Shown: in pieces, positions 1 through 64,000 of the stretch
Position numbering within the stretch: the stretch's first letter is position 1
Layout of the letters: each line of letters opens with the position of its first letter
Assembly: GCA_011033025.1 (NCBI GenBank)
Contig: WFMF01000158.1
Location: forward strand, 310,001-374,000
Length of the DNA stretch: 64,000 nucleotides
Direction: 5' to 3'
Source: Beroe forskalii
Lineage: Eukaryota > Ctenophora > Nuda > Beroida > Beroidae
Notes under the pieces: model-generated
Databases searched by the model: none
What the model saw: only the letters and a program-made list of their open reading frames with translations
Told to the model about the DNA's origin: nothing
Program-made: the position numbers and the translations under genes

Positions 1-21
1 TCACCCCAGACTCCCCTACAG

Positions 22-3000
22 CGGTGAGATGAGCGTTGGAACCAGCATCGCAGACGACCAGGAAACAAAGACCATCGAACACATGAATGCTCTGAACCTG
101 AACGGCAGAACGAGCAACCCCGCCACGCCCCTCATGTGAGTGCTCTGATTGGTGATAGGTGTGCTCGTTCAATGATTGTGATGTGATTAGTTATGGTTGT
201 CTATTGTGGGTGTTTGTAGTTCAGTAATTTGGTGATCTTGGAATGTGTTTTCAGCATTTTCCTGCACGTATCAAATCAAAATTAAGTGAACGAAGCACAT
301 TTCATCACAACTTCATGATTCACGGTCACAATTCTCATCGATATTTTAAATTGATATTCCACGATTCGTCCATATTGTCCACCTTTATCAGCAATCTTGC
401 CTCTAGCACATAACCACAAACCATCGTCAGCGAAGCCAGCTGTTCCAGTGAAACCAACGTCTGCTAAAGCCCTGCCCTCATGAGTCACACTGCTGCAGAC
501 AGCCCGAACAACTGTTAAAATAGGATACAGCCCCATTAGGATTTAAGTTTTGCTCTATGGTCGAAGGTCTTGTTTACTTATTCAGTTCGGACGAGTAGGA
601 ACGGAATTAGAAAATCTTGGAAAACAATTTTAAAAGTTTACCACTTTAAATCTAAAGACCACAACCTAGGAGCAGTAGCACAGCCCAGGTCCTCAATCGA
701 TCGTCAGAAGCCAGCTGTTCAGTGAAAAAACCCCACTAACTCCCTGCCCCACTAAACAGAGCACTGCTGCAGACAGCCCCAACCCCTGTTAGTGTTAACT
801 CACCCCACCCCCTACACCAACCCCAACCCCCACCAACTCACTCAACCCCACTGATGTTAGTCCCCAAGTTTTGCACCAACTTTTAACCCCTATTCAGTTC
901 GAACGAGTACGAACTGAATTAGAAAATATTAAATGAAAATTTCAAAATTTTACCACATTAAACCTCAAAAACTCACTAACCCCCGCAGCCGCCCCAAGAC
1001 AGCCCAGGTCCCCAACGGACCCCTTTCCCTGTACACATCCAAACCCCACTCACCCCCCCACTAACTCACTAACCCCCCCCCACTTCCCCCAACTAACTCA
1101 GTAACCCTCCTTCAGCCGCCCCAAGACAGCCCAGGTCCCCAACCGGCCCCTCTTCCTGCACAACTCCCAACCCACCACTCACCCCCACTAACTCAGTAAC
1201 CCCCCTGCAGCCGCCCCAAGACAGCTCAGGTCCCCAACCGGCCCCTCTCTCTGCACACCTCCCAACCCACCACTCACCCCCACTAACCCCCCACCCCACT
1301 AACTCAATAACCACCCCCCCACTTCCCCCCACTAACCCCCACTAACTCAGTAACCCCCCGCAGCCGCCCCAAGACAGCCCAGGTCCCCAACCGGCCCCTC
1401 TCTCTACACACCTCCCAACCCACCACTCCGGAAACAGCCCGGTCCCCACGAGCTATTTCCAGTATGAGTTACAAAGTGGTGAAGCAGCAGAGCGTAGAGG
1501 ATACAGCGTCAACTGACACCGCCATGTTCACCATGCCTAAAATAGGTGGGGTAAAGAAAGGTAAACAGTGGAAGTTCTCTGTTTGAATTAAGTTCATTGA
1601 GGAGTGACGCAAAACTAAAACCTTTGGTAACTTGGTTTTTCCTGAATATTTCTTGGCATTTGCCTTTCTGTGAAAGTCAATACAACTGAACAGAACCATG
1701 TGTGTGCCCACCAATCGATCGATAAAAACGCGTATTTTTGGCACACGAGCTATGAAGAGTTAAATGACGTGCGTTGTAAAATGCGCGTCTTTATGATCAG
1801 TCCCTCCATCGATTGATGCACATATATGGGATATTTACTAGATAGTACGTGTTTGTGTTGCTAACAATGCCAACTCTCTGCAGGGAGGTCGGCACGTCAC
1901 ATAGCCTCGCAGGGCTCCCCTCAAACGGAGCATGTGTACCACGAGTACGGACCTCAGAAGGACAAACGCCGCATTCTCACAGGTACATGGGGGATTACAG
2001 ATACTCAAACTATGCAGAGTATACAGTTACTTCGCGTATTAGTCAGTTAGTCATCTGCCGGCCATGTGACGTCACCAAGCACTGCCGCGCGAAGCAAAAG
2101 ATGACGGAACCGGTGGATTTCTAATACGCAAAGTATACTCAGAATAGGGTTGTAACTGATATGGTTTTGTGTTTATTCTGTGACTAGAGATCCTCTCAAA
2201 CCATATTTTCTATAATCTAAACGATTAATATAACCCAGCTTCCTTATATAAATCCTAACTCCCGGAAATTCCACTCAGCCCCTGAGAACACCGGATACAA
2301 CACTATTCCCCGAGACCGGTCTGCCAAGAACCACAACAACCTCATCGACACTCAGAAGATTTTATCACACATTTACAAGAACCAAAACAGGAACGGAAGA
2401 ACGTACGTATCAGGAATCGTGACGGAAATTATGTCACTATTCAACCACATGAAAATTATATGATTGATCTTAAATTATTCTTGTCTAATGCATTGATTCA
2501 TGTCAATTCAAAAGCATCATAGAAATGTGTGTTAAAAGCATAGAATAGCTTTGTCTCCTTCCCCCTTTCATTGATCTAAGCCTTTTCATTCAAAAAGCTC
2601 CCGTTTTGTGGTGTTCTTGATAATCGACATTTTCTTTGCCATATCCTTTATGATTCCAGAAAATCGCTATTTCCATCTTTCCATTCTTGCTCAGTCTGAT
2701 AAATCGCTTTATACTAGTCTTCCTAAATTAAAGACTAAGAATAAAAACGATCATGAAATAATTCTTCCATTTTCAATTAACACAGACTGAATTAAATTGA
2801 ATTTTATACCCTCAATTCGTAAATCCCTCTCCAATCTGCAAAAACGGAAAAATCTGCAATTTTAGTAAGTACCGCAATTATGCCATGAAACTAACCCCAC
2901 TTCTAGTTCTTGGCATGATTTAGTCACTGGTTATTGACCACTCACCTCCCCTTTTCAGGTACGTTATCAACGGTAGGGCGGTAGCTGACACCCCCGACCC

Positions 3001-6000
3001 TAACCCTCCCACTCCACAAAACCACGTGGTTGCGCGTAAGACGCCCGCCGCCGACACCCACTCCACACCCTCCGAGCACCTCCGCAAAACTCCTGAGGCG
3101 GGGCGGCGCCCGCCGCACTCTGCGAACTACGTGCAGCGGAAGATGAGCGCGCCGTGCAAGAACAACAGCGGGGGTTACGAGGGGAAGCCTCGGTATTACA
3201 CGGCGGGGAAAAGGACGGGGGAGCTCAAGATAGACACCAGTACCAGGTAAATGGGAGGGGGGTTGCAAACACCAGTACCAGGTCAAGAGGGGGGGTTACA
3301 ACCACCAGTACTAGGTATAGAGGGGATGGAGTTGCAAGGTTTACCAGGGTGTCAGCTCTTCACCTCCCAAGGGGAGAGGGGTCACATTATAAAATTCTGA
3401 GGTGTCAATTCTACCCCTCTAACAGAGGAGGGGGAGTTGACAGTGTCAAATTTTTCTCCCCCACCCCCTAAATGACGGGGGATCATTCTGTCAACGAGCT
3501 GGTTACCTTTCAAGCTTTTTCATCCAATTACATTTCACCGCTACAGAGAACCTTCCGTTTGAATTACCTCAATATCTGGGGTGTTTTGACTTTGAGGGGT
3601 TTTGACGCAGCTGGTTTTGAATGCTGACCCAGCTCAGACTCCGTTTCAGTGACACCAACAAGTCTACACCCAAAACCCCGAACCCCAAGTCCGCCCTGAC
3701 TCGGCTGGTGGAAGAGAAATACATTGACCACAAGCACAAACACGCGTGGAGCTTCAAAAGCGACAGGAGAAAATCCGAAGACACCCTCAGGTGAGGGGGA
3801 ATAGCAAGAGTGTTGTTGTGTTTGCGCCACTTGATATTTTCAGACATTTCTGGTCCCACAGTATGAGTATGACCTATCGTGATTAAAGTGATATCACCCC
3901 CCTCTCAGTTGGGTTTTTAGGGATGTTGTTGTGTTTTTGCGCCACTCAATCTTTTCAGATATTTCCCACGGTGTGATATCGTGATTTTAGATTTAAGTAT
4001 AAGTCATATCTCCCCTCTCAGCTGGGCCACAAGTAGGTCACGGCAGAGTAAAGCTGACAAGAATAACCCCGAACTACCCAACATAACTCAGAAGGCATGT
4101 GCCTCCCAAGTCAGCAAGGTTAGTTTTGATATGTTCTTAAAATTACAGGCCTCTTCAGAAGTAAGCTAGTTAGCTCTAGGTATTTTGATGGATCCTTTTA
4201 TTCCAAGTGTGATGAAACAGGTGCTGTAACAAGTAAGTTTGAACCCCAAAACACCCCCCCATTCCTACTTAACTTGACGGCTGACGCTCTGACAATGACT
4301 CATTTTTCCCATTTGCCTGACACATTCCCACTTTGACACATTCCTCCTATTCCCAGTTCCCACTTTGCCTGAACCCCCCTCCCCCCTCGTTATCCAGCAT
4401 AATTTCTTGTATATTTTAGTACCCATCCTTCAGGCTGAGATTTGGAGTCTGAAATAAGGTGAAATTTCTTTGACGAAGAAATGAAACTTTTGTTGAAAGA
4501 ATCATTGCAAAAAAAACATGTTTATTACACAAAAATTTGGTAAGATGAAACACCTTTACGTGAATCTGTAAATGCAACATTTTTGAAGAAAAAGCTCAAA
4601 TCTAAATTTAATACAGTCATTTTCTCTTGCAAGTTAACAGTTCATGTTGAGGCTAGAGTGACCGGGACTATGTTTTGGGCTGCCTCCGTACGGTTTATAT
4701 TTCAGATAACACATTCGGCTGTTCAGATTGTAGGAGATGGCCGCGCAACTTCTTGTGTCCCTGCAAAACTGCTCACACTGGCTGAAATCGTTTAATATAC
4801 GTTGACTGATATCTGCTTTGTCGTAGTCTGTATTGTCAGCTCTGCAAGATTGGTCCGACGTGTTGTTACAGTTCATGTTCATGCTTGTCTTTGCGACTGC
4901 CAAATAAGGTCCGTCGTATCCTCCCTCTATGCTTTTTAGCCAGCATTCTTGATATTTCTCCCTGTAAGTTGAAATCAAATCTCTCTGTCTTGTTAAAGAG
5001 CCATCGAATTGAACATTCTCGATTTTTTAAATTTACAAATCTCTTCGTTTACACAAATAATTTGTATTTAATGTGGCTGACAGCACAGAGAAAATTATTA
5101 ATGATTATTTTAGACTTATAAACTTACATAAAAGTAAAGGATTTACAGTCGGGCAAATCTTTGCAAGCACTGTAGCAAGACTCAAGCCTTGCTGTAGGAT
5201 GAAGGAGCTTTATGTCCTGTCCAGGAAAATCCACTCCAAATCTTACACACTGTGCGTCAAAAGCAAACCCACTGGTTAAGGAAAGTACAACAACCAACGA
5301 CTTTATCGCAAACATCACTGTGGGGTTAGCAGCTATCAAATAAGGCCGGAGAAAATAAATGTGGTTTGTTTGAATGGTTATTATGATTTATATGTTGTCG
5401 GTGGGTGGAGAATTATCGTGATTAATGCTTACTCAAAGTAAGTATTGCCCTTCAAACGCCCTCACAGTCGCATTCAGAACAATAGATTCTTGGGACGCTT
5501 ATCAGGTGGTATCGGAAAATAGCAGCTCAACCAATGAAAAGCTCGGAAAATAGCAGATCGACCAATGAAAAGCTTGGAAAATAGCAGCTCAACCAATGAA
5601 AAGCTCGGAAAATAGCAGATCGACCAATGAAAAGCTTGGAAAAAAGCAGCTCAACCAATGAAAAGCTCGGAAATTAGCAGATCGATCAATGAAAAGCTCG
5701 GAAAATAGGAGCTCAACCAATGAAAAGCTCGGAAAATAGCAGCTCAACCAATGAAAAGCTCGGAAAATAGCAGATCGTCCAATGAAAAGCTTGGAAAATA
5801 GCAGCTCAACCAATGAAAAGCTCGGAAAATAGCAGCTCAACCAATGAAAAGCTCGGAAAATAGCAGATCGACCAATGAAAAACTCGGAAAATAGCAGATC
5901 GACCAATGAAAAGCTTGGAAAATAGCAGCTCAACCAATGAAAAGCTCGGAAAATAGCAGATCGACCAATGAAAAGCTTGGAAAATAGCAGATCGACGAAT

Positions 6001-7218
6001 GAAAAGCTTGGAAAATAGCATATCGACCAATTAAATGAAAAGCTCGCCCACATTGTAAGAACGTGTGAGTTAAGTGTAAGATGAGCAGAGGTGAAGAAGG
6101 AGCTTCAGGAAGACGAGAAGACGATTATATGTAAATATTAAATACTGCGAGGAGTAGAAGTTAAGCTTAGCTCTTGAACTTGCATTTTTATCTTAAATCA
6201 TATCCAGCGATTAGGAAAGTGCTACTTTTTCGCTTCAGTACAATGTAGAACGTGTGTTCTTATCAGTGATGAGGTCAATTTTAATCAGGTGTGCTTCAAG
6301 TGATGTCTATATACCTGGTGGTGTCAAACGTCACTGGTACTTTCGTATAAGCATTCCGATCATCGGTATGCTTGATTGGGTACTGATTGGTGTCAGAGAG
6401 GTCTGTGGCTATATATAAGGAAGACCGGACAGACAGATATATATTTATTTATTTATTTATTAATTTATATATGAGGAAGAATTATAAGTAGTAAGATGAG
6501 TAGAGAAACCTTGGAGTAAACGAAGTATTAACAATTGCACTAATGAAGGGTTTAGTAACGAGTAAAAAGTGCAAACCGTAATATCACACACGAATGGCTG
6601 AAGGCCCGAGGGTGTAATATCGGCTATCGCCTCTGGATTAAAAACTGAGGCCGAAGGCCGAGGTTTTTATTGCAGAGGTTTGAACTTTTTACGAGTTATT
6701 AAACTGAATTATCATTATGCACCGACCTTACTCGTAAAAAATGGGATATTTTCAAACACAAGGAAATGTTTTAAACTATGATATGAAGGTACAACTGGCT
6801 CTTCTGTGCGAAATTAATCGATATGCACTGTTCCACTGCACCGTAATAAATTATAATGGACTAGAGTGCGTAATAAATCGGGATTTCAGCACTACTGCAG
6901 TTCGTAATAATTTATTACGAATGGTACACTGACACTTTGCCTGACACACTCCCCCTATTCCCACTCTGACACATTCCTCCTGTTCCCACTTTGACAAATT
7001 CCCCCTGTTCCCACTTTGACACATTCCCCCTGTTCCCACTTTGACAAACTCCCCCAATTCCCACTTCGACACACTCCTCCTGTTCCCACTTTTACACATT
7101 CCCCCTGTTCTCACTTTGACTCATTCCTCCTATTCCCACTTTGACACACTCCCCTCAGCAACTCCATCTTCTCCGGCAAAGGTTGCAGCAAGCTCGAGAG
7201 GAGTACAACGTCAAGTGA
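22..7218 (+). CDS. Uncharacterised basic low-complexity protein, last eight exons (5' end outside window)
   Basis: I do not recognise this protein. Eight exons join in one frame with consistent phases and GT/AG borders: 22-135 (could begin upstream, since the frame is open to base 2), 1463-1545, 1884-1982, 2279-2402, 2959-3246, 3650-3790, 4022-4118, 7159-7218 (stop TGA 7216-7218). The product has at least 335 residues and is rich in Ser, Pro, Asn, Lys and Arg, with runs such as STPKTPNPKSALTRLVEEKY. It ends in a short helical segment, LHLLRQRLQQAREEYN, that could form a coiled coil. There is no signal peptide or membrane segment in the visible part, so it is probably cytoplasmic or nuclear and largely disordered (inference). 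Exon 5 is unusually GC-rich. The last intron (4119-7158) is 3 kb and carries another gene on the opposite strand. The exon chain is well supported; function is unknown. Confidence 0.72.
282..510 (-). other. Possible terminal exon of an unknown gene or pseudogene, antisense in intron
   Basis: On the minus strand an open frame follows a TTTTAACAG acceptor-like site near 511 and runs about 75 codons to a stop at 282, with a protein-like composition (segments ALADVGFTGTAGFADDGLW and CARGKIADKGGQYGRIVEY). I cannot name a family. A decayed direct copy of the same segment follows at about 700-780. It lies in the first visible intron of the eight-exon gene. It may be a captured exon, an old pseudogene or chance. 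Confidence 0.25.
405..962 (+). repeat. Direct duplication of about 250 bp within intron
   Basis: Sequence at about 405-655 (CATCGTCAGCGAAGCCAGCTG through the TTCAGTTCGG-ACGAGTA and GAATTAGAAAAT blocks) recurs at about 700-962 in the same order. The second copy is invaded by C-rich sequence. It explains no coding function. Confidence 0.6.
963..1440 (+). repeat. C-rich tandem repeat abutting exon 2
   Basis: Units built on CCGCCCCAAGACAGCCCAGG followed by CCCCAACCGGCCCCTC and CCCACTAACTCA recur at about 988, 1107, 1211 and 1366, spaced 104-155 bp. The array runs almost to the acceptor of exon 2 at 1462, and its last partial unit forms the pyrimidine-rich tract in front of that exon. Confidence 0.7.
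4318..4392 (+). repeat. Short block of TGACACATTCCCACTT minisatellite
   Basis: Two to three units of the same 25-26 bp sequence that forms the array at 6925-7150. The two blocks bracket the nested PAN-repeat gene and its minisatellite in the same intron, in the same orientation. Confidence 0.65.
4521..4526 (-). promoter_or_regulatory. Candidate polyadenylation signal for the PAN-repeat gene
   Basis: AATAAA on the minus strand, 108 bp beyond the stop codon at 4634. Confidence 0.45.
4634..5315 (-). CDS. Small secreted protein with two PAN/Apple-like repeats
   Basis: Two exons: 5315-5128 and 4961-4634, joined by a GTAAGT donor and ACTTACAG acceptor in phase 2; about 171 residues. The ATG at 5315 was chosen because it opens a clear signal peptide (MFAIKSLVVVLSLTSGFAF). 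Two Cys-rich repeats follow, residues about 23-95 and 100-170. Each has the PAN/Apple-like spacing C...C...C...C, with CYSACKDLPDCKSFTF in the first and CEQFCRDTRSCAAISYN in the second. Both end in the same tail, S-M/L-N-M-N-C, so the protein arose by internal duplication. PAN domains bind protein or carbohydrate outside the cell; a lectin- or matrix-like role is inference. The whole gene lies inside the last intron of the eight-exon gene on the opposite strand. Confidence 0.75.
5519..6036 (+). repeat. 30-bp minisatellite, about 17 units
   Basis: Tandem units of about 30 bp with core GACCAATGAAAAGCTCGGAA and AATAGCAG. The position before CCAATGAAAA alternates between CTCAA and GATCGA. Each unit holds a CCAAT word. 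It lies 5' of the PAN-repeat gene (about 200 bp upstream of its ATG). Long antisense frames across it are an artefact of a unit length divisible by three. Confidence 0.9.
6537..6722 (+). mobile_element. MITE-like inverted-repeat element
   Basis: Terminal inverted repeats: TTTAGTAACGAGTAAAAAGT at 6551 and its imperfect reverse complement, GAACTTTTTACGAGTTATTA, at about 6681. The centre is GC-rich (GAGGCCGAAGGCCGAG). About 185 bp, no coding capacity. I see no clear target-site duplication. Confidence 0.5.
6925..7150 (+). repeat. 25-26 bp minisatellite CCCACTTTGACACATTCC
   Basis: About eight units with core CCCACTTTGACACATTCCCC and TGTT/TATT variants. It ends at the acceptor of the terminal exon (7159) and supplies its pyrimidine tract. 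The same unit occurs at 4318-4392 at the other end of the intron. Confidence 0.85.
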
Positions 7219-7435
7219 CGTCACGGACAATGACGTCACCAACTGTTCCCTGTTCACTCCGTCGTGTTCTCATGTCACGTGGTCTGAAGTCACATGATCT
7301 AGTTATATCACGTGACCTAGTGATATCACGTGACCTACACAGGATCGCTCTGTTCGTGTTACTTGTTAGGGGGTTTAGTCGAAACAATAGGAGTTCAATT
7401 GGAAACCCTGTTCCTTTTGAAGGTTCCTCGTCACC

Positions 7436-7441
7436 AATAAA
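7436..7441 (+). promoter_or_regulatory. Candidate polyadenylation signal AATAAA
   Basis: AATAAA lies 218 bp after the stop codon of the eight-exon gene, a normal 3' UTR distance. Position and motif only. Confidence 0.45.
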
Positions 7442-8533
7442 CATCAGAAAATGTGGAAAACGTAGATTCTAAATTCGAAGAAAAAGATCAAATGCCTCGT
7501 ATAACTGAAGAAGACTGCTAATTCCAGATGTATTATGACAGAAGAATTACTAACTTTTTGGGATGTTCGTTTAGAGTTTTATGTTCATACTGGACTAATA
7601 TCTGTTATCACATTGGTTCCTACATTAGAATTGAGTGGGTGCCGATCAAGCAATTAGTCATTAAAATGTCTTTTATCTCATTTAAGGTCTTTTACCATGG
7701 AGCCTAGTTGCATAGCAAGTGTGTTGTTTGATTTGGATTGAAGTATTTGTCTATTTGATGTTTTCATTATCATTGATATTATGTTATTTGTATATTTCTA
7801 ATGTGATATGTTTTTACTAGGCGATTAACTTAACGAAAACCTGAGGGTAGTTTAATGATTACCATCCTGAGGATTTGCTGCTCTTTTAGGAATTTCTACA
7901 GATAGAACCACGTCCCAATGGCCTATGCTAGAAATAATGATAACATTGATTTGCTACCACGAAGAAGCTATGTTATGGAAATTGCAATAACATCACAGAA
8001 ATTAAAATTAAATGTGAACTGTGATGTTAAATTCTTAGTTTACGCGCCTTGGCCCAGTGCCAACCCACAACAGTCTCCTCAGCTTCTAGGATTTTACCAT
8101 GTTATTAGTATTATATTAGTGTTGTACGTTCCAAGTCGCTGTATATGTGTAAATAGCAAGAGTTAGTTCATAGTTATTATTTGAAATGTACGTGAGATTG
8201 TCCAAAATGATGTTGATTATAATTATATGGATATAATTCAAAAACTAAAATCTTGTTTGATTTTATTTGCAGTCGTAACACCAAGCGTAGCCGTAGTGTT
8301 TTTAATCTGATCACAATTACAAATTATAACCCATATATTATATCTGTGCACACTGCACATGCTTGATGTACATGCATCAATCGACTTTGAAACCTAACTA
8401 AAGCCCTTCATAAATTTTATTAGATTTTATAATTTTAGCCGAGACACGTAGAGTAGAGACATAAAAGTGATTAAGTGATTAAGTTGCGAAAATTGTTCCT
8501 AAAGCCGGCCGCATTGCCAGGCGTTGTCTGCTT
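7442..8533. other. Intergenic, AT-rich, no feature recognised
   Basis: No open frame with coding character, no repeat and no RNA gene could be recognised here. Short frames such as the one near 7918-8166 have no family resemblance that I can see. Confidence 0.4.
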
Positions 8534-9090
8534 GATCCTATTTGCTAAACACGTATATCCCTGTCTGCGTTGCCGCGCGGCGCGCTTCACGTAGGAAAGC
8601 GCGGCGCGCGTACGCACACCTATGCGGGCTTAGGAAGCGCGCGCCACGACTCGCAGAGTTTAAAATTTGAAATAATGGGTCTGACGACGTCAGACAACAC
8701 TCGAGCGCGCGTTTCTAAGCTAAGCCCCCATAAGTGTACGTTCTGCGAGGAAGTGCGGCGCGTTGCTGAACCCTGTTTGCGTTTGCGTTGTGCGGTGCGT
8801 ACACACATGACACACCTATGCCGCGGGCTTAAGTGTTAGGAGCGCGCCGCGCAACGCTAACAGGGATACATATGTTTAAATGTTAAAGCAATCGCGCGCG
8901 CCTTATTTTGCGCGCACGAATGTCAAAGTATTGCAATTGCGTAATGTAATTGAAAATTGCCAAATTTTCACATTGCAGCAACGAATAACATTTCATTTCC
9001 TAAAAGCTTGTCTTTCCTAAGCCCGCATAGGTGTGTGTATGCGCCGTGCGCAACCCACACAGAGATATACGTGTTTAGCAAAGCTTGTCT
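8534..9090 (+). mobile_element. GC-rich inverted-repeat element with CGCGCG blocks
   Basis: The ends pair: TTTGCTAAACACGTATAT at about 8540 matches the reverse complement of ATATACGTGTTTAGCAAA near 9065-9082. Internal words repeat in both orientations: CACACCTATGCGGGCTTAG near 8617 against CTAAGCCCGCATAGGTGTG near 9017, and GCGCGCCGCGCAACGC. The element is rich in CpG against an AT-rich background. Non-autonomous, class unknown. Confidence 0.55.
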
Positions 9091-9168
9091 AAACATTTGA
9101 AGGGCGTGAAAAATCTTTGGTGATCAAAAACAAATGAAAACAAAGCATTTTGGTCTGTTTCAGTACAT

Positions 9169-9700
9169 TTGGACCTTATGAAATATGAAGTTATTCCAAA
9201 AGTGCCACTTTATTGTGTCCAAATTTGGAATACAAGTATTTGTCATGGAAATTGGTCAATCATTTTAGAGCTCGAATCTATACAGCGTAGATTTACTAGA
9301 TTAGTTAATGATATTGGCCTTCTACCATATAGTGAACGTTTGAAGAAACTTAATCTTACAACTCTAGGTGAAAGAAGATTAAGAGGAGATCTAATTGAGA
9401 CATATAAAATCTTAAATGGTAAAGTTCAATATGGAGCCAATTTATTTAGACTTAGTAGGTCAAAAAGAACATTTTATATCAAATTGATCATTCTAACGAC
9501 TCTAATGTTCGTAATTTGAGGGCACATTTTCTACCTGAAAGGGCGTAATTACTGGAACATTTTACCTGACTATGTAAAGTTCTCTGATGATGTTAATTCA
9601 TTTAAGGGGCAACTTAGAAGCTTTTTAAGAAAGAGTGTTCACATGAGAACTTTAACAATTATTGGCATGTTTCTAATTTGATATTAGATAAGATTGAAGG
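9169..9700 (+). pseudogene. LINE fragment, end of reverse transcriptase ORF
   Basis: The translated frame to 9519 has the C-terminal signature of CR1/L2-type LINE ORFs: QRRFTRLV, LPYSERLKKLNL, TTLGERRLRGDLIETYKIL. Past 9519 the similarity continues in other frames (WNIL, PDYVKFSDDVNSFKGQL-like) with stops and indels. No catalytic domain remains. A 5'-truncated, decayed copy. Confidence 0.75.
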
Positions 9701-9770
9701 GAAAATTACCTAGAAAATAAATTGAAGTTTAATAACTTTTTGATGGAGAATAAGTTTGTGGCAAAAGGAA

Positions 9771-10879
9771 GGGAATAAACACTTATGTAAAACCAAGTAA
9801 TATCATGTGATTTTTTTCATTTATTTGGTGACCTATTTATTTCCTATTTATTCATGATATGTCCAGCTGAGTAGCATTTCTACTATTATAGCATTTTCTA
9901 GCTATCCTGGTATTTGCTTATTAAACTTGTTCATTTTGTTTCAGTATTCCTTATTACTATTATCCAGGAATTTGCTAACAATTTAATTCATTAATTTATT
10001 ATTATTTATTTTCAAGCAAATTCTATTTGACCAACTATTTATTTAATCATGTAAAAATTTTATGGTATAAGAGATACAAAAGTTGTGAGTATTTACTTAT
10101 TTTGGACACCTTGGATATAAGGTGTGGAAACGAAGGATGAAGTCTATTAGCTAATTTTTATAGAATGAATCGAGTTATTTTATAGTAAAATCATTATATT
10201 ATATTATTATATTTTTTGAAACACAAGCTGTTTCCGTGTTCTATAGGGGCGACTTTTGCCCTTTTGAAACAGCAGCTGTTCTAGTGTTCTATAGGGGTCA
10301 ATTTGGCCTTTTTGGAACACCTGGACTGTTCCAAAAGGGCCAAATGAAAAATAGCTATCAAATAGGCGAATCAAACATATGACTATTTTCAATTGACCCT
10401 TTTGGAACCCAGTACTAAACCAATGCTCCTTTAGATTTCTCCTTAAGTATTTTTTAAACCATGGTTGTAATTTGGCAATTAAAATTGGGATGTTCCACTT
10501 TAAATGATCTCGCCATTCAACCCTTCTCTTTGCCTGACCCCTTCCTATCCCTATAAACTTTATTGAGCACCATAACAAAAACTGTAACCCAGACTCTAAT
10601 TTAACATAGAGGTGAAATCTTCACCTCCATTATTGTACAAAGTGCTGTGAGATCAATTTTGAGGGTATAATCTTTTCAAATAGCTTCAGAAATTGGAACT
10701 CATTTGCAAAACTGAAATGAAATCTAATAAGAATTTAAGTAAAACTATATAGACTTGTATTCCCCTGACTGTATGATACATTATATCAGGCACAAATTTT
10801 ACCTTTACAAATGGTTAATTAGGACTATTGTTATACAAAATCATATACTGATGCATTCTTATCTTTCTCAAGTAGTGAA
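9771..10879. other. AT-rich intergenic sequence upstream of OPLAH with short repeated motif
   Basis: Between about 10210 and 10410 the words TTTTGGAAC, GTGTTCTATAGGGG and their reverse complements recur three or four times, giving a local imperfect inverted repeat. The rest shows no gene. It should hold the OPLAH promoter, but I recognise no promoter element. Confidence 0.4.
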
Positions 10880-13800
10880 ATGGGCTATAAATTTGCCATT
10901 GATCGAGGTGGAACATTCACTGATGTTTTTGTTGAGTATCCTGATAAGTCTCAGCATGTGTATAAGTTACTCTCAGAAGACTACCACTACAGAGATGCTC
11001 CTAGTGAAGCTATCAGACGTCTCATATCAAGGGTATGTCACATTTCATGTTACATGCTTCAGTAATGTGTCAATTGAAAATAGTGCTGACATCCATTAAT
11101 GGTTCAAAAGTTTTATGTTTATCATTTCTGTTATATCTTTTCTGTAGTACTTCTTTGTACATAAGTCTTTTAAACCTCAGGATATAAATACAATGATTAT
11201 TTGGGCTTCATAGGGACATGGAGTGCTCAACATATTGGGGCTTCATAGGGACTCCTATTTCCTTCATCTTTTTAATGAAATCAAGTATCAGCTGTGTTTT
11301 ATTTTTTCATGAAGATTATGAAACAATAAAATCTTGAAACTATTTTCAGTATGAAGGTTTTGAGATGGGTTATCCCATTGAAACAAAGAACATTGACTGG
11401 ATCAGGATGGGAACAACTGTTGCCACCAATGCTTTACTAGAAAGAAAGGGTGAACCTATGGCTTTTTGTGTGTCTAAAGGTTTCAAAGATCTTTTGCACA
11501 TTGGGAACCAAGCTCGACCATCAATATTTGACCTTGTAAGCAGCTTGAATAGAAATGTAAAGTTTTTGTACTATAAATTTGTCTCTTGTATTGCTTTTAA
11601 ATTGTCATGATTTCAAGGATTTAATTAAATGTAGGTATTTTTAAACCAATCATTGATTTATCCATAATCATTCTAGGTGAACATGCCTAATGAAATTAAA
11701 ATCTTTCTCTCTTGAGTTTGATTCCTCTAATTTTCAGACATGTAAATGTCCAGGTGTGCTCTATAGCAATGTGGTTGAGGTAGATGAAAGAGTAATTCCA
11801 GGGAAAGAGAACTGTGGCATATTTCCTGAGAATTCAGTGGGTGTAATTGTTGAGCAGCAATTAGATAAAGTAAAGCTCACCAAGAATTTAATTAACCTTA
11901 GAAATAAGGGAATCAAAAGTATAGCAGTGGCTCTCATGCACTCTTATTGGTTAGTTGTTATACATACCTAGACACAATTATATATTTTTGAATACTGATT
12001 AATGAAAAATGCTAACTAATCCATATCTTCATGATTTGAATTTCCTTAATTTGAATTCATGATTTGAATTTCCATAATATGAATATTGTATATGCTGTAT
12101 GTATCTCATTGAGTATGAGCTGGTAAGAAATTAAGAAATTTGTCATTTGATAAGTGTGTTCTAACATCTGATTATTAGCATCAGATTGTACTTAAAATCC
12201 TTTGCACTCACACCTATAACTATATTTTGGATTATTTGTGCTTTACTCAGCTTCTCAGAACATGAATTGGAAGTTGAGAAAATAGCTTTGGAACTTGGAT
12301 TCACGAACATATCCTTGTCACACAAAGTCATGGAAATGATTAAGATTGTTCCTAGAGGACATACAGGTTTTCTACTTGATCTTGGTATTCTACTCAATAT
12401 TTATAGATCCTGTAGTAACATGCTAAAAGGCTCTTTAGTCTTTATGTTCTTATGATTCCATTTCATGAACCTTTTAAATTGTTATTCGGTTCAGTTACCT
12501 GCTTTCTGCTATTCTTAATATTCAGCACACCAACATATCAGTCTTGCTGCATCCTATAGCACGACTGTTACCCCTCAGACAAGAAATTGTTATCCATGAG
12601 GGGTCTTGTCATTGGCACAGTGCATCTTAACTATTTTTTTAATTTTCAGCTTGTGCTGATGCTTACTTGACACCACATATCCAAGTCTATCTGAAAGGAT
12701 TCATGAGTAACTTTAGAGACAATCTAAAAGTTAGTATTGATTCATCAAAATTATCAGGATTTTCGGAATGAGTCAACTTTTGTATCCAATTTTTAATTTC
12801 AATCCAATAGATAAGAACATAGCCAGGAATTCATTACTGTACTCATACAATGGGCTATTAGGTATATAGATCCCAAAAATCTCAGGGGGTTTCTCTTCTA
12901 TTCATGCAATCAGATGGTGGTTTGACAAGGGCCTCTACATTCACTGGCAGCCATGCTATCTTGTCTGGCCCTGCAGGGGGTGTTGTGGGGTATGCTCAAA
13001 CCTCCCCAACTGGTGTACCCCTGGTAGGATTTGATATGGGTGGAACATCAACTGATGTGTCCAGGTACATTGCAGAAAGCTTGTAGTATTTTGATTTGAT
13101 TAAAAGATTAAAACACAAGGATAGATCCCATTGAACATGAGGAAATGTTGTTACAGTAATGAAATATCTTTTATGAGTAAGTAGTAGGTACCTAGGTACC
13201 TAGCTAATTGAGAGTATAGTTACTTAGTTACTGTCTTCTACCATGCGTATTATCTTTCCAGGTATGCTGGAAAGTATGAGCATGTATTCGAAACAACTAC
13301 AGCAGGTATCAGCATCCAGGCCCCTCAGCTGGATATCAACACTGTAGCTGCTGGTGGTGGCTCATGTCTGGTATTTCGAGCAGGTCTCTTTGTTGTGGGG
13401 CCTGAAAGTGCTGGGGCTAACCCTGGACCAGCCTGTTACAACAAAGGAGGACCTCTTACTGTGACTGATGCTAATCTGATGCTGGGTAGACTTAGACCAG
13501 ATCATTTCCCTTGCATCTTTGGTCCTGGGGAGGATGAGCCGCTCAATGAGGCTGCTGCCAGAGAGAAGTTTGTAGTGCTGACAGAGGAAATAAATGGGTA
13601 TCTGAAGAGAGATATGAGTGTAGAGGAAGTGGCACTAGGCTTCATTGAGGTTGCTAATGAGACAATGTGTAGACCCATCAGGGCACTTACTCAGGCTAAA
13701 GGTTGGTATTTTGCCCTGTATTTATCTATTAGTTCGTACAAATTGGTCATCATGTGAAAATTTAGATTATATACCTACTGCTAGATACTTGATAAATACA

Positions 13801-16800
13801 CTTGTATAACAATCACTTCAAAGCATGATCTATTTCCACCAGGTCATGACACCAGTCAGCACTACCTGGCATGTTTTGGTGGGGCTGGTGGGCAGCATGC
13901 ATGCAGCATTGCCCGGTCTCTGGGAATGAGGAAAGTGCATGTGCACAAGTACAGCAGTATTCTGTCTGCGTATGGGATTGCTCTGGCCGATGTGGTACAT
14001 GACACTCAGCGACACTGTGGGTTGAAGTTTGAGGAGGAGAACTGGAAGCAGATTAACTTGATGATGGAAACGTTGAGGGAGGAGTGTAGGGTGAAGTTGG
14101 GAGAACAAGGGTTCGAGAATGTGCAGCTCACTACCTTCCTGCATATGAGGTGACGAATAGTGACTGTAAGTGTGATGATGAATAACACGGCAGCCATGTA
14201 CATAATCAATTATACAGAGATTTTTGTGCGACTTCAATCACATTTAATTTCATGCAATAATTTTGAGAAATTAAATTATGGTAAAAAATGTATGATTCTG
14301 TCCCTTCAATGGTGATTGTATAACAAGATGACATCATGATGAAATTTTCTCAGGTACCAGGGGACTGACTGTGCTCTCATGTGCAGTGCCTCCGACCCCT
14401 CCTCCTACCTTAGTAACGATGGTTCCTATCTCGAGACCTTTGAGTCTAACTACAAAACTGAGTTTGGGTTTACCCTCAGTGGTAGGGATGTTGTTGTGGA
14501 TGATGTTAGGGTCAGAGGAGTGGGCAAGAGTGAGATAAACTTCAAAGATGAGGCTAGTAGAGAGTGATATAGTGAGAGCTTCAGGCTAAAGCAATTATAC
14601 TTGATACATTTGAATAGTGCTTGCCTGGTCATTTGACTCAAAACAATGATCCGACCTAGGGCTACCACTACAGTACTACTGAAATGTGGATGGACCTGCG
14701 AAGCTGCATCAAATTACCATTGGTACTATCAATGAACCTATCAAGTATCTCAATTTTAATTATTTCAGGATTCCGGTCGTCTGAAAGAACAGCAGGAAAA
14801 GGAAATCCAGATATACTTTGCAGGAGGATATCACAAATCAAAGCTCGTTGAACTAAAGACATTGAAACTTGGTTCCCACATCACTGGACCAGCTATTGTT
14901 TTGGATGAGAACAGCACAATTCTCCTTGAACCAGGATCCTCAGCCGAAATGACAAGTTCAGGGCTCGAGATTACAATAGAAGAATCCTCCTCGAAAGCTT
15001 TGACCACTGATCTAGATCCCATCCAACTCAGCATCTTCTCTCACCGGTTTATGAGCACTGCAGAACAGATGGGAAGGGTATTACAGAGGACTTCCATCTC
15101 TGTGAACATCAAGGAGCGTTTGGACTTCTCCTGTGCTATGTTTGATTCAGCAGGTGGTTTGGTGGCTAATGCACCGCACATTCCAGTGCACTTGGGAGCG
15201 ATGCAGGAAGCAGTGCAGTTCCAGCTGAAGCACTGTGGAGATGGCTTGGCTGAGGGGGATGTTCTCCTCTCAAACCACCCCTGTGCAGGGGGATCTCACC
15301 TTCCTGACATGACCGTAATCACTCCTGTCTTTCTTCCCTGGTATCTCTAAACCTGTGTTCTTTGTAGCCTCCAGAGGACACCATGCTGACATTGGGGGGC
15401 TCACTCCTGGCTCAATGCCACCTACCTCACAAACTTTAGAAGACGAGGGAGCTGCTATCTACAGCTTTAAGCTTGGTAGAGAACGGGGTGTTTAATGAGA
15501 GGGGCGTGACAGAGATCCTCATGGCACCAGGCAAGATACCAGGCAACTCAGGGACCAGGAATCTGGCTGACAACATCTCAGATCTGAAGGCTCAGGTAGC
15601 AGCCAACCAGAAGGGCATCCTGCTGATACAAGAGCTGATGAGGGAGTATGGGGTGGAGGTGGTGCAGGCTTACATGAACCACATTCAGAAGACTGCAGAG
15701 CTGTCTGTTCGGGAACTCATGAAGACTGTAAGTGCAATTGCCTTCAAGGTGTGGGGAATTAGGTTGTACCGTATAAACAATGAAAATGAAGATAAAATCA
15801 TTGTGTAAAATATTGTGTGCTTTAAGTATCTGCAGCCTCAAAACTTTCATAAATTTTGAAGAAATCGATGGCATTCGATGGCTTGTGTTTGTCTTCATCA
15901 CATAGTCACATCATTGCAGGTGTCTGCTGATACTATCGCTAGGACTGGGAAGAGTGAGCTGGTAGCATCAGATCAGCTGGATGATGGGAGTCCTATTTGT
16001 CTGAGAGTTGTACTGGACCCTGTCAAGGGGGTGCTGTCTTTGACTTCACTGGGACGAGCCCACAGGTGATAGGGGAATAGGAGAGGTGTTCTATGATAGA
16101 GCTGACTTTTCAAACTCTTTAAAAGACTTGTCACTTATCAAATACGATAACAACGACCCGATCGGTGAAATCAAATACGATAACCTGAAACCTTCTTATA
16201 TTAAAGCTAGTAAGTAACTGTATAATAATCACCATGTTGATCATCTCATCAGATACATTATATTACAGGTGATAGGTAACCTGAATGCACCCCGAGCCAT
16301 CACTCTCTCTGCTATCATCTACTGTCTGCGATGTATGGTGGGGTATGATATCCCTCTCAACCAGGGCTGTCTCATCCCTATACAAACTGTCATTCCCAAA
16401 GGTCAGTTTATGTGTTGCAAAGCATCATATTACGCATTTTTCCTCAAAGGTCTCATTTCATTGGAAATGAAAATATTTCTATCATCTGAAAAATGTGAAT
16501 TGAACTTGATGCAAGTTTCAGAAACTCAGAATTGCCTGGATCTGGATAAAAAGATCAAGCAAATGCCTGATCATGACTCTTTATTCCATAGGGAGTGTGT
16601 TAGACCCCAACTCCTGGTGCTGCAGTTATCGGAGGCAATGTCCTCACCTCACAGAGAATAGTGGATGTGATATTCCTAGCTTTCTCTTCCTGTGCAGCCT
16701 CTCAGGTGACTTCTGAATCATCCATTTGTTTCGAATGCCATGTAAAAGAATTATGAATTCAAATCCGTAAGATTTTTCACATTCTACTAAAAGCTCAAGT

Positions 16801-17944
16801 CCATGTCTGTAGAGTGGTGTGAAATTGGATCCTCCTCAAAGTAATGAACATCACTCCTTCCAGGGCTGCATGAACAACATCACTTTTGGAAGTGAGGAGG
16901 GGGGTTACTATGAGACAGTGGGTGGGGGAGCAGGGGCAGGGCCCCACTGGGAGGGTAGGTCAGGGGTGCACACCCACATGACAAACACCAGGATCACCGA
17001 CCCCGAGATAATCGAGACCAGGTTGGGGTACAGAAATAGATTTGGCAACTCAATTTTATACTAATTTTCGGCTGTCTATTAACCTTAATTTTACCCTTTA
17101 GCATCGATTGGTTTATTAACCAGTCATGTTGCTTTTCTTGTTACAGTTGCATCACTCTCTTTGAATACCAATACCAATACTACGGCTCTACAAGTATCAC
17201 TGTTACTGAATACTGCAGGTACCCTGTTCTGGTGGATCACTTCTCCCTGAGACCTGGTTCCGGGGGTGCTGGACTACACAGAGGAGGGGACGGCTTGGTG
17301 AGGAAGCTGCGGTTCAGGAGGCCCCTGACACTCTGCTGTCTCACTGAGAGGAGATCTACTGCCCCGTACGGCATGAACGGTGAGTGCTCACAGGACATCT
17401 AGTGGCTTTTCTTGCGGGGAAGGTTTTACTTGGAATGTGGCCACGCATCCGGGTGGCAGGCACTCTGTTACATGAAAAATTATTGAATTGCATACCTAAG
17501 TTTATTAATTCTTAGAAATTACGTAAGCAAAATTACTTAAATTAGTGTGGGTGATCACCGAGTGATGTTGCATTTTCCCTCTTTGGATCACTAAATCTCG
17601 CATGTTCAGGAGGAGGGGAGGGAGCGAAGGGCAGAAACCTGCTGATGAGAGCACGTGATGGTCAGGTGGTAAACTTGGGAGGAAAGTGTGCTGTCAAAGT
17701 CTCCCCTGGGGTATGTGAACATGCAATGTAAATGACTTCATTCGTTCGCAGCCACATGGTTGGATAACATCCCGATGTACCTACAATCACCCTTTTTGAA
17801 AAAAAGGAGTTTTTCTTTGGATTATAAAAGTTATAAGAATATTTTTAGGACGTTTTTGTTTTGGAGACACCAGGAGGGGGAGGCTGGGGTTGTCCTGACA
17901 ACGAGAAAACCACCAATCGGAGGAGAGGAAGAGGTCACGTGTAG
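10880..17944 (+). CDS. OPLAH: 5-oxoprolinase, 17 exons, with several frame breaks
   Basis: ATP-dependent cytosolic enzyme that opens 5-oxo-L-proline to L-glutamate in the glutathione (gamma-glutamyl) cycle. Exons: 10880-11032, 11350-11535, 11738-11949, 12251-12366, 12650-12729, 12886-13064, 13262-13701, 13843-14149, 14354-about 14566, 14769-15727, 15920-16065, 16269-16401, 16592-16705, 16864-17021, 17219-17379, 17610-17710, 17849-17944. Hydantoinase A half: [51 protein letters not shown]. Hydantoinase B half: [42 protein letters not shown], ending TPGGGGWG near the C terminus. It is collinear with the whole animal family (about 1,290 residues). The frame breaks by one base near 15332, 15473, 16029 (G run) and 16613, and the phases of exons 9 and 10 do not match. 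Splice sites stay intact, so the breaks may be sequencing error or a young pseudogene. Confidence 0.93.
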
Positions 17945-18774
17945 ATGCGATGCCAGGTAACACAACACATGGCAAATTCCCACGGGTTGAAGCAACGGGG
18001 AGTGTTGCTCAGTATGTCAGGAACCAGGAATCTGCTTAGTTTCGAATAAGATGGGAGTAGGACTCCTCCTTCCCAAATCATATACTCTATGATCAGACTT
18101 TGGAGCTATAGTAATTTTATTTCTAAACTGATTAAATCATTACCAGAAGTGTTTAAGTGAGCTTTTGTTATAATATTAATACAGATAAATCTGAGATTTT
18201 TAACTTTTTAGGTATCTTTATGTATGATTTCCAATGATTTTTGAAAGTATCAAGCTATGATTGATTATCTTATTATGATATTCAAATTCTAGGATAGAAT
18301 TTGCCTACATTTCCAATAATCTGGTTGTATGCATTCGGCTCATATACCCGGGCTTTTGTACCTTACTACTTTCCAGTGGAATAATGTCTGGCAGTCTGGA
18401 ATATTGGAATCAAATTCCCAGTCAAAAGCTGAAAATGGCTCAAATTTTGATGACATGCATGAGGTTATTTTTGACACATTTAAAAATGAAGGACTCAAAA
18501 GCATGAAATTTCCTACCGAATGCCATAATCGGCACTTCAATTCCTAAATCTGTTACCCCATTCCTAAAAAAGCCGCTACATTCCAAAAAGCCCGTATTCC
18601 CAGCACATTTCCAATTCAGCCGCTACATTCACAGTCAGAATTTCGGTCAAGAGCATTTCCATTGGCCACTCTTTGCTTAAATTTTTACATTCTCAGCCAA
18701 TTTTGTAAAGCATTCCATTGAGGAGTATTTCCTTTCCTCCTGATGTACTGGACTATCGTTCGGGTAGGCCCTTA
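17945..18774. other. Intergenic between OPLAH and the crystallin gene, nothing recognised
   Basis: Low-complexity AT-rich DNA. The words CATTCC and CCGCTACATTC recur at about 18550-18720. No gene or RNA seen. Confidence 0.4.
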
Positions 18775-18965
18775 GATAAGCCTATGAGGGAAGTTAAAGG
18801 GTCGCCATAGTAAGAAAAGACCAGTTAACCGGGCTTTTTAAGCCAACCGAAACCGAATATTTTGATTTACCAATTAACCGTTTAGGGAAACGACCGCTTC
18901 ATCGAACCGAAACCGAAATACCGGTTAACTGGACGTTTTCAGCAAACCGAAACCGTAACTGAATT
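18775..18965 (+). repeat. Degenerate AACCGAAACCG repeat block
   Basis: The word AACCGAAACCGAA and variants (TTAACCGG, CGAACCGAAACCG, GCAAACCGAAACCG) occur about six times in 190 bp with irregular spacing. It is not a telomere-type perfect repeat. Confidence 0.5.
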
Positions 18966-19344
18966 TATTGAGGAATGGTAACCGGTCGTTTCTTTGTAAG
19001 CTTGTAATTGGTTGTTTGCTACCAAATATTATACTCACATGGTAAAATATAGACAAAAAGGAATTTGTTTTGGAATAAGAATTGAAAGAAATTGATTCTG
19101 ATTTGTAAATTTTTAAAACCACAGTTGCTATCATAATATCATATCTATACCTCCCGCTAAAACTATCAGAGTGTCAAGGACCAACAGTCAACATAACCAA
19201 ATCATTATGCTGTGCTAAAATTAAACCCTTAATTGAAATAATATCTTAATAACAGTTTATAATAGATTCTATGTTACATCGGATAAACAGGTGGTCTTAT
19301 ATTATTATTCTCAATATCAATCCTGCACATGAACATACGGTCGG

Positions 19345-22300
19345 TCAGTCTCCCACTCGGTTCGTTCTTACACAGGGTTTTCCGAAGGGTTTGACCGAAG
19401 ATATCGCCTTTTTCAAATATCCATTCCAACTGCCTGCACCAAACGATTTGCCCAGGTCGGGAACCCAGTCCCCTTCACACACACAGTTACATAGCTCCCT
19501 TTCTGGTTCGGCTTATCGTAAAGATACCAGTTCCCTCTCACGACCTGTGGCGATGAAAATGAGCGCCGGTTTGGAAAAATTATGGACGGATAACGGATTT
19601 TAGGGATGAAAATGATGAAAATTTGTCAAAGTAGGGGCTCTCCGAACCTGAACACTCTTGGCTTTATTATTCCACTTGCCGTCGCGGATGCGCTCAAAAT
19701 CATCATTCCAACTTTTGGTAGATTGAGTGAGGATCAGCTCATGATCGTCGTATTTTTCATCGGAGAACAGTACCAATTTGTGTCCGTCTGCAGGTAAAGA
19801 GTTTTAGAAGTGCGTCCATCGGATTCAGATATCTTTTCCAAAGAAATGAACCACTAATCTACAGCCAATGAGAGCGTGGCTTCGCATTGTCAACTAGCGT
19901 TCTCATTGGTTAGTGTGTACTAATCAACAGCCAATGAGAATGTGACTTCGCACTGCCAACTCATGCTCTCATTGGTTAGTGTGTACTAATCAACAGCCTA
20001 TGAGGGCGTGACCTCGCTCTGTCGACTCGCGTTCTCGGTGGTGTCAACTTCTTTGATTCATAATGGCGTAAAATGGTTCAAATAATTATAAAAATGGTAC
20101 CTACGAAATATAATTATGATAATATTGCTTATCAAAATAACGTAATATAGGATAATCAAACACCCTTAGGATACGTTTATATGAATTATCACACGAGCGA
20201 AGCGAGTGTGATAATTCGAATTATTGCTCGAGCCGAAGGCGAGTGCAATAATTCCAATTATCACTCGAGCCGAAGGCGAGTGTGATAATTGATATAAACG
20301 TATCCTTAGGGTGTTTGATTAATCTATTATATAACGTGAGAAACGGGCGGAGATCTACACTGGTTTTTCCAATAAAAAGCAGATTTAGAAGCTTTTAGAT
20401 ATAAAAACCCTTTGAGGTAGAGAGTAGAGGGCCAGAAATTGACTTGGGAAAATATCAAGATTAGCCAGAAATTTTAGATTAGAGGGTGAAGAGTGGCTAT
20501 GTATATCTAAATTTGCCTTCAAAGCATGCATAAAACGTAAGTACGGAATCTTTATAAACTTTGCTCATATCTTTTGATTCAACTAGGTACTATAAAGTGA
20601 TTGTCGATTGAAATGTGTAGCAACATCAAAAAAATTGAAAGATCATTTCTGTGTAAGTGTGTAACGCCGTAACGGATGCACATTTATAGGCAAATTGTAG
20701 ACTAGTAGTGAGGGTAATTACTTAAGTAGGTGCGCGGCTCATATATCGAATACCAGGTATACATAAACTCATGAAACCAAAACAAGATAACGTAATACGT
20801 ATACACTGATGTATAGTAATGGAGTGAGAGCAAGTGGTCTTTCTGGCACGTGGGTGCGCGGCTCATATAATGACAAACAAGGTATACATAAACTCATGAA
20901 ACCAAAACAAGATAACGTAATACGTATACACTGATGTATCGTAATGGAGTGAGAGCAAGTGGTCTTTCTGGCACGTGGGTGCGCGGCTCATATAATGACA
21001 AACAAGGTATACATAAACTCATGAAACCAAAACAAGATAATGTAATACGTATACACTGATGTCGTAATGGAGTGAAAGCAAGTGGTCTTACTGGCACGTG
21101 GGTGCGCGGCTCATATAATGACAAACAAGTATACATACTTACATAAACTCATATGAAACAAGATAACATAATATGTATACACTGGTGTATTGATTTAGAT
21201 CAATTGTGGTCTTACTCCTTTACTGGCACGTGCGTGCGCGGCTCATATAATGACTAACGTGAGTGATATAGGCCTGTAATTGTCGACCATGCCCTTATCC
21301 CCTTTCTTATGTACAGGTACAATCGAGGCCAATTTCCATTCTGCAGGTATGCAACCAGTTATGTATGCTATATTGAAAATTGAAGCAAGGGGCTTGGCCA
21401 GTGATGCAGCACAATTTTTCAGCACCATACCATGAATTCCATCAGGACCAGCAGCTTTTGAAGAATTCACCTCCTTAAGTAGTAACATGATATCAAGACT
21501 GTGGAATTCTAAGTCGATAAAATGATTGTTTGAACACATGTCTATGTCAATGTCATAATTACTTTCCTCACAGAACTGTTCAAAGAAAAATTCGTTAAAA
21601 AGGTTAGCTTGATCAGTGGGTTTGGTTCTGAAACGATTTTTATAATTCATAGTTTCAGGAATACGTGTCGATTTAGACTTGGATTTAACATATTTCCAGA
21701 ATTTTTTAGAAATAAGAGAGGGATCAGTGTCATCTACTACATTAAGACGCATTTTTTCGTCCATAGCTTTTTTGAATTTAGTTCTACACTTACGAAACAT
21801 TTCATGGTCTTCATCTGTACCTGACTCAGAGTTAGCTCTAGCCTCCATTTTTCTTTATCTTTTAGAATTTTATCGCATTCAGTGTCAAACCAGGGGGCTG
21901 GAACTGAAACTTAATTGATTTTTTCGGTATATATTTATCACAAGTATCAGTTAATATTGTTTTGAACTTTGGCCAAGATATATGTGGATCCTGATTTCCG
22001 ACGATGTTATCCCAATCAACTTTCTTTAGTTCAAAATTTATACTTTTCCAGTCGGCTTTACTATAATCAAAAACTTTACGTTTAACAGTTTTCTTGAGGG
22101 ATACATCTAATTTTAAATTGAACTGAATACCAAAGTGATCAGATGCACAAGCTTTGTCTTTATCTAAGACTTTTACCTCACTCACCAAGTCAGGTACATT
22201 CGTAAATAGAAGATCCAGAATATTTCCATTTTTATGCGTAGGCAAATTTATCAACTGAGTATGATCAAGTTCATTCATCAATAATTCCAAAAATTTTTGA

Positions 22301-25300
22301 TGCAGTTCAACAGTTGTTGAACTATCTGGCCAGCGAATTTCAGGAAAATTTAGATCGCCAATAAGGAGGTGCTTGTCTAACTTCTTTTTACTAGCCAAGG
22401 TCGTGAGGTAACTTTTGATCAGGTCAAAGTTTTCGACACCTAGTGTACCTACCCTATAGAACGTGGATAGACTGAAACGCTTTCCAGTCGGAAGTTTAAA
22501 GTTTAACGTGAGAATTTCAGCTTGGATTTTGATGAGGCCGACCTGTGTGGACTCTAAACCTATATCTTTTCTGTGTGCAATCAGCACACCTCCGCCATTT
22601 TTTCTGAATTTTTTGGGCTGTGTTGGATCGAAGGGATGCGTTTTTCCAGAACGGTCACAACGTATTACTTTGTAGCTGTTTTCTGGGAGGATTTCCGAAT
22701 CTAATATGGATGGCTTTGTCCACGATTCATTTAAAATGACAATATCAGGCTTATGCTCAAAAATAAAACTTTGGAGTTCATAAAGTTTTTTCATGTTCAA
22801 GGGTGGTGACTCGGATTTAAGGTCTCGTGGTATGATCAGACCCTGGACATTGTTGTAAAAGATCTTAAGTGGTCTGGTCTGCACATTTTGGTTTGATCGT
22901 GGGCCAGGGTTAAGTAGATTAGGGTTTATTATCGTTATTAGTATGAAGTTTAGTGTAAAACACCAGTAGAGTAACATTTGGAAAAGCTTATTTATTCTAC
23001 TAATAGTTGGTGTTCTAAATTTCTCCTTGCACAGAGTTAAACGATAAAGCACATAATATCTGACCTTCCTGTTTACGTGAGCAGATTTTATTATGATTGA
23101 GACGAGGATGGTGAAGAGATGTTTAATATGAGAAAGTGCAATGGTGAATTGGTGAAACTCATTTTTGAGCTGATTCCCAGACCATAAGTATGATACAGAT
23201 TTCATTGGGACATTTTTACAAGACGTGATTAACATAGACATACTTAATGCACCAAACAATGTTACGACGTACAGATACAATACAAGAGACACGTTTGAAA
23301 AATGTATTCGAAAAGAGCTTTTTCTTGCATGTGAACCCCTACTTGACTCAAGGCAACATGGGTTTATCAATGGTAAGTCCTGTACAACACAATTAGTACC
23401 ATTCACGCATGACCTTGCCACTGGCCTTAATGATAAAGCAAAGATGGATATAATTTACTTTGATTTTGCTAAGGCCTTTGATAGTGTGTCCCATGACCTG
23501 ATTCTCAAGAAGCTTAAGGAGAAGTATAAAATAGATGGTTTGATGTTACGTTTCATAAAGTCTTATCTTCAGGACCGGCAGCAGGAAGTAATTGTAGGAG
23601 GTTTCAAGTCAGGGGTCCTACCTGTCAAATCAGGTGTACCACAGGGCTCTATTTTAGGCCCCTTGTTGTTTGTTATCTTCATAAATGACCTGTTTAATTG
23701 TATTTCAGATGGCACAAACATCACCCTCTATGCAGATGACACTAAGATCTGGAGGGAAATATATCTTTCAGAAGATCATTTCACACTTCAAAGTGATATT
23801 AATAACCTTAATGATTGGTCCATAGCTAATAAAATGAAATTTCATCCTTCCAAATGTAAGGCACTATCTGTTTCTAACCAACGAAATATATTGCATAACT
23901 TACCTTTCACGATATTCATATACAAACTTGGTAATGTATTCATTGATTACACTCAGTCACAGGTAGATTTAGGAGTCACTGTCACAACCAAACTTCACTG
24001 GACTGAACAATGCGATAAACTCACTAAACGTGCAAGTTCCAAGCTTGCACTTCTCATGCGTACATGCCATTTCACTTCTAATAAGAGACAAAAAAGGGCA
24101 TTTTATCTCACTGTTATTCGATCAATCTTTGAACACTGTTCGGTTATATGGCACCCTATCAGCAAAAATCAGTTACATAAATTTGAGTCTATTCAAAAGA
24201 AGGCCATTAAATGGATAAATGGTCAACCATATGATCATTATAGTGATACCGTATATGCTGAGAAACTTAAAGAATTAGATATATTGCCCTTTAAAATCAA
24301 ATTTGCTCTGAATGATTTGTTATTGTTTTATCAAATTATCAATAGACTAGCGTTTGCCCGCGAAGATTCGCGGAAACAATCAACCTGATACCTTTGGTTC
24401 ATGTTGTATCCAGCAGCCAACAGCTACTTGCTTCATGACCTCATCTTGGAATTTGTTAAGTAATTGAATCACCATTACCGCTTACCGAGGATTACAGATA
24501 TTCGCGGAAATGCACCGCACAACATACTTTGTAATTTGAGATCACCTATATAGTATTGCCTTTCCATAGCATATATTAGCATTAGTAAACGCATGATATT
24601 TATTATGCAAATAACTAATCAACGGATGGTCCAATTCAAATTTTCCTTAAATAGTAATAAGCCCCTTAATTGGGAGAAGATTTTCCCGAAAAAAACGATC
24701 AAAAATATCAAATGCACTTCTTAAATAGTCATTTTACACAGACAGACAGACAGATGCACGAACACTCTGAAATTATTAATATAGATTGATCCCAATTGAT
24801 TTACCACCTCATTTTTCGATAACTAAGCCTCATGATGTGAGATTGACGAGAAAAACCTCTGCAATTATCGACAATACTGATCTTACTCACATCAAATGCA
24901 ACATTAAGCCACACTGTGATAGCTTTAGGAATAGTTTCTTTTATAGGACCATGATGCTCTGGAATAACATTCCATTTGAAATAAGGCAAGATAAATCCTT
25001 TGCTGTATTTAAATGTAAACTACGTAATTTTCTATTGTCCAGTGACCTAGGTTGGCCTGATTAAACTGCTGGCATAAATATCTCAATGGCCCCAGGGAGT
25101 GTCTAGTCGTCAGTATCATCTTGGGTCATACCTTTTTTCCAGTTCCCAAGTATGTATTTAAATGATATGATTATACATTTTTGTGTGATCTTGCAGCTGT
25201 TGCTAGTTTTTCCCATGGATACATGGATAGAGCTATTTAAATATTTTTGAGTTAAATTAAAATCTCCATTTCAACTTTTACATCATAAATTTTGTGACTA

Positions 25301-27521
25301 TATAACTTAAATTTATATCGAATTAAGTGATGAAAGCCAAAATTATGAGCAATGATTGTTTCAAATGTTTGATAAATTAGATCATTCTAATTTGATAATT
25401 CTAAATACTTAATTATAATTCTAATTCATTAACTTAACTTATTTTTATTTAAATACCTTAGACTTTCTAATTGGGCAAATTATTATTTGAATTTTTGCTT
25501 TCTAGTCATTGCCTACCACACAGTATGAGCCTAAGTTATAAATTAGCCGATATTAGTAACATATCATATGTTTTGATTGATCTTTTGTCAGGCCCTGCTC
25601 TTATTACGGTTTCATACTGTGTTGCAGGTTTAGCCTCAATTATGGGGGTTATTTTATAATATTTTATCAGATATTATCCCAGATGATATTGTAAGATAAT
25701 TCTATTTAATTGAAATTTTGAAATAAAAAAAAAATAAACAAGATAACATAAGATTTATACACTGGTGTATCGTAATGGAGTGAGAGAATTGACTAAAAGT
25801 CAGATTGAAATGATTTTACATAGTAAATAAATACGAATAACAAAATTCTAAAGTTTTGATTTTTGGGGTGTGATAATTCTTCAAAGGTGTGATAACTGTT
25901 CTTTGAGGGGTGTGATAACTGTATAGTTATCACACACCTGGAGAAATTATCACACCCCAAAAATTTCGAAAATTTTAAAATCTTATGAAAATTATTAATT
26001 GACCCCTAAACTCCATTTTTGAAGCCGTTATATAACAATAATTATCAGAGCAAGAATTATATAACGATCGTTATATAATAATGCTTTGTTCACTCACCTG
26101 GCGCGCACTCTGGTGGCCCTTCTGGACCCCTGTATTTGACTGACGTCAACTTGTCGTTGTTTTTGCCTAAGTCAAGTCTACGTTCTTCAGGACACAAACT
26201 CGTCATTAGGTTTTTGTAGTTCTCGTCTCTGTAGAGGTCCCAGGCTCCTCCATAGGAGTATGCGCTGCTGACTTCATCGTTCCATTTCTCCCCAACGTTG
26301 GGTTCATCCGTGTACAGCTGCTTTACTTTATCATTTGACCCACGATCATCTTTGTTTAACTCTTTGTCCCAATATAGAAACAGTCTTTCTGAAATATTTC
26401 TATCTTAAACTCTTGAAATCACGCCCAATATACTAATATAGATACAGCACTGAGATATTTCTATCTAGAAACCACAGAAGTGCTGTACTCTGCAGAACTT
26501 TATTAGCGGGCATATCCAGGGGGAAGGCGACACAGGCGACCGCCTCCCTCTTTTCGGGCAAAGGTTGTGAAACTTTTGTAATGATTAGAGCTTGGAGCCA
26601 AGCAAAATTAGCCATTCGACAGGTTTTGAATGTAACTCATTAACTCGCCGACCCATTTGAACCAAAAACCTGGCTACGCCTCTGAATTCACTGTCAGGTA
26701 CACTGGTAGAAACCCTCTCCCCGTAAGAAAACTTCAAATCCAATGCAGCAAATTCTGTCATTTTGAAAGCTTGTTTTGCTTCATTCATTGGTTCTCCTCT
26801 AGACAATCTGGCTTAAAAATGCCCTGGGATGCTTTATAGGCCAATAGAAGTGAATATTCGATTCGTTCATCACAGAAATAATTTCAGGGTTCATTGGGCA
26901 ACTTGGTACTCTGCCGACGGAGGCTCACGGACCCTTGACGGGCCCTTCCCGGACCCTTCCCGGACCCTTCCCGGGCCCTTCCCGGACCCTTCCAGGGCCC
27001 TTCCCGGACCCTTCATGGACCCTTCCCGGACCCTTCCCGGGCCCTTCCCGGACCCTTCATGGACCTTTCATGGGTCCTTGACGGAACCCCTCACGGACCC
27101 TTCCCGGACCCCTAACGGGAAAATTAAGACAAGGTTCATGCAAAGGACTGTTAGGGGTCCGGGAATGGTCCGTGAGGGGTCCATGAAGGGTCCGGGAAGG
27201 GTCCGGGAAGGGTCCGTCAAGGGTCCGTCAAGGGTCCGTGAGCCTCCGTCGGCATAGTACCAAGTGTAAGCGCATGTCACACAAATATTTTTTATTGGTA
27301 ACATCCACTCTCCAGGCCCACCCGCTAATTTGGCAGTCCCACTGTTGCCACCCAAGTAAGCTTATTGCAACCCCCTCCAGTACTCTGGTAATAAGACTCT
27401 TACCAGAACAAGTATAGAACACGATGGCATGTCAAAATGGTTAAATCAACTCACGAGCTCTCCTGCCGAACGTGGGAGTCACGAGGACAGCCAGAACCAA
27501 TAGGATAGCTCTACACAACAT
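19345..27521 (-). CDS. Secreted beta-gamma-crystallin domain protein, four exons, one frame break
   Basis: Exons on the minus strand: 27521-27455, 26388-26098, 19787-19648, 19544-19345. Phases agree at every junction (GTGAGT donors for the first two; CAG acceptors). Exon 1 encodes a signal peptide starting MLCRAILLVLAVLVTPTFG. The rest gives four Greek-key-like motifs, that is two beta-gamma-crystallin domains: exon 2 has RLFLYWDKEL and AWDLYRDENY...NNDKLTSVKY, exon 3 has HKLVLFSDEKYDDHELI and WNNKAKSVQ, exon 4 has GNWYLYDKPNQKGSY and GYLKKAISSVKPFG. Such proteins often bind calcium; a structural or secreted role is inference. In exon 4 a (TG)5 tract at 19476-19485 shifts the frame, while four TG units would keep it, so this copy is mutated or misassembled. 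Intron 2 is 6.3 kb and full of transposons. Exon 1 is the last unit of a minisatellite. Confidence 0.8.
19858..20042 (+). repeat. About 61-bp tandem repeat, three units, each self-complementary at its ends
   Basis: Units begin ACAGCCAATGAGA and end TCTCATTGGTTAGTGTGTACTAATC. Within each unit CCAATGAGA pairs with TCTCATTGG, so single strands can fold into a hairpin. Located in intron 2 of the crystallin gene. Confidence 0.75.
20150..20327 (+). mobile_element. Palindromic MITE, about 175 bp
   Basis: Terminal inverted repeats of about 30 bp: AATCAAACACCC then TTAGGATACGTTTATAT at the left, matched by ATATAAACGTATCCTTAGGG and TGTTTGATT at the right. The core holds three copies of GAGC(C)GAAG(G)CGAGTG flanked by ATAATT. 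No coding capacity. Confidence 0.75.
20728..21257 (+). repeat. About 120-bp tandem repeat interrupted by a LINE
   Basis: Four units starting GTGCGCGGCTCATATAATGA and containing CATAAACTCATGAAACCA, GTATACACTGATGTA and CGTAATGGAGTGAGAGCAAG. The array resumes at 25738-25790 (AACAAGATAACAT, TACACTGGTGTATCG, TAATGGAGTGAGAG) on the far side of the LINE, showing that the LINE inserted into it. Confidence 0.85.
21258..23285 (-). pseudogene. LINE endonuclease and N-terminal RT segment (inverted part)
   Basis: APE-type endonuclease motifs in order: FYNNVQGL, VILNESW (catalytic Glu), GGGVLIAHR, LLIGDLNFPEIRW and ASDHFGIQF (catalytic Asp-His). After a frame change near 21855 the RT fingers follow: SSKAAGPDGIHGMVLK, WKLASIVPVHKKGDKG, NYRPISLT. 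Upstream of about 23285 the minus-strand frame merely reads the antisense of the RT part and is not protein. Disabled by the inversion. Confidence 0.8.
23285..25064 (+). pseudogene. LINE reverse transcriptase palm to C terminus
   Basis: Frame from FEKCIRKEL: QHGFINGKSCTTQL, YFDFAKAFDSVSHDLIL (first catalytic Asp), SGVPQGSILGPLLF, LYADDTKIW (catalytic YADD), then C-terminal RRPLNG-type linker. The frame is split at 24346 by a 439-bp nested insertion and resumes at about 24786 (LIPIDLPPHFS, FFYRTMMLWNNIPFEI) to a stop at 25062-25064. Confidence 0.85.
24347..24785 (+). mobile_element. Nested SINE-like/non-LTR element inside the LINE RT
   Basis: The RT frame reads QIINR before and LIPIDLPP after this block, so about 439 bp were inserted. 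It begins CTAGCGTTTGCCCGCGAAG and ends with (CAGA)n followed by TTATTAATATAGA, end types widespread in invertebrate non-LTR and SINE-like elements. A short duplication (ATAGA) may flank it. No coding capacity seen. Confidence 0.6.
25855..26085 (+). mobile_element. Palindromic repeats (GTGTGATAA and TTATATAACG types)
   Basis: At 25865-25965 GGGGTGTGATAATT pairs with AATTATCACACCCC, with an inner GATAACTGTATAGTTATC palindrome. At 26030-26075 TTATATAACGATCGTTATATAA is a perfect palindrome. The GTGTGATAATT word is shared with the MITE at 20150. Likely remnants of one or two MITEs. Confidence 0.5.
26901..27265 (+). mobile_element. Foldback element with GACCCTTCCCG minisatellite arms
   Basis: A 365-bp near-perfect inverted repeat in intron 1 of the crystallin gene. 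Outer ends ACTTGGTACTCTGCCGACGG and CCGTCGGCATAGTACCAAGT pair. The arms are 11-bp tandem units (GACCCTTCCCG on the left, CGGGAAGGGTC on the right). A short AT-rich loop at about 27118-27150. No protein. Target-site duplication not evident. Confidence 0.75.
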
Positions 27522-28380
27522 CCTAGGATTGCGTTAATTTAATATTTCAATACAGAACCAATAGGATAGCTCTACACAGCATCCTAGGATTGCGTTAATT
27601 TAATATTTCAATACATGGGTAAACCAAGATAGCTCTATACAACATCCTAGGATTGCGTTAATTTAATATTTCAATACAGAACCAATAGGATAGCTCTACA
27701 CAACATCCTAGGATTGCGTTAATTTAATATTTCAATACAGAACCAATAGGATAGCTCTACACAGCATCCTAGGATTGCGTTAATTTAATATTTCAATACA
27801 GAACCAATAGGATAGCTCTACACACCGTCCTAGGATTGCGTTAATTTAATATTTCAATACAGAACCAGTAGGATAGCTCTACACAGCATCCTAGGGATTG
27901 TTAATTTAATAATATTTCCAATAGGAGGCTCTACACAGCATCCTAGGATTGCGTTAATTTAATATTTCAATACAGCATCCTAGGATTGCGTTAATTTAAT
28001 ATTTCAATACAGAACCAATAGGATAGCTCTACACAGCATCCTAGGATTGCGTTAATTTAATATTTCGATACAGAACCAATAGGGATAGCTCTGCCTGCCA
28101 ACATCCTAGGGATTGCAGTGTTAATTTAATATTTGGGTCAAGGCCAGAACCAATAGGGATCGTTTCCACACAGCATCCTAGGATTGCAAAGCATTCTAAT
28201 ATTTCAATACAGAACCAATAGGATAGCTCTGCCACAGCATCCTAGGATTACGTTAATTTAATATTTCAATACAGAACCAATAGGATAGCTCATGTTGTTA
28301 ATCCTAGACATTAATTTCATTATTTCACAGAACCAGAGTAGGATAGCTCCACACACCATCCTAGGATTGTTAATTTGTCG
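27492..28380 (-). repeat. 61-bp minisatellite carrying the crystallin start codon and signal peptide
   Basis: About 14 units of 61 bp; some are truncated or expanded. Read on the minus strand each typical unit contains ATG followed by the codons for MLCRAILLVL, then TAT-TGA. The unit nearest the gene (27521) instead continues into the rest of the signal peptide and a GTGAGT donor, so it is exon 1. Units also carry GGATTGCGTTAATTTAATAT and an ATTGG (CCAAT) word. If transcribed, the array would present many 11-codon upstream ORFs. Confidence 0.9.
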
Positions 28381-28689
28381 TTTCAATAGTGCTACTCTCT
28401 ATGAATTGCAATGCCGTTCTGATCTCGTGATATCAAGGATCGACCGAGTTTCCGCCGGGCCTCGGCTCACCGAGGATTGGGGTTTACCGAGGCCTCATTC
28501 CTCGGCCTCGATCAGAATTGCCAATCCTCGGAATGCCTCGGCCTTTGTGCATTTTAAACTCTCCTCGGCCTCAGCAGTTTTTATAAACGTTGAGGATTTA
28601 CCGAGGGATTTTAAAGGAAAATATCCATATTTGATAACAGGAAAACCCTGAATTTTATTTGAAAAAGGCCCAAAAATAACTTCATGATT

Positions 28690-30115
28690 TATTTGAAAGA
28701 TCTTGAAACATTTGATGAACTGTGTGTCATATTTGTTTGACTAGTCGCGTCAAAATAGGAAAAATGGGTAGGTAGAAATTTAGGAGCCTAATTTTGTTCT
28801 CAAGTTTGCTGCATGTGATTTTCTCAGTCTCAAATTGATAATAGGCAAGAATTGATCTAATTGAGGCATAATTTAATTTGATCTAAACATCTGACTGGGG
28901 GCTGCCCCCAGACCCCCTGCCAGCACTCTATTAAGTTGTTGCTGTGAATTTTCCTCGATCAGTCTCATATAGAAAAAATAGTGAAGAAATCCTAAGTGAA
29001 ACTCTCTTGAGTCTGATCTTATCTACAAGTCTTCTGGGGGCTGCTGCCCCCCAGACCCCTAGCATAGCACCGTACTTAGTTGTTGCTGTGATTTTCTCCG
29101 ACCAGTCTCGTCAAAGTTAGGCAAGAATTGGAAGTGAAATCTATTGAGGAACCAATTTGATCTAATCTAAACGTCTGGCTGGGGCCTTGGGACCTTACGG
29201 ACCCTGCCTAGCACTGTGCCCAAGTTGCTGGTATTTTTCTCGACCAGTCTGTTTTGAACTTTGCAAACTACTTTTTATACAATAAAAAATTCAGACCTGA
29301 AGATGTCAGTAAACGATTTAAATTTATTGTAAAGAAACACATCGTTTCCATTTGTGCATTGTACCAATTTAACTCAGAGAATAAATAAAGTACTCATACA
29401 TTACAAATTATGGGACTCAATTGTCCCCGATCCGTAAAATTGTCGAAAATGGGCAAAGATTCAAAGTGAGATCCTATTGAAAGCACCAATTTTAATCTCA
29501 TCCGAACGTCTGACTTCTGTTTCCCTTAGACACCTGATAATTTAAGTCGTGGGTGGTGATTTTTCCCGCCCGCCCTCCAAAATAGGCAAAAATTTGGGGG
29601 GAAAACCTTTTGGAGGAAAATTTAACCCAATTTAAAATCTTAACCCTTTCGGGCTGCTCCCCCTGACCTCCCCAGTCCTAGAAACCGTACTTTTTTAATT
29701 CTTTCCAGTCTCAATTGAAAATAGAAAAATTAAGGAAATTATATTGGGGAAACCCAATTTTAATCTAATTTTAAACGTTGGCATCTTGGCCCCTCAGACC
29801 CCCCCCAGACTGGGGCCCGGGTATTTATTTAATTTGCCAGATTTTGCCCTTTAAAGAGTCTTGTAAAAGGCCTGAAAATTGATGTAAAACCTACTTGGGG
29901 AAAACCAAATTTAACCCAATTTTGGGTCTTTTGGGGGTCCCGCCCCAGATTTTCCCACTTTGGGTTTTTAGTTGCTATAATTTTTTTTTGGAAAGAGTTT
30001 TGTAGAAAAAGGCAAAAATTTGGGGGGAAAACCCTTTGAGGCATCAATTTTCAATCTTATCTGAACGTCTGTCTTGTGGGGGCTACTGCCCCAGAGCCTT
30101 GCTAAACATTGTCAA
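28690..30115 (+). repeat. Degenerate tandem repeat of about 165 bp inside the hAT-like element
   Basis: About eight units share TTGATCTAATCTAAACGTCT, GGGGGCTGC(TGC)CCCCAGACCCC, TAAGTTGTTGCTGTGA and TTTTC(T)CGACCAGTCTC in fixed order. Homopolymer lengths vary greatly in later units. No coding signal. Confidence 0.7.
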
Positions 30116-30267
30116 AGCAACGTCAAACCTAAAGCACTGTTAGGCTACAGAAGTGAAAGAAGTCGAAATTGACATATGCCCGCAAGACCAAATTTTATAA
30201 ACCTTGTCTTGTATTTAGGTATTCTATCTTTCTATTAACATACAAAAACAATACCTATACCCTACTA

Positions 30268-30540
30268 TAAAGGGTCAGTGGTGAGCGAGCACAGGATCCG
30301 GAAGATCCTGAGTTCGAATCCCGTAAGCACGACTGAGCTAAGGGGTGAGGAAGATTTATCTCGAGTTCTATGCAGCCTGACAGTTCACTCAGCCGATGTA
30401 TAGGAAACTGTTAGGGAGGGTTAAAATGAGGAGAAGCCCATTGCAGCGAAGTCTTGGGAAAGTATGGATTACACTTCCTAAAACCATCACTGGCTTGATT
30501 ACACTTGAATCCTTCTTGATTCCGTCATTGGTCAAAATAG
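30268..30540 (+). mobile_element. tRNA-derived SINE, copy 1
   Basis: Starts GGGTCAGTGGTG. A degenerate A box is present, and the B box GAGTTCGAATCCC is good. A conserved body follows (TTTATCTCGAG, TGCAGCCTGACAGTTCACTC, GGAGGGTTAAAATGAGGAG, CATTGCAGCGAAGTCTTGGG), to TTGATTACACTTGAATCC. It lies within the hAT-like element. The copy at 39921-40205 is the same family in the opposite orientation. Confidence 0.8.
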
Positions 30541-31233
30541 CTATTGGAATAAAAGTAAAACCTTCAAAATTAAGAAATAGTATACTATGCTATTATGCTC
30601 GTTGAGGTCTCATACAGGTCCCCTTGCAGGAAATGTGCTTCATTTGTCCAGATAAGATGAAATAAGTGCAAATAATGCAGTTAAGATGTAGTATTACGAC
30701 ATTACGGTGAACAATATCAATTAGTTTTTGAATTTTTCCAACAAAACGGTGCAGTTGTGGTGATCCGTTCAAATTGATGAAAATATCCACTGAAATCTCG
30801 GCCTGGCCTCGGCCTGGTGCAAATTAGGCACCGAGGACTCGGCCTCGGCCTCGGTCAAAATTTTAGATCGCGAGTTTTCCTCGGCCTCGGCCTCGGTTGA
30901 AATTTCAGATTTTCATTTTCCTCGGCCTCGGCCTCGGTCAGAAATCTGCCCCTCGGTCGATCCTTGCGTGATATAGGTCAAGTTATAGGCCAAAAATCAA
31001 AATTTAAAATGGCATTCGATTTATTAAATGAGAGCCAATAATTTAGATATCTCCCGATTCTGGAATAATGATGACAACTGAACCCACTGGGATGAAATGG
31101 GTAATTCAGCAATCCGCATTTTAGCCATCCCTTAATAAGCTTGGTTCTTAATAAAAACTTAAATAGAAAATGCAAGAATAACTAGCAATGGAAACAAATT
31201 TATGTGGTATATGGAGCCAACACCGAATACCTA

Positions 31234-31430
31234 GTTAGGAGGTTTATTTATAAAGGTTGTAATTTGGGGATTTTTCAGAAAAATCCCCATTTTTTCACCC
31301 ACCATGGAATTTCAAAATGACGTCATTATCACATGTTAACAAGAGTAATGACTTGAAAAATGCCCATATTTTCAACTTACCAAAATTTGAAACACCGAAA
31401 TTTTATCCCACATAAATAAACCTCCTAAGG
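31234..31430 (+). mobile_element. MITE-like inverted repeat, about 195 bp
   Basis: Ends TTAGGAGGTTTATTTATAAA and CATAAATAAACCTCCTAA are inverted repeats. The inner GATTTTTCAGAAAAATC is also palindromic. No coding capacity. Confidence 0.65.
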
Positions 31431-31432
31431 TA

Positions 31433-32935
31433 TTAATAGTAAAACGCACGTGTCGAATCAAATCGACTTATTAGTTCGATTCACTGATTTAGATTTACCT
31501 GATGTTATATTTTACCGATGTTAAACTGATTTTAATGTAAATTTGTGCACGTGGCTGATGACGATTTAAATAGACTCAAGTTGGTTCGACTAAGAAATGT
31601 TTTGATGATCAAGAAAAATATAAATGATAACATTTAGAACTAAATAGAATCGTGGAATGGTTGTCAACTTTATAGGTTTGCTGAGAGCCCCCCCCCGGCT
31701 CCCCCCCTGAGAACATACTGCCTAATCCCCCAGCTGTTTGTTTCGAATCCTGCTTTGTTTCACTTAAGATTTCTATAATAATTTACAATCATCTGTTACT
31801 TTTCACATGTTTGCAGTATTTCCGTTACAATCCTGCTTCACAATATGAAATTGTTAAAGGTTGAAACGTGCTAAAACTGTTTATTATAACCGTTGTCTTA
31901 TAATCAATCGATTTTTCCAAGTTAATTAGTCATGAATTCATCCTTACAAGTTTCCTATCGCCTTTGTGGACATCTGTGCACCCACGAAAAACATTGAATT
32001 ATACATAATCCAATATACGTGATCGTTTACAGGAATTAAAAATTTCGATTTTCCGACCTTTGCACGTCATTGTGCGATTATTGATAAATCAGCGTACGCT
32101 TCAACAATAGCAATCATTTCATAATCTTGAAATGATATTTCAAATGCTATCAAAAACTTATTTTGAAGGGCGATTGATGTAAGCTACTGCTCAAGTGCTC
32201 ACATCACCTATGCAATTCAAATCGATTGAATACTTCTTACCTCATCAAAGAATTCCTATCAGATCAAAAGTTATGACTTATGAGTATTCAACGAAAATGA
32301 ACGTACACACTATCCATCTGCATGTGCAATTTTCCCCATTGTGCGTGCATAGCCATTGGGCGTGACGTTCAAAACAAGAATTGCGCCTGCCGACAAAATT
32401 ATTGTTGTTTGTCCGTTATTTCCGTAGGCCGTTTGCAGGCGCTTAATTTCCCTCCCCCGTGATGCTTGATGTCTTGAAACTCAACATTTTGGAAATTCTA
32501 GTTTAAACGACCTGGGCAACATGCTAATTTTAGTATCGTGCCATTGCATCGTGTATTTCGAAATCTAACTGCTGAATCAAACTTATTACTGAAACTTTTC
32601 TGTGACATGATTTGAAATCTTTCTGATGAACTGATTGGGCTGTAGGATCATTTTTTGCTATCAGAAAACTGAAGATAAGCTAAGAAAATAAAAATTTGAA
32701 ATTTGACTATAGTAGGGCCAGAACCCGTGATTTCAGGCGTGACAGCACTGCCAATTTCGACACGCTAGCCGATCTTTATATCTACAATATGATCTACATG
32801 ATCAGTTTATGTTTGAAAATTTACTTTTTAGTTACTTTTTGCATAGCAAGTGAACCTGCATGAATTTAATGGTAGGAATTGCATTTTACTCTTTCTATTT
32901 AATGATCCAATTGAGGTTCCTGTGTACAGCACTAG
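31433..32935. other. Intergenic region upstream of BTB copy 1
   Basis: AT-rich with a C-rich block at about 31687-31712. The last 120 bp (TGAACCTGCATGAATTTAAT, GGTAGGAATTGCATTTTACT, CTGTGTACAG before the ATG) are conserved upstream of the other BTB copies and probably include a 5' UTR splice acceptor. No other feature recognised. Confidence 0.45.
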
Positions 32936-34489
32936 ATGTCTGTGTCTAAGGTATCAGTTCCATGTGACTTTGGTGTAGAGAACCTTTATGACGAATTCCA
33001 TGGCAATGTCACTGTGGAATTCAAAGATTCTACTGTCATGAAGGCGAGCTCTTTAATTCTCTCATGGAATAGTGAAGTGTTTACACACTTGTTCAAGGAA
33101 CTCAGACAGGGTACAGTAGAGCTGAAAGACTTTTCAAAGGAAGTTGCAGTAATTCTTCTTGAAAGCCTTTACAGTGGCGATATTGTGGTGGAAAGGTCTC
33201 ATTTCAGAGAAATTTATAAGATATCTCAAGCTTTCAAAGTGAAATGGTTGTCTGAAAAATGCACTGCTGCATTCATAGGATTTTGTGAGACATCCTCACA
33301 AGATTTCAATGACATGGTCTTTCTTTTCAATGAGGCTGTGTATTCTGAAAAGACTCTGAAATGTGGAAAGTTAATGGAAATAGTAGTTTCAACGTTTTCC
33401 AAATTTGAGAAAATGTCTGAATTGTTTGTGGGACCATACCTCAGCGAATATTTCACAAGCACAAAACCAGCAACTCTGAACCAGCTACTAGAAATATGCT
33501 GTGGACAGTTCATCCCAGTTCTACAAGCTGTTAAAGAGCATCTTCAGACAGATGGAATTGTGGATACTGTTCACACCATTTTATCTAATGAAGATGTAGT
33601 TCAATGTATGGTGAGTGAATCACAGTTGTATGATGAAATCTTTGGAATGATGTTAAAACAGTTTGATAAAATGAATGCCGAGGATTTGGAACTTTTGATG
33701 AAATTGAATCGAGCAGTAAGGAATCAGGGAAGCACATCCACCAGTGTTGTGCATTCTAATGAGATTTTGCCTGGTTATGCTACAATACCGAACTTATTTC
33801 ATGAAGTGAAGGAGTTGGAAGCTGCATATGACAATAACTTTGATACCCTGAGGCACCACGTACCTGGTATCAATACCTTTATGTTGATTGAACATTATGT
33901 GATCCCGTGGCAATGTGAATATATCGCAGATGAGTTTCTGCCAGGAAGACTTGGCATAACCACTGAACTGTCTCTATGTAGAGTTTCTAGAGAATTCACT
34001 GAGAGATTATCTGCTCCTTATCTCTTAGAAGACTTGCCTGAATCAATAATATCAGATAGTGACTCCACAGTAATTACCTGCTGTGAAACAACGACACTTG
34101 AAGCCTTAGTCACCACTGAAAAGTGTTATGATTTCATAGCCCCATTACCCCAGTGTTACGCTCAGAACTCAAAATGTGGATTTATTTTAAGAGTAACACC
34201 AGTTTCAAAGGAAGAAACTGGCAAGTTTAATATTGAGCTCACCACTGTTGATGACGACTATTCTGCTGACTTGCACTGTCACAGAGATTTGATAAGCAGT
34301 ACTAGTATGCATCTTGTAATTGAGGAGTACTGCAAAGATAATTATAAGTGGTCTAACATGGGTTTGTCTTGGGGTGGCAGACCAGAGTATAACGAGGAAG
34401 AATGCCATGTGGAGTGGTGTGGTGGAAAGTGTGATGAGAGAGAAGTGAGGTTGGTGGTTCATTATGACATTAGATGTAAGACTGCATGA
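32936..34489 (+). CDS. BTB/POZ domain protein, copy 1 (intact, 517 aa)
   Basis: A single coding exon. Residues about 10-115 form a BTB/POZ fold: VTVEFKDS, SSLILSWNSEVFTHLF, VELKDFSKEVAVILLESLYSGDIVV, FREIYKISQAFKVKWLSEKC. Residues about 120-260 are helical and BACK-like (LNQLLEICCGQFIPVLQAVK, LELLMKLNRAVRNQG). The last 220 residues match no domain I know but are strongly conserved between copies (CGFILRVTPVSKEET, DLHCHRDLI, REVRLVVHYDIRCKTA). BTB proteins dimerise and often serve as cullin-3 adaptors; with no Kelch, MATH or zinc-finger partner, the substrate role here is open. TGTACAG just before the ATG suggests a 5' UTR intron. The start is supported by the same ATG in copies 2-5. Confidence 0.9.
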   Translation: MSVSKVSVPCDFGVENLYDEFHGNVTVEFKDSTVMKASSLILSWNSEVFTHLFKELRQGTVELKDFSKEVAVILLESLYSGDIVVERSHFREIYKISQAFKVKWLSEKCTAAFIGFCETSSQDFNDMVFLFNEAVYSEKTLKCGKLMEIVVSTFSKFEKMSELFVGPYLSEYFTSTKPATLNQLLEICCGQFIPVLQAVKEHLQTDGIVDTVHTILSNEDVVQCMVSESQLYDEIFGMMLKQFDKMNAEDLELLMKLNRAVRNQGSTSTSVVHSNEILPGYATIPNLFHEVKELEAAYDNNFDTLRHHVPGINTFMLIEHYVIPWQCEYIADEFLPGRLGITTELSLCRVSREFTERLSAPYLLEDLPESIISDSDSTVITCCETTTLEALVTTEKCYDFIAPLPQCYAQNSKCGFILRVTPVSKEETGKFNIELTTVDDDYSADLHCHRDLISSTSMHLVIEEYCKDNYKWSNMGLSWGGRPEYNEEECHVEWCGGKCDEREVRLVVHYDIRCKTA

Positions 34490-34556
34490 ATATATCAAGG
34501 TCCTATTTTTATCTCTTATGATTGGAACTGTCAGGATTCTATATCTAAGCTTATTG

Positions 34557-34562
34557 AATAAA
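34557..34562 (+). promoter_or_regulatory. Candidate polyadenylation signal of BTB copy 1
   Basis: AATAAA 68 bp after the stop codon, in a conserved 3' flank. Confidence 0.5.
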
Positions 34563-35230
34563 CTAACTAACTCGATAACTTGGCTGAGTTTTGTTGATTT
34601 GTAGGGTCGTGAGAGTTCTGATTTCCACGGAGGTGAGTTGTCTACAAAAGAGTTAGACTAGTAGCAGCAGTACCTGGTGACCAAAACTGTTTGAGTTACT
34701 CAGAAAGACAGAATTGTTTGAGATAGCTGTGGTATTGACACATAATATAAATGTTAGATTTTAAAGTTATAATTGAGTTTCTCAACTTTTTAACATCAAT
34801 AATGAATTATTTCCAATGATTTATGAAGTTATGACTTATGGATGATAATATGCTTGATTATGATAACTTTAATTACAGAATTTTGACCATATCATTCTTG
34901 TTTTTGCTTGAATATATATTGAGAAAGTACCTCAATCAGTGGTATCAATTAGTGGTGTTGAGACAGCAATTTTTGTTTGTAAAGGAATAGCAAAGATGAA
35001 TCAGAAAGTTTCTTTTTAGTGACCACTGAAAATTGCTAGAATTTATATTCTCGCCGCCTAGTGTCACAAAAAGCAAAAAGAATGCTATGTATTGTGTGCC
35101 GAATTCAGGGATCTTGGAAGGGATAAATATCATATTATATTATTTCATACTAATTAAGGAATTGTATTAATTTATAATCTCTCTGTTCTGAATTCTTATA
35201 ATCAATTTCGTTTCCTGTTTGCAGCAATTG

Positions 35231-36775
35231 ATGTCTGTAGCTAAAGTATCAGTTCCATGTGATTTCGGGGTCGAAAACCTTTATGACGAATTCCATGGCA
35301 ACATCATTGTGGAATTCAAAGATTCCTCTGTCATGAAGGTGAGCTCTTTAATTCTCTCATGGAATAGTGAAGTGTTTACACACTTATTCAAAGAACTTAG
35401 ACAGGGTACAGTAGAGCTGCAGGACTTCTCCAAGGAAGTTGCAGTGATTCTTCTTGAAAGCCTTTACAGTGGCGATGTTGTGGTGAGAAGGTCTCATTTC
35501 AGAGAAATTTATAAGATATCTCATGTTTTCAAAGTGAAATGGTTGTCTGAAAAATGCATTGCTGCATTCACAGAATTCTGTGAATCGAGCTCACAAGATT
35601 TTAATGACATGGAATTTCTTTTCAATGAGGCTGTGTATTCTGATTGTACTCTGAAATGTGGAAAGTTAATGGAAATTGTAGTTACCACGTTTTCCAAATT
35701 TGAGAAAATGCCTGAAATGTTTGTGGGACCATACCTCACCAAATATTTCACAAGAATAAAGCCAGCAACTCTGAACCAGCTACTAGAAATATGCTGTGGA
35801 CAGTTCATCCCAGTTCTGCAAGCTGTTAAAGAGCATCTTGAAACAAATGGAATTGTGAAAACTGTTCACACCATTTTATCTAATGAAGATGTTGTTCAAT
35901 GCATGGTGGGTGAATCGCAGTTGTATGATGAATTGTATGGAATGATGTTAAAACAGTTAAATGATAATAATATGAATGCTGAGGATTTGGAACTTTTGAT
36001 GAATTTGAATCGAGCAGTAAGGAATCAGGGAAGCACATCCACTAGTGTTGTGCATTCTAATAAAATTGTGCCTGGTTATGCTGCAATACCGAACTTATTT
36101 CATGAAGTGAAGGAGTTTAAAGCTGCACGTAGCATTGGTGCCTTGAGGCACCATATACCTAGTATCAGCATCTTTATGTTGCTTGAATTTGTGAACTGGG
36201 AACCTCATCCTGCTGCCGCAATAAAGATGCTGCAAATAACACCTGAATTATACACTGAACTATCTCTTTGCAGAGTTTCTACAGTCTTTATTGATAGATT
36301 GTTGATTCCGAAGCACTTAGAATACTTACCTAAATCAGTTATATCAGATTGTGACACCGCAGTTATTGCCTGTAGTGAAACAACAACACTAGAAGCCTTG
36401 GTCACCACTAAAAAGTGTTATAATTTCATGGCCCCATTTCCCCAGTGCAACTCTCAAAGTTCCAAATGTGGGTTTATTTTAAGAGTAACACCAGTTTCAA
36501 TGACAGAAACATGCAAGTTTAACATTGAGCTTTCCACTGTTGATGGTGACTATCCTGCTGACCTGCACTGTCACAGAGATTTGGTTAACATTGCTAAGAT
36601 GCACCTTGCAATTGAGGAGTACTTCGAAGATAAGTGGTATGACATGGCTATGTCTTGGGGTGGCAGACCGAAGTTTAATAAGGAGGCAGGCTATGTGGAG
36701 TGGGGTGAGGTAATATTAGACAACAGAGAAGTGAGGTTGGTTGTTCATTATGACATTAGATGTAAGACTGCATGA
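35231..36775 (+). CDS. BTB/POZ domain protein, copy 2 (intact, 514 aa)
   Basis: Same architecture as copy 1, starting MSVAKVSVPCDFG; the upstream TTTGCAG looks like a splice acceptor. It is distinguished by a three-residue-longer loop near NDNNMNAEDL and by FKAARSIGALRHH and EFVNWEPHPAAAIKMLQ in the middle. Those features are shared with copy 5, its inverted partner, and partly with copy 6. The C-terminal domain ends REVRLVVHYDIRCKTA. The reading frame is open from start to stop. It lies 740 bp after copy 1 on the same strand. Confidence 0.9.
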   Translation: MSVAKVSVPCDFGVENLYDEFHGNIIVEFKDSSVMKVSSLILSWNSEVFTHLFKELRQGTVELQDFSKEVAVILLESLYSGDVVVRRSHFREIYKISHVFKVKWLSEKCIAAFTEFCESSSQDFNDMEFLFNEAVYSDCTLKCGKLMEIVVTTFSKFEKMPEMFVGPYLTKYFTRIKPATLNQLLEICCGQFIPVLQAVKEHLETNGIVKTVHTILSNEDVVQCMVGESQLYDELYGMMLKQLNDNNMNAEDLELLMNLNRAVRNQGSTSTSVVHSNKIVPGYAAIPNLFHEVKEFKAARSIGALRHHIPSISIFMLLEFVNWEPHPAAAIKMLQITPELYTELSLCRVSTVFIDRLLIPKHLEYLPKSVISDCDTAVIACSETTTLEALVTTKKCYNFMAPFPQCNSQSSKCGFILRVTPVSMTETCKFNIELSTVDGDYPADLHCHRDLVNIAKMHLAIEEYFEDKWYDMAMSWGGRPKFNKEAGYVEWGEVILDNREVRLVVHYDIRCKTA

Positions 36776-37506
36776 ATATTGAATATATTGAATATATCAA
36801 GGTCCCAAACTTCTCCTATAATCAGAACTGTATTGATTTTTCTAAGCTCATTGTATCAACTAGCTAATCTGGTAACTTGGTTGAGTTTTTGTTGATTCGT
36901 AGGGTCATCACTCATCCCATCACCGCACTGGTGAGTAGTGTAATGGAGTGCTAGAGAGTTAAACCAGTTTCAGCAGTACCTGCTGACCAGAAGTATTAGA
37001 ACATTCGAAGTGTTTGAGTAAGCTGTGGTACTAATTCACATGTATGCGATTTACTTAATGTACTTATGAATGTTTGAACTCATAACATTTCAAAACCTTC
37101 AAGTTAATATATGATTTCCAATGATTTTTTGAATTTATGAATGATAATAAAATCTCATTATGATGATAATATTATATTTATTTTATTCTTATTGTTTGTA
37201 TAATCAGAGTTTTAATTAGACACAAACTTTCATGTCTCCTTCTTGCGTAGGTTCCGGAGTTTTGACCAAAAAATTATTGTTTCTGCTTGAATTTATTTAG
37301 ATAGTGTTGAGAAAGCAATTTTGTTGGTTCATGATCAGTGCATGATTAAAATTTACTTTTTTACCTTTTTGTGTAGAAAGTGAACCTTTCATGTTAAAAG
37401 TTCATTGTTAGAAATTCATGCAGGTTCACTTGCATTACAAGTAGGAATTGCATTTACTCTTTGTATTCAATGATCCAATAATTTAGGTTCCTGTGTGCAG
37501 CACTAG

Positions 37507-39059
37507 ATGACTGTAGCTAAGGTATCAGTTCCATGTGACTTTGGTGTAGAGAACCTTTATGACGAATTCCATGGCAATGTCACTGTGGAATTCAAAGATT
37601 CCACTTCCATGAAGGCGAGCTCTTTAATTCTCTCATGGAATAGTGAAGTGTTCACTCACTTGTTCAAGGAACTCAGACAGGGTACAGTTGAGTTGAAAGA
37701 CTTTTCCAAAGAAGTTGCAGTGATTCTTCTTGAAAGCCTTTACAGTGGCGATATTGTGGTGGAAAGGTCTTATTTCAGAGAAATTTACAAAATATCTCAA
37801 GCTTTCAAAGTAAAATGGTTGTCTGAAAAATGCACTGGTGCATTCACAGAATTCTGTGAATCGAGCTCACAAGATTTTAATGACATGGTCTTTCTTTTCA
37901 ATGAGGCTGTGTACTCTGATTGTACTCTTAAATGTGGAAAGTTAATGGAAATAATAGTTTCTACGTTTTCCAAATTTGAGAAAATGTCTGAGATGTTTGT
38001 GGCACCATACCTCAGCAAACATTTCACAAGAATAAAGCCAGCAACTCTGAACCAGCTACTAGAAATATGCTGTGGACAGTTCATACCAGTCCTGCGAGCT
38101 GTTAAAGAGCACCTTCAAACAGATGGAATTGCGAAAACTGTTCACACCATTTTATCTAATAAAGATGTTGTTAAATGCATGGTGGGTGAATCACAGTTGT
38201 ATGATGAAATGTATGGAATGATGTTAAAACAGTTTGATAAAATGAATGCTAAAGATTTGGAACTTTTGATGGATTTGAATCGAGCAGTAAGGAATCAGGG
38301 AAGCACATCCACTATTGCTGTGCATTCTAATGAGATTTTACCTGGTTATGCTACAATAATGAACTTATTTCATGAAGTGGAGGAGTTTATTAAAGCTGCA
38401 TGTAGGAAGAACATTGATGCCCTGAGGCACCATGTACATGGGATCAATACCTTTATGTTGATTGAATATGTAAACTATTGGGAATATGATTCTTCTGCTG
38501 CTGCAAAGAAGATTCTGCAACAAATACCTGGCATTATCAGTCAACTGTCTCTATCTAGAGTTTCTAGAGTCTTTATTGAGATTCTTTCGTCCTCAAAACT
38601 TGGGACATTTACCAAGATCAGTGATATCAGATAGTGACACCACGATTATTACCTGCTGTGAAACAACGACTCTAGAAGCCTTAGTTACCACTAAAAAGTG
38701 TTATAAATTCATAGCCCCAGTACCTCACTGCAACACTCAGAACTCAAAATGTGGGTTTATTTTGAGGGTAACACCAGTTTCAAAGGAAGAAACTGGCAAG
38801 TTTAATATTGAGCTCACCACTGTTGATGACGACTATCCTGCTGACTTGCACTGTCACAGAGATTTGATTAGCAGTGCTAAGATGCATCTTGTTATTGAAG
38901 AGTACTGCAATGATGATTGGTATGACGTGGGTATCTCTTGGGAAGGCAGACCAGAGTATAACGAGGAAGAATGCCATGTGGAGTGGTGTGGTGGAAAGTG
39001 TGACAGAGAGAGAAGTGAGGTTGGTTGTTCATTATGACTTCAGGTGCAAGACTGCATGA
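37507..39059 (+). pseudogene. BTB/POZ domain gene, copy 3, two frameshifts
   Basis: Full-length relative to copy 4, its near-identical inverted partner, but the frame breaks twice. At about 38580 two bases are missing (copy 4 has GAGAGATTC where this has GAGATTC). Near 39003-39012 one extra base lies in GACAGAGAGAGAAG. The first break would truncate the product at residue 375, within the C-terminal domain, leaving BTB and BACK-like parts complete. Either a young pseudogene or base-level assembly errors; a truncated BTB protein could also be made. AATAAA at 39270-39275 is a candidate polyadenylation signal. Confidence 0.85.
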
Positions 39060-39330
39060 AATATCCTAAGATACTGTTTTAATGGTACTTGTTACCTACG
39101 TTTTTCTGCTATAATGGTTTCGCTATTGCTAAATCAGTATTTTAAAAGTTTAAACATTTGTTTCAATTTTTGATATGAAATATAAATTATTGTTAGTTAG
39201 TAGTTACCCATTGTATTTGAATGAATATGATGAATTAAAGGCATTAAATTTAAAGATTATTAATACCATAATAAACATTTTTGTGTGCATTTCTTTTTGA
39301 AATGTTATTAATTAAGTAATTACTAATTAC

Positions 39331-39920
39331 TGGATTAAATAAAACTTAAATTCATTCGAATAAATTATTAGTTTTTCTTATGACTATGATACCTTTACTA
39401 CCTACGTCCTACAGCCTTGGTTTTGGCCAATGATATCAAAAAACTATTAAAAAAGTTATAATCATTTTTTGAAGGTTTTTACTTCTAGTCAAAACATGAA
39501 CACATAATTCTTCGCTAGGAATGTGGAAGTCGGTCTGAGTTGGTATGGTAACTGCTGTTTGCATTTGGAATGGTCATTTTCCAAGTTAAAAGACAGGGAA
39601 TGTCCGTCGGCCCATATGCTGGCAGTGGGTGTTGTGCTGACTTAGCTGGCTTCCTGCATAGTGTACCCTTGCAGTATACCTACTTGGCGCTTGAAATTGA
39701 TATTCAAAAACAGTCTGTTGTAAAATTAGCTGATTCGGGCACACCAACTCCACATGTGACATTTCTGAACGTGAAAATGTAATCTTGTGAAACAAATCTT
39801 TACACTGAAGGGTAGCCTATCATTAATATTTATAAATATATTTGATATGATTTGATTGTAAAGTGCCGAAAAATTTATTAAACGTTGTTTCTCTTAAACG
39901 TTGTTTCTCTATTCCAACAG
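39331..39920. other. Spacer between BTB cluster and SINE, no gene recognised
   Basis: AT-rich with short frames only (39570-39782). Nothing I can assign. Confidence 0.4.
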
Positions 39921-40205
39921 CCATCTGGCTAATGACAGGAATCGAAGGATTCAATTAGTGTAATCAAGCCAGTGACGGTTCAGGAAGTTTAATCCATACT
40001 TTATTCGCCCAAGACTTCGCTGCAATGGGCAGCTCCTCATTTAACCCTCCCGCAAAGTTTCCTGTACGCTCGGCTGAGTGAACCATCAGGCTGCATAGGC
40101 TCGAGATAAATCTCTCACCCTTAGCTCAGTGGCGCTAGCCAGGATTTGAACTCAGGATTATTCGATCCTGTGCTCAAATCGATACCACTGCACCACTGAC
40201 CCATA
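39921..40205 (-). mobile_element. tRNA-derived SINE, copy 2
   Basis: Reverse orientation. On the minus strand it starts GGGTCAGTGGTGCAGTGG (A box TGGTGCAGTGG), then B box GAGTTCAAATCC, then the same body and end as the copy at 30268. The tRNA-like head keeps its two polymerase III boxes better than copy 1. Confidence 0.82.
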
Positions 40206-40329
40206 ATAGTACAATGAATGATTTTTCATATCACGATATGGACACATCCCGTGGGCCACAATTTCTAACTACTTAATAAACTAACGTGATAAGTCCATAA
40301 TTATTCCATATATGGCTGTAATGAGTCAG

Positions 40330-40378
40330 TGCTAAGGACAAATATAGAGAGCACTGCTCTCTATATTTGTCCTTAGCA
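40330..40378. repeat. Perfect 49-bp palindrome (24-bp arms, 1-base loop)
   Basis: TGCTAAGGACAAATATAGAG then AGCA, one C, then the exact reverse complement. It lies between the SINE and DPH6. A one-base loop excludes an ordinary pre-miRNA. Probably an MITE remnant or replication product. Confidence 0.85.
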
Positions 40379-40730
40379 TTGAGTAACAGGACACCAATAT
40401 AGGGACGATCTGAACTGTGCATTGATTTTTGTGCACTTTGACTCATGCTTCTCATTTATTTGTTTATTTTTCAAGTTCGGTATACTTCTTACTTTCTTAG
40501 TTATTAAATCTAGTACGTTAACATGGAAATATGATCCTAAGAATTCGTTTGACTGGATTAAATGACTGATATTCCAACAACAACACATACATTATTAAAC
40601 AAGTTAATTTTTCTTTTATCAGAAAGTAGCATGCCATAAAGTGCATCAAACATCCCCTGACAACAATCCCCTCCAGTACCACATCATCCACATCGTATCT
40701 GATCAGACACCTCCCCTTATTAAACCCCCT

Positions 40731-41546
40731 ATGGCATCCTCTCCTCCCCACAAAGTAGTAGCTCTAGTGAGTGGTGGCAAGGACAGTACCTTCTCCCTGC
40801 TCCACTGTGTGTCCTCAGGGCATGCAGTGGTGGCAGTAGCTCACCTCACACCCCCTCCACACACTGAGGAACTGGACAGCTACATGTACCAGAGTGTAGG
40901 TCACAACACCGTGCCGCACCTTGCCCAAGCGCTGGGACTGCCACTCTACCAGGCCCCCATCACTGGTTCTCCAGTACTGCAGGAGCTGGAATATACCCCC
41001 ACCCCTGCTGATGAAGTGGAGGACTTGTATCAGTTGCTGAGCAGGGTGAAGGAGGAGGTGGGGTGTAGTGCGGTGTGTAGCGGGGCCATCTTCTCCACTT
41101 ACCAGAAGAACAGGGTGGAGGAGGTGTGCGCGCGGCTCGGGTTACTCAGCATCGCTCCGCTCTGGCAAAGAGATCAGGAGGAACTGCTCAAGGAAATGTT
41201 GCGGCACAAGATGGAGATTAGGATTATCAAGGTGGCTAGCATGGGACTCAATAAGGAGCACGTGGGACGGACTGCAGATGAGTTGCTGCCACACTTCCTG
41301 GAAATCAGTAAGAAGTGGGGGTTCAATGTGTGCGGGGAGGGGGGAGAGTACGAGTCTCTGGTGACGGACTGCCCCCTGTTTGCCTACAAACTCAAAGTGG
41401 AGTCCTCTCAGTTGGTGTGCCATTCTCACGATGAGTTGTCTCCAGTGTGGTATGAAACCTTTGCGGAAGTCAGCTTGGAGGAGAAGGAGGGGTTCAGAGA
41501 TCTGTCTCTCAAGGAGAGACTGAACAAGGTCCTGGGTGAAGACTGA
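40731..41546 (+). CDS. DPH6: Diphthine--ammonia ligase, intronless
   Basis: ATP-dependent amidation of diphthine to diphthamide on elongation factor 2, the last step of diphthamide synthesis in the cytosol. Adenine-nucleotide alpha-hydrolase fold: P-loop motif VSGGKDST near residue 13, EELDSYMYQSVGH, CSGAIFSTYQKNRVEEVC, PLWQRDQEELLKEM, VCGEGGEYESLVTDCPLF. From the ATG at 40731 the product has 271 residues, close to the usual 267. An in-frame ATG at 40641 would add 30 residues, not typical of the family. The gene has no intron, unlike OPLAH and PGAP1 here, so it may be a retrocopy or an ancestral compaction. ATCAG at about 40617-40621 could be a 5' UTR acceptor. Confidence 0.95.
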   Translation: MASSPPHKVVALVSGGKDSTFSLLHCVSSGHAVVAVAHLTPPPHTEELDSYMYQSVGHNTVPHLAQALGLPLYQAPITGSPVLQELEYTPTPADEVEDLYQLLSRVKEEVGCSAVCSGAIFSTYQKNRVEEVCARLGLLSIAPLWQRDQEELLKEMLRHKMEIRIIKVASMGLNKEHVGRTADELLPHFLEISKKWGFNVCGEGGEYESLVTDCPLFAYKLKVESSQLVCHSHDELSPVWYETFAEVSLEEKEGFRDLSLKERLNKVLGED

Positions 41547-42005
41547 AGGGGAATCATGGATTTTAAACTCAGTTTTCAGTATTTATTTACTTCTGAATTG
41601 GCTATTAAATTATTAGGAATGGCTGTGATGTGAAGTCCATTGCACTTTATTGGATGATGTAAACATGTAGGCATCTAGATTTGCTTTCAACTGGGGTATT
41701 TATATTTTATTCTTTATTTACTTGATTTTGAGCTGCTTCATTTAAATTCATAGAGCGAGTTTACTGAATTGATAAGTGTTTTATTTTACTATTTTAGTGA
41801 GTGTGTCTGTCAGTGCTTCATTGCCTCAAATATGTTCACAAATGATTGAATTTGATAGGTGTCTATACTCTATATCATTCCTTCTTTACTTATATTTTAT
41901 CAATAAGTCACAACCTTCGAATAATCCTCATCAAAAACGCACCCCAATTCCCTTTATTAACTTATTAATAAACATTCTCTCCCTTCCCCATGTAGCGAAG
42001 TAGCG
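41547..42005. other. Intergenic between DPH6 and PGAP1
   Basis: AT-rich, 459 bp; must contain the DPH6 3' end and the PGAP1 promoter. No specific site recognised. Confidence 0.4.
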
Positions 42006-45000
42006 ATGTCGCAGATCAGATATCCGGTTATCCTGATCACGGTAGCTGCCGTGGTTTTCGTGATGTACGGTTTTGTGGCCGGTCTCTTCACTCTCCTCAA
42101 CATCCCGCCCAACCCTTGCCAGATGACCTACATGTTCCAGATGCCACAGTACATTCCAGGTGAGTTATCTTGTCATGAAACTTTAAAAACTTCTGAAAAT
42201 CATGCAATAAATAGGATCTTGACTGCCAAGCTACTCTTTTATTACTTTATTACTCAATTTTAGAACAATTCCCTTAAGCAATTTATATTTTTCACACCTA
42301 TAATCCCACTCCCTCCCCCAGTGCCGGTTGCAGACAGTCCCTCCTCCAAATACTCCCTGTTTGTGTACGGGGGGGGCCTATGCTGAGTCCCTCAAGGAGG
42401 GACAGTTCTCAGGCATTCCTGTCCTGTTTCTGCCTGGCAACGCAGGCTGCTACAAACAGGTGTGTTTGTGTGTTAGTCAATGGCAGAGGTTCTGGTTTAC
42501 ATGCAGACTTAGATAGCCCTTTTTCTAACTACATAGAAGTTGCATTCATGCTGCCTTTTACAGTTTCTTCCTTCAAAAGCTCAAAAACACGAAAGCTTTC
42601 TTGCCCATCCCCCATTATAATATACAGTACAAACAATACCGCAGGTCCGTTCCCTCGCGTCCATGTCGTATCGGATGTTCTACGACCTCCACAAAGCTCA
42701 CCACTTCAACTACTTCACTGTGGATTTCAAGGAGGAGCTGTCCGGCCTGTACGGAGGCCTGCTCTACTCCCAGTCAGACTTTGTGGTGGCTGCTATCAGG
42801 AGCATTCGCAGCCTTTACTCCCACCCTACCAAGGTAAATTATAGAAAGATAGAGCATTGGTAAGCGGTGTTGCGGGTTACTGTTCAGGAGCCTGAACATG
42901 CCCCTCACCTGAACATACCAAGATACCACAAGTAACGTAGCCTTAGTTCTTGAAACACACGTAACAGTTAAGTATTAAAGCTTTAAAGACGTAACTGTGG
43001 GTGACTCACGTGACAGCACAATAGAGCTCACATCACTTTACTAAGTATGCAGGTATACAGGTATACATTAATCGTGTATTCAATGTATACTAGAGACCTA
43101 CACTCCAAAGATTGTCTGGCGGATTTGATACCTATCACATATACATACTTTATTATGTGTTATTCATTCCATGATAAAGGTCAAGGAAGGTAATAGGATA
43201 TTGCACTGGTAAATGGTTATACGGGAGTACGGGTTACTGTTTGGAAGGAACATGTCACATGTAACGTGGCCTTAGTTCGGGTGGGTGACACTTCACCCCG
43301 CGACACTTTACCCCGAGACACTTTACCCTGCGACACTTTACCCCGCGACACTTAACCCTGCGACAGTTTACCCCGCGACAGTTTACCCCGCGACAGTTTA
43401 CCCCGCGACAGTTTACCCCGCGACAGTTTACCCCGCGACACTTTACCCCGAGACACTTTACCCTGCGACACTTTACCCCGAGACACTTTACCCTGCGACA
43501 CTTTACCCTGCGACACTTTACCCCGCGACACTTTACCCTGCGACACTTTACCCCGCGACACTTTACCCCGGATCTAATTATGTGCACTGAGTATAATCAA
43601 TAGAGAAGTTTGGTTTAGAAAATGATAATGTTAGTTTTTGTAACAGTGTCACATTTTAGCAACGTAACTGTGGATGATTGACGTGACGTTGTGACAGCAC
43701 CTACATTATCTAATCCGAGTGCGTTTTTAACTGTCAGATCTTGATAATTTTGTGAAAAGACGATCACAGGTTATTCTGCAAAGCTCACATATGACAGTTA
43801 TACTGCCCACTTGTTAGTGCTAAAACTCATAAAAGAAGGTAAAATATGAATCCAGATCTTGTATGGATGTACGAATGTTTTTTGTAAACATGGGACGGCA
43901 TGTAAGCTTATTAGCTTTTTCCTTGTCCACTTCTCTACTCGTGGTATAATAGAATGTGAACTAAAAATTCAATAAAATGAGAATTGTTTAAAAACGCTTT
44001 GTTACAAAGTTATATTATTCTGCACTTTCATCAGTAATCGGCAACTATGCGACTTTATGAGGGGTACCTGAGCGGTCCCCAGCCAAAAGTTATTCTTGAG
44101 AATGCTCGAAAGCATTTGAGTGGTAGAGGTGGACGAGGAATCTATTATAACTCCCGAAAAACTTTCTTGTGTTTAAACTTGAGTCACATTGAGGCTTCAA
44201 GAAAGGCATCTCTCAATACAACTGTGATTTATAAATATCCCGGTAATGCACCCGAAAATATAAAACAATAAAAAGTAGTTGAATCCTGGTTTTACATCTT
44301 GATTCTTGGTCTTATTAATGTCTAACTTTACTACCCCAATGTAGTTTAGTACTACTACTCCAGCACCCTCTCCTCTAGGTGAAGTGGTTGTAACACTGCT
44401 GTATTAACCCACTACATGACAGCAACTACTCCAATATAAGGGTACTATATAATATAGGACATAATAAGGCATAATTTTTCCGATATGGTAGTATGATGTT
44501 TTAGACTGGTATGCCTTATGTTGCAACTAACCTTTTATCTGACTAGATTCCGCACATCATTCCTAATGCTGATATACTGATATTTATGTTATCAACCTTT
44601 CTTCCTTATCTAGTTAATAGGTATCTGACTTACTGTATATTATGATAAGATAATACTTACTTTCTCTTCAATACGCGCAAGAAAAAGGCGCCACGCAAAA
44701 GGCACCCAGACAAAAATGATCATTCAGTTTTCACTGATGATGATGTACATTAGAGAGTCAGTCGCGTGGAACAGCTAGAAAAGAGCGCTGGAGGTGATTC
44801 CTTGTGTTTAAATTTAAGCCAAGTTAAAGTATAGAAAAATGAACAATTTTGATTCAAATAATAGTGCGATCATTACCTCACCTGAACGAAAAAATAAAAG
44901 CCATTTAGAAAAATAAAGGATGCTCTTTCTTCAACAATAAAGTTATTAAGAAGTACATTCGAGTATTCTCTTTGGGTCTCTTGTATTTGATGATGATGTA

Positions 45001-45278
45001 TAATATTTGATGAAATGTGTAATATTTCTTCCTTAAGTGACCTATTAGCTCGCCAGCTAATCACGTGACCATTTCAGGTGATTCTCATTGGCTCCCCTGC
45101 TAATCACGTGACCTTTTCAGGTGATCCTCATCGGTCACTCGATGGGAGGTTTGGTTGCGCGGTCAGTGTTCCTGCACCCTGACTTTACTGAGGATTCCGT
45201 GGACATTGTCCTAACTCTCTCCACCCCACACAACACTCCGCCTTTCAACTTTGAGTGGAATATCCACTCCTTTTACGG
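42006..45278 (+). CDS. PGAP1: GPI inositol-deacylase, first four exons only
   Basis: ER membrane lipase that removes the acyl chain from inositol of GPI anchors. Exons: 42006-42159, 42322-42459, 42645-42833, 45121-45278, phases consistent. Exon 1 has an N-terminal membrane segment (YPVILITVAAVVFVMYGFVA) and CQMTYMFQMPQYIP. Exon 2 has IPVLFLPGNAGCYKQ, exon 3 has YFTVDFKEELSGLYGG, exon 4 has the nucleophile motif VILIGHSMGGLVARSVF (catalytic Ser in GHSMGG). In exon 2 a run of eight G at 42369-42376 breaks the frame; seven would restore it. I find no later exons (catalytic Asp/His part and C-terminal membrane segments) up to 64 kb, so the gene is either truncated here or continues past the inverted BTB copies. 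Confidence 0.88.
42855..43760 (+). repeat. Duplicated intron segment split by a minisatellite
   Basis: Block one (about 42855-43020: GGGTTACTGTTCAGGA, ACGTAGCCTTAGTTC, GACGTAACTGTGGGTGA, ACGTGACAGCAC) recurs as block two (about 43195-43710: GGGTTACTGTTTGGAA, ACGTGGCCTTAGTTC, AACGTAACTGTGGATGA, GTGACAGCAC). Block two is interrupted between its second and third landmarks by the 15-bp array. Intron 3 of PGAP1. Confidence 0.7.
43288..43572 (+). repeat. 15-bp minisatellite GACACTTTACCCCGC
   Basis: About 19 units, with GACAGTTTACCCCGC and ACCCTGC / ACCCCGA variants grouped in runs. A unit length divisible by three produces long spurious frames on both strands. Confidence 0.92.
43761..45058. other. 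PGAP1 intron 3, remainder
   Basis: AT-rich. A short frame at 44047-44271 has protein-like stretches (GYLSGPQPKVILENARKHL) but no recognised family and no splice support. Nothing else assigned. Confidence 0.35.
45058..45132 (+). repeat. Tandem duplication of the PGAP1 exon 4 acceptor
   Basis: TAATCACGTGACCATTTCAG plus GTGATTCTCATTGG (45058-45091) precedes TAATCACGTGACCTTTTCAG plus GTGATCCTCATCGG (45101-45134). Thus the acceptor and the first five codons (VILIG) are present twice; only the second leads into GHSMGG. Confidence 0.85.
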
Positions 45279-45467
45279 GTTAGTGTGGCATCATTTAAAA
45301 TTCGAGTGGAACATCCACTCCATTTACAGGTTAGTATATCTGGCATCATTCCAACTTCGAGTGGAATTTATCCACTCCTTTTACGGGTTAGTATATCTGG
45401 CATCATTCCAACTTCGAGTGGAATATCCACTCCTTTTTCGAGTTAGTAAATTTGGCAACATTCCAAG
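45248..45467 (+). repeat. Four tandem units of the PGAP1 exon 4 end and donor
   Basis: Units of 55-60 bp with TTCGAGTGGAATATCCACTC, CTTTTACGGGTTAGTATATC and TGGCATCATTCCAAC. The first unit is the true exon end (FEWNIHSFYG, then GTTAGT). The others repeat the coding end and a GTTAGT donor-like site. GAGTGGAATATCCACTC is itself palindromic. Confidence 0.85.
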
Positions 45468-45711
45468 TAAAGCTATAACATGTATTAACGGACAATTTAC
45501 TTTTACACACTTTTTATTTTTTTATACTAACTTTTACTTACTTTCTTCCACTGACACCAAACGGAAGTGAGACTATTGCACTGTGCAGCCACTTATAAAG
45601 GTTTCGTTGACACCACTTTACGTCAGCCTGCATTCCGCTACGTCACTTCGTCAGCAATCGTGTCGTTGACACCACTTTTTAGAATTACTGTCTCACATAC
45701 CAATGTGTCAC

Positions 45712-45900
45712 TTTTCGGAGGCCCATTCTCCGGAGGGCCCATTCTCTGGAGGGCCCATTCTCGGAGGCCATTCTCTGGAGGCCCATTAGAGGGCCCATTC
45801 TCGGAGGGCCCATTCTACGGAGGGCCCATTCTCCGAGGGTCCATTCTCCGGAGGGCCCCATTCGGAGCCCATTCTCCCATTCTCGGAGGGTCCTGCCCCA
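45712..45900 (+). repeat. Minisatellite GGAGGGCCCATTCTCC
   Basis: About ten imperfect units of 13-18 bp with core GAGGGCCCATTCT; GGGCCC at the centre makes units partly palindromic. Confidence 0.8.
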
Positions 45901-45939
45901 CGGACCATTTACTTTTACTTTATTTTTATACTTACTGGC

Positions 45940-46113
45940 CCAAAAGGAGGGCAAAAAGAGGGCATGAGAGGGCGCCCTCTCAAAAGGAGGGCAGTTCGGA
46001 AGCTATGGTAAGGCAAACTTTGGCAAACTATGGCAAACTTTGGCAAACACTTTATTTGGCAAACTCCAAAAAAAGTGGAAGCATTTGCCAAAGTTTGCCA
46101 AAGTTTGCCAAAA
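45940..46113 (+). repeat. AGGAGGGCAAA block and TTTGGCAAAC inverted-repeat unit, left copy
   Basis: GGAGGGCAAAAAGAGGGCA and its partner TCAAAAGGAGGGCAG, then GGCAAACTTTGGCAAACTAT repeated and followed, after a CCAAAAAAAGTGGAAGC centre, by the inverted GCCAAAGTTTGCCAAAG. The second part recurs in the same orientation at 49296-49420. Confidence 0.75.
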
Positions 46114-46469
46114 ATAAAACACCTTTTTAAGCACTTTGGCAACACTTTAGGTACCCATAATATGCTTTTCAAGGATGCTGAATCGATTTCAAAGGTCTAT
46201 TTCACATTTTGACGTTATCCAGAAGCTGTAGCAGAGACCAAATCCATATTGGATAGAGTAGAAGGCTACAGTAACAAGTTGTATGCATTTAAGTACTAAG
46301 TAATCCAATCAGTTGTATGAAGCCCTGAAACCGAAACATCCACGTTACATAAGTCTGTTCCAGCAGCCTAAAATCAATAGTAAGGCCCCACCATGACCTT
46401 TGAGCAGTTTTCATGGATTCCTGCAACATAAGCCGACATAACGGTGTTGAGAATGCTAATTGCCTAGTG

Positions 46470-49130
46470 AAGGCTGAATGGCGTCTAGTGGAGGACGAGT
46501 GGAGCCTATTGGAGGCTGAGTGGAGCCTAGTGGAGGCCGAGTGGAGCCCAGTAGAGGCTAGGTGAAGCCTAGTGGAGGCTGAGTGGCGCCTAGGGGAGGT
46601 TGAGTAGAGCCAAGTGGAGGCTTAGTGGAGGCTGTGAGGAGCCTAGTGAAGGATGAGTGGCGCCTAGTGGAGGCTGAATAGAGCCTATTGTAGGCTGTGT
46701 GACGCCTAGATGGGGCTGTTTGGGGCCAAGTGGAGGCTATTGTTGCCTAGTGGAGGCTGAATGGAGCCTAGTGGAGTTAGAGTGGAGCATAATGGAGGCT
46801 GTTTGGAGCCTACTGGAGCCTAGTGGAGCCTAGTGGAGGCTGAGTGAAGCCTATTGAAGGCTTAGTGGAGGCTGCGTGGAGCCTAGTGAAGGATGAGTGG
46901 CGCCTAGTGGAGGCTGAGTGGAGCATAATGGAGACTGCTTGGAACCTAGTGGAGCATAGTGGAGACTGAGTGGAGCCTAGTGGAGGCTGGATGGAGCAAA
47001 AAGGAGGCTGTCTGGAGCCTACTGGAGGCTAAGTGGAGCCTAGTGGAGGCTGGGTGAAGACTAGTGGAGATTGAGTGGAGCCTAATGAAGGCTGTGTGGA
47101 GCCTAATTGAGGCTGAGTGGAGCCTAAAGACTGCTGTGTGGAGCCTAGTGGAGGCTGAGTGGAGCCTAGTGGAGGCTTGGTGGAGCTTAGTGGAGGCTGA
47201 GTGGAGCCTAGTGGAGGCTGGATGGAGCCTAGTGAAGGCTGAATGGAGCCTAGTGGATGCTGAGTGGAGTCTAGTTGCGGCTGTGTAAGGCCTAGTGGTC
47301 CAGTGGAGGCTGAGTGGTGCATTATGGAGGCTTAGAGGAGGCTGAATGGAGCCTAGTGAAGGATGAGAGGAGCATTGTTGAGGCTGAGTGTAGCCTAGTG
47401 GAGGCTGAGTGGAGCCTAGTGGAGGCTGAGTTGAGCCAACCGGAGGCTTAGTGGAGCCTAGTGGAGGCTGAGTGGAGCCTAGTGAAGGATGAGTGGCGCC
47501 TAGTGGAAGCTGAGTGGAACCTAGTGGAGGCCAAGTGGAGGCTAAGTGGAGCCTAGTGGAGGCTAAGTGGCGCCTAGTGGAAGCTGAGTGGAACCTAGTG
47601 GAAGCCAAGTGGAGCCTAGTGGAGGCTGAGTGGTACATAGTGGAGGCTGTGTGGAGCATAGTGAAGGATGAGTGGCGCCTAGTGGAGGCCAAGTGGAGGC
47701 TGAATGGAGCCTAGTGGAGTTGGAGTGGAGCATAATGGAGGCTGTTTGGAACCTAGTGGAGCATAGTGGAGACTGAGTGGAGCCTAGTGGATGCTGGGTG
47801 GAGCATAATGGAGGCTGTTTGGAGCCTACTGGAGGCTGAGTGGAGCCTATTTGGGGCTGTTTGGAGCCTAGTGGAGGCTGTTTGGAGCCTAGTGAAAGCT
47901 GAGTGGAGCCTAGTACAGGCTGTGTGGAGCCTAGTGGAGGCTGAGTGGAGCCTAGTGGAGGCTGGGTGAAGCCTAGTTGGGGCTGTTTGGAGCCTAGTGG
48001 AGGCAGGTGGAGCATGATGGAGGCTGTTTGGAACCTAGAGGAGCATAGTGGAGACTGAGTGGAGCCTAGTGGTGCAAAAAGGAGGTTGTTTGGAGCCTAC
48101 TGGAGCCTAGTGGATGCTGGGTGAAGCCTAGTGGAGATTGAGTGGAGCCTAATGAAGGCTGTGTGGAGCCTAATTGAGGCTGAGTGGAACATAGTGGTCA
48201 GTGGAGACTGAGAGGAGCGTAATGACTGCTGTGTGGAGCCTAGTGGTAAGTGGAGGCTGAGTGGAGCCTAGTGGAGGCTTGGTGGAGCTTAGTGGAGGCT
48301 GAATGGAGCCTAGTGTAGGATGAGTGGAGCCAGGTGGAGGCTTAGTGGAGACTAGTGGTCAGTGGAGGCTGTTTGGAGCCTAGTGGAGGCTGGGTGGAGC
48401 CTATTGAAGGCTGAATGGAGCCTAGTAAAGGCTTAATGGAGCCTAGTGGAGGCTGAGTGGAGCCTAGTAGAGGCTGAGTGGAGCCTAGTAGAGGCTGGGT
48501 GGAGCCTAGTGGAGGCTGAGTGGAGCATAGAGGATGCTGAATGGAGGCTAGTGGAGCCTAGTGGGCCTAGTGAAGGCTACTTGGTGCCTAGTGGAGGCTG
48601 AGTGGAGCCTAGTGGAGGCCAAGTGGAGGCTGAGTGGTGCATAGTGAAGGCCGAGTGGAGGCTGAGTGGAGGCTGAGTGGAGGCTGAGTGGACCTTATTG
48701 GCGGCTGAATAGAGCCTATTGGAGGCTGAATGGGGCCTAGTGGAGGCTGGGTGGAGCCTTGTGGAGGCTAAGTGGAGGCTAAGTGGAGGCTAGTGGAGAC
48801 TGAGTGGAGGCTGAGGAGAGCCTAGTGCAGGCTGAATGGAGAGTGGAGACTAGTGGAGGCTGAGTGGAGCCTAGTGGATGCTGAGTGGAGCCTAGTTGAG
48901 GCAGGGTGGAGCCTAGTGGAGACTAAGTGGATCCTAATGGAGGCTGTTTGGAGCCTAGTGGAGCCTTGTGGAGGCTAAGTGGAGCCAAGTGGAGGCTGGG
49001 TGGAGTCTAGTAGGGACTGAATGAAGACTTTTGGAGGCTGAGTGGAGCCTAATGGATACTGAGTGGTACCTTATGGAGGCTGGGTGGAGCCTAGTGGAGA
49101 CCGGGTGGAGGATAGTTGGAGCTGTCTAGG
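46470..49130 (+). repeat. 21-bp minisatellite, 2.7 kb
   Basis: About 125 imperfect units of GTGGAGCCTAGTGGAGGCTGA. The unit length is divisible by three, so both strands give long repetitive frames (Ser-Thr-Arg-Leu-His type on minus) without any start, domain or codon signal. Not coding. It is bounded on each side by a TTTGGCAAAC inverted-repeat unit. Confidence 0.93.
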
Positions 49131-49295
49131 CGTGAACACCAGTAGAGCCTCGTGAACACCAGTAAAGCCTCGAAGGAGAAGGTCTGAATAAAAATTAAGC
49201 ATTGGAAATCGATTCAGCTCCCTCAAAAACCATTATGCACACGTCCTGCATGCACAGTGGACACGAAATCAGAAATAACAAAATTTTTGGGGTAT

Positions 49296-49420
49296 TTTTG
49301 GCAAACTTTGGCAAATTTTGGCAAACTTTGGCAAACTATGGCAAACTTTGGCAAACACTTTTTTTGGCAAACTCCAAAAAAAGTGGAAGCGTTGGCCAAA
49401 GTTTGCCAAAGTTTGCCTTA
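49296..49420 (+). repeat. TTTGGCAAAC inverted-repeat unit, right copy
   Basis: Near-identical to 46013-46113, including the CAAACTCCAAAAAAAGTGGA centre, same orientation. It ends in a C run next to the end of the inverted BTB duplication. Confidence 0.8.
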
Positions 49421-49480
49421 CCCCCCCCCTTAGTAATTACTTAATTAATAACATTTCAAAAAGAAATGCACACAAAAATG

Positions 49481-49486
49481 TTTATT
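49481..49486 (-). promoter_or_regulatory. Candidate polyadenylation signal of BTB copy 4
   Basis: AATAAA on the minus strand, 211 bp past the stop; the homologous AATAAA follows copy 3 at 39270. Confidence 0.45.
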
Positions 49487-49696
49487 ATGGTATTAATAAT
49501 CTTTAAATTTAATGCCTTTAATTCATCATATTCATTCAAATACAATGGGTAACTACTAACTAACAATAATTTATATTTCATATCAAAAATTGAAACAAAT
49601 GTTTAAACTTTTAAAATACTGATTTAGCAATAGCGAAACCATTATAGCAGAAAACGTAGGTAACAAGTACCATTAAAAACAGTATCTTAGGATATT

Positions 49697-51244
49697 TCAT
49701 GCAGTCTTGCACCTGAAGTCATAATGAACAACCAACCTCACTTCTCTCTCGTCACATATTACCTCACCCCACATCACATGGCCTTCTTCCTCATTAAACT
49801 CTGGTCTGCCATCCCAAGAAACACCCAAGTTATACCAATTATCTTCGAAGTACTCCTCAATCGCAAGGTGCATCTTAGCAATGTTAATCAAATCTCTGTG
49901 ACAGTGCAAATCAGCAGGATAGTCTTCATCAACAGTGGAAAGCTCAATGTTAAATTTGTCAGTTTCTTCCTTTGAAACTGGTGTTACCCTCAAAATAAAC
50001 CCAGGTCTTGAGTTTTGAGTGGAGCACTGAAAAAATGGGGCTATGAAATTATAACACTTTTCGGTGGTGACTAAGGCTTCTAGTGTCGTTGTTTCACAGC
50101 AGGTAATAACAGTGGTGTCACTATCTGATATCACTGACTCTGGTAAATGTCCCAAGTTTTGAGGACGAAAGAATCTCTCAATAAAGACACTAGAAACTCT
50201 ACATAGAGACAGTTCAGTGATTATGTCAGGTATTTGTTGCAAAATCTTCTTTACAGCAGCAGAATCAGATTCCCAAAATTCCACATATTCAACCAACATA
50301 AAGGTATTTATAGCAGGTACATGGTGCCTCAGGGCATCAAGGTTCTTGTCATATGCAGCTCTAAACTCATCCTCTTCATGAAATAAGTTCATTATTGTAG
50401 CATAACCAGGTAAAATCTCATTAGAATGCACAGCAATAGTGGATGTGCTTCCCTGATTCCTTACTGCTCGATTCAAATCCATCAAAAGTTCCAAATCTTT
50501 AGCATTCATTTTATCAAACTGTTTCAACATCATTTTATAAATTTCATCATACAACTGTGATTCACTCACCATACATTGAACTACATCTTCATGAGATAAA
50601 ATGGTGTGAATGATATCCACAATTCCATCTGTAAGAAGATGTTCTTTAACAGCTTGTAGAACTGGGATGAACTGTCCGCAGCATATTTCTAGAAGCTGGT
50701 TCAGAGTAGCTGGTTTTGTGCTTGTAAAATATTTGCTGAGGTAAGGTCCCACAAATAACTCAGCCATTTTCTCAAATTTTAAAAATGAAGAAACTACTAT
50801 TTCCATTAACTTTTCACATTTCAGAGTCTTTTCAGAGTACAAAGCCTCATTGAAAAGAAATACCATGTCATTGAAATCTTGTGAGCTCGATTCACAGAAT
50901 TCTGTGAATGCAGCAGTGCATTTTTCAGACAACCATTCCACTTTGAAAGCATGAGATATCTTGTAAATTTCTCTGAAATGAGACCTTTCCACCACAATAT
51001 CACCACTGTAAAGGCTTTCAAGAAGAATCACTGCAACTTCCTTGGAAAAGTCTTTCAACTCAACTGTACCCTGTCTGAGTTCTTTGAACAAGTGAGTGAA
51101 CACTTCACTATTCCATGAGAGAATTAACGAGCTCGCTTTCATGGAAGTGGAATCTTTGAATTCCACAGTAACATTGCCATGGAATTCGTCATAAAGGTTC
51201 TCTACACCAAAGTCACATGGAACTGAAACCTTAGCTACAGTCAT
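49697..51244 (-). CDS. BTB/POZ domain protein, copy 4 (intact, 515 aa)
   Basis: Starts MTVAKVSVPCDFG like copy 3 and keeps that frame to REVRLVVHYDFRCKTA. BTB at about residues 10-115, BACK-like helices to about 260, conserved C-terminal domain. It supplies the intact reference that reveals the two frameshifts in copy 3. Compared with copies 1 and 2 it has a distinctive middle (EYVEFWESDSAAVKKILQQ). Its 5' flank contains a palindromic MITE and a nested foldback element within 155 bp of the ATG, which could affect its promoter or 5' UTR (inference). Confidence 0.9.
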   Translation of the reverse strand: MTVAKVSVPCDFGVENLYDEFHGNVTVEFKDSTSMKASSLILSWNSEVFTHLFKELRQGTVELKDFSKEVAVILLESLYSGDIVVERSHFREIYKISHAFKVEWLSEKCTAAFTEFCESSSQDFNDMVFLFNEALYSEKTLKCEKLMEIVVSSFLKFEKMAELFVGPYLSKYFTSTKPATLNQLLEICCGQFIPVLQAVKEHLLTDGIVDIIHTILSHEDVVQCMVSESQLYDEIYKMMLKQFDKMNAKDLELLMDLNRAVRNQGSTSTIAVHSNEILPGYATIMNLFHEEDEFRAAYDKNLDALRHHVPAINTFMLVEYVEFWESDSAAVKKILQQIPDIITELSLCRVSSVFIERFFRPQNLGHLPESVISDSDTTVITCCETTTLEALVTTEKCYNFIAPFFQCSTQNSRPGFILRVTPVSKEETDKFNIELSTVDEDYPADLHCHRDLINIAKMHLAIEEYFEDNWYNLGVSWDGRPEFNEEEGHVMWGEVICDEREVRLVVHYDFRCKTA

Positions 51245-51318
51245 CTAGTGCTGTACACAGTCCGAACCTCAATTAGTTCATTAAATAGAAAGAGTAAAAT
51301 GCAATTCCTACTTGTAAT

Positions 51319-52050
51319 GTGTAGAAAGTGAACCTGCATGAATGTCATGTTAGGAAAGTAACTAACCAAGTTAGTTACTTTCCTAACATGAAATTCAGGT
51401 AAATTGAGCGATCCGTCGAGGCCAGTATCGCGCCAGTATCACGCCAGTACCGCGCCATTATCAGGCCAGTACCACGCCAGTATCGCGCCAGTATCAGGCC
51501 TACCTCACGCCGTTATCACGCCAGTATCACGCCAGTATCGCGCCAGTAGCACGCCAGTAGCGCGCCAGTAGCAGGCCATTAGCGCGCCAGTAGCACGCCA
51601 GTATCGCGCCAGTAGCACGCCAGTATCGCGCCAGTAGCACGCCAGTATCGCGCCAGTAGCACGCCAGTATCGCGCCAGTCGGAACTAACTTTAAGCCAGG
51701 ACGCCAGTAACACGCCAGTATATGATCTGAAACTGGCGTGCTACTGGCGTCCTGGCTATAAGTTAGTGTCGACTGGCGTGATACTGGCGTACTACTGGCG
51801 TGCTACTGGCGCGGTACTGGCGTGATACTGGCGTGATACTGGCGTGCTACTGGCGCGCTACTGGCGTGCTACTGGCGTTCTACTGGCGTGCTACTGGCGC
51901 GATACTGGCGCGATAACGGCGTGAGGTAGGCCTGATACTGGCGCGATACTGGCGTGTGGTACTGGCCTGATACTGGCGCGATACTGGCGTGATACTGGCC
52001 TCGACGGATCGCTCAATTTACCGAAATTCATGCAGGTTCACTTTCTACAC
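51319..52050. mobile_element. Palindromic MITE (about 99 bp) split by a foldback insertion
   Basis: Arms TGTAGAAAGTGAACCTGCAT and GTTAGGAAAGTAACTAAC pair with GTTAGTTACTTTCCTAAC and ATGCAGGTTCACTTTCTACA around a three-base loop. The right arm is cut by the 625-bp element at 51398. Pieces of the same MITE (AGTGAACCTGCATGAAT) occur upstream of copies 1, 3 and 5. Confidence 0.75.
51398..52022. mobile_element. Foldback element with GCCAGTA(T/G)C minisatellite arms, 8-bp TSD
   Basis: Ends GGTAAATTGAGCGATCCGTC and GACGGATCGCTCAATTTACC are exact inverted repeats. Both arms are 10-12 bp units, GCCAGTATCAC/GCCAGTAGCGC on the left and the complement on the right, with a loop near 51690-51750. The direct repeat GAAATTCA flanks it (51390-51397 and 52023-52030). 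An uninterrupted GAAATTCA occurs at the matching place upstream of copy 3 (37425). No coding capacity; superfamily open. Confidence 0.88.
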
Positions 52051-52654
52051 AAAAAGGTAAAAAAGTAAATTTTAATCATGCACTGATCATGAACCAAAAA
52101 ACTGCTTTCTCAACACTATCTAAATAAATTCAAGCAGAAACAATAATTTTTTTGGTCAAAACTGTGGAACCTGCGCAAGAAAGAGACATGAAAGTGCATG
52201 TCTAATTTGAACTCTGATGATATAAACAATAAGAATAAAATAAATATATATCATTATCATAATGAGATATTATTATCATTCATATATTCAAAAAAATCAT
52301 TGGAAATCATACATTAACATGAAGGTTGTGAAATTTTATGAGTTCATAGTTCATTCATGTATTCATAAGTACACTAAGTAAATCGCATACATTATAATAT
52401 TATGTGAATTAGAATTACAGCTTACTCAAACACTTCGAAAGTTCTAACACTTCTGGTCAGCAGGCACTGCTGACACTGGTCTAACTCTGTAGACCAGTAC
52501 TCAACAGTGCAGTGATGGGAACTCTGATGAGTGATGACCCTACGAATCAACAAAAACTCAACCAAGTTACCAGATTAGCTAGTTGATACAATGAGCTTAG
52601 AAAAATCAATACAGTTCTGATTATAGGAGATAGAGAGAAGTTTGGGACCTTGAT

Positions 52655-54179
52655 TCATGCAGTTTTACATCTAATGTCATAATGAACAACCAACCTCACT
52701 TCTCTGTTGTCTAATATTACCTCACCCCACTCCACATAGCCTGCCTCCTTATTAAACTTCGGTCTGCCACCCCAAGACATAGCCATGTCATACCACTTAT
52801 CTTCGAAGTACTCCTCAATTGCAAGGTGCATCTTAGCAATGCTAATCAAATCTCTGTGACAGTGCAGGTCAGCAGGATAGTCTTCATCAACAGTGGAAAG
52901 CTCAATGTTAAATTTGTCAGTTTCTTTCATTGAAACTGGTGTTACCCTCAAAATAAACCCACATTTTGAACTTTGAGAGTTGCACTGGGGAAATGGGGCC
53001 ATGAAATTATAACACTTTTCGGTGGTTACCAAGGCTCGTAGTGTTGTTGTTTCATTGCAGGCAATAATAGCAGTGTCACAATCTGATATAACTGATTTAG
53101 GTAAGTATTCTAAGTGCTTTGGAATCAACAATCTATCAATAAAAACTGTAGAAACTCTGCACAGAGATAGTTCAGTGTATAAGTCAGATGTTTTTTGCAG
53201 CATCTTTATTGCGGTAAAAGGATGAGGTTCCCAGTTCACAAATTCAAGAAACATGAAGATGCTGATACAAGACACTTGGTGCCTCAAGGCACCAATGCTA
53301 CGTGCAGCTTTAAACTCCTTCACTTCATGAAATAAGTTCGGTATTGTAGCATAACCAGGTAAAATCCCATTAGAACGCACAACACTATTAGATGTGCTTC
53401 CCTGATTCCTTACTGCTCGATTCAAATTCATCAAAAGTTCCAAATCCTCAGCATTCATATTTTTATCATTTAACTGTTTTAACATCATTCCATACATTTC
53501 ATCATACAACTGTGATTCACCCACCATGCATTTAACAACATCTTTATTAGATAAAATGGTGTGAACAGTTTTCGCAATTCCATCTGTTTGAAGGTGCTCT
53601 TTAACAGCTTCCGCAGGACTAGTGAACTGTCCACAGCCCTAGTAGCTGGTTCTAGAGTTGTTTTATTCTTTGTGAAATGTTTGCTGAGGTATGGTGCCAC
53701 AAAACATCAGACATTTTCTCAAATTTGGAAAACGTAGAAACTATTATTTCCACATTAACTTTCCACACCAGAGTACAATCAGAGTACACAGCCTCATTGA
53801 AAAGAAAGACCATGTCATTGAAATCTTGAGCTCAATTCACAGAATTCCTGTGAATGCAGCAGTGCATTTTCAGACAACCATTTCACTTTGAAATATGATA
53901 TCTTAAAATTTCTAAAATGGGAGACCTTTCCACCAAAACATCACCACTATAAGGCTTTCAAGAAGAATCACTGCAACTTCCTTTGAAAAGTCTTTCAATA
54001 CTGCCCTGTCTAAGTTCCTTGAACAAGTGAGTGAACACTTCACTATTCCATGAGAGAATTAAAGAGCTCGCCTTCATGGAAGTGGAATCTTTGAATTCCA
54101 CAGTAACATTGCCATGGAATTCGTCATAAAGGTTCTCTACTCCGAAGTCACATGGAACTGATACCTTAGACACAGACAT
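52655..54179 (-). pseudogene. BTB/POZ domain gene, copy 5, decayed 5' half
   Basis: The last 290 codons (53527-52655) are open and match copy 2 closely (FKAARSIGALRH, LLIPKHLEYLPKSVISDCD, VEWGEVILDNREVRL). The first 74 codons (54179-53960) are also in frame, with the usual MSVSKVSVPCDFG start. Between about 53960 and 53530 several small indels destroy the frame of the BTB end and BACK-like region. A functional product is unlikely. Confidence 0.85.
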
Positions 54180-54200
54180 CTAGTGCTGTACACAGGAACC

Positions 54201-55029
54201 TAATTTGGATCATTAGAATGGAGAGAGAGAGAGTAAAATTCAATTCTAAACATGAAATTAATGCAGGTTCATTTGCTACACAAAAAGGTAAAAAAGTTAA
54301 TTTTAATCATGCACTGATCATGGAGATAATAGATAACTAATCATAAAAAGTCTTAGATGATCCAGTATCCATTTCAAGATGCCACATTGCAGCATAAGAC
54401 ACAGGATTCTGTTTGTGACACCAAAGGTGCTAGAATATGTAACATATTCTATCAATTTGCAGTAGTCAATAACAAATAACTTCTCTGTTGCATTTTTGCT
54501 TGTTGTCTCAAAACTATTTTAATATATTCAAGCAGAAACAAGAATTTTTAGTCAAAACTCTGGAACCTAAGCAAGAAAGAGACATCAAAGTGCACATGAA
54601 CTCTTATAATATAGGTAAAATCTTATAATATAATAATAAACAATAATCAAATAAATATACTATAATCATACTATCATACTGAGATATTATCATTCATCAA
54701 TTCATAAATCATTGGAAATCATACATTAACATTTAAAATGTTGTGAAACTTAATGCTTTAATAACTTAATAAGTTCATAAGTACATTAAAAATATCACAT
54801 TTATTACCTATAATAATATATGAATTAGTACTACAGCTAACTCTAACACTTCGAACACTTCTGGTCAGTGGGTACTGCTGAAACTGGTCTAACTCCCTAG
54901 TGCTCCATAAGACTACTCAACAGTGCAGTGATGGGAACTCTGAAGAGTGATGGATCTACGAATCAACAAAAACTCAACCACGTTACCAAGTTAGCTAGTT
55001 GATTCAATGAGCTAAGAAATTAAATCAAT
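54201..55029. other. Spacer between BTB copies 5 and 6
   Basis: Holds the 5' flank of copy 5 (54180-54300) and, at about 54840-55029, the distal 3' flank of copy 6 (CTAGCTAACTTGGTAACGTGG on minus), which is separated from copy 6 by the insertion at 55039. No other feature. Confidence 0.6.
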
Positions 55030-55038
55030 ACAGTTCCG

Positions 55039-58000
55039 GTCTATTGCATTTTAAATGCCTGAGTCACACACACCATAGTTGCCAAATTTTGAAAAAACCG
55101 TCGCAGGGCAAGATTTTTGACGAAAAGAAGGGCAAAAAGAAGGGCAATAGGTACCTTTTTGCGGAGCAAAATTGGTCATTTTAGCAAGCGAATCACCTGA
55201 TGAACGCATGCTACTATAGGCTTTTAGGTACCTTTTTGAACACCAGCTACACCAACCAATTATGGGTACCTTTCTGAACCACCATTTACACCAACCAATT
55301 TTGGGTACCTTTTCGAACAAACAGTTACACCAACCATTAATTGCGTATCTTTCTGAACCACCAGTTACACCAACTAATTATGGGTACCTTTCTGAACCAC
55401 CGCTTATGCTAACCAATTATGGGTACCTTTCTGAGCCACCAGATACACTAATCAATTATGGGTACCTTTCTGAACCACCAGTTACACTCACCAATTATGG
55501 GTACCTTTCTGAGCCACCAGTTACCAACCAATTATGGGTACCTAGACCTTTCTGAACCACCAGTTACACTAACCAATTATTGGTACCTTTCTGAACCACC
55601 AGTTACACTAACAAATTATGGGTATCCTTTTGAACCACCAGTTACACTAAACAATTATGGGTACCTTTCTGAACCACTAGTTACACCAACCAATTATGGG
55701 TACATTTCTGAACCACCAGTTACACCAACCAATTATGGGTACCTTTCTGAACCACCAGTTACACCAACTAATTATGGGTACCTTTCTGAACCACCAGTTA
55801 CACTAACCGATTATGGGTACCTTTCTTTCTGAACCACCAGTTACACTAACAATTATAAAAACCCTTTTGAACCACCAGTTACACTAAACAATTATGGGTA
55901 CCTTTCTGAACCACTAGTTACACCAACCAATTATGGGTACATTTCTGAACCACCAGTTACACCAACCAATTATGGGTACCTTTTTGAACCACCAGTTACA
56001 CCAACCAATTATGGGTACCTTTCAATAACCAGTTACACCAGTTACCAATTATGGGTACCTTTCTGAACCACCTGTTACACCAACCAATTATGGGTACCTT
56101 TTTGAACCACCAGTTACACCAACCAATTATGGGTACCCTTCTGAACCACCAGTTACACTAAGCAATTATGGGTACCTTTCAATAACCAGTTACACCAGTT
56201 ACCAATTATGGGTACTTTTCTGAACCACCAGTTACACCAACCAATTATGGGTACCTTTTGAACCACCAGTTACACCAAACAATTATGGGTACCTTTTTGA
56301 ACCACCACACCAACCAATTATGGGTACCTTTCAATAACCAGTTACACCAGTTACCAATTATGGGTACCTTTCTGAACCACCTGTTACACAAACCAATTAT
56401 GGGTACCTTTTGAACCACCAGTTACACCAACCAATTATGGTGCCCTTCTGAACCACCAGTTACACTAAGCAATTATGGGTACCCCCAATAACCAGTTACA
56501 CCAGTTACCAATTATGGGTACTTTTCTGAACCACCAGTTACACCAACCAATTATGGGTACCTTTTTGAACCACCAGTTACACCAAACCAATTATGGGTAC
56601 CTTTTTGAACCAACCAATTATTACCTTTCAACCAGCACCAGTTACCAATTATGGGTACCCTTCTGAACCACCAGTTACACTAAGCAATTATGGGTACCTT
56701 TCAATAACCAGTTACACCAGTTACCAATTATCTAATTATGGGTACTTTTCTGAACCACCAGTTACACCAACCAATTATGGGTACCTTTTTCAACCACCAG
56801 TTACACCAACCAATTATGGGTACCTTTTTGATCCACCATTTACACCAACCAATTATGGGTACCTTTCAATAACCAGTTACACCAGTTACCAATTATGGGC
56901 ACCTTTCTGAACCACCTGTTACACCAACCAATTATGGGGTACCTTTTGAACCACCAGTTACACCAACCAATTATGGGTACCCTTCTGAACCACCAGTTAC
57001 ACTAAGCAATTATGGGTACCTTTCAATAACCATTTACACCAGTTACCAATTATAGGTACTTTTCTGAACCACCAGTTACGCAACCAATTATGGGTACCTT
57101 TTGAACCACCAGTTACACCAACCAATTATGGGTACCTTTCAATAACCAGTTACACCAGTTACCAATTATGGGTACTTTTCTGAACCACCAGTTACACCTT
57201 AACCAATTATGGGTACCTTTTGAACCACCAGTTACACCAACCAATTATGGGTACCTTTTTGATCAACCAGTTACACCAACCAATTATGGGTACCTTTCAA
57301 TAACCAATTAAACCAGTTACCAATTATGGGTACCTTTCTGAACCACCTGTTACACCAACCAATTATGGGTACCTTTTTGAACCACCAGTTACACCAACCA
57401 ATTATGGGTACCCTTCTGAACCACCAGTTACACTAAGCAATTATGGGTACCTTTCAATAACCAGTTACACCAGTTACCAATTATGGGTACTTTTCTGAAC
57501 CACCAGTTACACCAACCAATTATGGGTACCTTTTTTGAACCACCAGTTACACCAAACAATTATGGGTACCTTTTTTGGTCACTTCAGTTACACCAACAAA
57601 TTATGGGTACCTTTCAATAACCAGTTACACCAGTTACCAATTATGGGTACCTTTCTGAACCAACAGTTACACCAACCAATTATGGGTACCTTTCTGAACC
57701 ACCAGTTACGCCAACCAATTATGGGTACCTTTTCGAACAACCAGTTACACCAAGCAATCATGGGTACTTTACTGAACCACCAGTTACAGTAAACAATTAT
57801 GGGTACCTTTCTGAACCACCAGTTACACTAACCAATTATGGGTACCTTTCTGAACGACCAGTTACGCCAACCAATTATGGGTACCTTTCTGAACCACCAG
57901 TTACGCCAACCAATTATGGGTACCTTTTCGAACAACCAGTTACACCAAGCAATCATGGGTACTTTTCTGAACCACCAGTTACACTAAACAATTATGGGTA

Positions 58001-58933
58001 CCTTTCTGAACCACCATTTACACCAACCATTAATGTGTATCTTTCTGAACCACCAGTTACACCAACTAATTATGGGTACCTTTCTGAACCACCACTTATG
58101 CTAACCAATTATGGGTACCTTTCTGAGCCACCAGATACGCTAATCAATGATGGGTACCTTTCTGAACCACCAGTTACACTCACCAATTATGGGTACCTTT
58201 CTGAGCCACCAGTTACACCAACTAATTATGGGTACCTAGACCTTTCTGAACCACCAGTTACACTAACCAATGATTGGTAACTTTCTGAACCACCAGTTAC
58301 ACCGTCCAATTATTGGTACCTTTCTGAACCACCAGTTACACCATCCACTTATGGGTTCACCTTTCTGAACCAACAGTTACACTTATCAATTATGGGTACC
58401 TTTCTGAACCACCAGTTACACCAACCACTGTGGGCATTAGGTATGTCTTTGAAAAGACACTTATGCTCATCCTGCTAAGAATACTTTTTTAACTCTACTA
58501 ACTTCCATACCAATATAAGTACTTTTTAAAAATTGAAATAGTGCCGATACCAACCTCCTCAAGAATCTTCAGCATTTCCTTGTTTAGAAAATACACAACT
58601 TTGCATAAATTCAATGAAGCTATCAATGAAGATGCTTGTAATCCTAATGAAGCAATGATTGATCAATGAATCACTGAATCAGCTTACAGGTATAATAATC
58701 AAGTGTGCATTTATCTTTCCAACTCATGGATTTGATTATCTTATTCCAATGAAAATATGGGTACCTTTCGGACTGATTTGCCCTGCTAAAGCAGGGCTCG
58801 GTTTGCAAAGCAGGGCAAAAAGCAGGGCAAAGCAGGGCACCCTGCGAAAGAAGGGCAAATTGGCAACTATGACACACACAAACTTGGATGAGTCTGAAAA
58901 TTAAGGTCGGTGGCAGGGCTTGAACCAAACATA
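55039..58933. mobile_element. 3.9 kb satellite-carrying insertion with 9-bp TSD
   Basis: The direct repeat ACAGTTCCG flanks the block (55030-55038 and 58934-58942). The paralogous 3' flank of copy 5 reads ATCAATACAGTTCTGATTAT without interruption (about 52608-52627), so this is an insertion. Subterminal CACACACACCATAGTTGCCA at the left pairs imperfectly with TGGCAACTATGACACACACA at the right. Both ends have AGGGCAAAAAG-type words (55125; 58815). The interior is the 39-bp satellite. No transposase. A 9-bp duplication is typical of Mutator-like elements; assignment is inference. Confidence 0.75.
55245..58432 (+). repeat. 39-bp satellite with higher-order structure, 3.2 kb
   Basis: About 80 units of CCAATTATGGGTACCTTTCT plus GAACCACCAGTTACACCAA. 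From about 56020 to 57640 a variant unit (CAATAACCAGTTACACCAGT) recurs every 150-160 bp, that is about every fourth unit, eleven times. The edges (55250-56000 and 57750-58430) lack it. The unit length is divisible by three, so it yields long meaningless frames. Confidence 0.93.
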
Positions 58934-59975
58934 ACAGTTCCGATCATAGGGGATAGAGAGAAGTTTAAGACCTTGCTATATTCAATAATCATGCCGTCTT
59001 ACATCTAATGTCATAATGAACGACCAACCTCACTTTTCTCTCATCACATATTTCCTCACCCCACTCCACATAGCCTTCCCTCTTGTTAAACTCTGGTCTG
59101 CCACCCCAAGACATACCCATGTTATACCAATCATTTTTGTAGTACTCCTCGATGACAAGGTGCATCTTAGCACTGCTTATCAAATCTCTGTGACAGTGCA
59201 AGTCAGAAGGATAGTCACCATCAACAGTGGAAAGCTCAATATTAAACTTGCCAGTTTCTTCCTTTGAAACTGGTGTTACCCTCAAAATAAATCCACATTT
59301 TGAGTCCTGAGTGGAGCATTGGGGTAATGTGGCTATGAAATGATAACACTTTTTAGTGGTGACCAAGGCTTTGAGTGTCGTTGTTTCACAGCTGGTGATA
59401 ATTGTGGTGTCACTATCAGATATCACTGATTCTGGTAAATGTTCGAAGTGTTGATGAGTGTCTAATTAAAGCTTCTAGAGTCGTTGTTTCATAGCAGGTA
59501 ATAATTGTGGTGTCAATATCTGATATCACTGATTCAGGTAAGTGTTCTAATTTATCAGGAGGTAACAATCTCTCATTAAAGTATGTAGAAACTCTGCATA
59601 GAAACTCTGCATAGAGACAGGTCAATGTATAAGTCTGATGCCTTTTTCAGCATCATAATTGCGGTCATAGGATGGGGTTCCCAATAGTTCACAAATTCAA
59701 GAAACATGAAGATGTTGATACCAGGCAAATGGTGCCTCAAGGCATCAAAATTATCTTTATATGCAGCTTTAAACTCCTTCACTTCATGAAATAAGTTCGG
59801 TATTGCAGCATAACCAGGCAAAATCTCATTGGAATGAACAACACTGGTGGATGTGCTTCCATGATTCCTTACTGCTCGATTCAGATTCATCAAAAGTTCC
59901 AAATCCTCAGCATTCATATTACCAAACTGATTTAACATCATTTTATAAATTTCATCATACAACTGTGATTCACTC

Positions 59976-62900
59976 TAGTAAGGGATTGACCCGTAACCCC
60001 CTGTGAACTAAATCCTCCCAAAGATGTTAGAACGTTTTTCGGTAGTTCATAGGTCATAGAAACCCCTAAGAAAGTTATCCAAAAATTCCTTGGGGAACCT
60101 TGATTTTTACCCTTTTTACCCGCGCGTGGGTTAAAACTTTAAATGGCGATATCTCGGCTTTCTTTTTGAGATACGGAGCTCAACAACCACACCAAAATAT
60201 GCGCAATAGACACATTTAGTTGGGCGGGTCATGGTCCCAGGTCGCTATTTTGAACCGTTTTCGAGATAATCGCCAAAAACCCCTTTTTCGCTATGCGCAA
60301 AGGGGTAAAAAAGTGGTCCCGGTAAATACAGCTGTACTGTAGGTAAATTGGCACTTATTATGATCACAGACACGTCTATCAGTTCTTTATAGCCGTAAGT
60401 AAAACCAGAAAAAAGTTATCCAAAAAATTCCGTAATTTAACCCCCTTTTCACCCCTTTTTCAAACCCCCGCGTAAGCCAAATTTTCAAATAGGGATATCT
60501 CGGCTTCCTTTTGAGATACGGAGCTCAATAACCAATTTAAAATATGCGCAATGGGCACATTTGGTTGGGCGGATCATGGTCCCAGGTCGATATTTTGAAC
60601 CGTTTCCAAGATAATCGCCAAAAACCCCTTTTTCGCTATGCGCAAAGGGATAAAAGTGGTCCCGGTAAATACAGCTGTACTGTGGGTAAATTGGCACTAA
60701 TTATGATCATAGACATGTTTATCAGTTGTTCATAGCCTGGAGTAACACCAACATAAAGTAATCCAAAAAATTCCATAATTACACCCCCTTTTCACCTCTT
60801 TTTCAAACCCCTGTGTAAGCCAAATTTTGAAATTGGGATATTTTGACTTTCAATTGAGATACCTACAGAGGTCAACAACCACTCTAAAATGTCTAGAATG
60901 AGCACATTTGATGGGGTAGAACAAGGTTGCAAGTTTCTATCTCATATCTCATATCGATTTGATGGAATTTGGAATTTTTTTACCAAATTCAGGGGCTAAA
61001 CGTATGAAAGAGGTCAAAATACGTCTTAGGCGAGTCATCATTTTGATATATAATGACCATTTCTGATTGACCATTCGTGGTATTCAGGTAGAATTTTAGA
61101 GCTGGCCATACCATAAAGCAAATCCACATAAAAACCCTCACAGAGCAAACCCACCCATAAAGTAAACTGCATAATATTTAGGATGAAAATTCTGTGATAG
61201 ATGTACAGTAATCATGGAAAGTATGGATACTCTAAATGAGACCATTCATCATAATGACACTTCAATATTTTGACCTGGGCCAAACAAACACTGTTGAAAT
61301 GAAAATACAAAAACAAATTCCACTTGCATTTTAGGAAGATGTTGTCCCAACATATATGATTTTTCAGATTGGATTCATTCCTTCCGGTAGAGAGCCATGC
61401 TCAAATATTATCCTGCCAAACGTACTGGCCAGGAAAGGTGGGGGTTTCTACGGAATCTAATGTCAATTAGACAATGCATAGATGGCCTTAAAAAGCATCA
61501 ATTTCGTGCTCTTGCCTCAATAATGTATTCAACATAACTTGTCCATTCATGATTTCGCATTGCAAGCAATTGTCAACTTTCATTATGGATGGTGGCATAT
61601 GGCTGGCCACAAACCACAGTTCTATTTCTGTGAGTCTAGCTGGGCGTTGGAGTATGGTTACCATAAATGTATAAATGGGTATGCCCTTATACCTTGGATT
61701 TTGGAATGGTTTCTCAAGAATTGAAGTTGAAGGTAAATTCCCAAGCACTTACCCACCTGAAAAAAATATGACTCTTCAAGCAGATATTAATCCCAACTCT
61801 GGCAGCAAGGAAGATATGGGATATACTTGGTTGGATATATACCGTGTTAAAACACTTTTTAGAGAATGACATCATGAAAGCAACTATCTAACATCCATGA
61901 GGCTTATCTGATAAAGAGAGAAGCTTTGGCAAACTGTCAAAGAGGACAGAAATTTCCTTACTGGCAGCAGTTATGTTGTTTATTGTTGCAAGCATGATTC
62001 TGTGTGCTTTCTGTTGGAGAAAGAAGTTCAGAAACCTCATGGGTTTGAAAGATAAGTAGCATCTAAATCTGAAGGACCCTTATAAGATGAAAAGAAGTGA
62101 TTTTAGTTGCTTATTTTGTAATATCGAAACTGAAAATTACTGCTTCCCCATTTCAGTACGATGTATTTATGGATTATAATAGTGTTTTATGTTTTGTTAA
62201 CAATCAGAAATGGTCATCTTATGTGAAAATGATTACTCGCCTAAGACATATTTCGACCTCTTTTATACGTTTAGCCCACTGAATTTGGCAAAAAATGGGG
62301 GTTTTTGAAATTTTCATCAAATTGGTATGATATAAACACTTGAAACCATGTTTGTTTCAACCCACCAAATGTGCTCTTTCTAGACATTCTAGATTGGTTG
62401 TTGACAGCTGTAAGACCTCCGTATCTCGATTGAAAGTCAAAATATCCCAATTTAAAAATTTGGCTTACGCAGGGGTTTAAAAAAGAGGTGAAAAGGGGGT
62501 GTAATTATGGAATTTTTTTGGATTACTTTATGTTGGTGTTACTTCAAGCAATGAACAACTGATAAACATGTCTATGATCATAATTAGTGCCAATTTACCC
62601 ACAGTACAGCTGTATTTACCGGGACCACTTTTTACCCCTTTGCGCATAGCGAAAAAGGGGCTTTTGGCGATTATCTCGAAAACGGTTCAAAATATCGACC
62701 TGGGACCATGACCCGCCCAACCAAATGTGACCATTGCGCATATTTTAAAGTGGTTATTGAGCTCCGTATCTCAAAAGGAAGCCGAGATATCCCTATTTGA
62801 AAAATTTGGCTTCTGAAAGGGGGTTTGAAAAAGGGGTGAAAAGGGGGTTAAATTATGGAATTTTTTGGATAACTTTTTTCTGGTTTTACTTTCGGCTATA

Positions 62901-63325
62901 AAGAACTGATAGACGTGTCTGTGATCATAATAAGTGCCAATTTACCTACAGTACAGCTGTATTTACCGGGACCACTTTTTTACCCCTTTGCGCATAGCGA
63001 AAAAGGGTTTTTGGCGATTATCTCGAAAACGGTTCAAAATAGCGACCTGGGACCATGACCCGCCCAACTAAATGTGTCTATTGCGCATATTTTGGTGTGG
63101 TTGTTGAGCTCCGTATCTCAAAAGGAAGCCGAGATATCGCCATTTAAAGTTTTAACCCACGCGCGGGTAAAAAAGGGGTAAAAAATCAAGGTTCCCCAAG
63201 GAATTTTTTGGATAACTTTCTTAGGGGGTTACTATGACCTATGAACTACCGAAAAACGTTCTAACATCTTTGGGAGGATTTAGTTCACAGGGGGTTACAG
63301 CCTGGGGCAGATACATCCCTTACTA
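59976..63325. mobile_element. 3.35 kb foldback element inserted in BTB copy 6
   Basis: Ends TAGTAAGGGAT and ATCCCTTACTA. Long inverted arms (about 59976-61075 and 62200-63325) share TAACCCCCTGTGAACTAAAT and GGAGGATTTAGTTCACAG. Each arm holds three tandem units of about 342 bp marked by AAGTTATCCAAAAA, GATATCTCGGCTT, GGTCCCAGGTCG and CGCTATGCGCAAAGG. A loop of about 1.1 kb (61080-62195) is not repeated. Uninterrupted copy 4 reads CACTCACC here against CACTC-element-TCACC, so a 2-bp (TC) duplication is implied. No transposase seen. Confidence 0.88.
61325..62059 (+). pseudogene. Gene-like fragment in the foldback loop, membrane-protein C terminus
   Basis: Not recognised. Three plus-strand frames have protein-like composition: about 61337-61460 (PTYMIFQIGFIPSGREPC), about 61675-61869 (LGFWNGFSRIEVEGKFPS) and 61905-62059. 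The last reads KRTEISLLAAVMLFIVASMI then LCAFCWRKKFRNL and stops. It has a hydrophobic segment followed by a short basic tail, like the end of a type I membrane protein. Stops and frame changes separate the parts, so this is a decayed or exon-mosaic fragment, possibly captured host sequence. Confidence 0.4.
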
Positions 63326-64000
63326 TCACCATACATTGAACTACATCTTCATTAGATAAAATGGTGTGAATGGTATCCACAATTCCATCTGTAAGAAGAT
63401 GCTCTTTAACAGCTTGTAGAACTGGGATGAACTGTCCACAGCATATTTCTAGTAGCTGGTTCAGAGTTGCTGGCTTTGTGCTCGTGAAATATTCACTGAG
63501 GTATGGTCCCACAAACAATTCCGACATTTTTTCAAATTTTGAAAATGTGGTTACTACTATTTCCATTAACTTTCCACATTTTAGAGAATTTTCTGAATAG
63601 ACAGCCTCATTGAAAAGAAAGACCATGTCATTGAAATCATGTGAGGATGTCTCACAGAATTCTGTGAATGCAGCAATGCATTTTTCAGACAACCATTTCA
63701 CTTTGAAAACATGAGATATCTTATAAATTTCTCTGAAATGAGACCTTTTCACCACAATATCGCCACTGTAAAGGCTTTCAAGAAGAATCACTGCAGCTTC
63801 CTTGGAAAAGTCTTTCAGCTCTACTGTACCCTGTCTAAGTTCCTTGAACAAGTGTGTAAACACCTCACTATTCCATGAGAGAATTAAAGAGCTCGCCTTC
63901 ATGGAAGTGGAATCTTTGAATTCCACAGTGATATTGCCATGGAATTCGTCATAAAGGTTCTCTACACCGAAGTCACATGGAACTGATACCTTAGCCACAG

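Follow-up and report, generated by a model that had tools for sequence, protein, structure and literature searches.

The loops of foldback elements are usually seen as empty, as variable, or as holding either a transposase or stray host DNA, and the FB and Galileo foldbacks of Drosophila are flanked by target duplications of 7-9 bp. Also relevant for comparison is Ssk-FB4, in which FB4 is presumably a foldback as well. Galileo has THAP-domain sites near its end and in the tandem repeats of its arms (PMC3688188), and comprises subfamilies of which some are without any transposase sequence (PMC3573991). Tetris from D. virilis is described as a non-autonomous foldback with modular tandem arms, for which a transposase was not found and which its authors assign to Mutator (PMC4079207). 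Tc4 of C. elegans is a DNA transposon of the fold-back type whose 3-bp duplication, TNA, lies inside CTNAG (PMC11071193), and Ssk-FB4 is a Pack-TIR, a TIR element with a protein gene that is present in multiple copies, has a known host parent and forms a young family (PMC8277862).

Here we describe a foldback family of Beroe forskalii, one copy of which lies in the 64,000-nucleotide stretch of contig WFMF01000158.1 that was analysed (the window). In our assessment this is probably a non-autonomous foldback DNA transposon that is moved in trans and whose loop preserves the remains of a gene of the element lineage. The family resembles Galileo and FB in its long inverted arms, internal tandem repeats and division into subfamilies, but differs from them in having a 3-bp duplication, a membrane-protein gene in the loop and no transposase seen in the copies read here. 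The mismatch to foldback families with 7-9-bp duplications that the first-pass annotation had pointed out thus stands, and the 3-bp length led us to reject an assignment to Drosophila FB/Galileo (P superfamily). Mutator-type foldbacks were rejected on the same measure: Tetris, with which the family shares a non-autonomous foldback structure, tandem arms and no transposase found, makes duplications of 8-10 bp, and its variable middle has no apparent capacity to code (PMC4079207), as opposed to the 3 bp of the present family and a gene remnant that is constant. Tc4 shares both the fold-back DNA transposon structure and the 3-bp duplication, yet was rejected since TNA is found in just 9 of 33 duplications. 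Like Ssk-FB4, the family is a multicopy TIR element carrying a protein gene; unlike it, no parent was seen and the gene is common to diverged subfamilies.

Structure of the element and its insertion site

The window element is a complete foldback of 3350 bp (59976-63325, plus strand, L end first) that consists of long inverted arms of ~1.1 kb with internal tandem repeats and a loop. The left arm (59976-61069, plus strand) and its inverted copy, the right arm (62201-63325, minus strand), align at 93.3% identity across 1094 bases. Both contain tandem units spaced 341-347 bases in mirror order, much as had been described in the first pass; units are ~343 bases in the left arm (array at 60134-60862, plus strand, period 343) and ~347 bases in the right arm (array at 62417-63148, minus strand, period 347). 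The intervening loop (61070-62200, plus strand) is the same across the family copies examined.

The left terminus, TAGTAAGGGAT, starts at 59976 and the right terminus, ATCCCTTACTA, stops at 63325, with TC on either side (59974-59975 and 63326-63327); the L end occupies 59976-60015 on the plus strand and the R end 63276-63325 on the minus strand. A subterminal inverted motif at the L end, GTGAACTA ... TAGTTCAT (60003-60050, plus strand), is nearly invariant among 13 aligned copies, and the same motif pair recurs at the R end (63241-63288, minus strand). This motif may represent a transposase site. When folded as DNA, the first 140 bases of the element did no better than shuffles, and we therefore claim no terminal hairpin.

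The element interrupts a BTB-family gene on the minus strand, with the 3' portion, itself in two frames, at 58989-59973 and the 5' portion running from 63328 to the window end at 64000. The 94 bases of the 5' portion that adjoin the insertion have matches at five further places in the window. Paralogs of the gene have open frames, with a BTB domain found in one of them, and among five paralogous stretches in the window the two closest (around 50567 and 33613) show the empty site. Ends, arms and empty site together confirm the initial claim that a foldback disrupts a BTB gene, and the empty-site comparison gives a 2-bp duplication at this copy.

Dispersed copies, paired ends and target duplication

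Exact pattern matches in the 216-Mb genome define 42 left and 41 right ends of the window family. Fifteen other near-full-length copies were scored at 91-96% identity, which excludes chance, and 12 copies with both exact ends were aligned with the window copy. Of 34 copies that have both ends, 33 show a target duplication of exactly 3 bp. The 2-bp TC duplication, which had been taken as a property of the element, is instead found at the window copy alone. Exact ends and a duplication of constant length in dispersed copies identify the family as a DNA transposon of the TIR type. Neighbouring ends are composed of one left and one right end in 66 of 67 pairs, that is, in all 32 pairs of the window family and in 34 of the 35 that come from a related set (pairing there being drawn from the first 100 of 155 ends). 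L and R ends differ just inside their common TAGTAAGGG terminus, and the family is a clear case of conserved ends with a fixed left/right asymmetry. A further foldback copy, on C210, differs in its ends and lacks a clear target duplication.

The loop gene and its origin

As the first-pass annotation had suggested, the window loop contains the end of a membrane-protein-like gene, a C-terminal remnant with a cysteine-rich outer part. A tblastn comparison with an intact 283-aa frame from the C458 copy places this broken remnant at 61281-62035 on the plus strand, in three pieces (61281-61475, 61495-61863 and 61850-62035). A second intact frame, 314 aa long, comes from C318. In most copies, too, what the loop carries is limited to the protein's C-terminal part. 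Loops are 93-98% alike among 14 window-family copies, and the stops and frameshifts are common to 13-14 of these 14, so that breakage of the gene preceded the spread of the window family. The same gene is found in foldbacks of four end sets and is present in subfamilies with related ends and diverged arms.

Differences between the C458 and L051 copies at the three codon positions are 0.24/0.18/0.44, while their arms are flat (0.24/0.26/0.24). This third-position divergence between subfamilies, with no such bias in the tested arms (those of L059 and C318 not being among them), indicates that the loop gene evolved under past protein-level selection between subfamilies. The bias is weak in the window copy (0.31/0.27/0.38) and absent in L054 (0.25/0.26/0.21), which is expected after decay but lends no support. 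Foldbacks of several subfamilies, whose arms have diverged, thus have in common a single membrane-protein gene shaped by past selection, and the dependence of some DNA transposons on a surface protein becomes testable.

There are 96 gene loci in the genome, 51 on contigs C1-C398 and the remaining 45 on contigs beyond the ends listed. Of the 51, 43 are at most 5 kb from an exact end, in zones that amount to 0.7% of the genome; of the remaining 8, 4 are identified as foldbacks on other grounds. Thus 47 of the 51 are in or beside foldbacks, the other 4, at C270:622535, C303:136470, C66:88860 and C305:72652, being uninspected, and no host parent was seen. An N-terminal extension of the protein has 12 distant matches, of which 8, as judged by eye, fall in listed foldback ends or no more than 1.5 kb from them. 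The loop gene looks like the element's own and not like freshly captured host DNA, as had first been proposed; capture is made less likely by a loop that is constant in the copies examined, common to diverged subfamilies and evidently selected between them. A constant and transposon-specific loop had been named in the first pass as the finding that would speak against capture. This is largely what is seen: the loop is constant in the copies examined and present in diverged foldbacks, and 47 of the 51 loci on C1-C398 accompany foldbacks.

A foldback might still have acquired the terminal part of a membrane-protein gene from the host in the manner of a Pack-TIR, perhaps a single time in the common ancestor of the subfamilies, and have carried it as a passenger. 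Such elements occur in animals, including Ssk-FB4 of Drosophila (PMC8277862), and the restriction of most loops to the C-terminal part would fit. We consider this unlikely given that no host parent was seen, that 47 of the 51 loci and most N-terminal-extension matches accompany foldbacks, and that the gene was under selection during subfamily divergence.

The loop protein is predicted to have a cysteine-rich outer part bearing N-glycosylation motifs and a single C-terminal hydrophobic segment. A Pfam search gave no significant match and only weak sub-threshold ones, among them Herpes_UL73, which covered 15 residues of the C458 frame at E 0.19. Sequence and profile searches of the PDB returned no significant relative (a chance-level match at E 0.49), and relatives were seen neither in viral contigs by peptide-pattern scan nor in phage records. 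Some Mavericks bear fusogens. It is conceivable, if doubtful, that a small DNA transposon lineage long kept a surface glycoprotein gene as its own cargo, possibly envelope- or fusogen-like, that aided movement between cells or hosts. If true, these elements would parallel the fusogen-bearing Mavericks at a very small size.

Mobilization and superfamily

For a non-autonomous foldback of this kind, a transposase supplied in trans would recognise one L and one R end and move the element by cut and paste, with insertion probably following a staggered cut of 3 bp in A/T-rich triplets. Further transposase binding sites may be provided by the tandem arm repeats, by analogy with Galileo, and the loop would be the relic of a membrane-protein gene of the element lineage that perhaps once served the element. 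No element-attributable transposase was found in the copies read, several long L/R elements, among them C247:233569-245379, C247:1401229-1410154, C178:253802-260634 and C385:122490-129274, being outside this set. The ORFs of large inserts were considered as an autonomous partner and rejected; they comprise arrays of low complexity, a palindromic insert, RT-like fragments recognised by eye (Pfam gave no match for the single piece scanned) and one DDE_1 transposase ORF within an insert in the loop of an 11.9-kb copy on C396. These inserts, including that with the DDE_1 ORF, are taken as nested because the outer ends still share one matching 3-bp duplication.

CACTA/EnSpm elements have CACTA/G termini and were rejected on the TAGTAAGGG termini found here; a search for Transposase_21 (PF02992) gave no match, with controls likewise silent. 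Zator elements also make a 3-bp duplication, and a genome search with PF07592, which we take to be the model of Zator, gave no match, again with silent controls. PIF/Harbinger elements make 3-bp duplications that are mostly TTA or TAA. Descent of the family from this superfamily as a non-autonomous derivative is compatible with movement in trans as set out above; the duplication length fits, and of the three 3-bp superfamilies tested, PIF/Harbinger alone has a transposase match in the genome (35 DDE_Tnp_4 matches, seven with open frames of 363-426 aa). However, TTA or TAA is seen in only 7 of 33 duplications and none of the 35 matches is within 95 kb of a listed end (among ends listed, up to C398 and C473), which makes this derivation quite improbable. 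Finally, a satellite-like or assembly-driven inverted duplication with no transposon involved could be imagined from the tandem repeats of the arms and from the other inverted minisatellites that the window contains, but has practically no chance of being correct as it is refuted by exact ends, 3-bp duplications, dozens of dispersed ends and the empty site in the paralogs.

Foldback insertion into a BTB-family gene

Searching the genome (216 Mb in 1134 contigs) places the window element on contig C201, where its ends and arm alignment delimit a foldback at 59976-63325. Both termini read TAGTAAGGGAT inward, the two arms are 93.3% identical over 1094 bases, and the tandem units within them are spaced 341-347 bases apart. 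The target, a BTB-family gene, is encoded on the minus strand, and its two closest paralogs have the flanks joined with the element absent. This empty site, together with the likeness of the arms, confirms the first-pass annotation of a foldback inserted into a BTB gene. The 3' part of the disrupted gene is split over two frames, so the insertion is not the sole damage to it. The gene content of the window includes BTB, PAN, hydantoinase and diphthamide synthase genes, a set that points to an animal genome. A cluster of BTB-family paralogs, with the domain checked for one of them, covers 32936-64000; three have open frames of 515-527 codons and the rest are broken.

Copies, ends and target duplications

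A DNA search, in which 40 of 490 candidate places were scored, gave 15 further near-full-length copies, 91-96% identical, plus one at 90%. The exact end pattern occurs at 83 ends genome-wide, 42 of left (L) and 41 of right (R) type, which share the terminus and diverge just inside it; neighbouring inward-facing ends less than 20 kb apart pair as L+R in 32 of 32 cases. The outer ~95 bases at each end are near-invariant in 13 copies with exact ends. Arms are 98.5% identical to each other in copy L020 and 89-94% in the other 13 copies, which suggests gene conversion between the L020 arms. In L040 (C625), positions 3097-3578 are a family member shortened by deletion to 482 bp; it is nested in another copy and has its own AGT duplication.

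A looser end pattern revealed further L ends (TGATC and GGATC) and an R end (GTATC), with 502 matches at no more than one mismatch versus 297 for a reversed control; the places listed are the first 100 of the 502. Seven TGATC/GGATC-type elements that we read have the foldback build of the window family and 3-bp duplications, with arms 70-81% like its arms. A further set, TAGTAAGGGT..GTGAACTAAATA, accounts for nearly all of 155 pattern matches with none in the control, and pairs as L+R in 34 of 35 cases and L+L in one among the 100 of 155 ends listed. Loop orientation relative to the ends is reversed in L049-L051 versus the window family, which fits an inversion between arms. The C181 element (L059) has ~1.08-kb arms that are 95.9% alike, a CCT duplication and a loop gene in two open pieces. 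Contigs C210, C318 and C569 carry close copies of one another with foldback arms of a different kind (95.9% identity over 1259 bases in C210); the C210 ends differ, and no clear target duplication was seen at that locus.

Comparison with the two closest paralogs supports the 2-bp duplication originally read for the window copy, but this length does not hold for the family. Of 34 fetched elements that carry both end motifs, drawn from four sets of ends, 33 are flanked by an exact 3-bp duplication, a count that sets aside nine loci without a detectable end pair, L001-L008 (mostly copies refetched as L013-L018 and L027), the split copy L028/L042, L056-L058 and L060-L062. No fixed sequence is shared by these A/T-rich duplications. 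The sole exception in length is the window copy, whose 2 bp may be what is left of a 3-bp duplication after the loss of one base. Copies swollen to 5.6-16 kb keep a single 3-bp duplication at their outer ends, and their inserts are thus taken as nested. A 4.5-kb insert in a family copy, at 2231-6791 of L011 (C183), is palindromic with the same ORFs on both strands and may be a further foldback that entered the loop.

Origin of the loop gene

The window loop (61070-62200) contains a broken remnant of a membrane-protein-like gene at 61281-62035. ORFs of L049, L051 and L053 and the longer relatives found with them form one protein family, with open frames in C458 (283 aa, adjoining an arm and a TGATC end, one end read), C318 (314 aa) and C210 (229 aa). 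These three frames have six cysteines in common and three to six N-glycosylation motifs apiece. A single strongly hydrophobic segment lies at the C-terminus wherever a frame extends that far (C458, L053 and the second piece of L059); the C318 frame ends before it. The predicted architecture of the loop protein, a cysteine-rich outer part plus a single hydrophobic segment at the C-terminus, resembles that of insect retroelement and baculovirus envelope proteins, and the protein might tentatively be called envelope-like, though we consider this doubtful. Family, structure-database and viral-contig searches lend this likeness no support apart from a Herpes_UL73 match below threshold (E 0.19, 15 residues). 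For an N-terminal extension, represented by 107 aa of C569, there are 29 matches. Twelve are at 33-40% identity, and comparison by eye with the end list placed eight of these inside, or no more than 1.5 kb from, listed foldback ends; another three are on contigs that the list does not reach, and the last is ~5 kb away.

The C458 protein has 147 matches, which group into 96 loci; at least 60 of these loci have a listed end no more than 5 kb away. End lists are complete for contigs C1-C398, where 43 of 51 loci lie less than 5 kb from an exact end, a space making up 0.7% of the genome; this sample is weighted to the window family and shows association rather than 51 independent events. Four of the eight farther loci were looked at: one is inside the long C239 pair, another is L027 with its truncated end, and the remaining two make up the C318/C210 set.

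Selection provides clearer evidence than end association that the gene is the element's own. Frame-blind alignment to the C458 gene gave differences at first, second and third codon positions of 0.24, 0.18 and 0.44 for L051, 0.25, 0.20 and 0.44 for L049, 0.47, 0.35 and 0.61 for L059, and 0.44, 0.37 and 0.66 for the C318 gene. The bias is weak for the window loop (0.31, 0.27, 0.38) and absent for L054 (0.25, 0.26, 0.21). Arms are flat by position in four comparisons, L059 and C318 not among them (L051: 0.24, 0.26, 0.24). The dN/dS ratio, for which some sums count overlapping pieces, is low between the distant C458 and L051 (dN 0.30, dS 1.45) and nearer neutral between the close copies C318 and C210 (0.10, 0.13). 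This matches a gene that is under selection in the active lineage and decays once inserted.

We consider it probable that the element is a non-autonomous foldback transposon whose loop is a relic of its lineage's own gene. The initial proposal that a foldback captured the end of a host membrane-protein gene retains its gene, but the capture itself is unlikely: the gene is shared with other subfamilies, third-position bias exists between them and loci cluster at exact ends, even though 45 of the 96 loci are on contigs with partial end lists and were judged against listed ends only. The loops of 14 copies (the window copy, 12 with both exact ends and L027) have a mean identity of 96.6% (range 93-98%). 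Alignment with the C458 gene shows that 13 or all 14 of these copies share two in-frame stops as well as several indels that break the frame, so the gene was broken before the window family multiplied and is, judging from its sequence, dead cargo.

Literature searches for foldbacks or DNA transposons with a membrane or envelope gene, and for foldbacks with a 3-bp duplication, gave no such element among the papers listed (mostly open-access, no preprints); this is weak evidence that a gene-bearing foldback is novel.

Mobilization and other inverted repeats

No transposase attributable to the element was found in the copies read, and the window family is presumably mobilized by a protein made elsewhere. 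Such a transposase, supplied in trans, would bind near both ends, with the inverted motif pair GTGAACTA ... TAGTTCAT just inside each end as a candidate site, and would act by cut-and-paste with the 3-bp stagger indicated by the target duplications. The tandem arms might supply additional binding sites, which have been demonstrated in Galileo (PMC3688188). None of the superfamilies considered fits: FB/Galileo, Mutator-type, CACTA and Tc4 fail on the tested features, and Harbinger and Zator are tentative candidates. Inside the loop of an 11.9-kb C396 copy (L037, 5292-7490) is a 733-aa ORF whose product has DDE_1 and Psq helix-turn-helix domains and which we take to be pogo-like.

The window has other inverted repeats. 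A second, smaller foldback-like element at 51321-52048 has short inverted ends GTAGAAAGTGAACCTGCATGAAT and arms of inverted 11/22-base minisatellites (GCCAGTATCAC / ACTGGCGTGAT). Inverted 11-base minisatellite arms at 26901-27265 (CGGACCCTTCC / GGGTCCGTGAA) are 84% complementary over 135 bases, and at 46012-49356 a 2.6-kb array of 21-base units lies between short inverted arrays GGCAAACTTT and TTTGGCAAAC.
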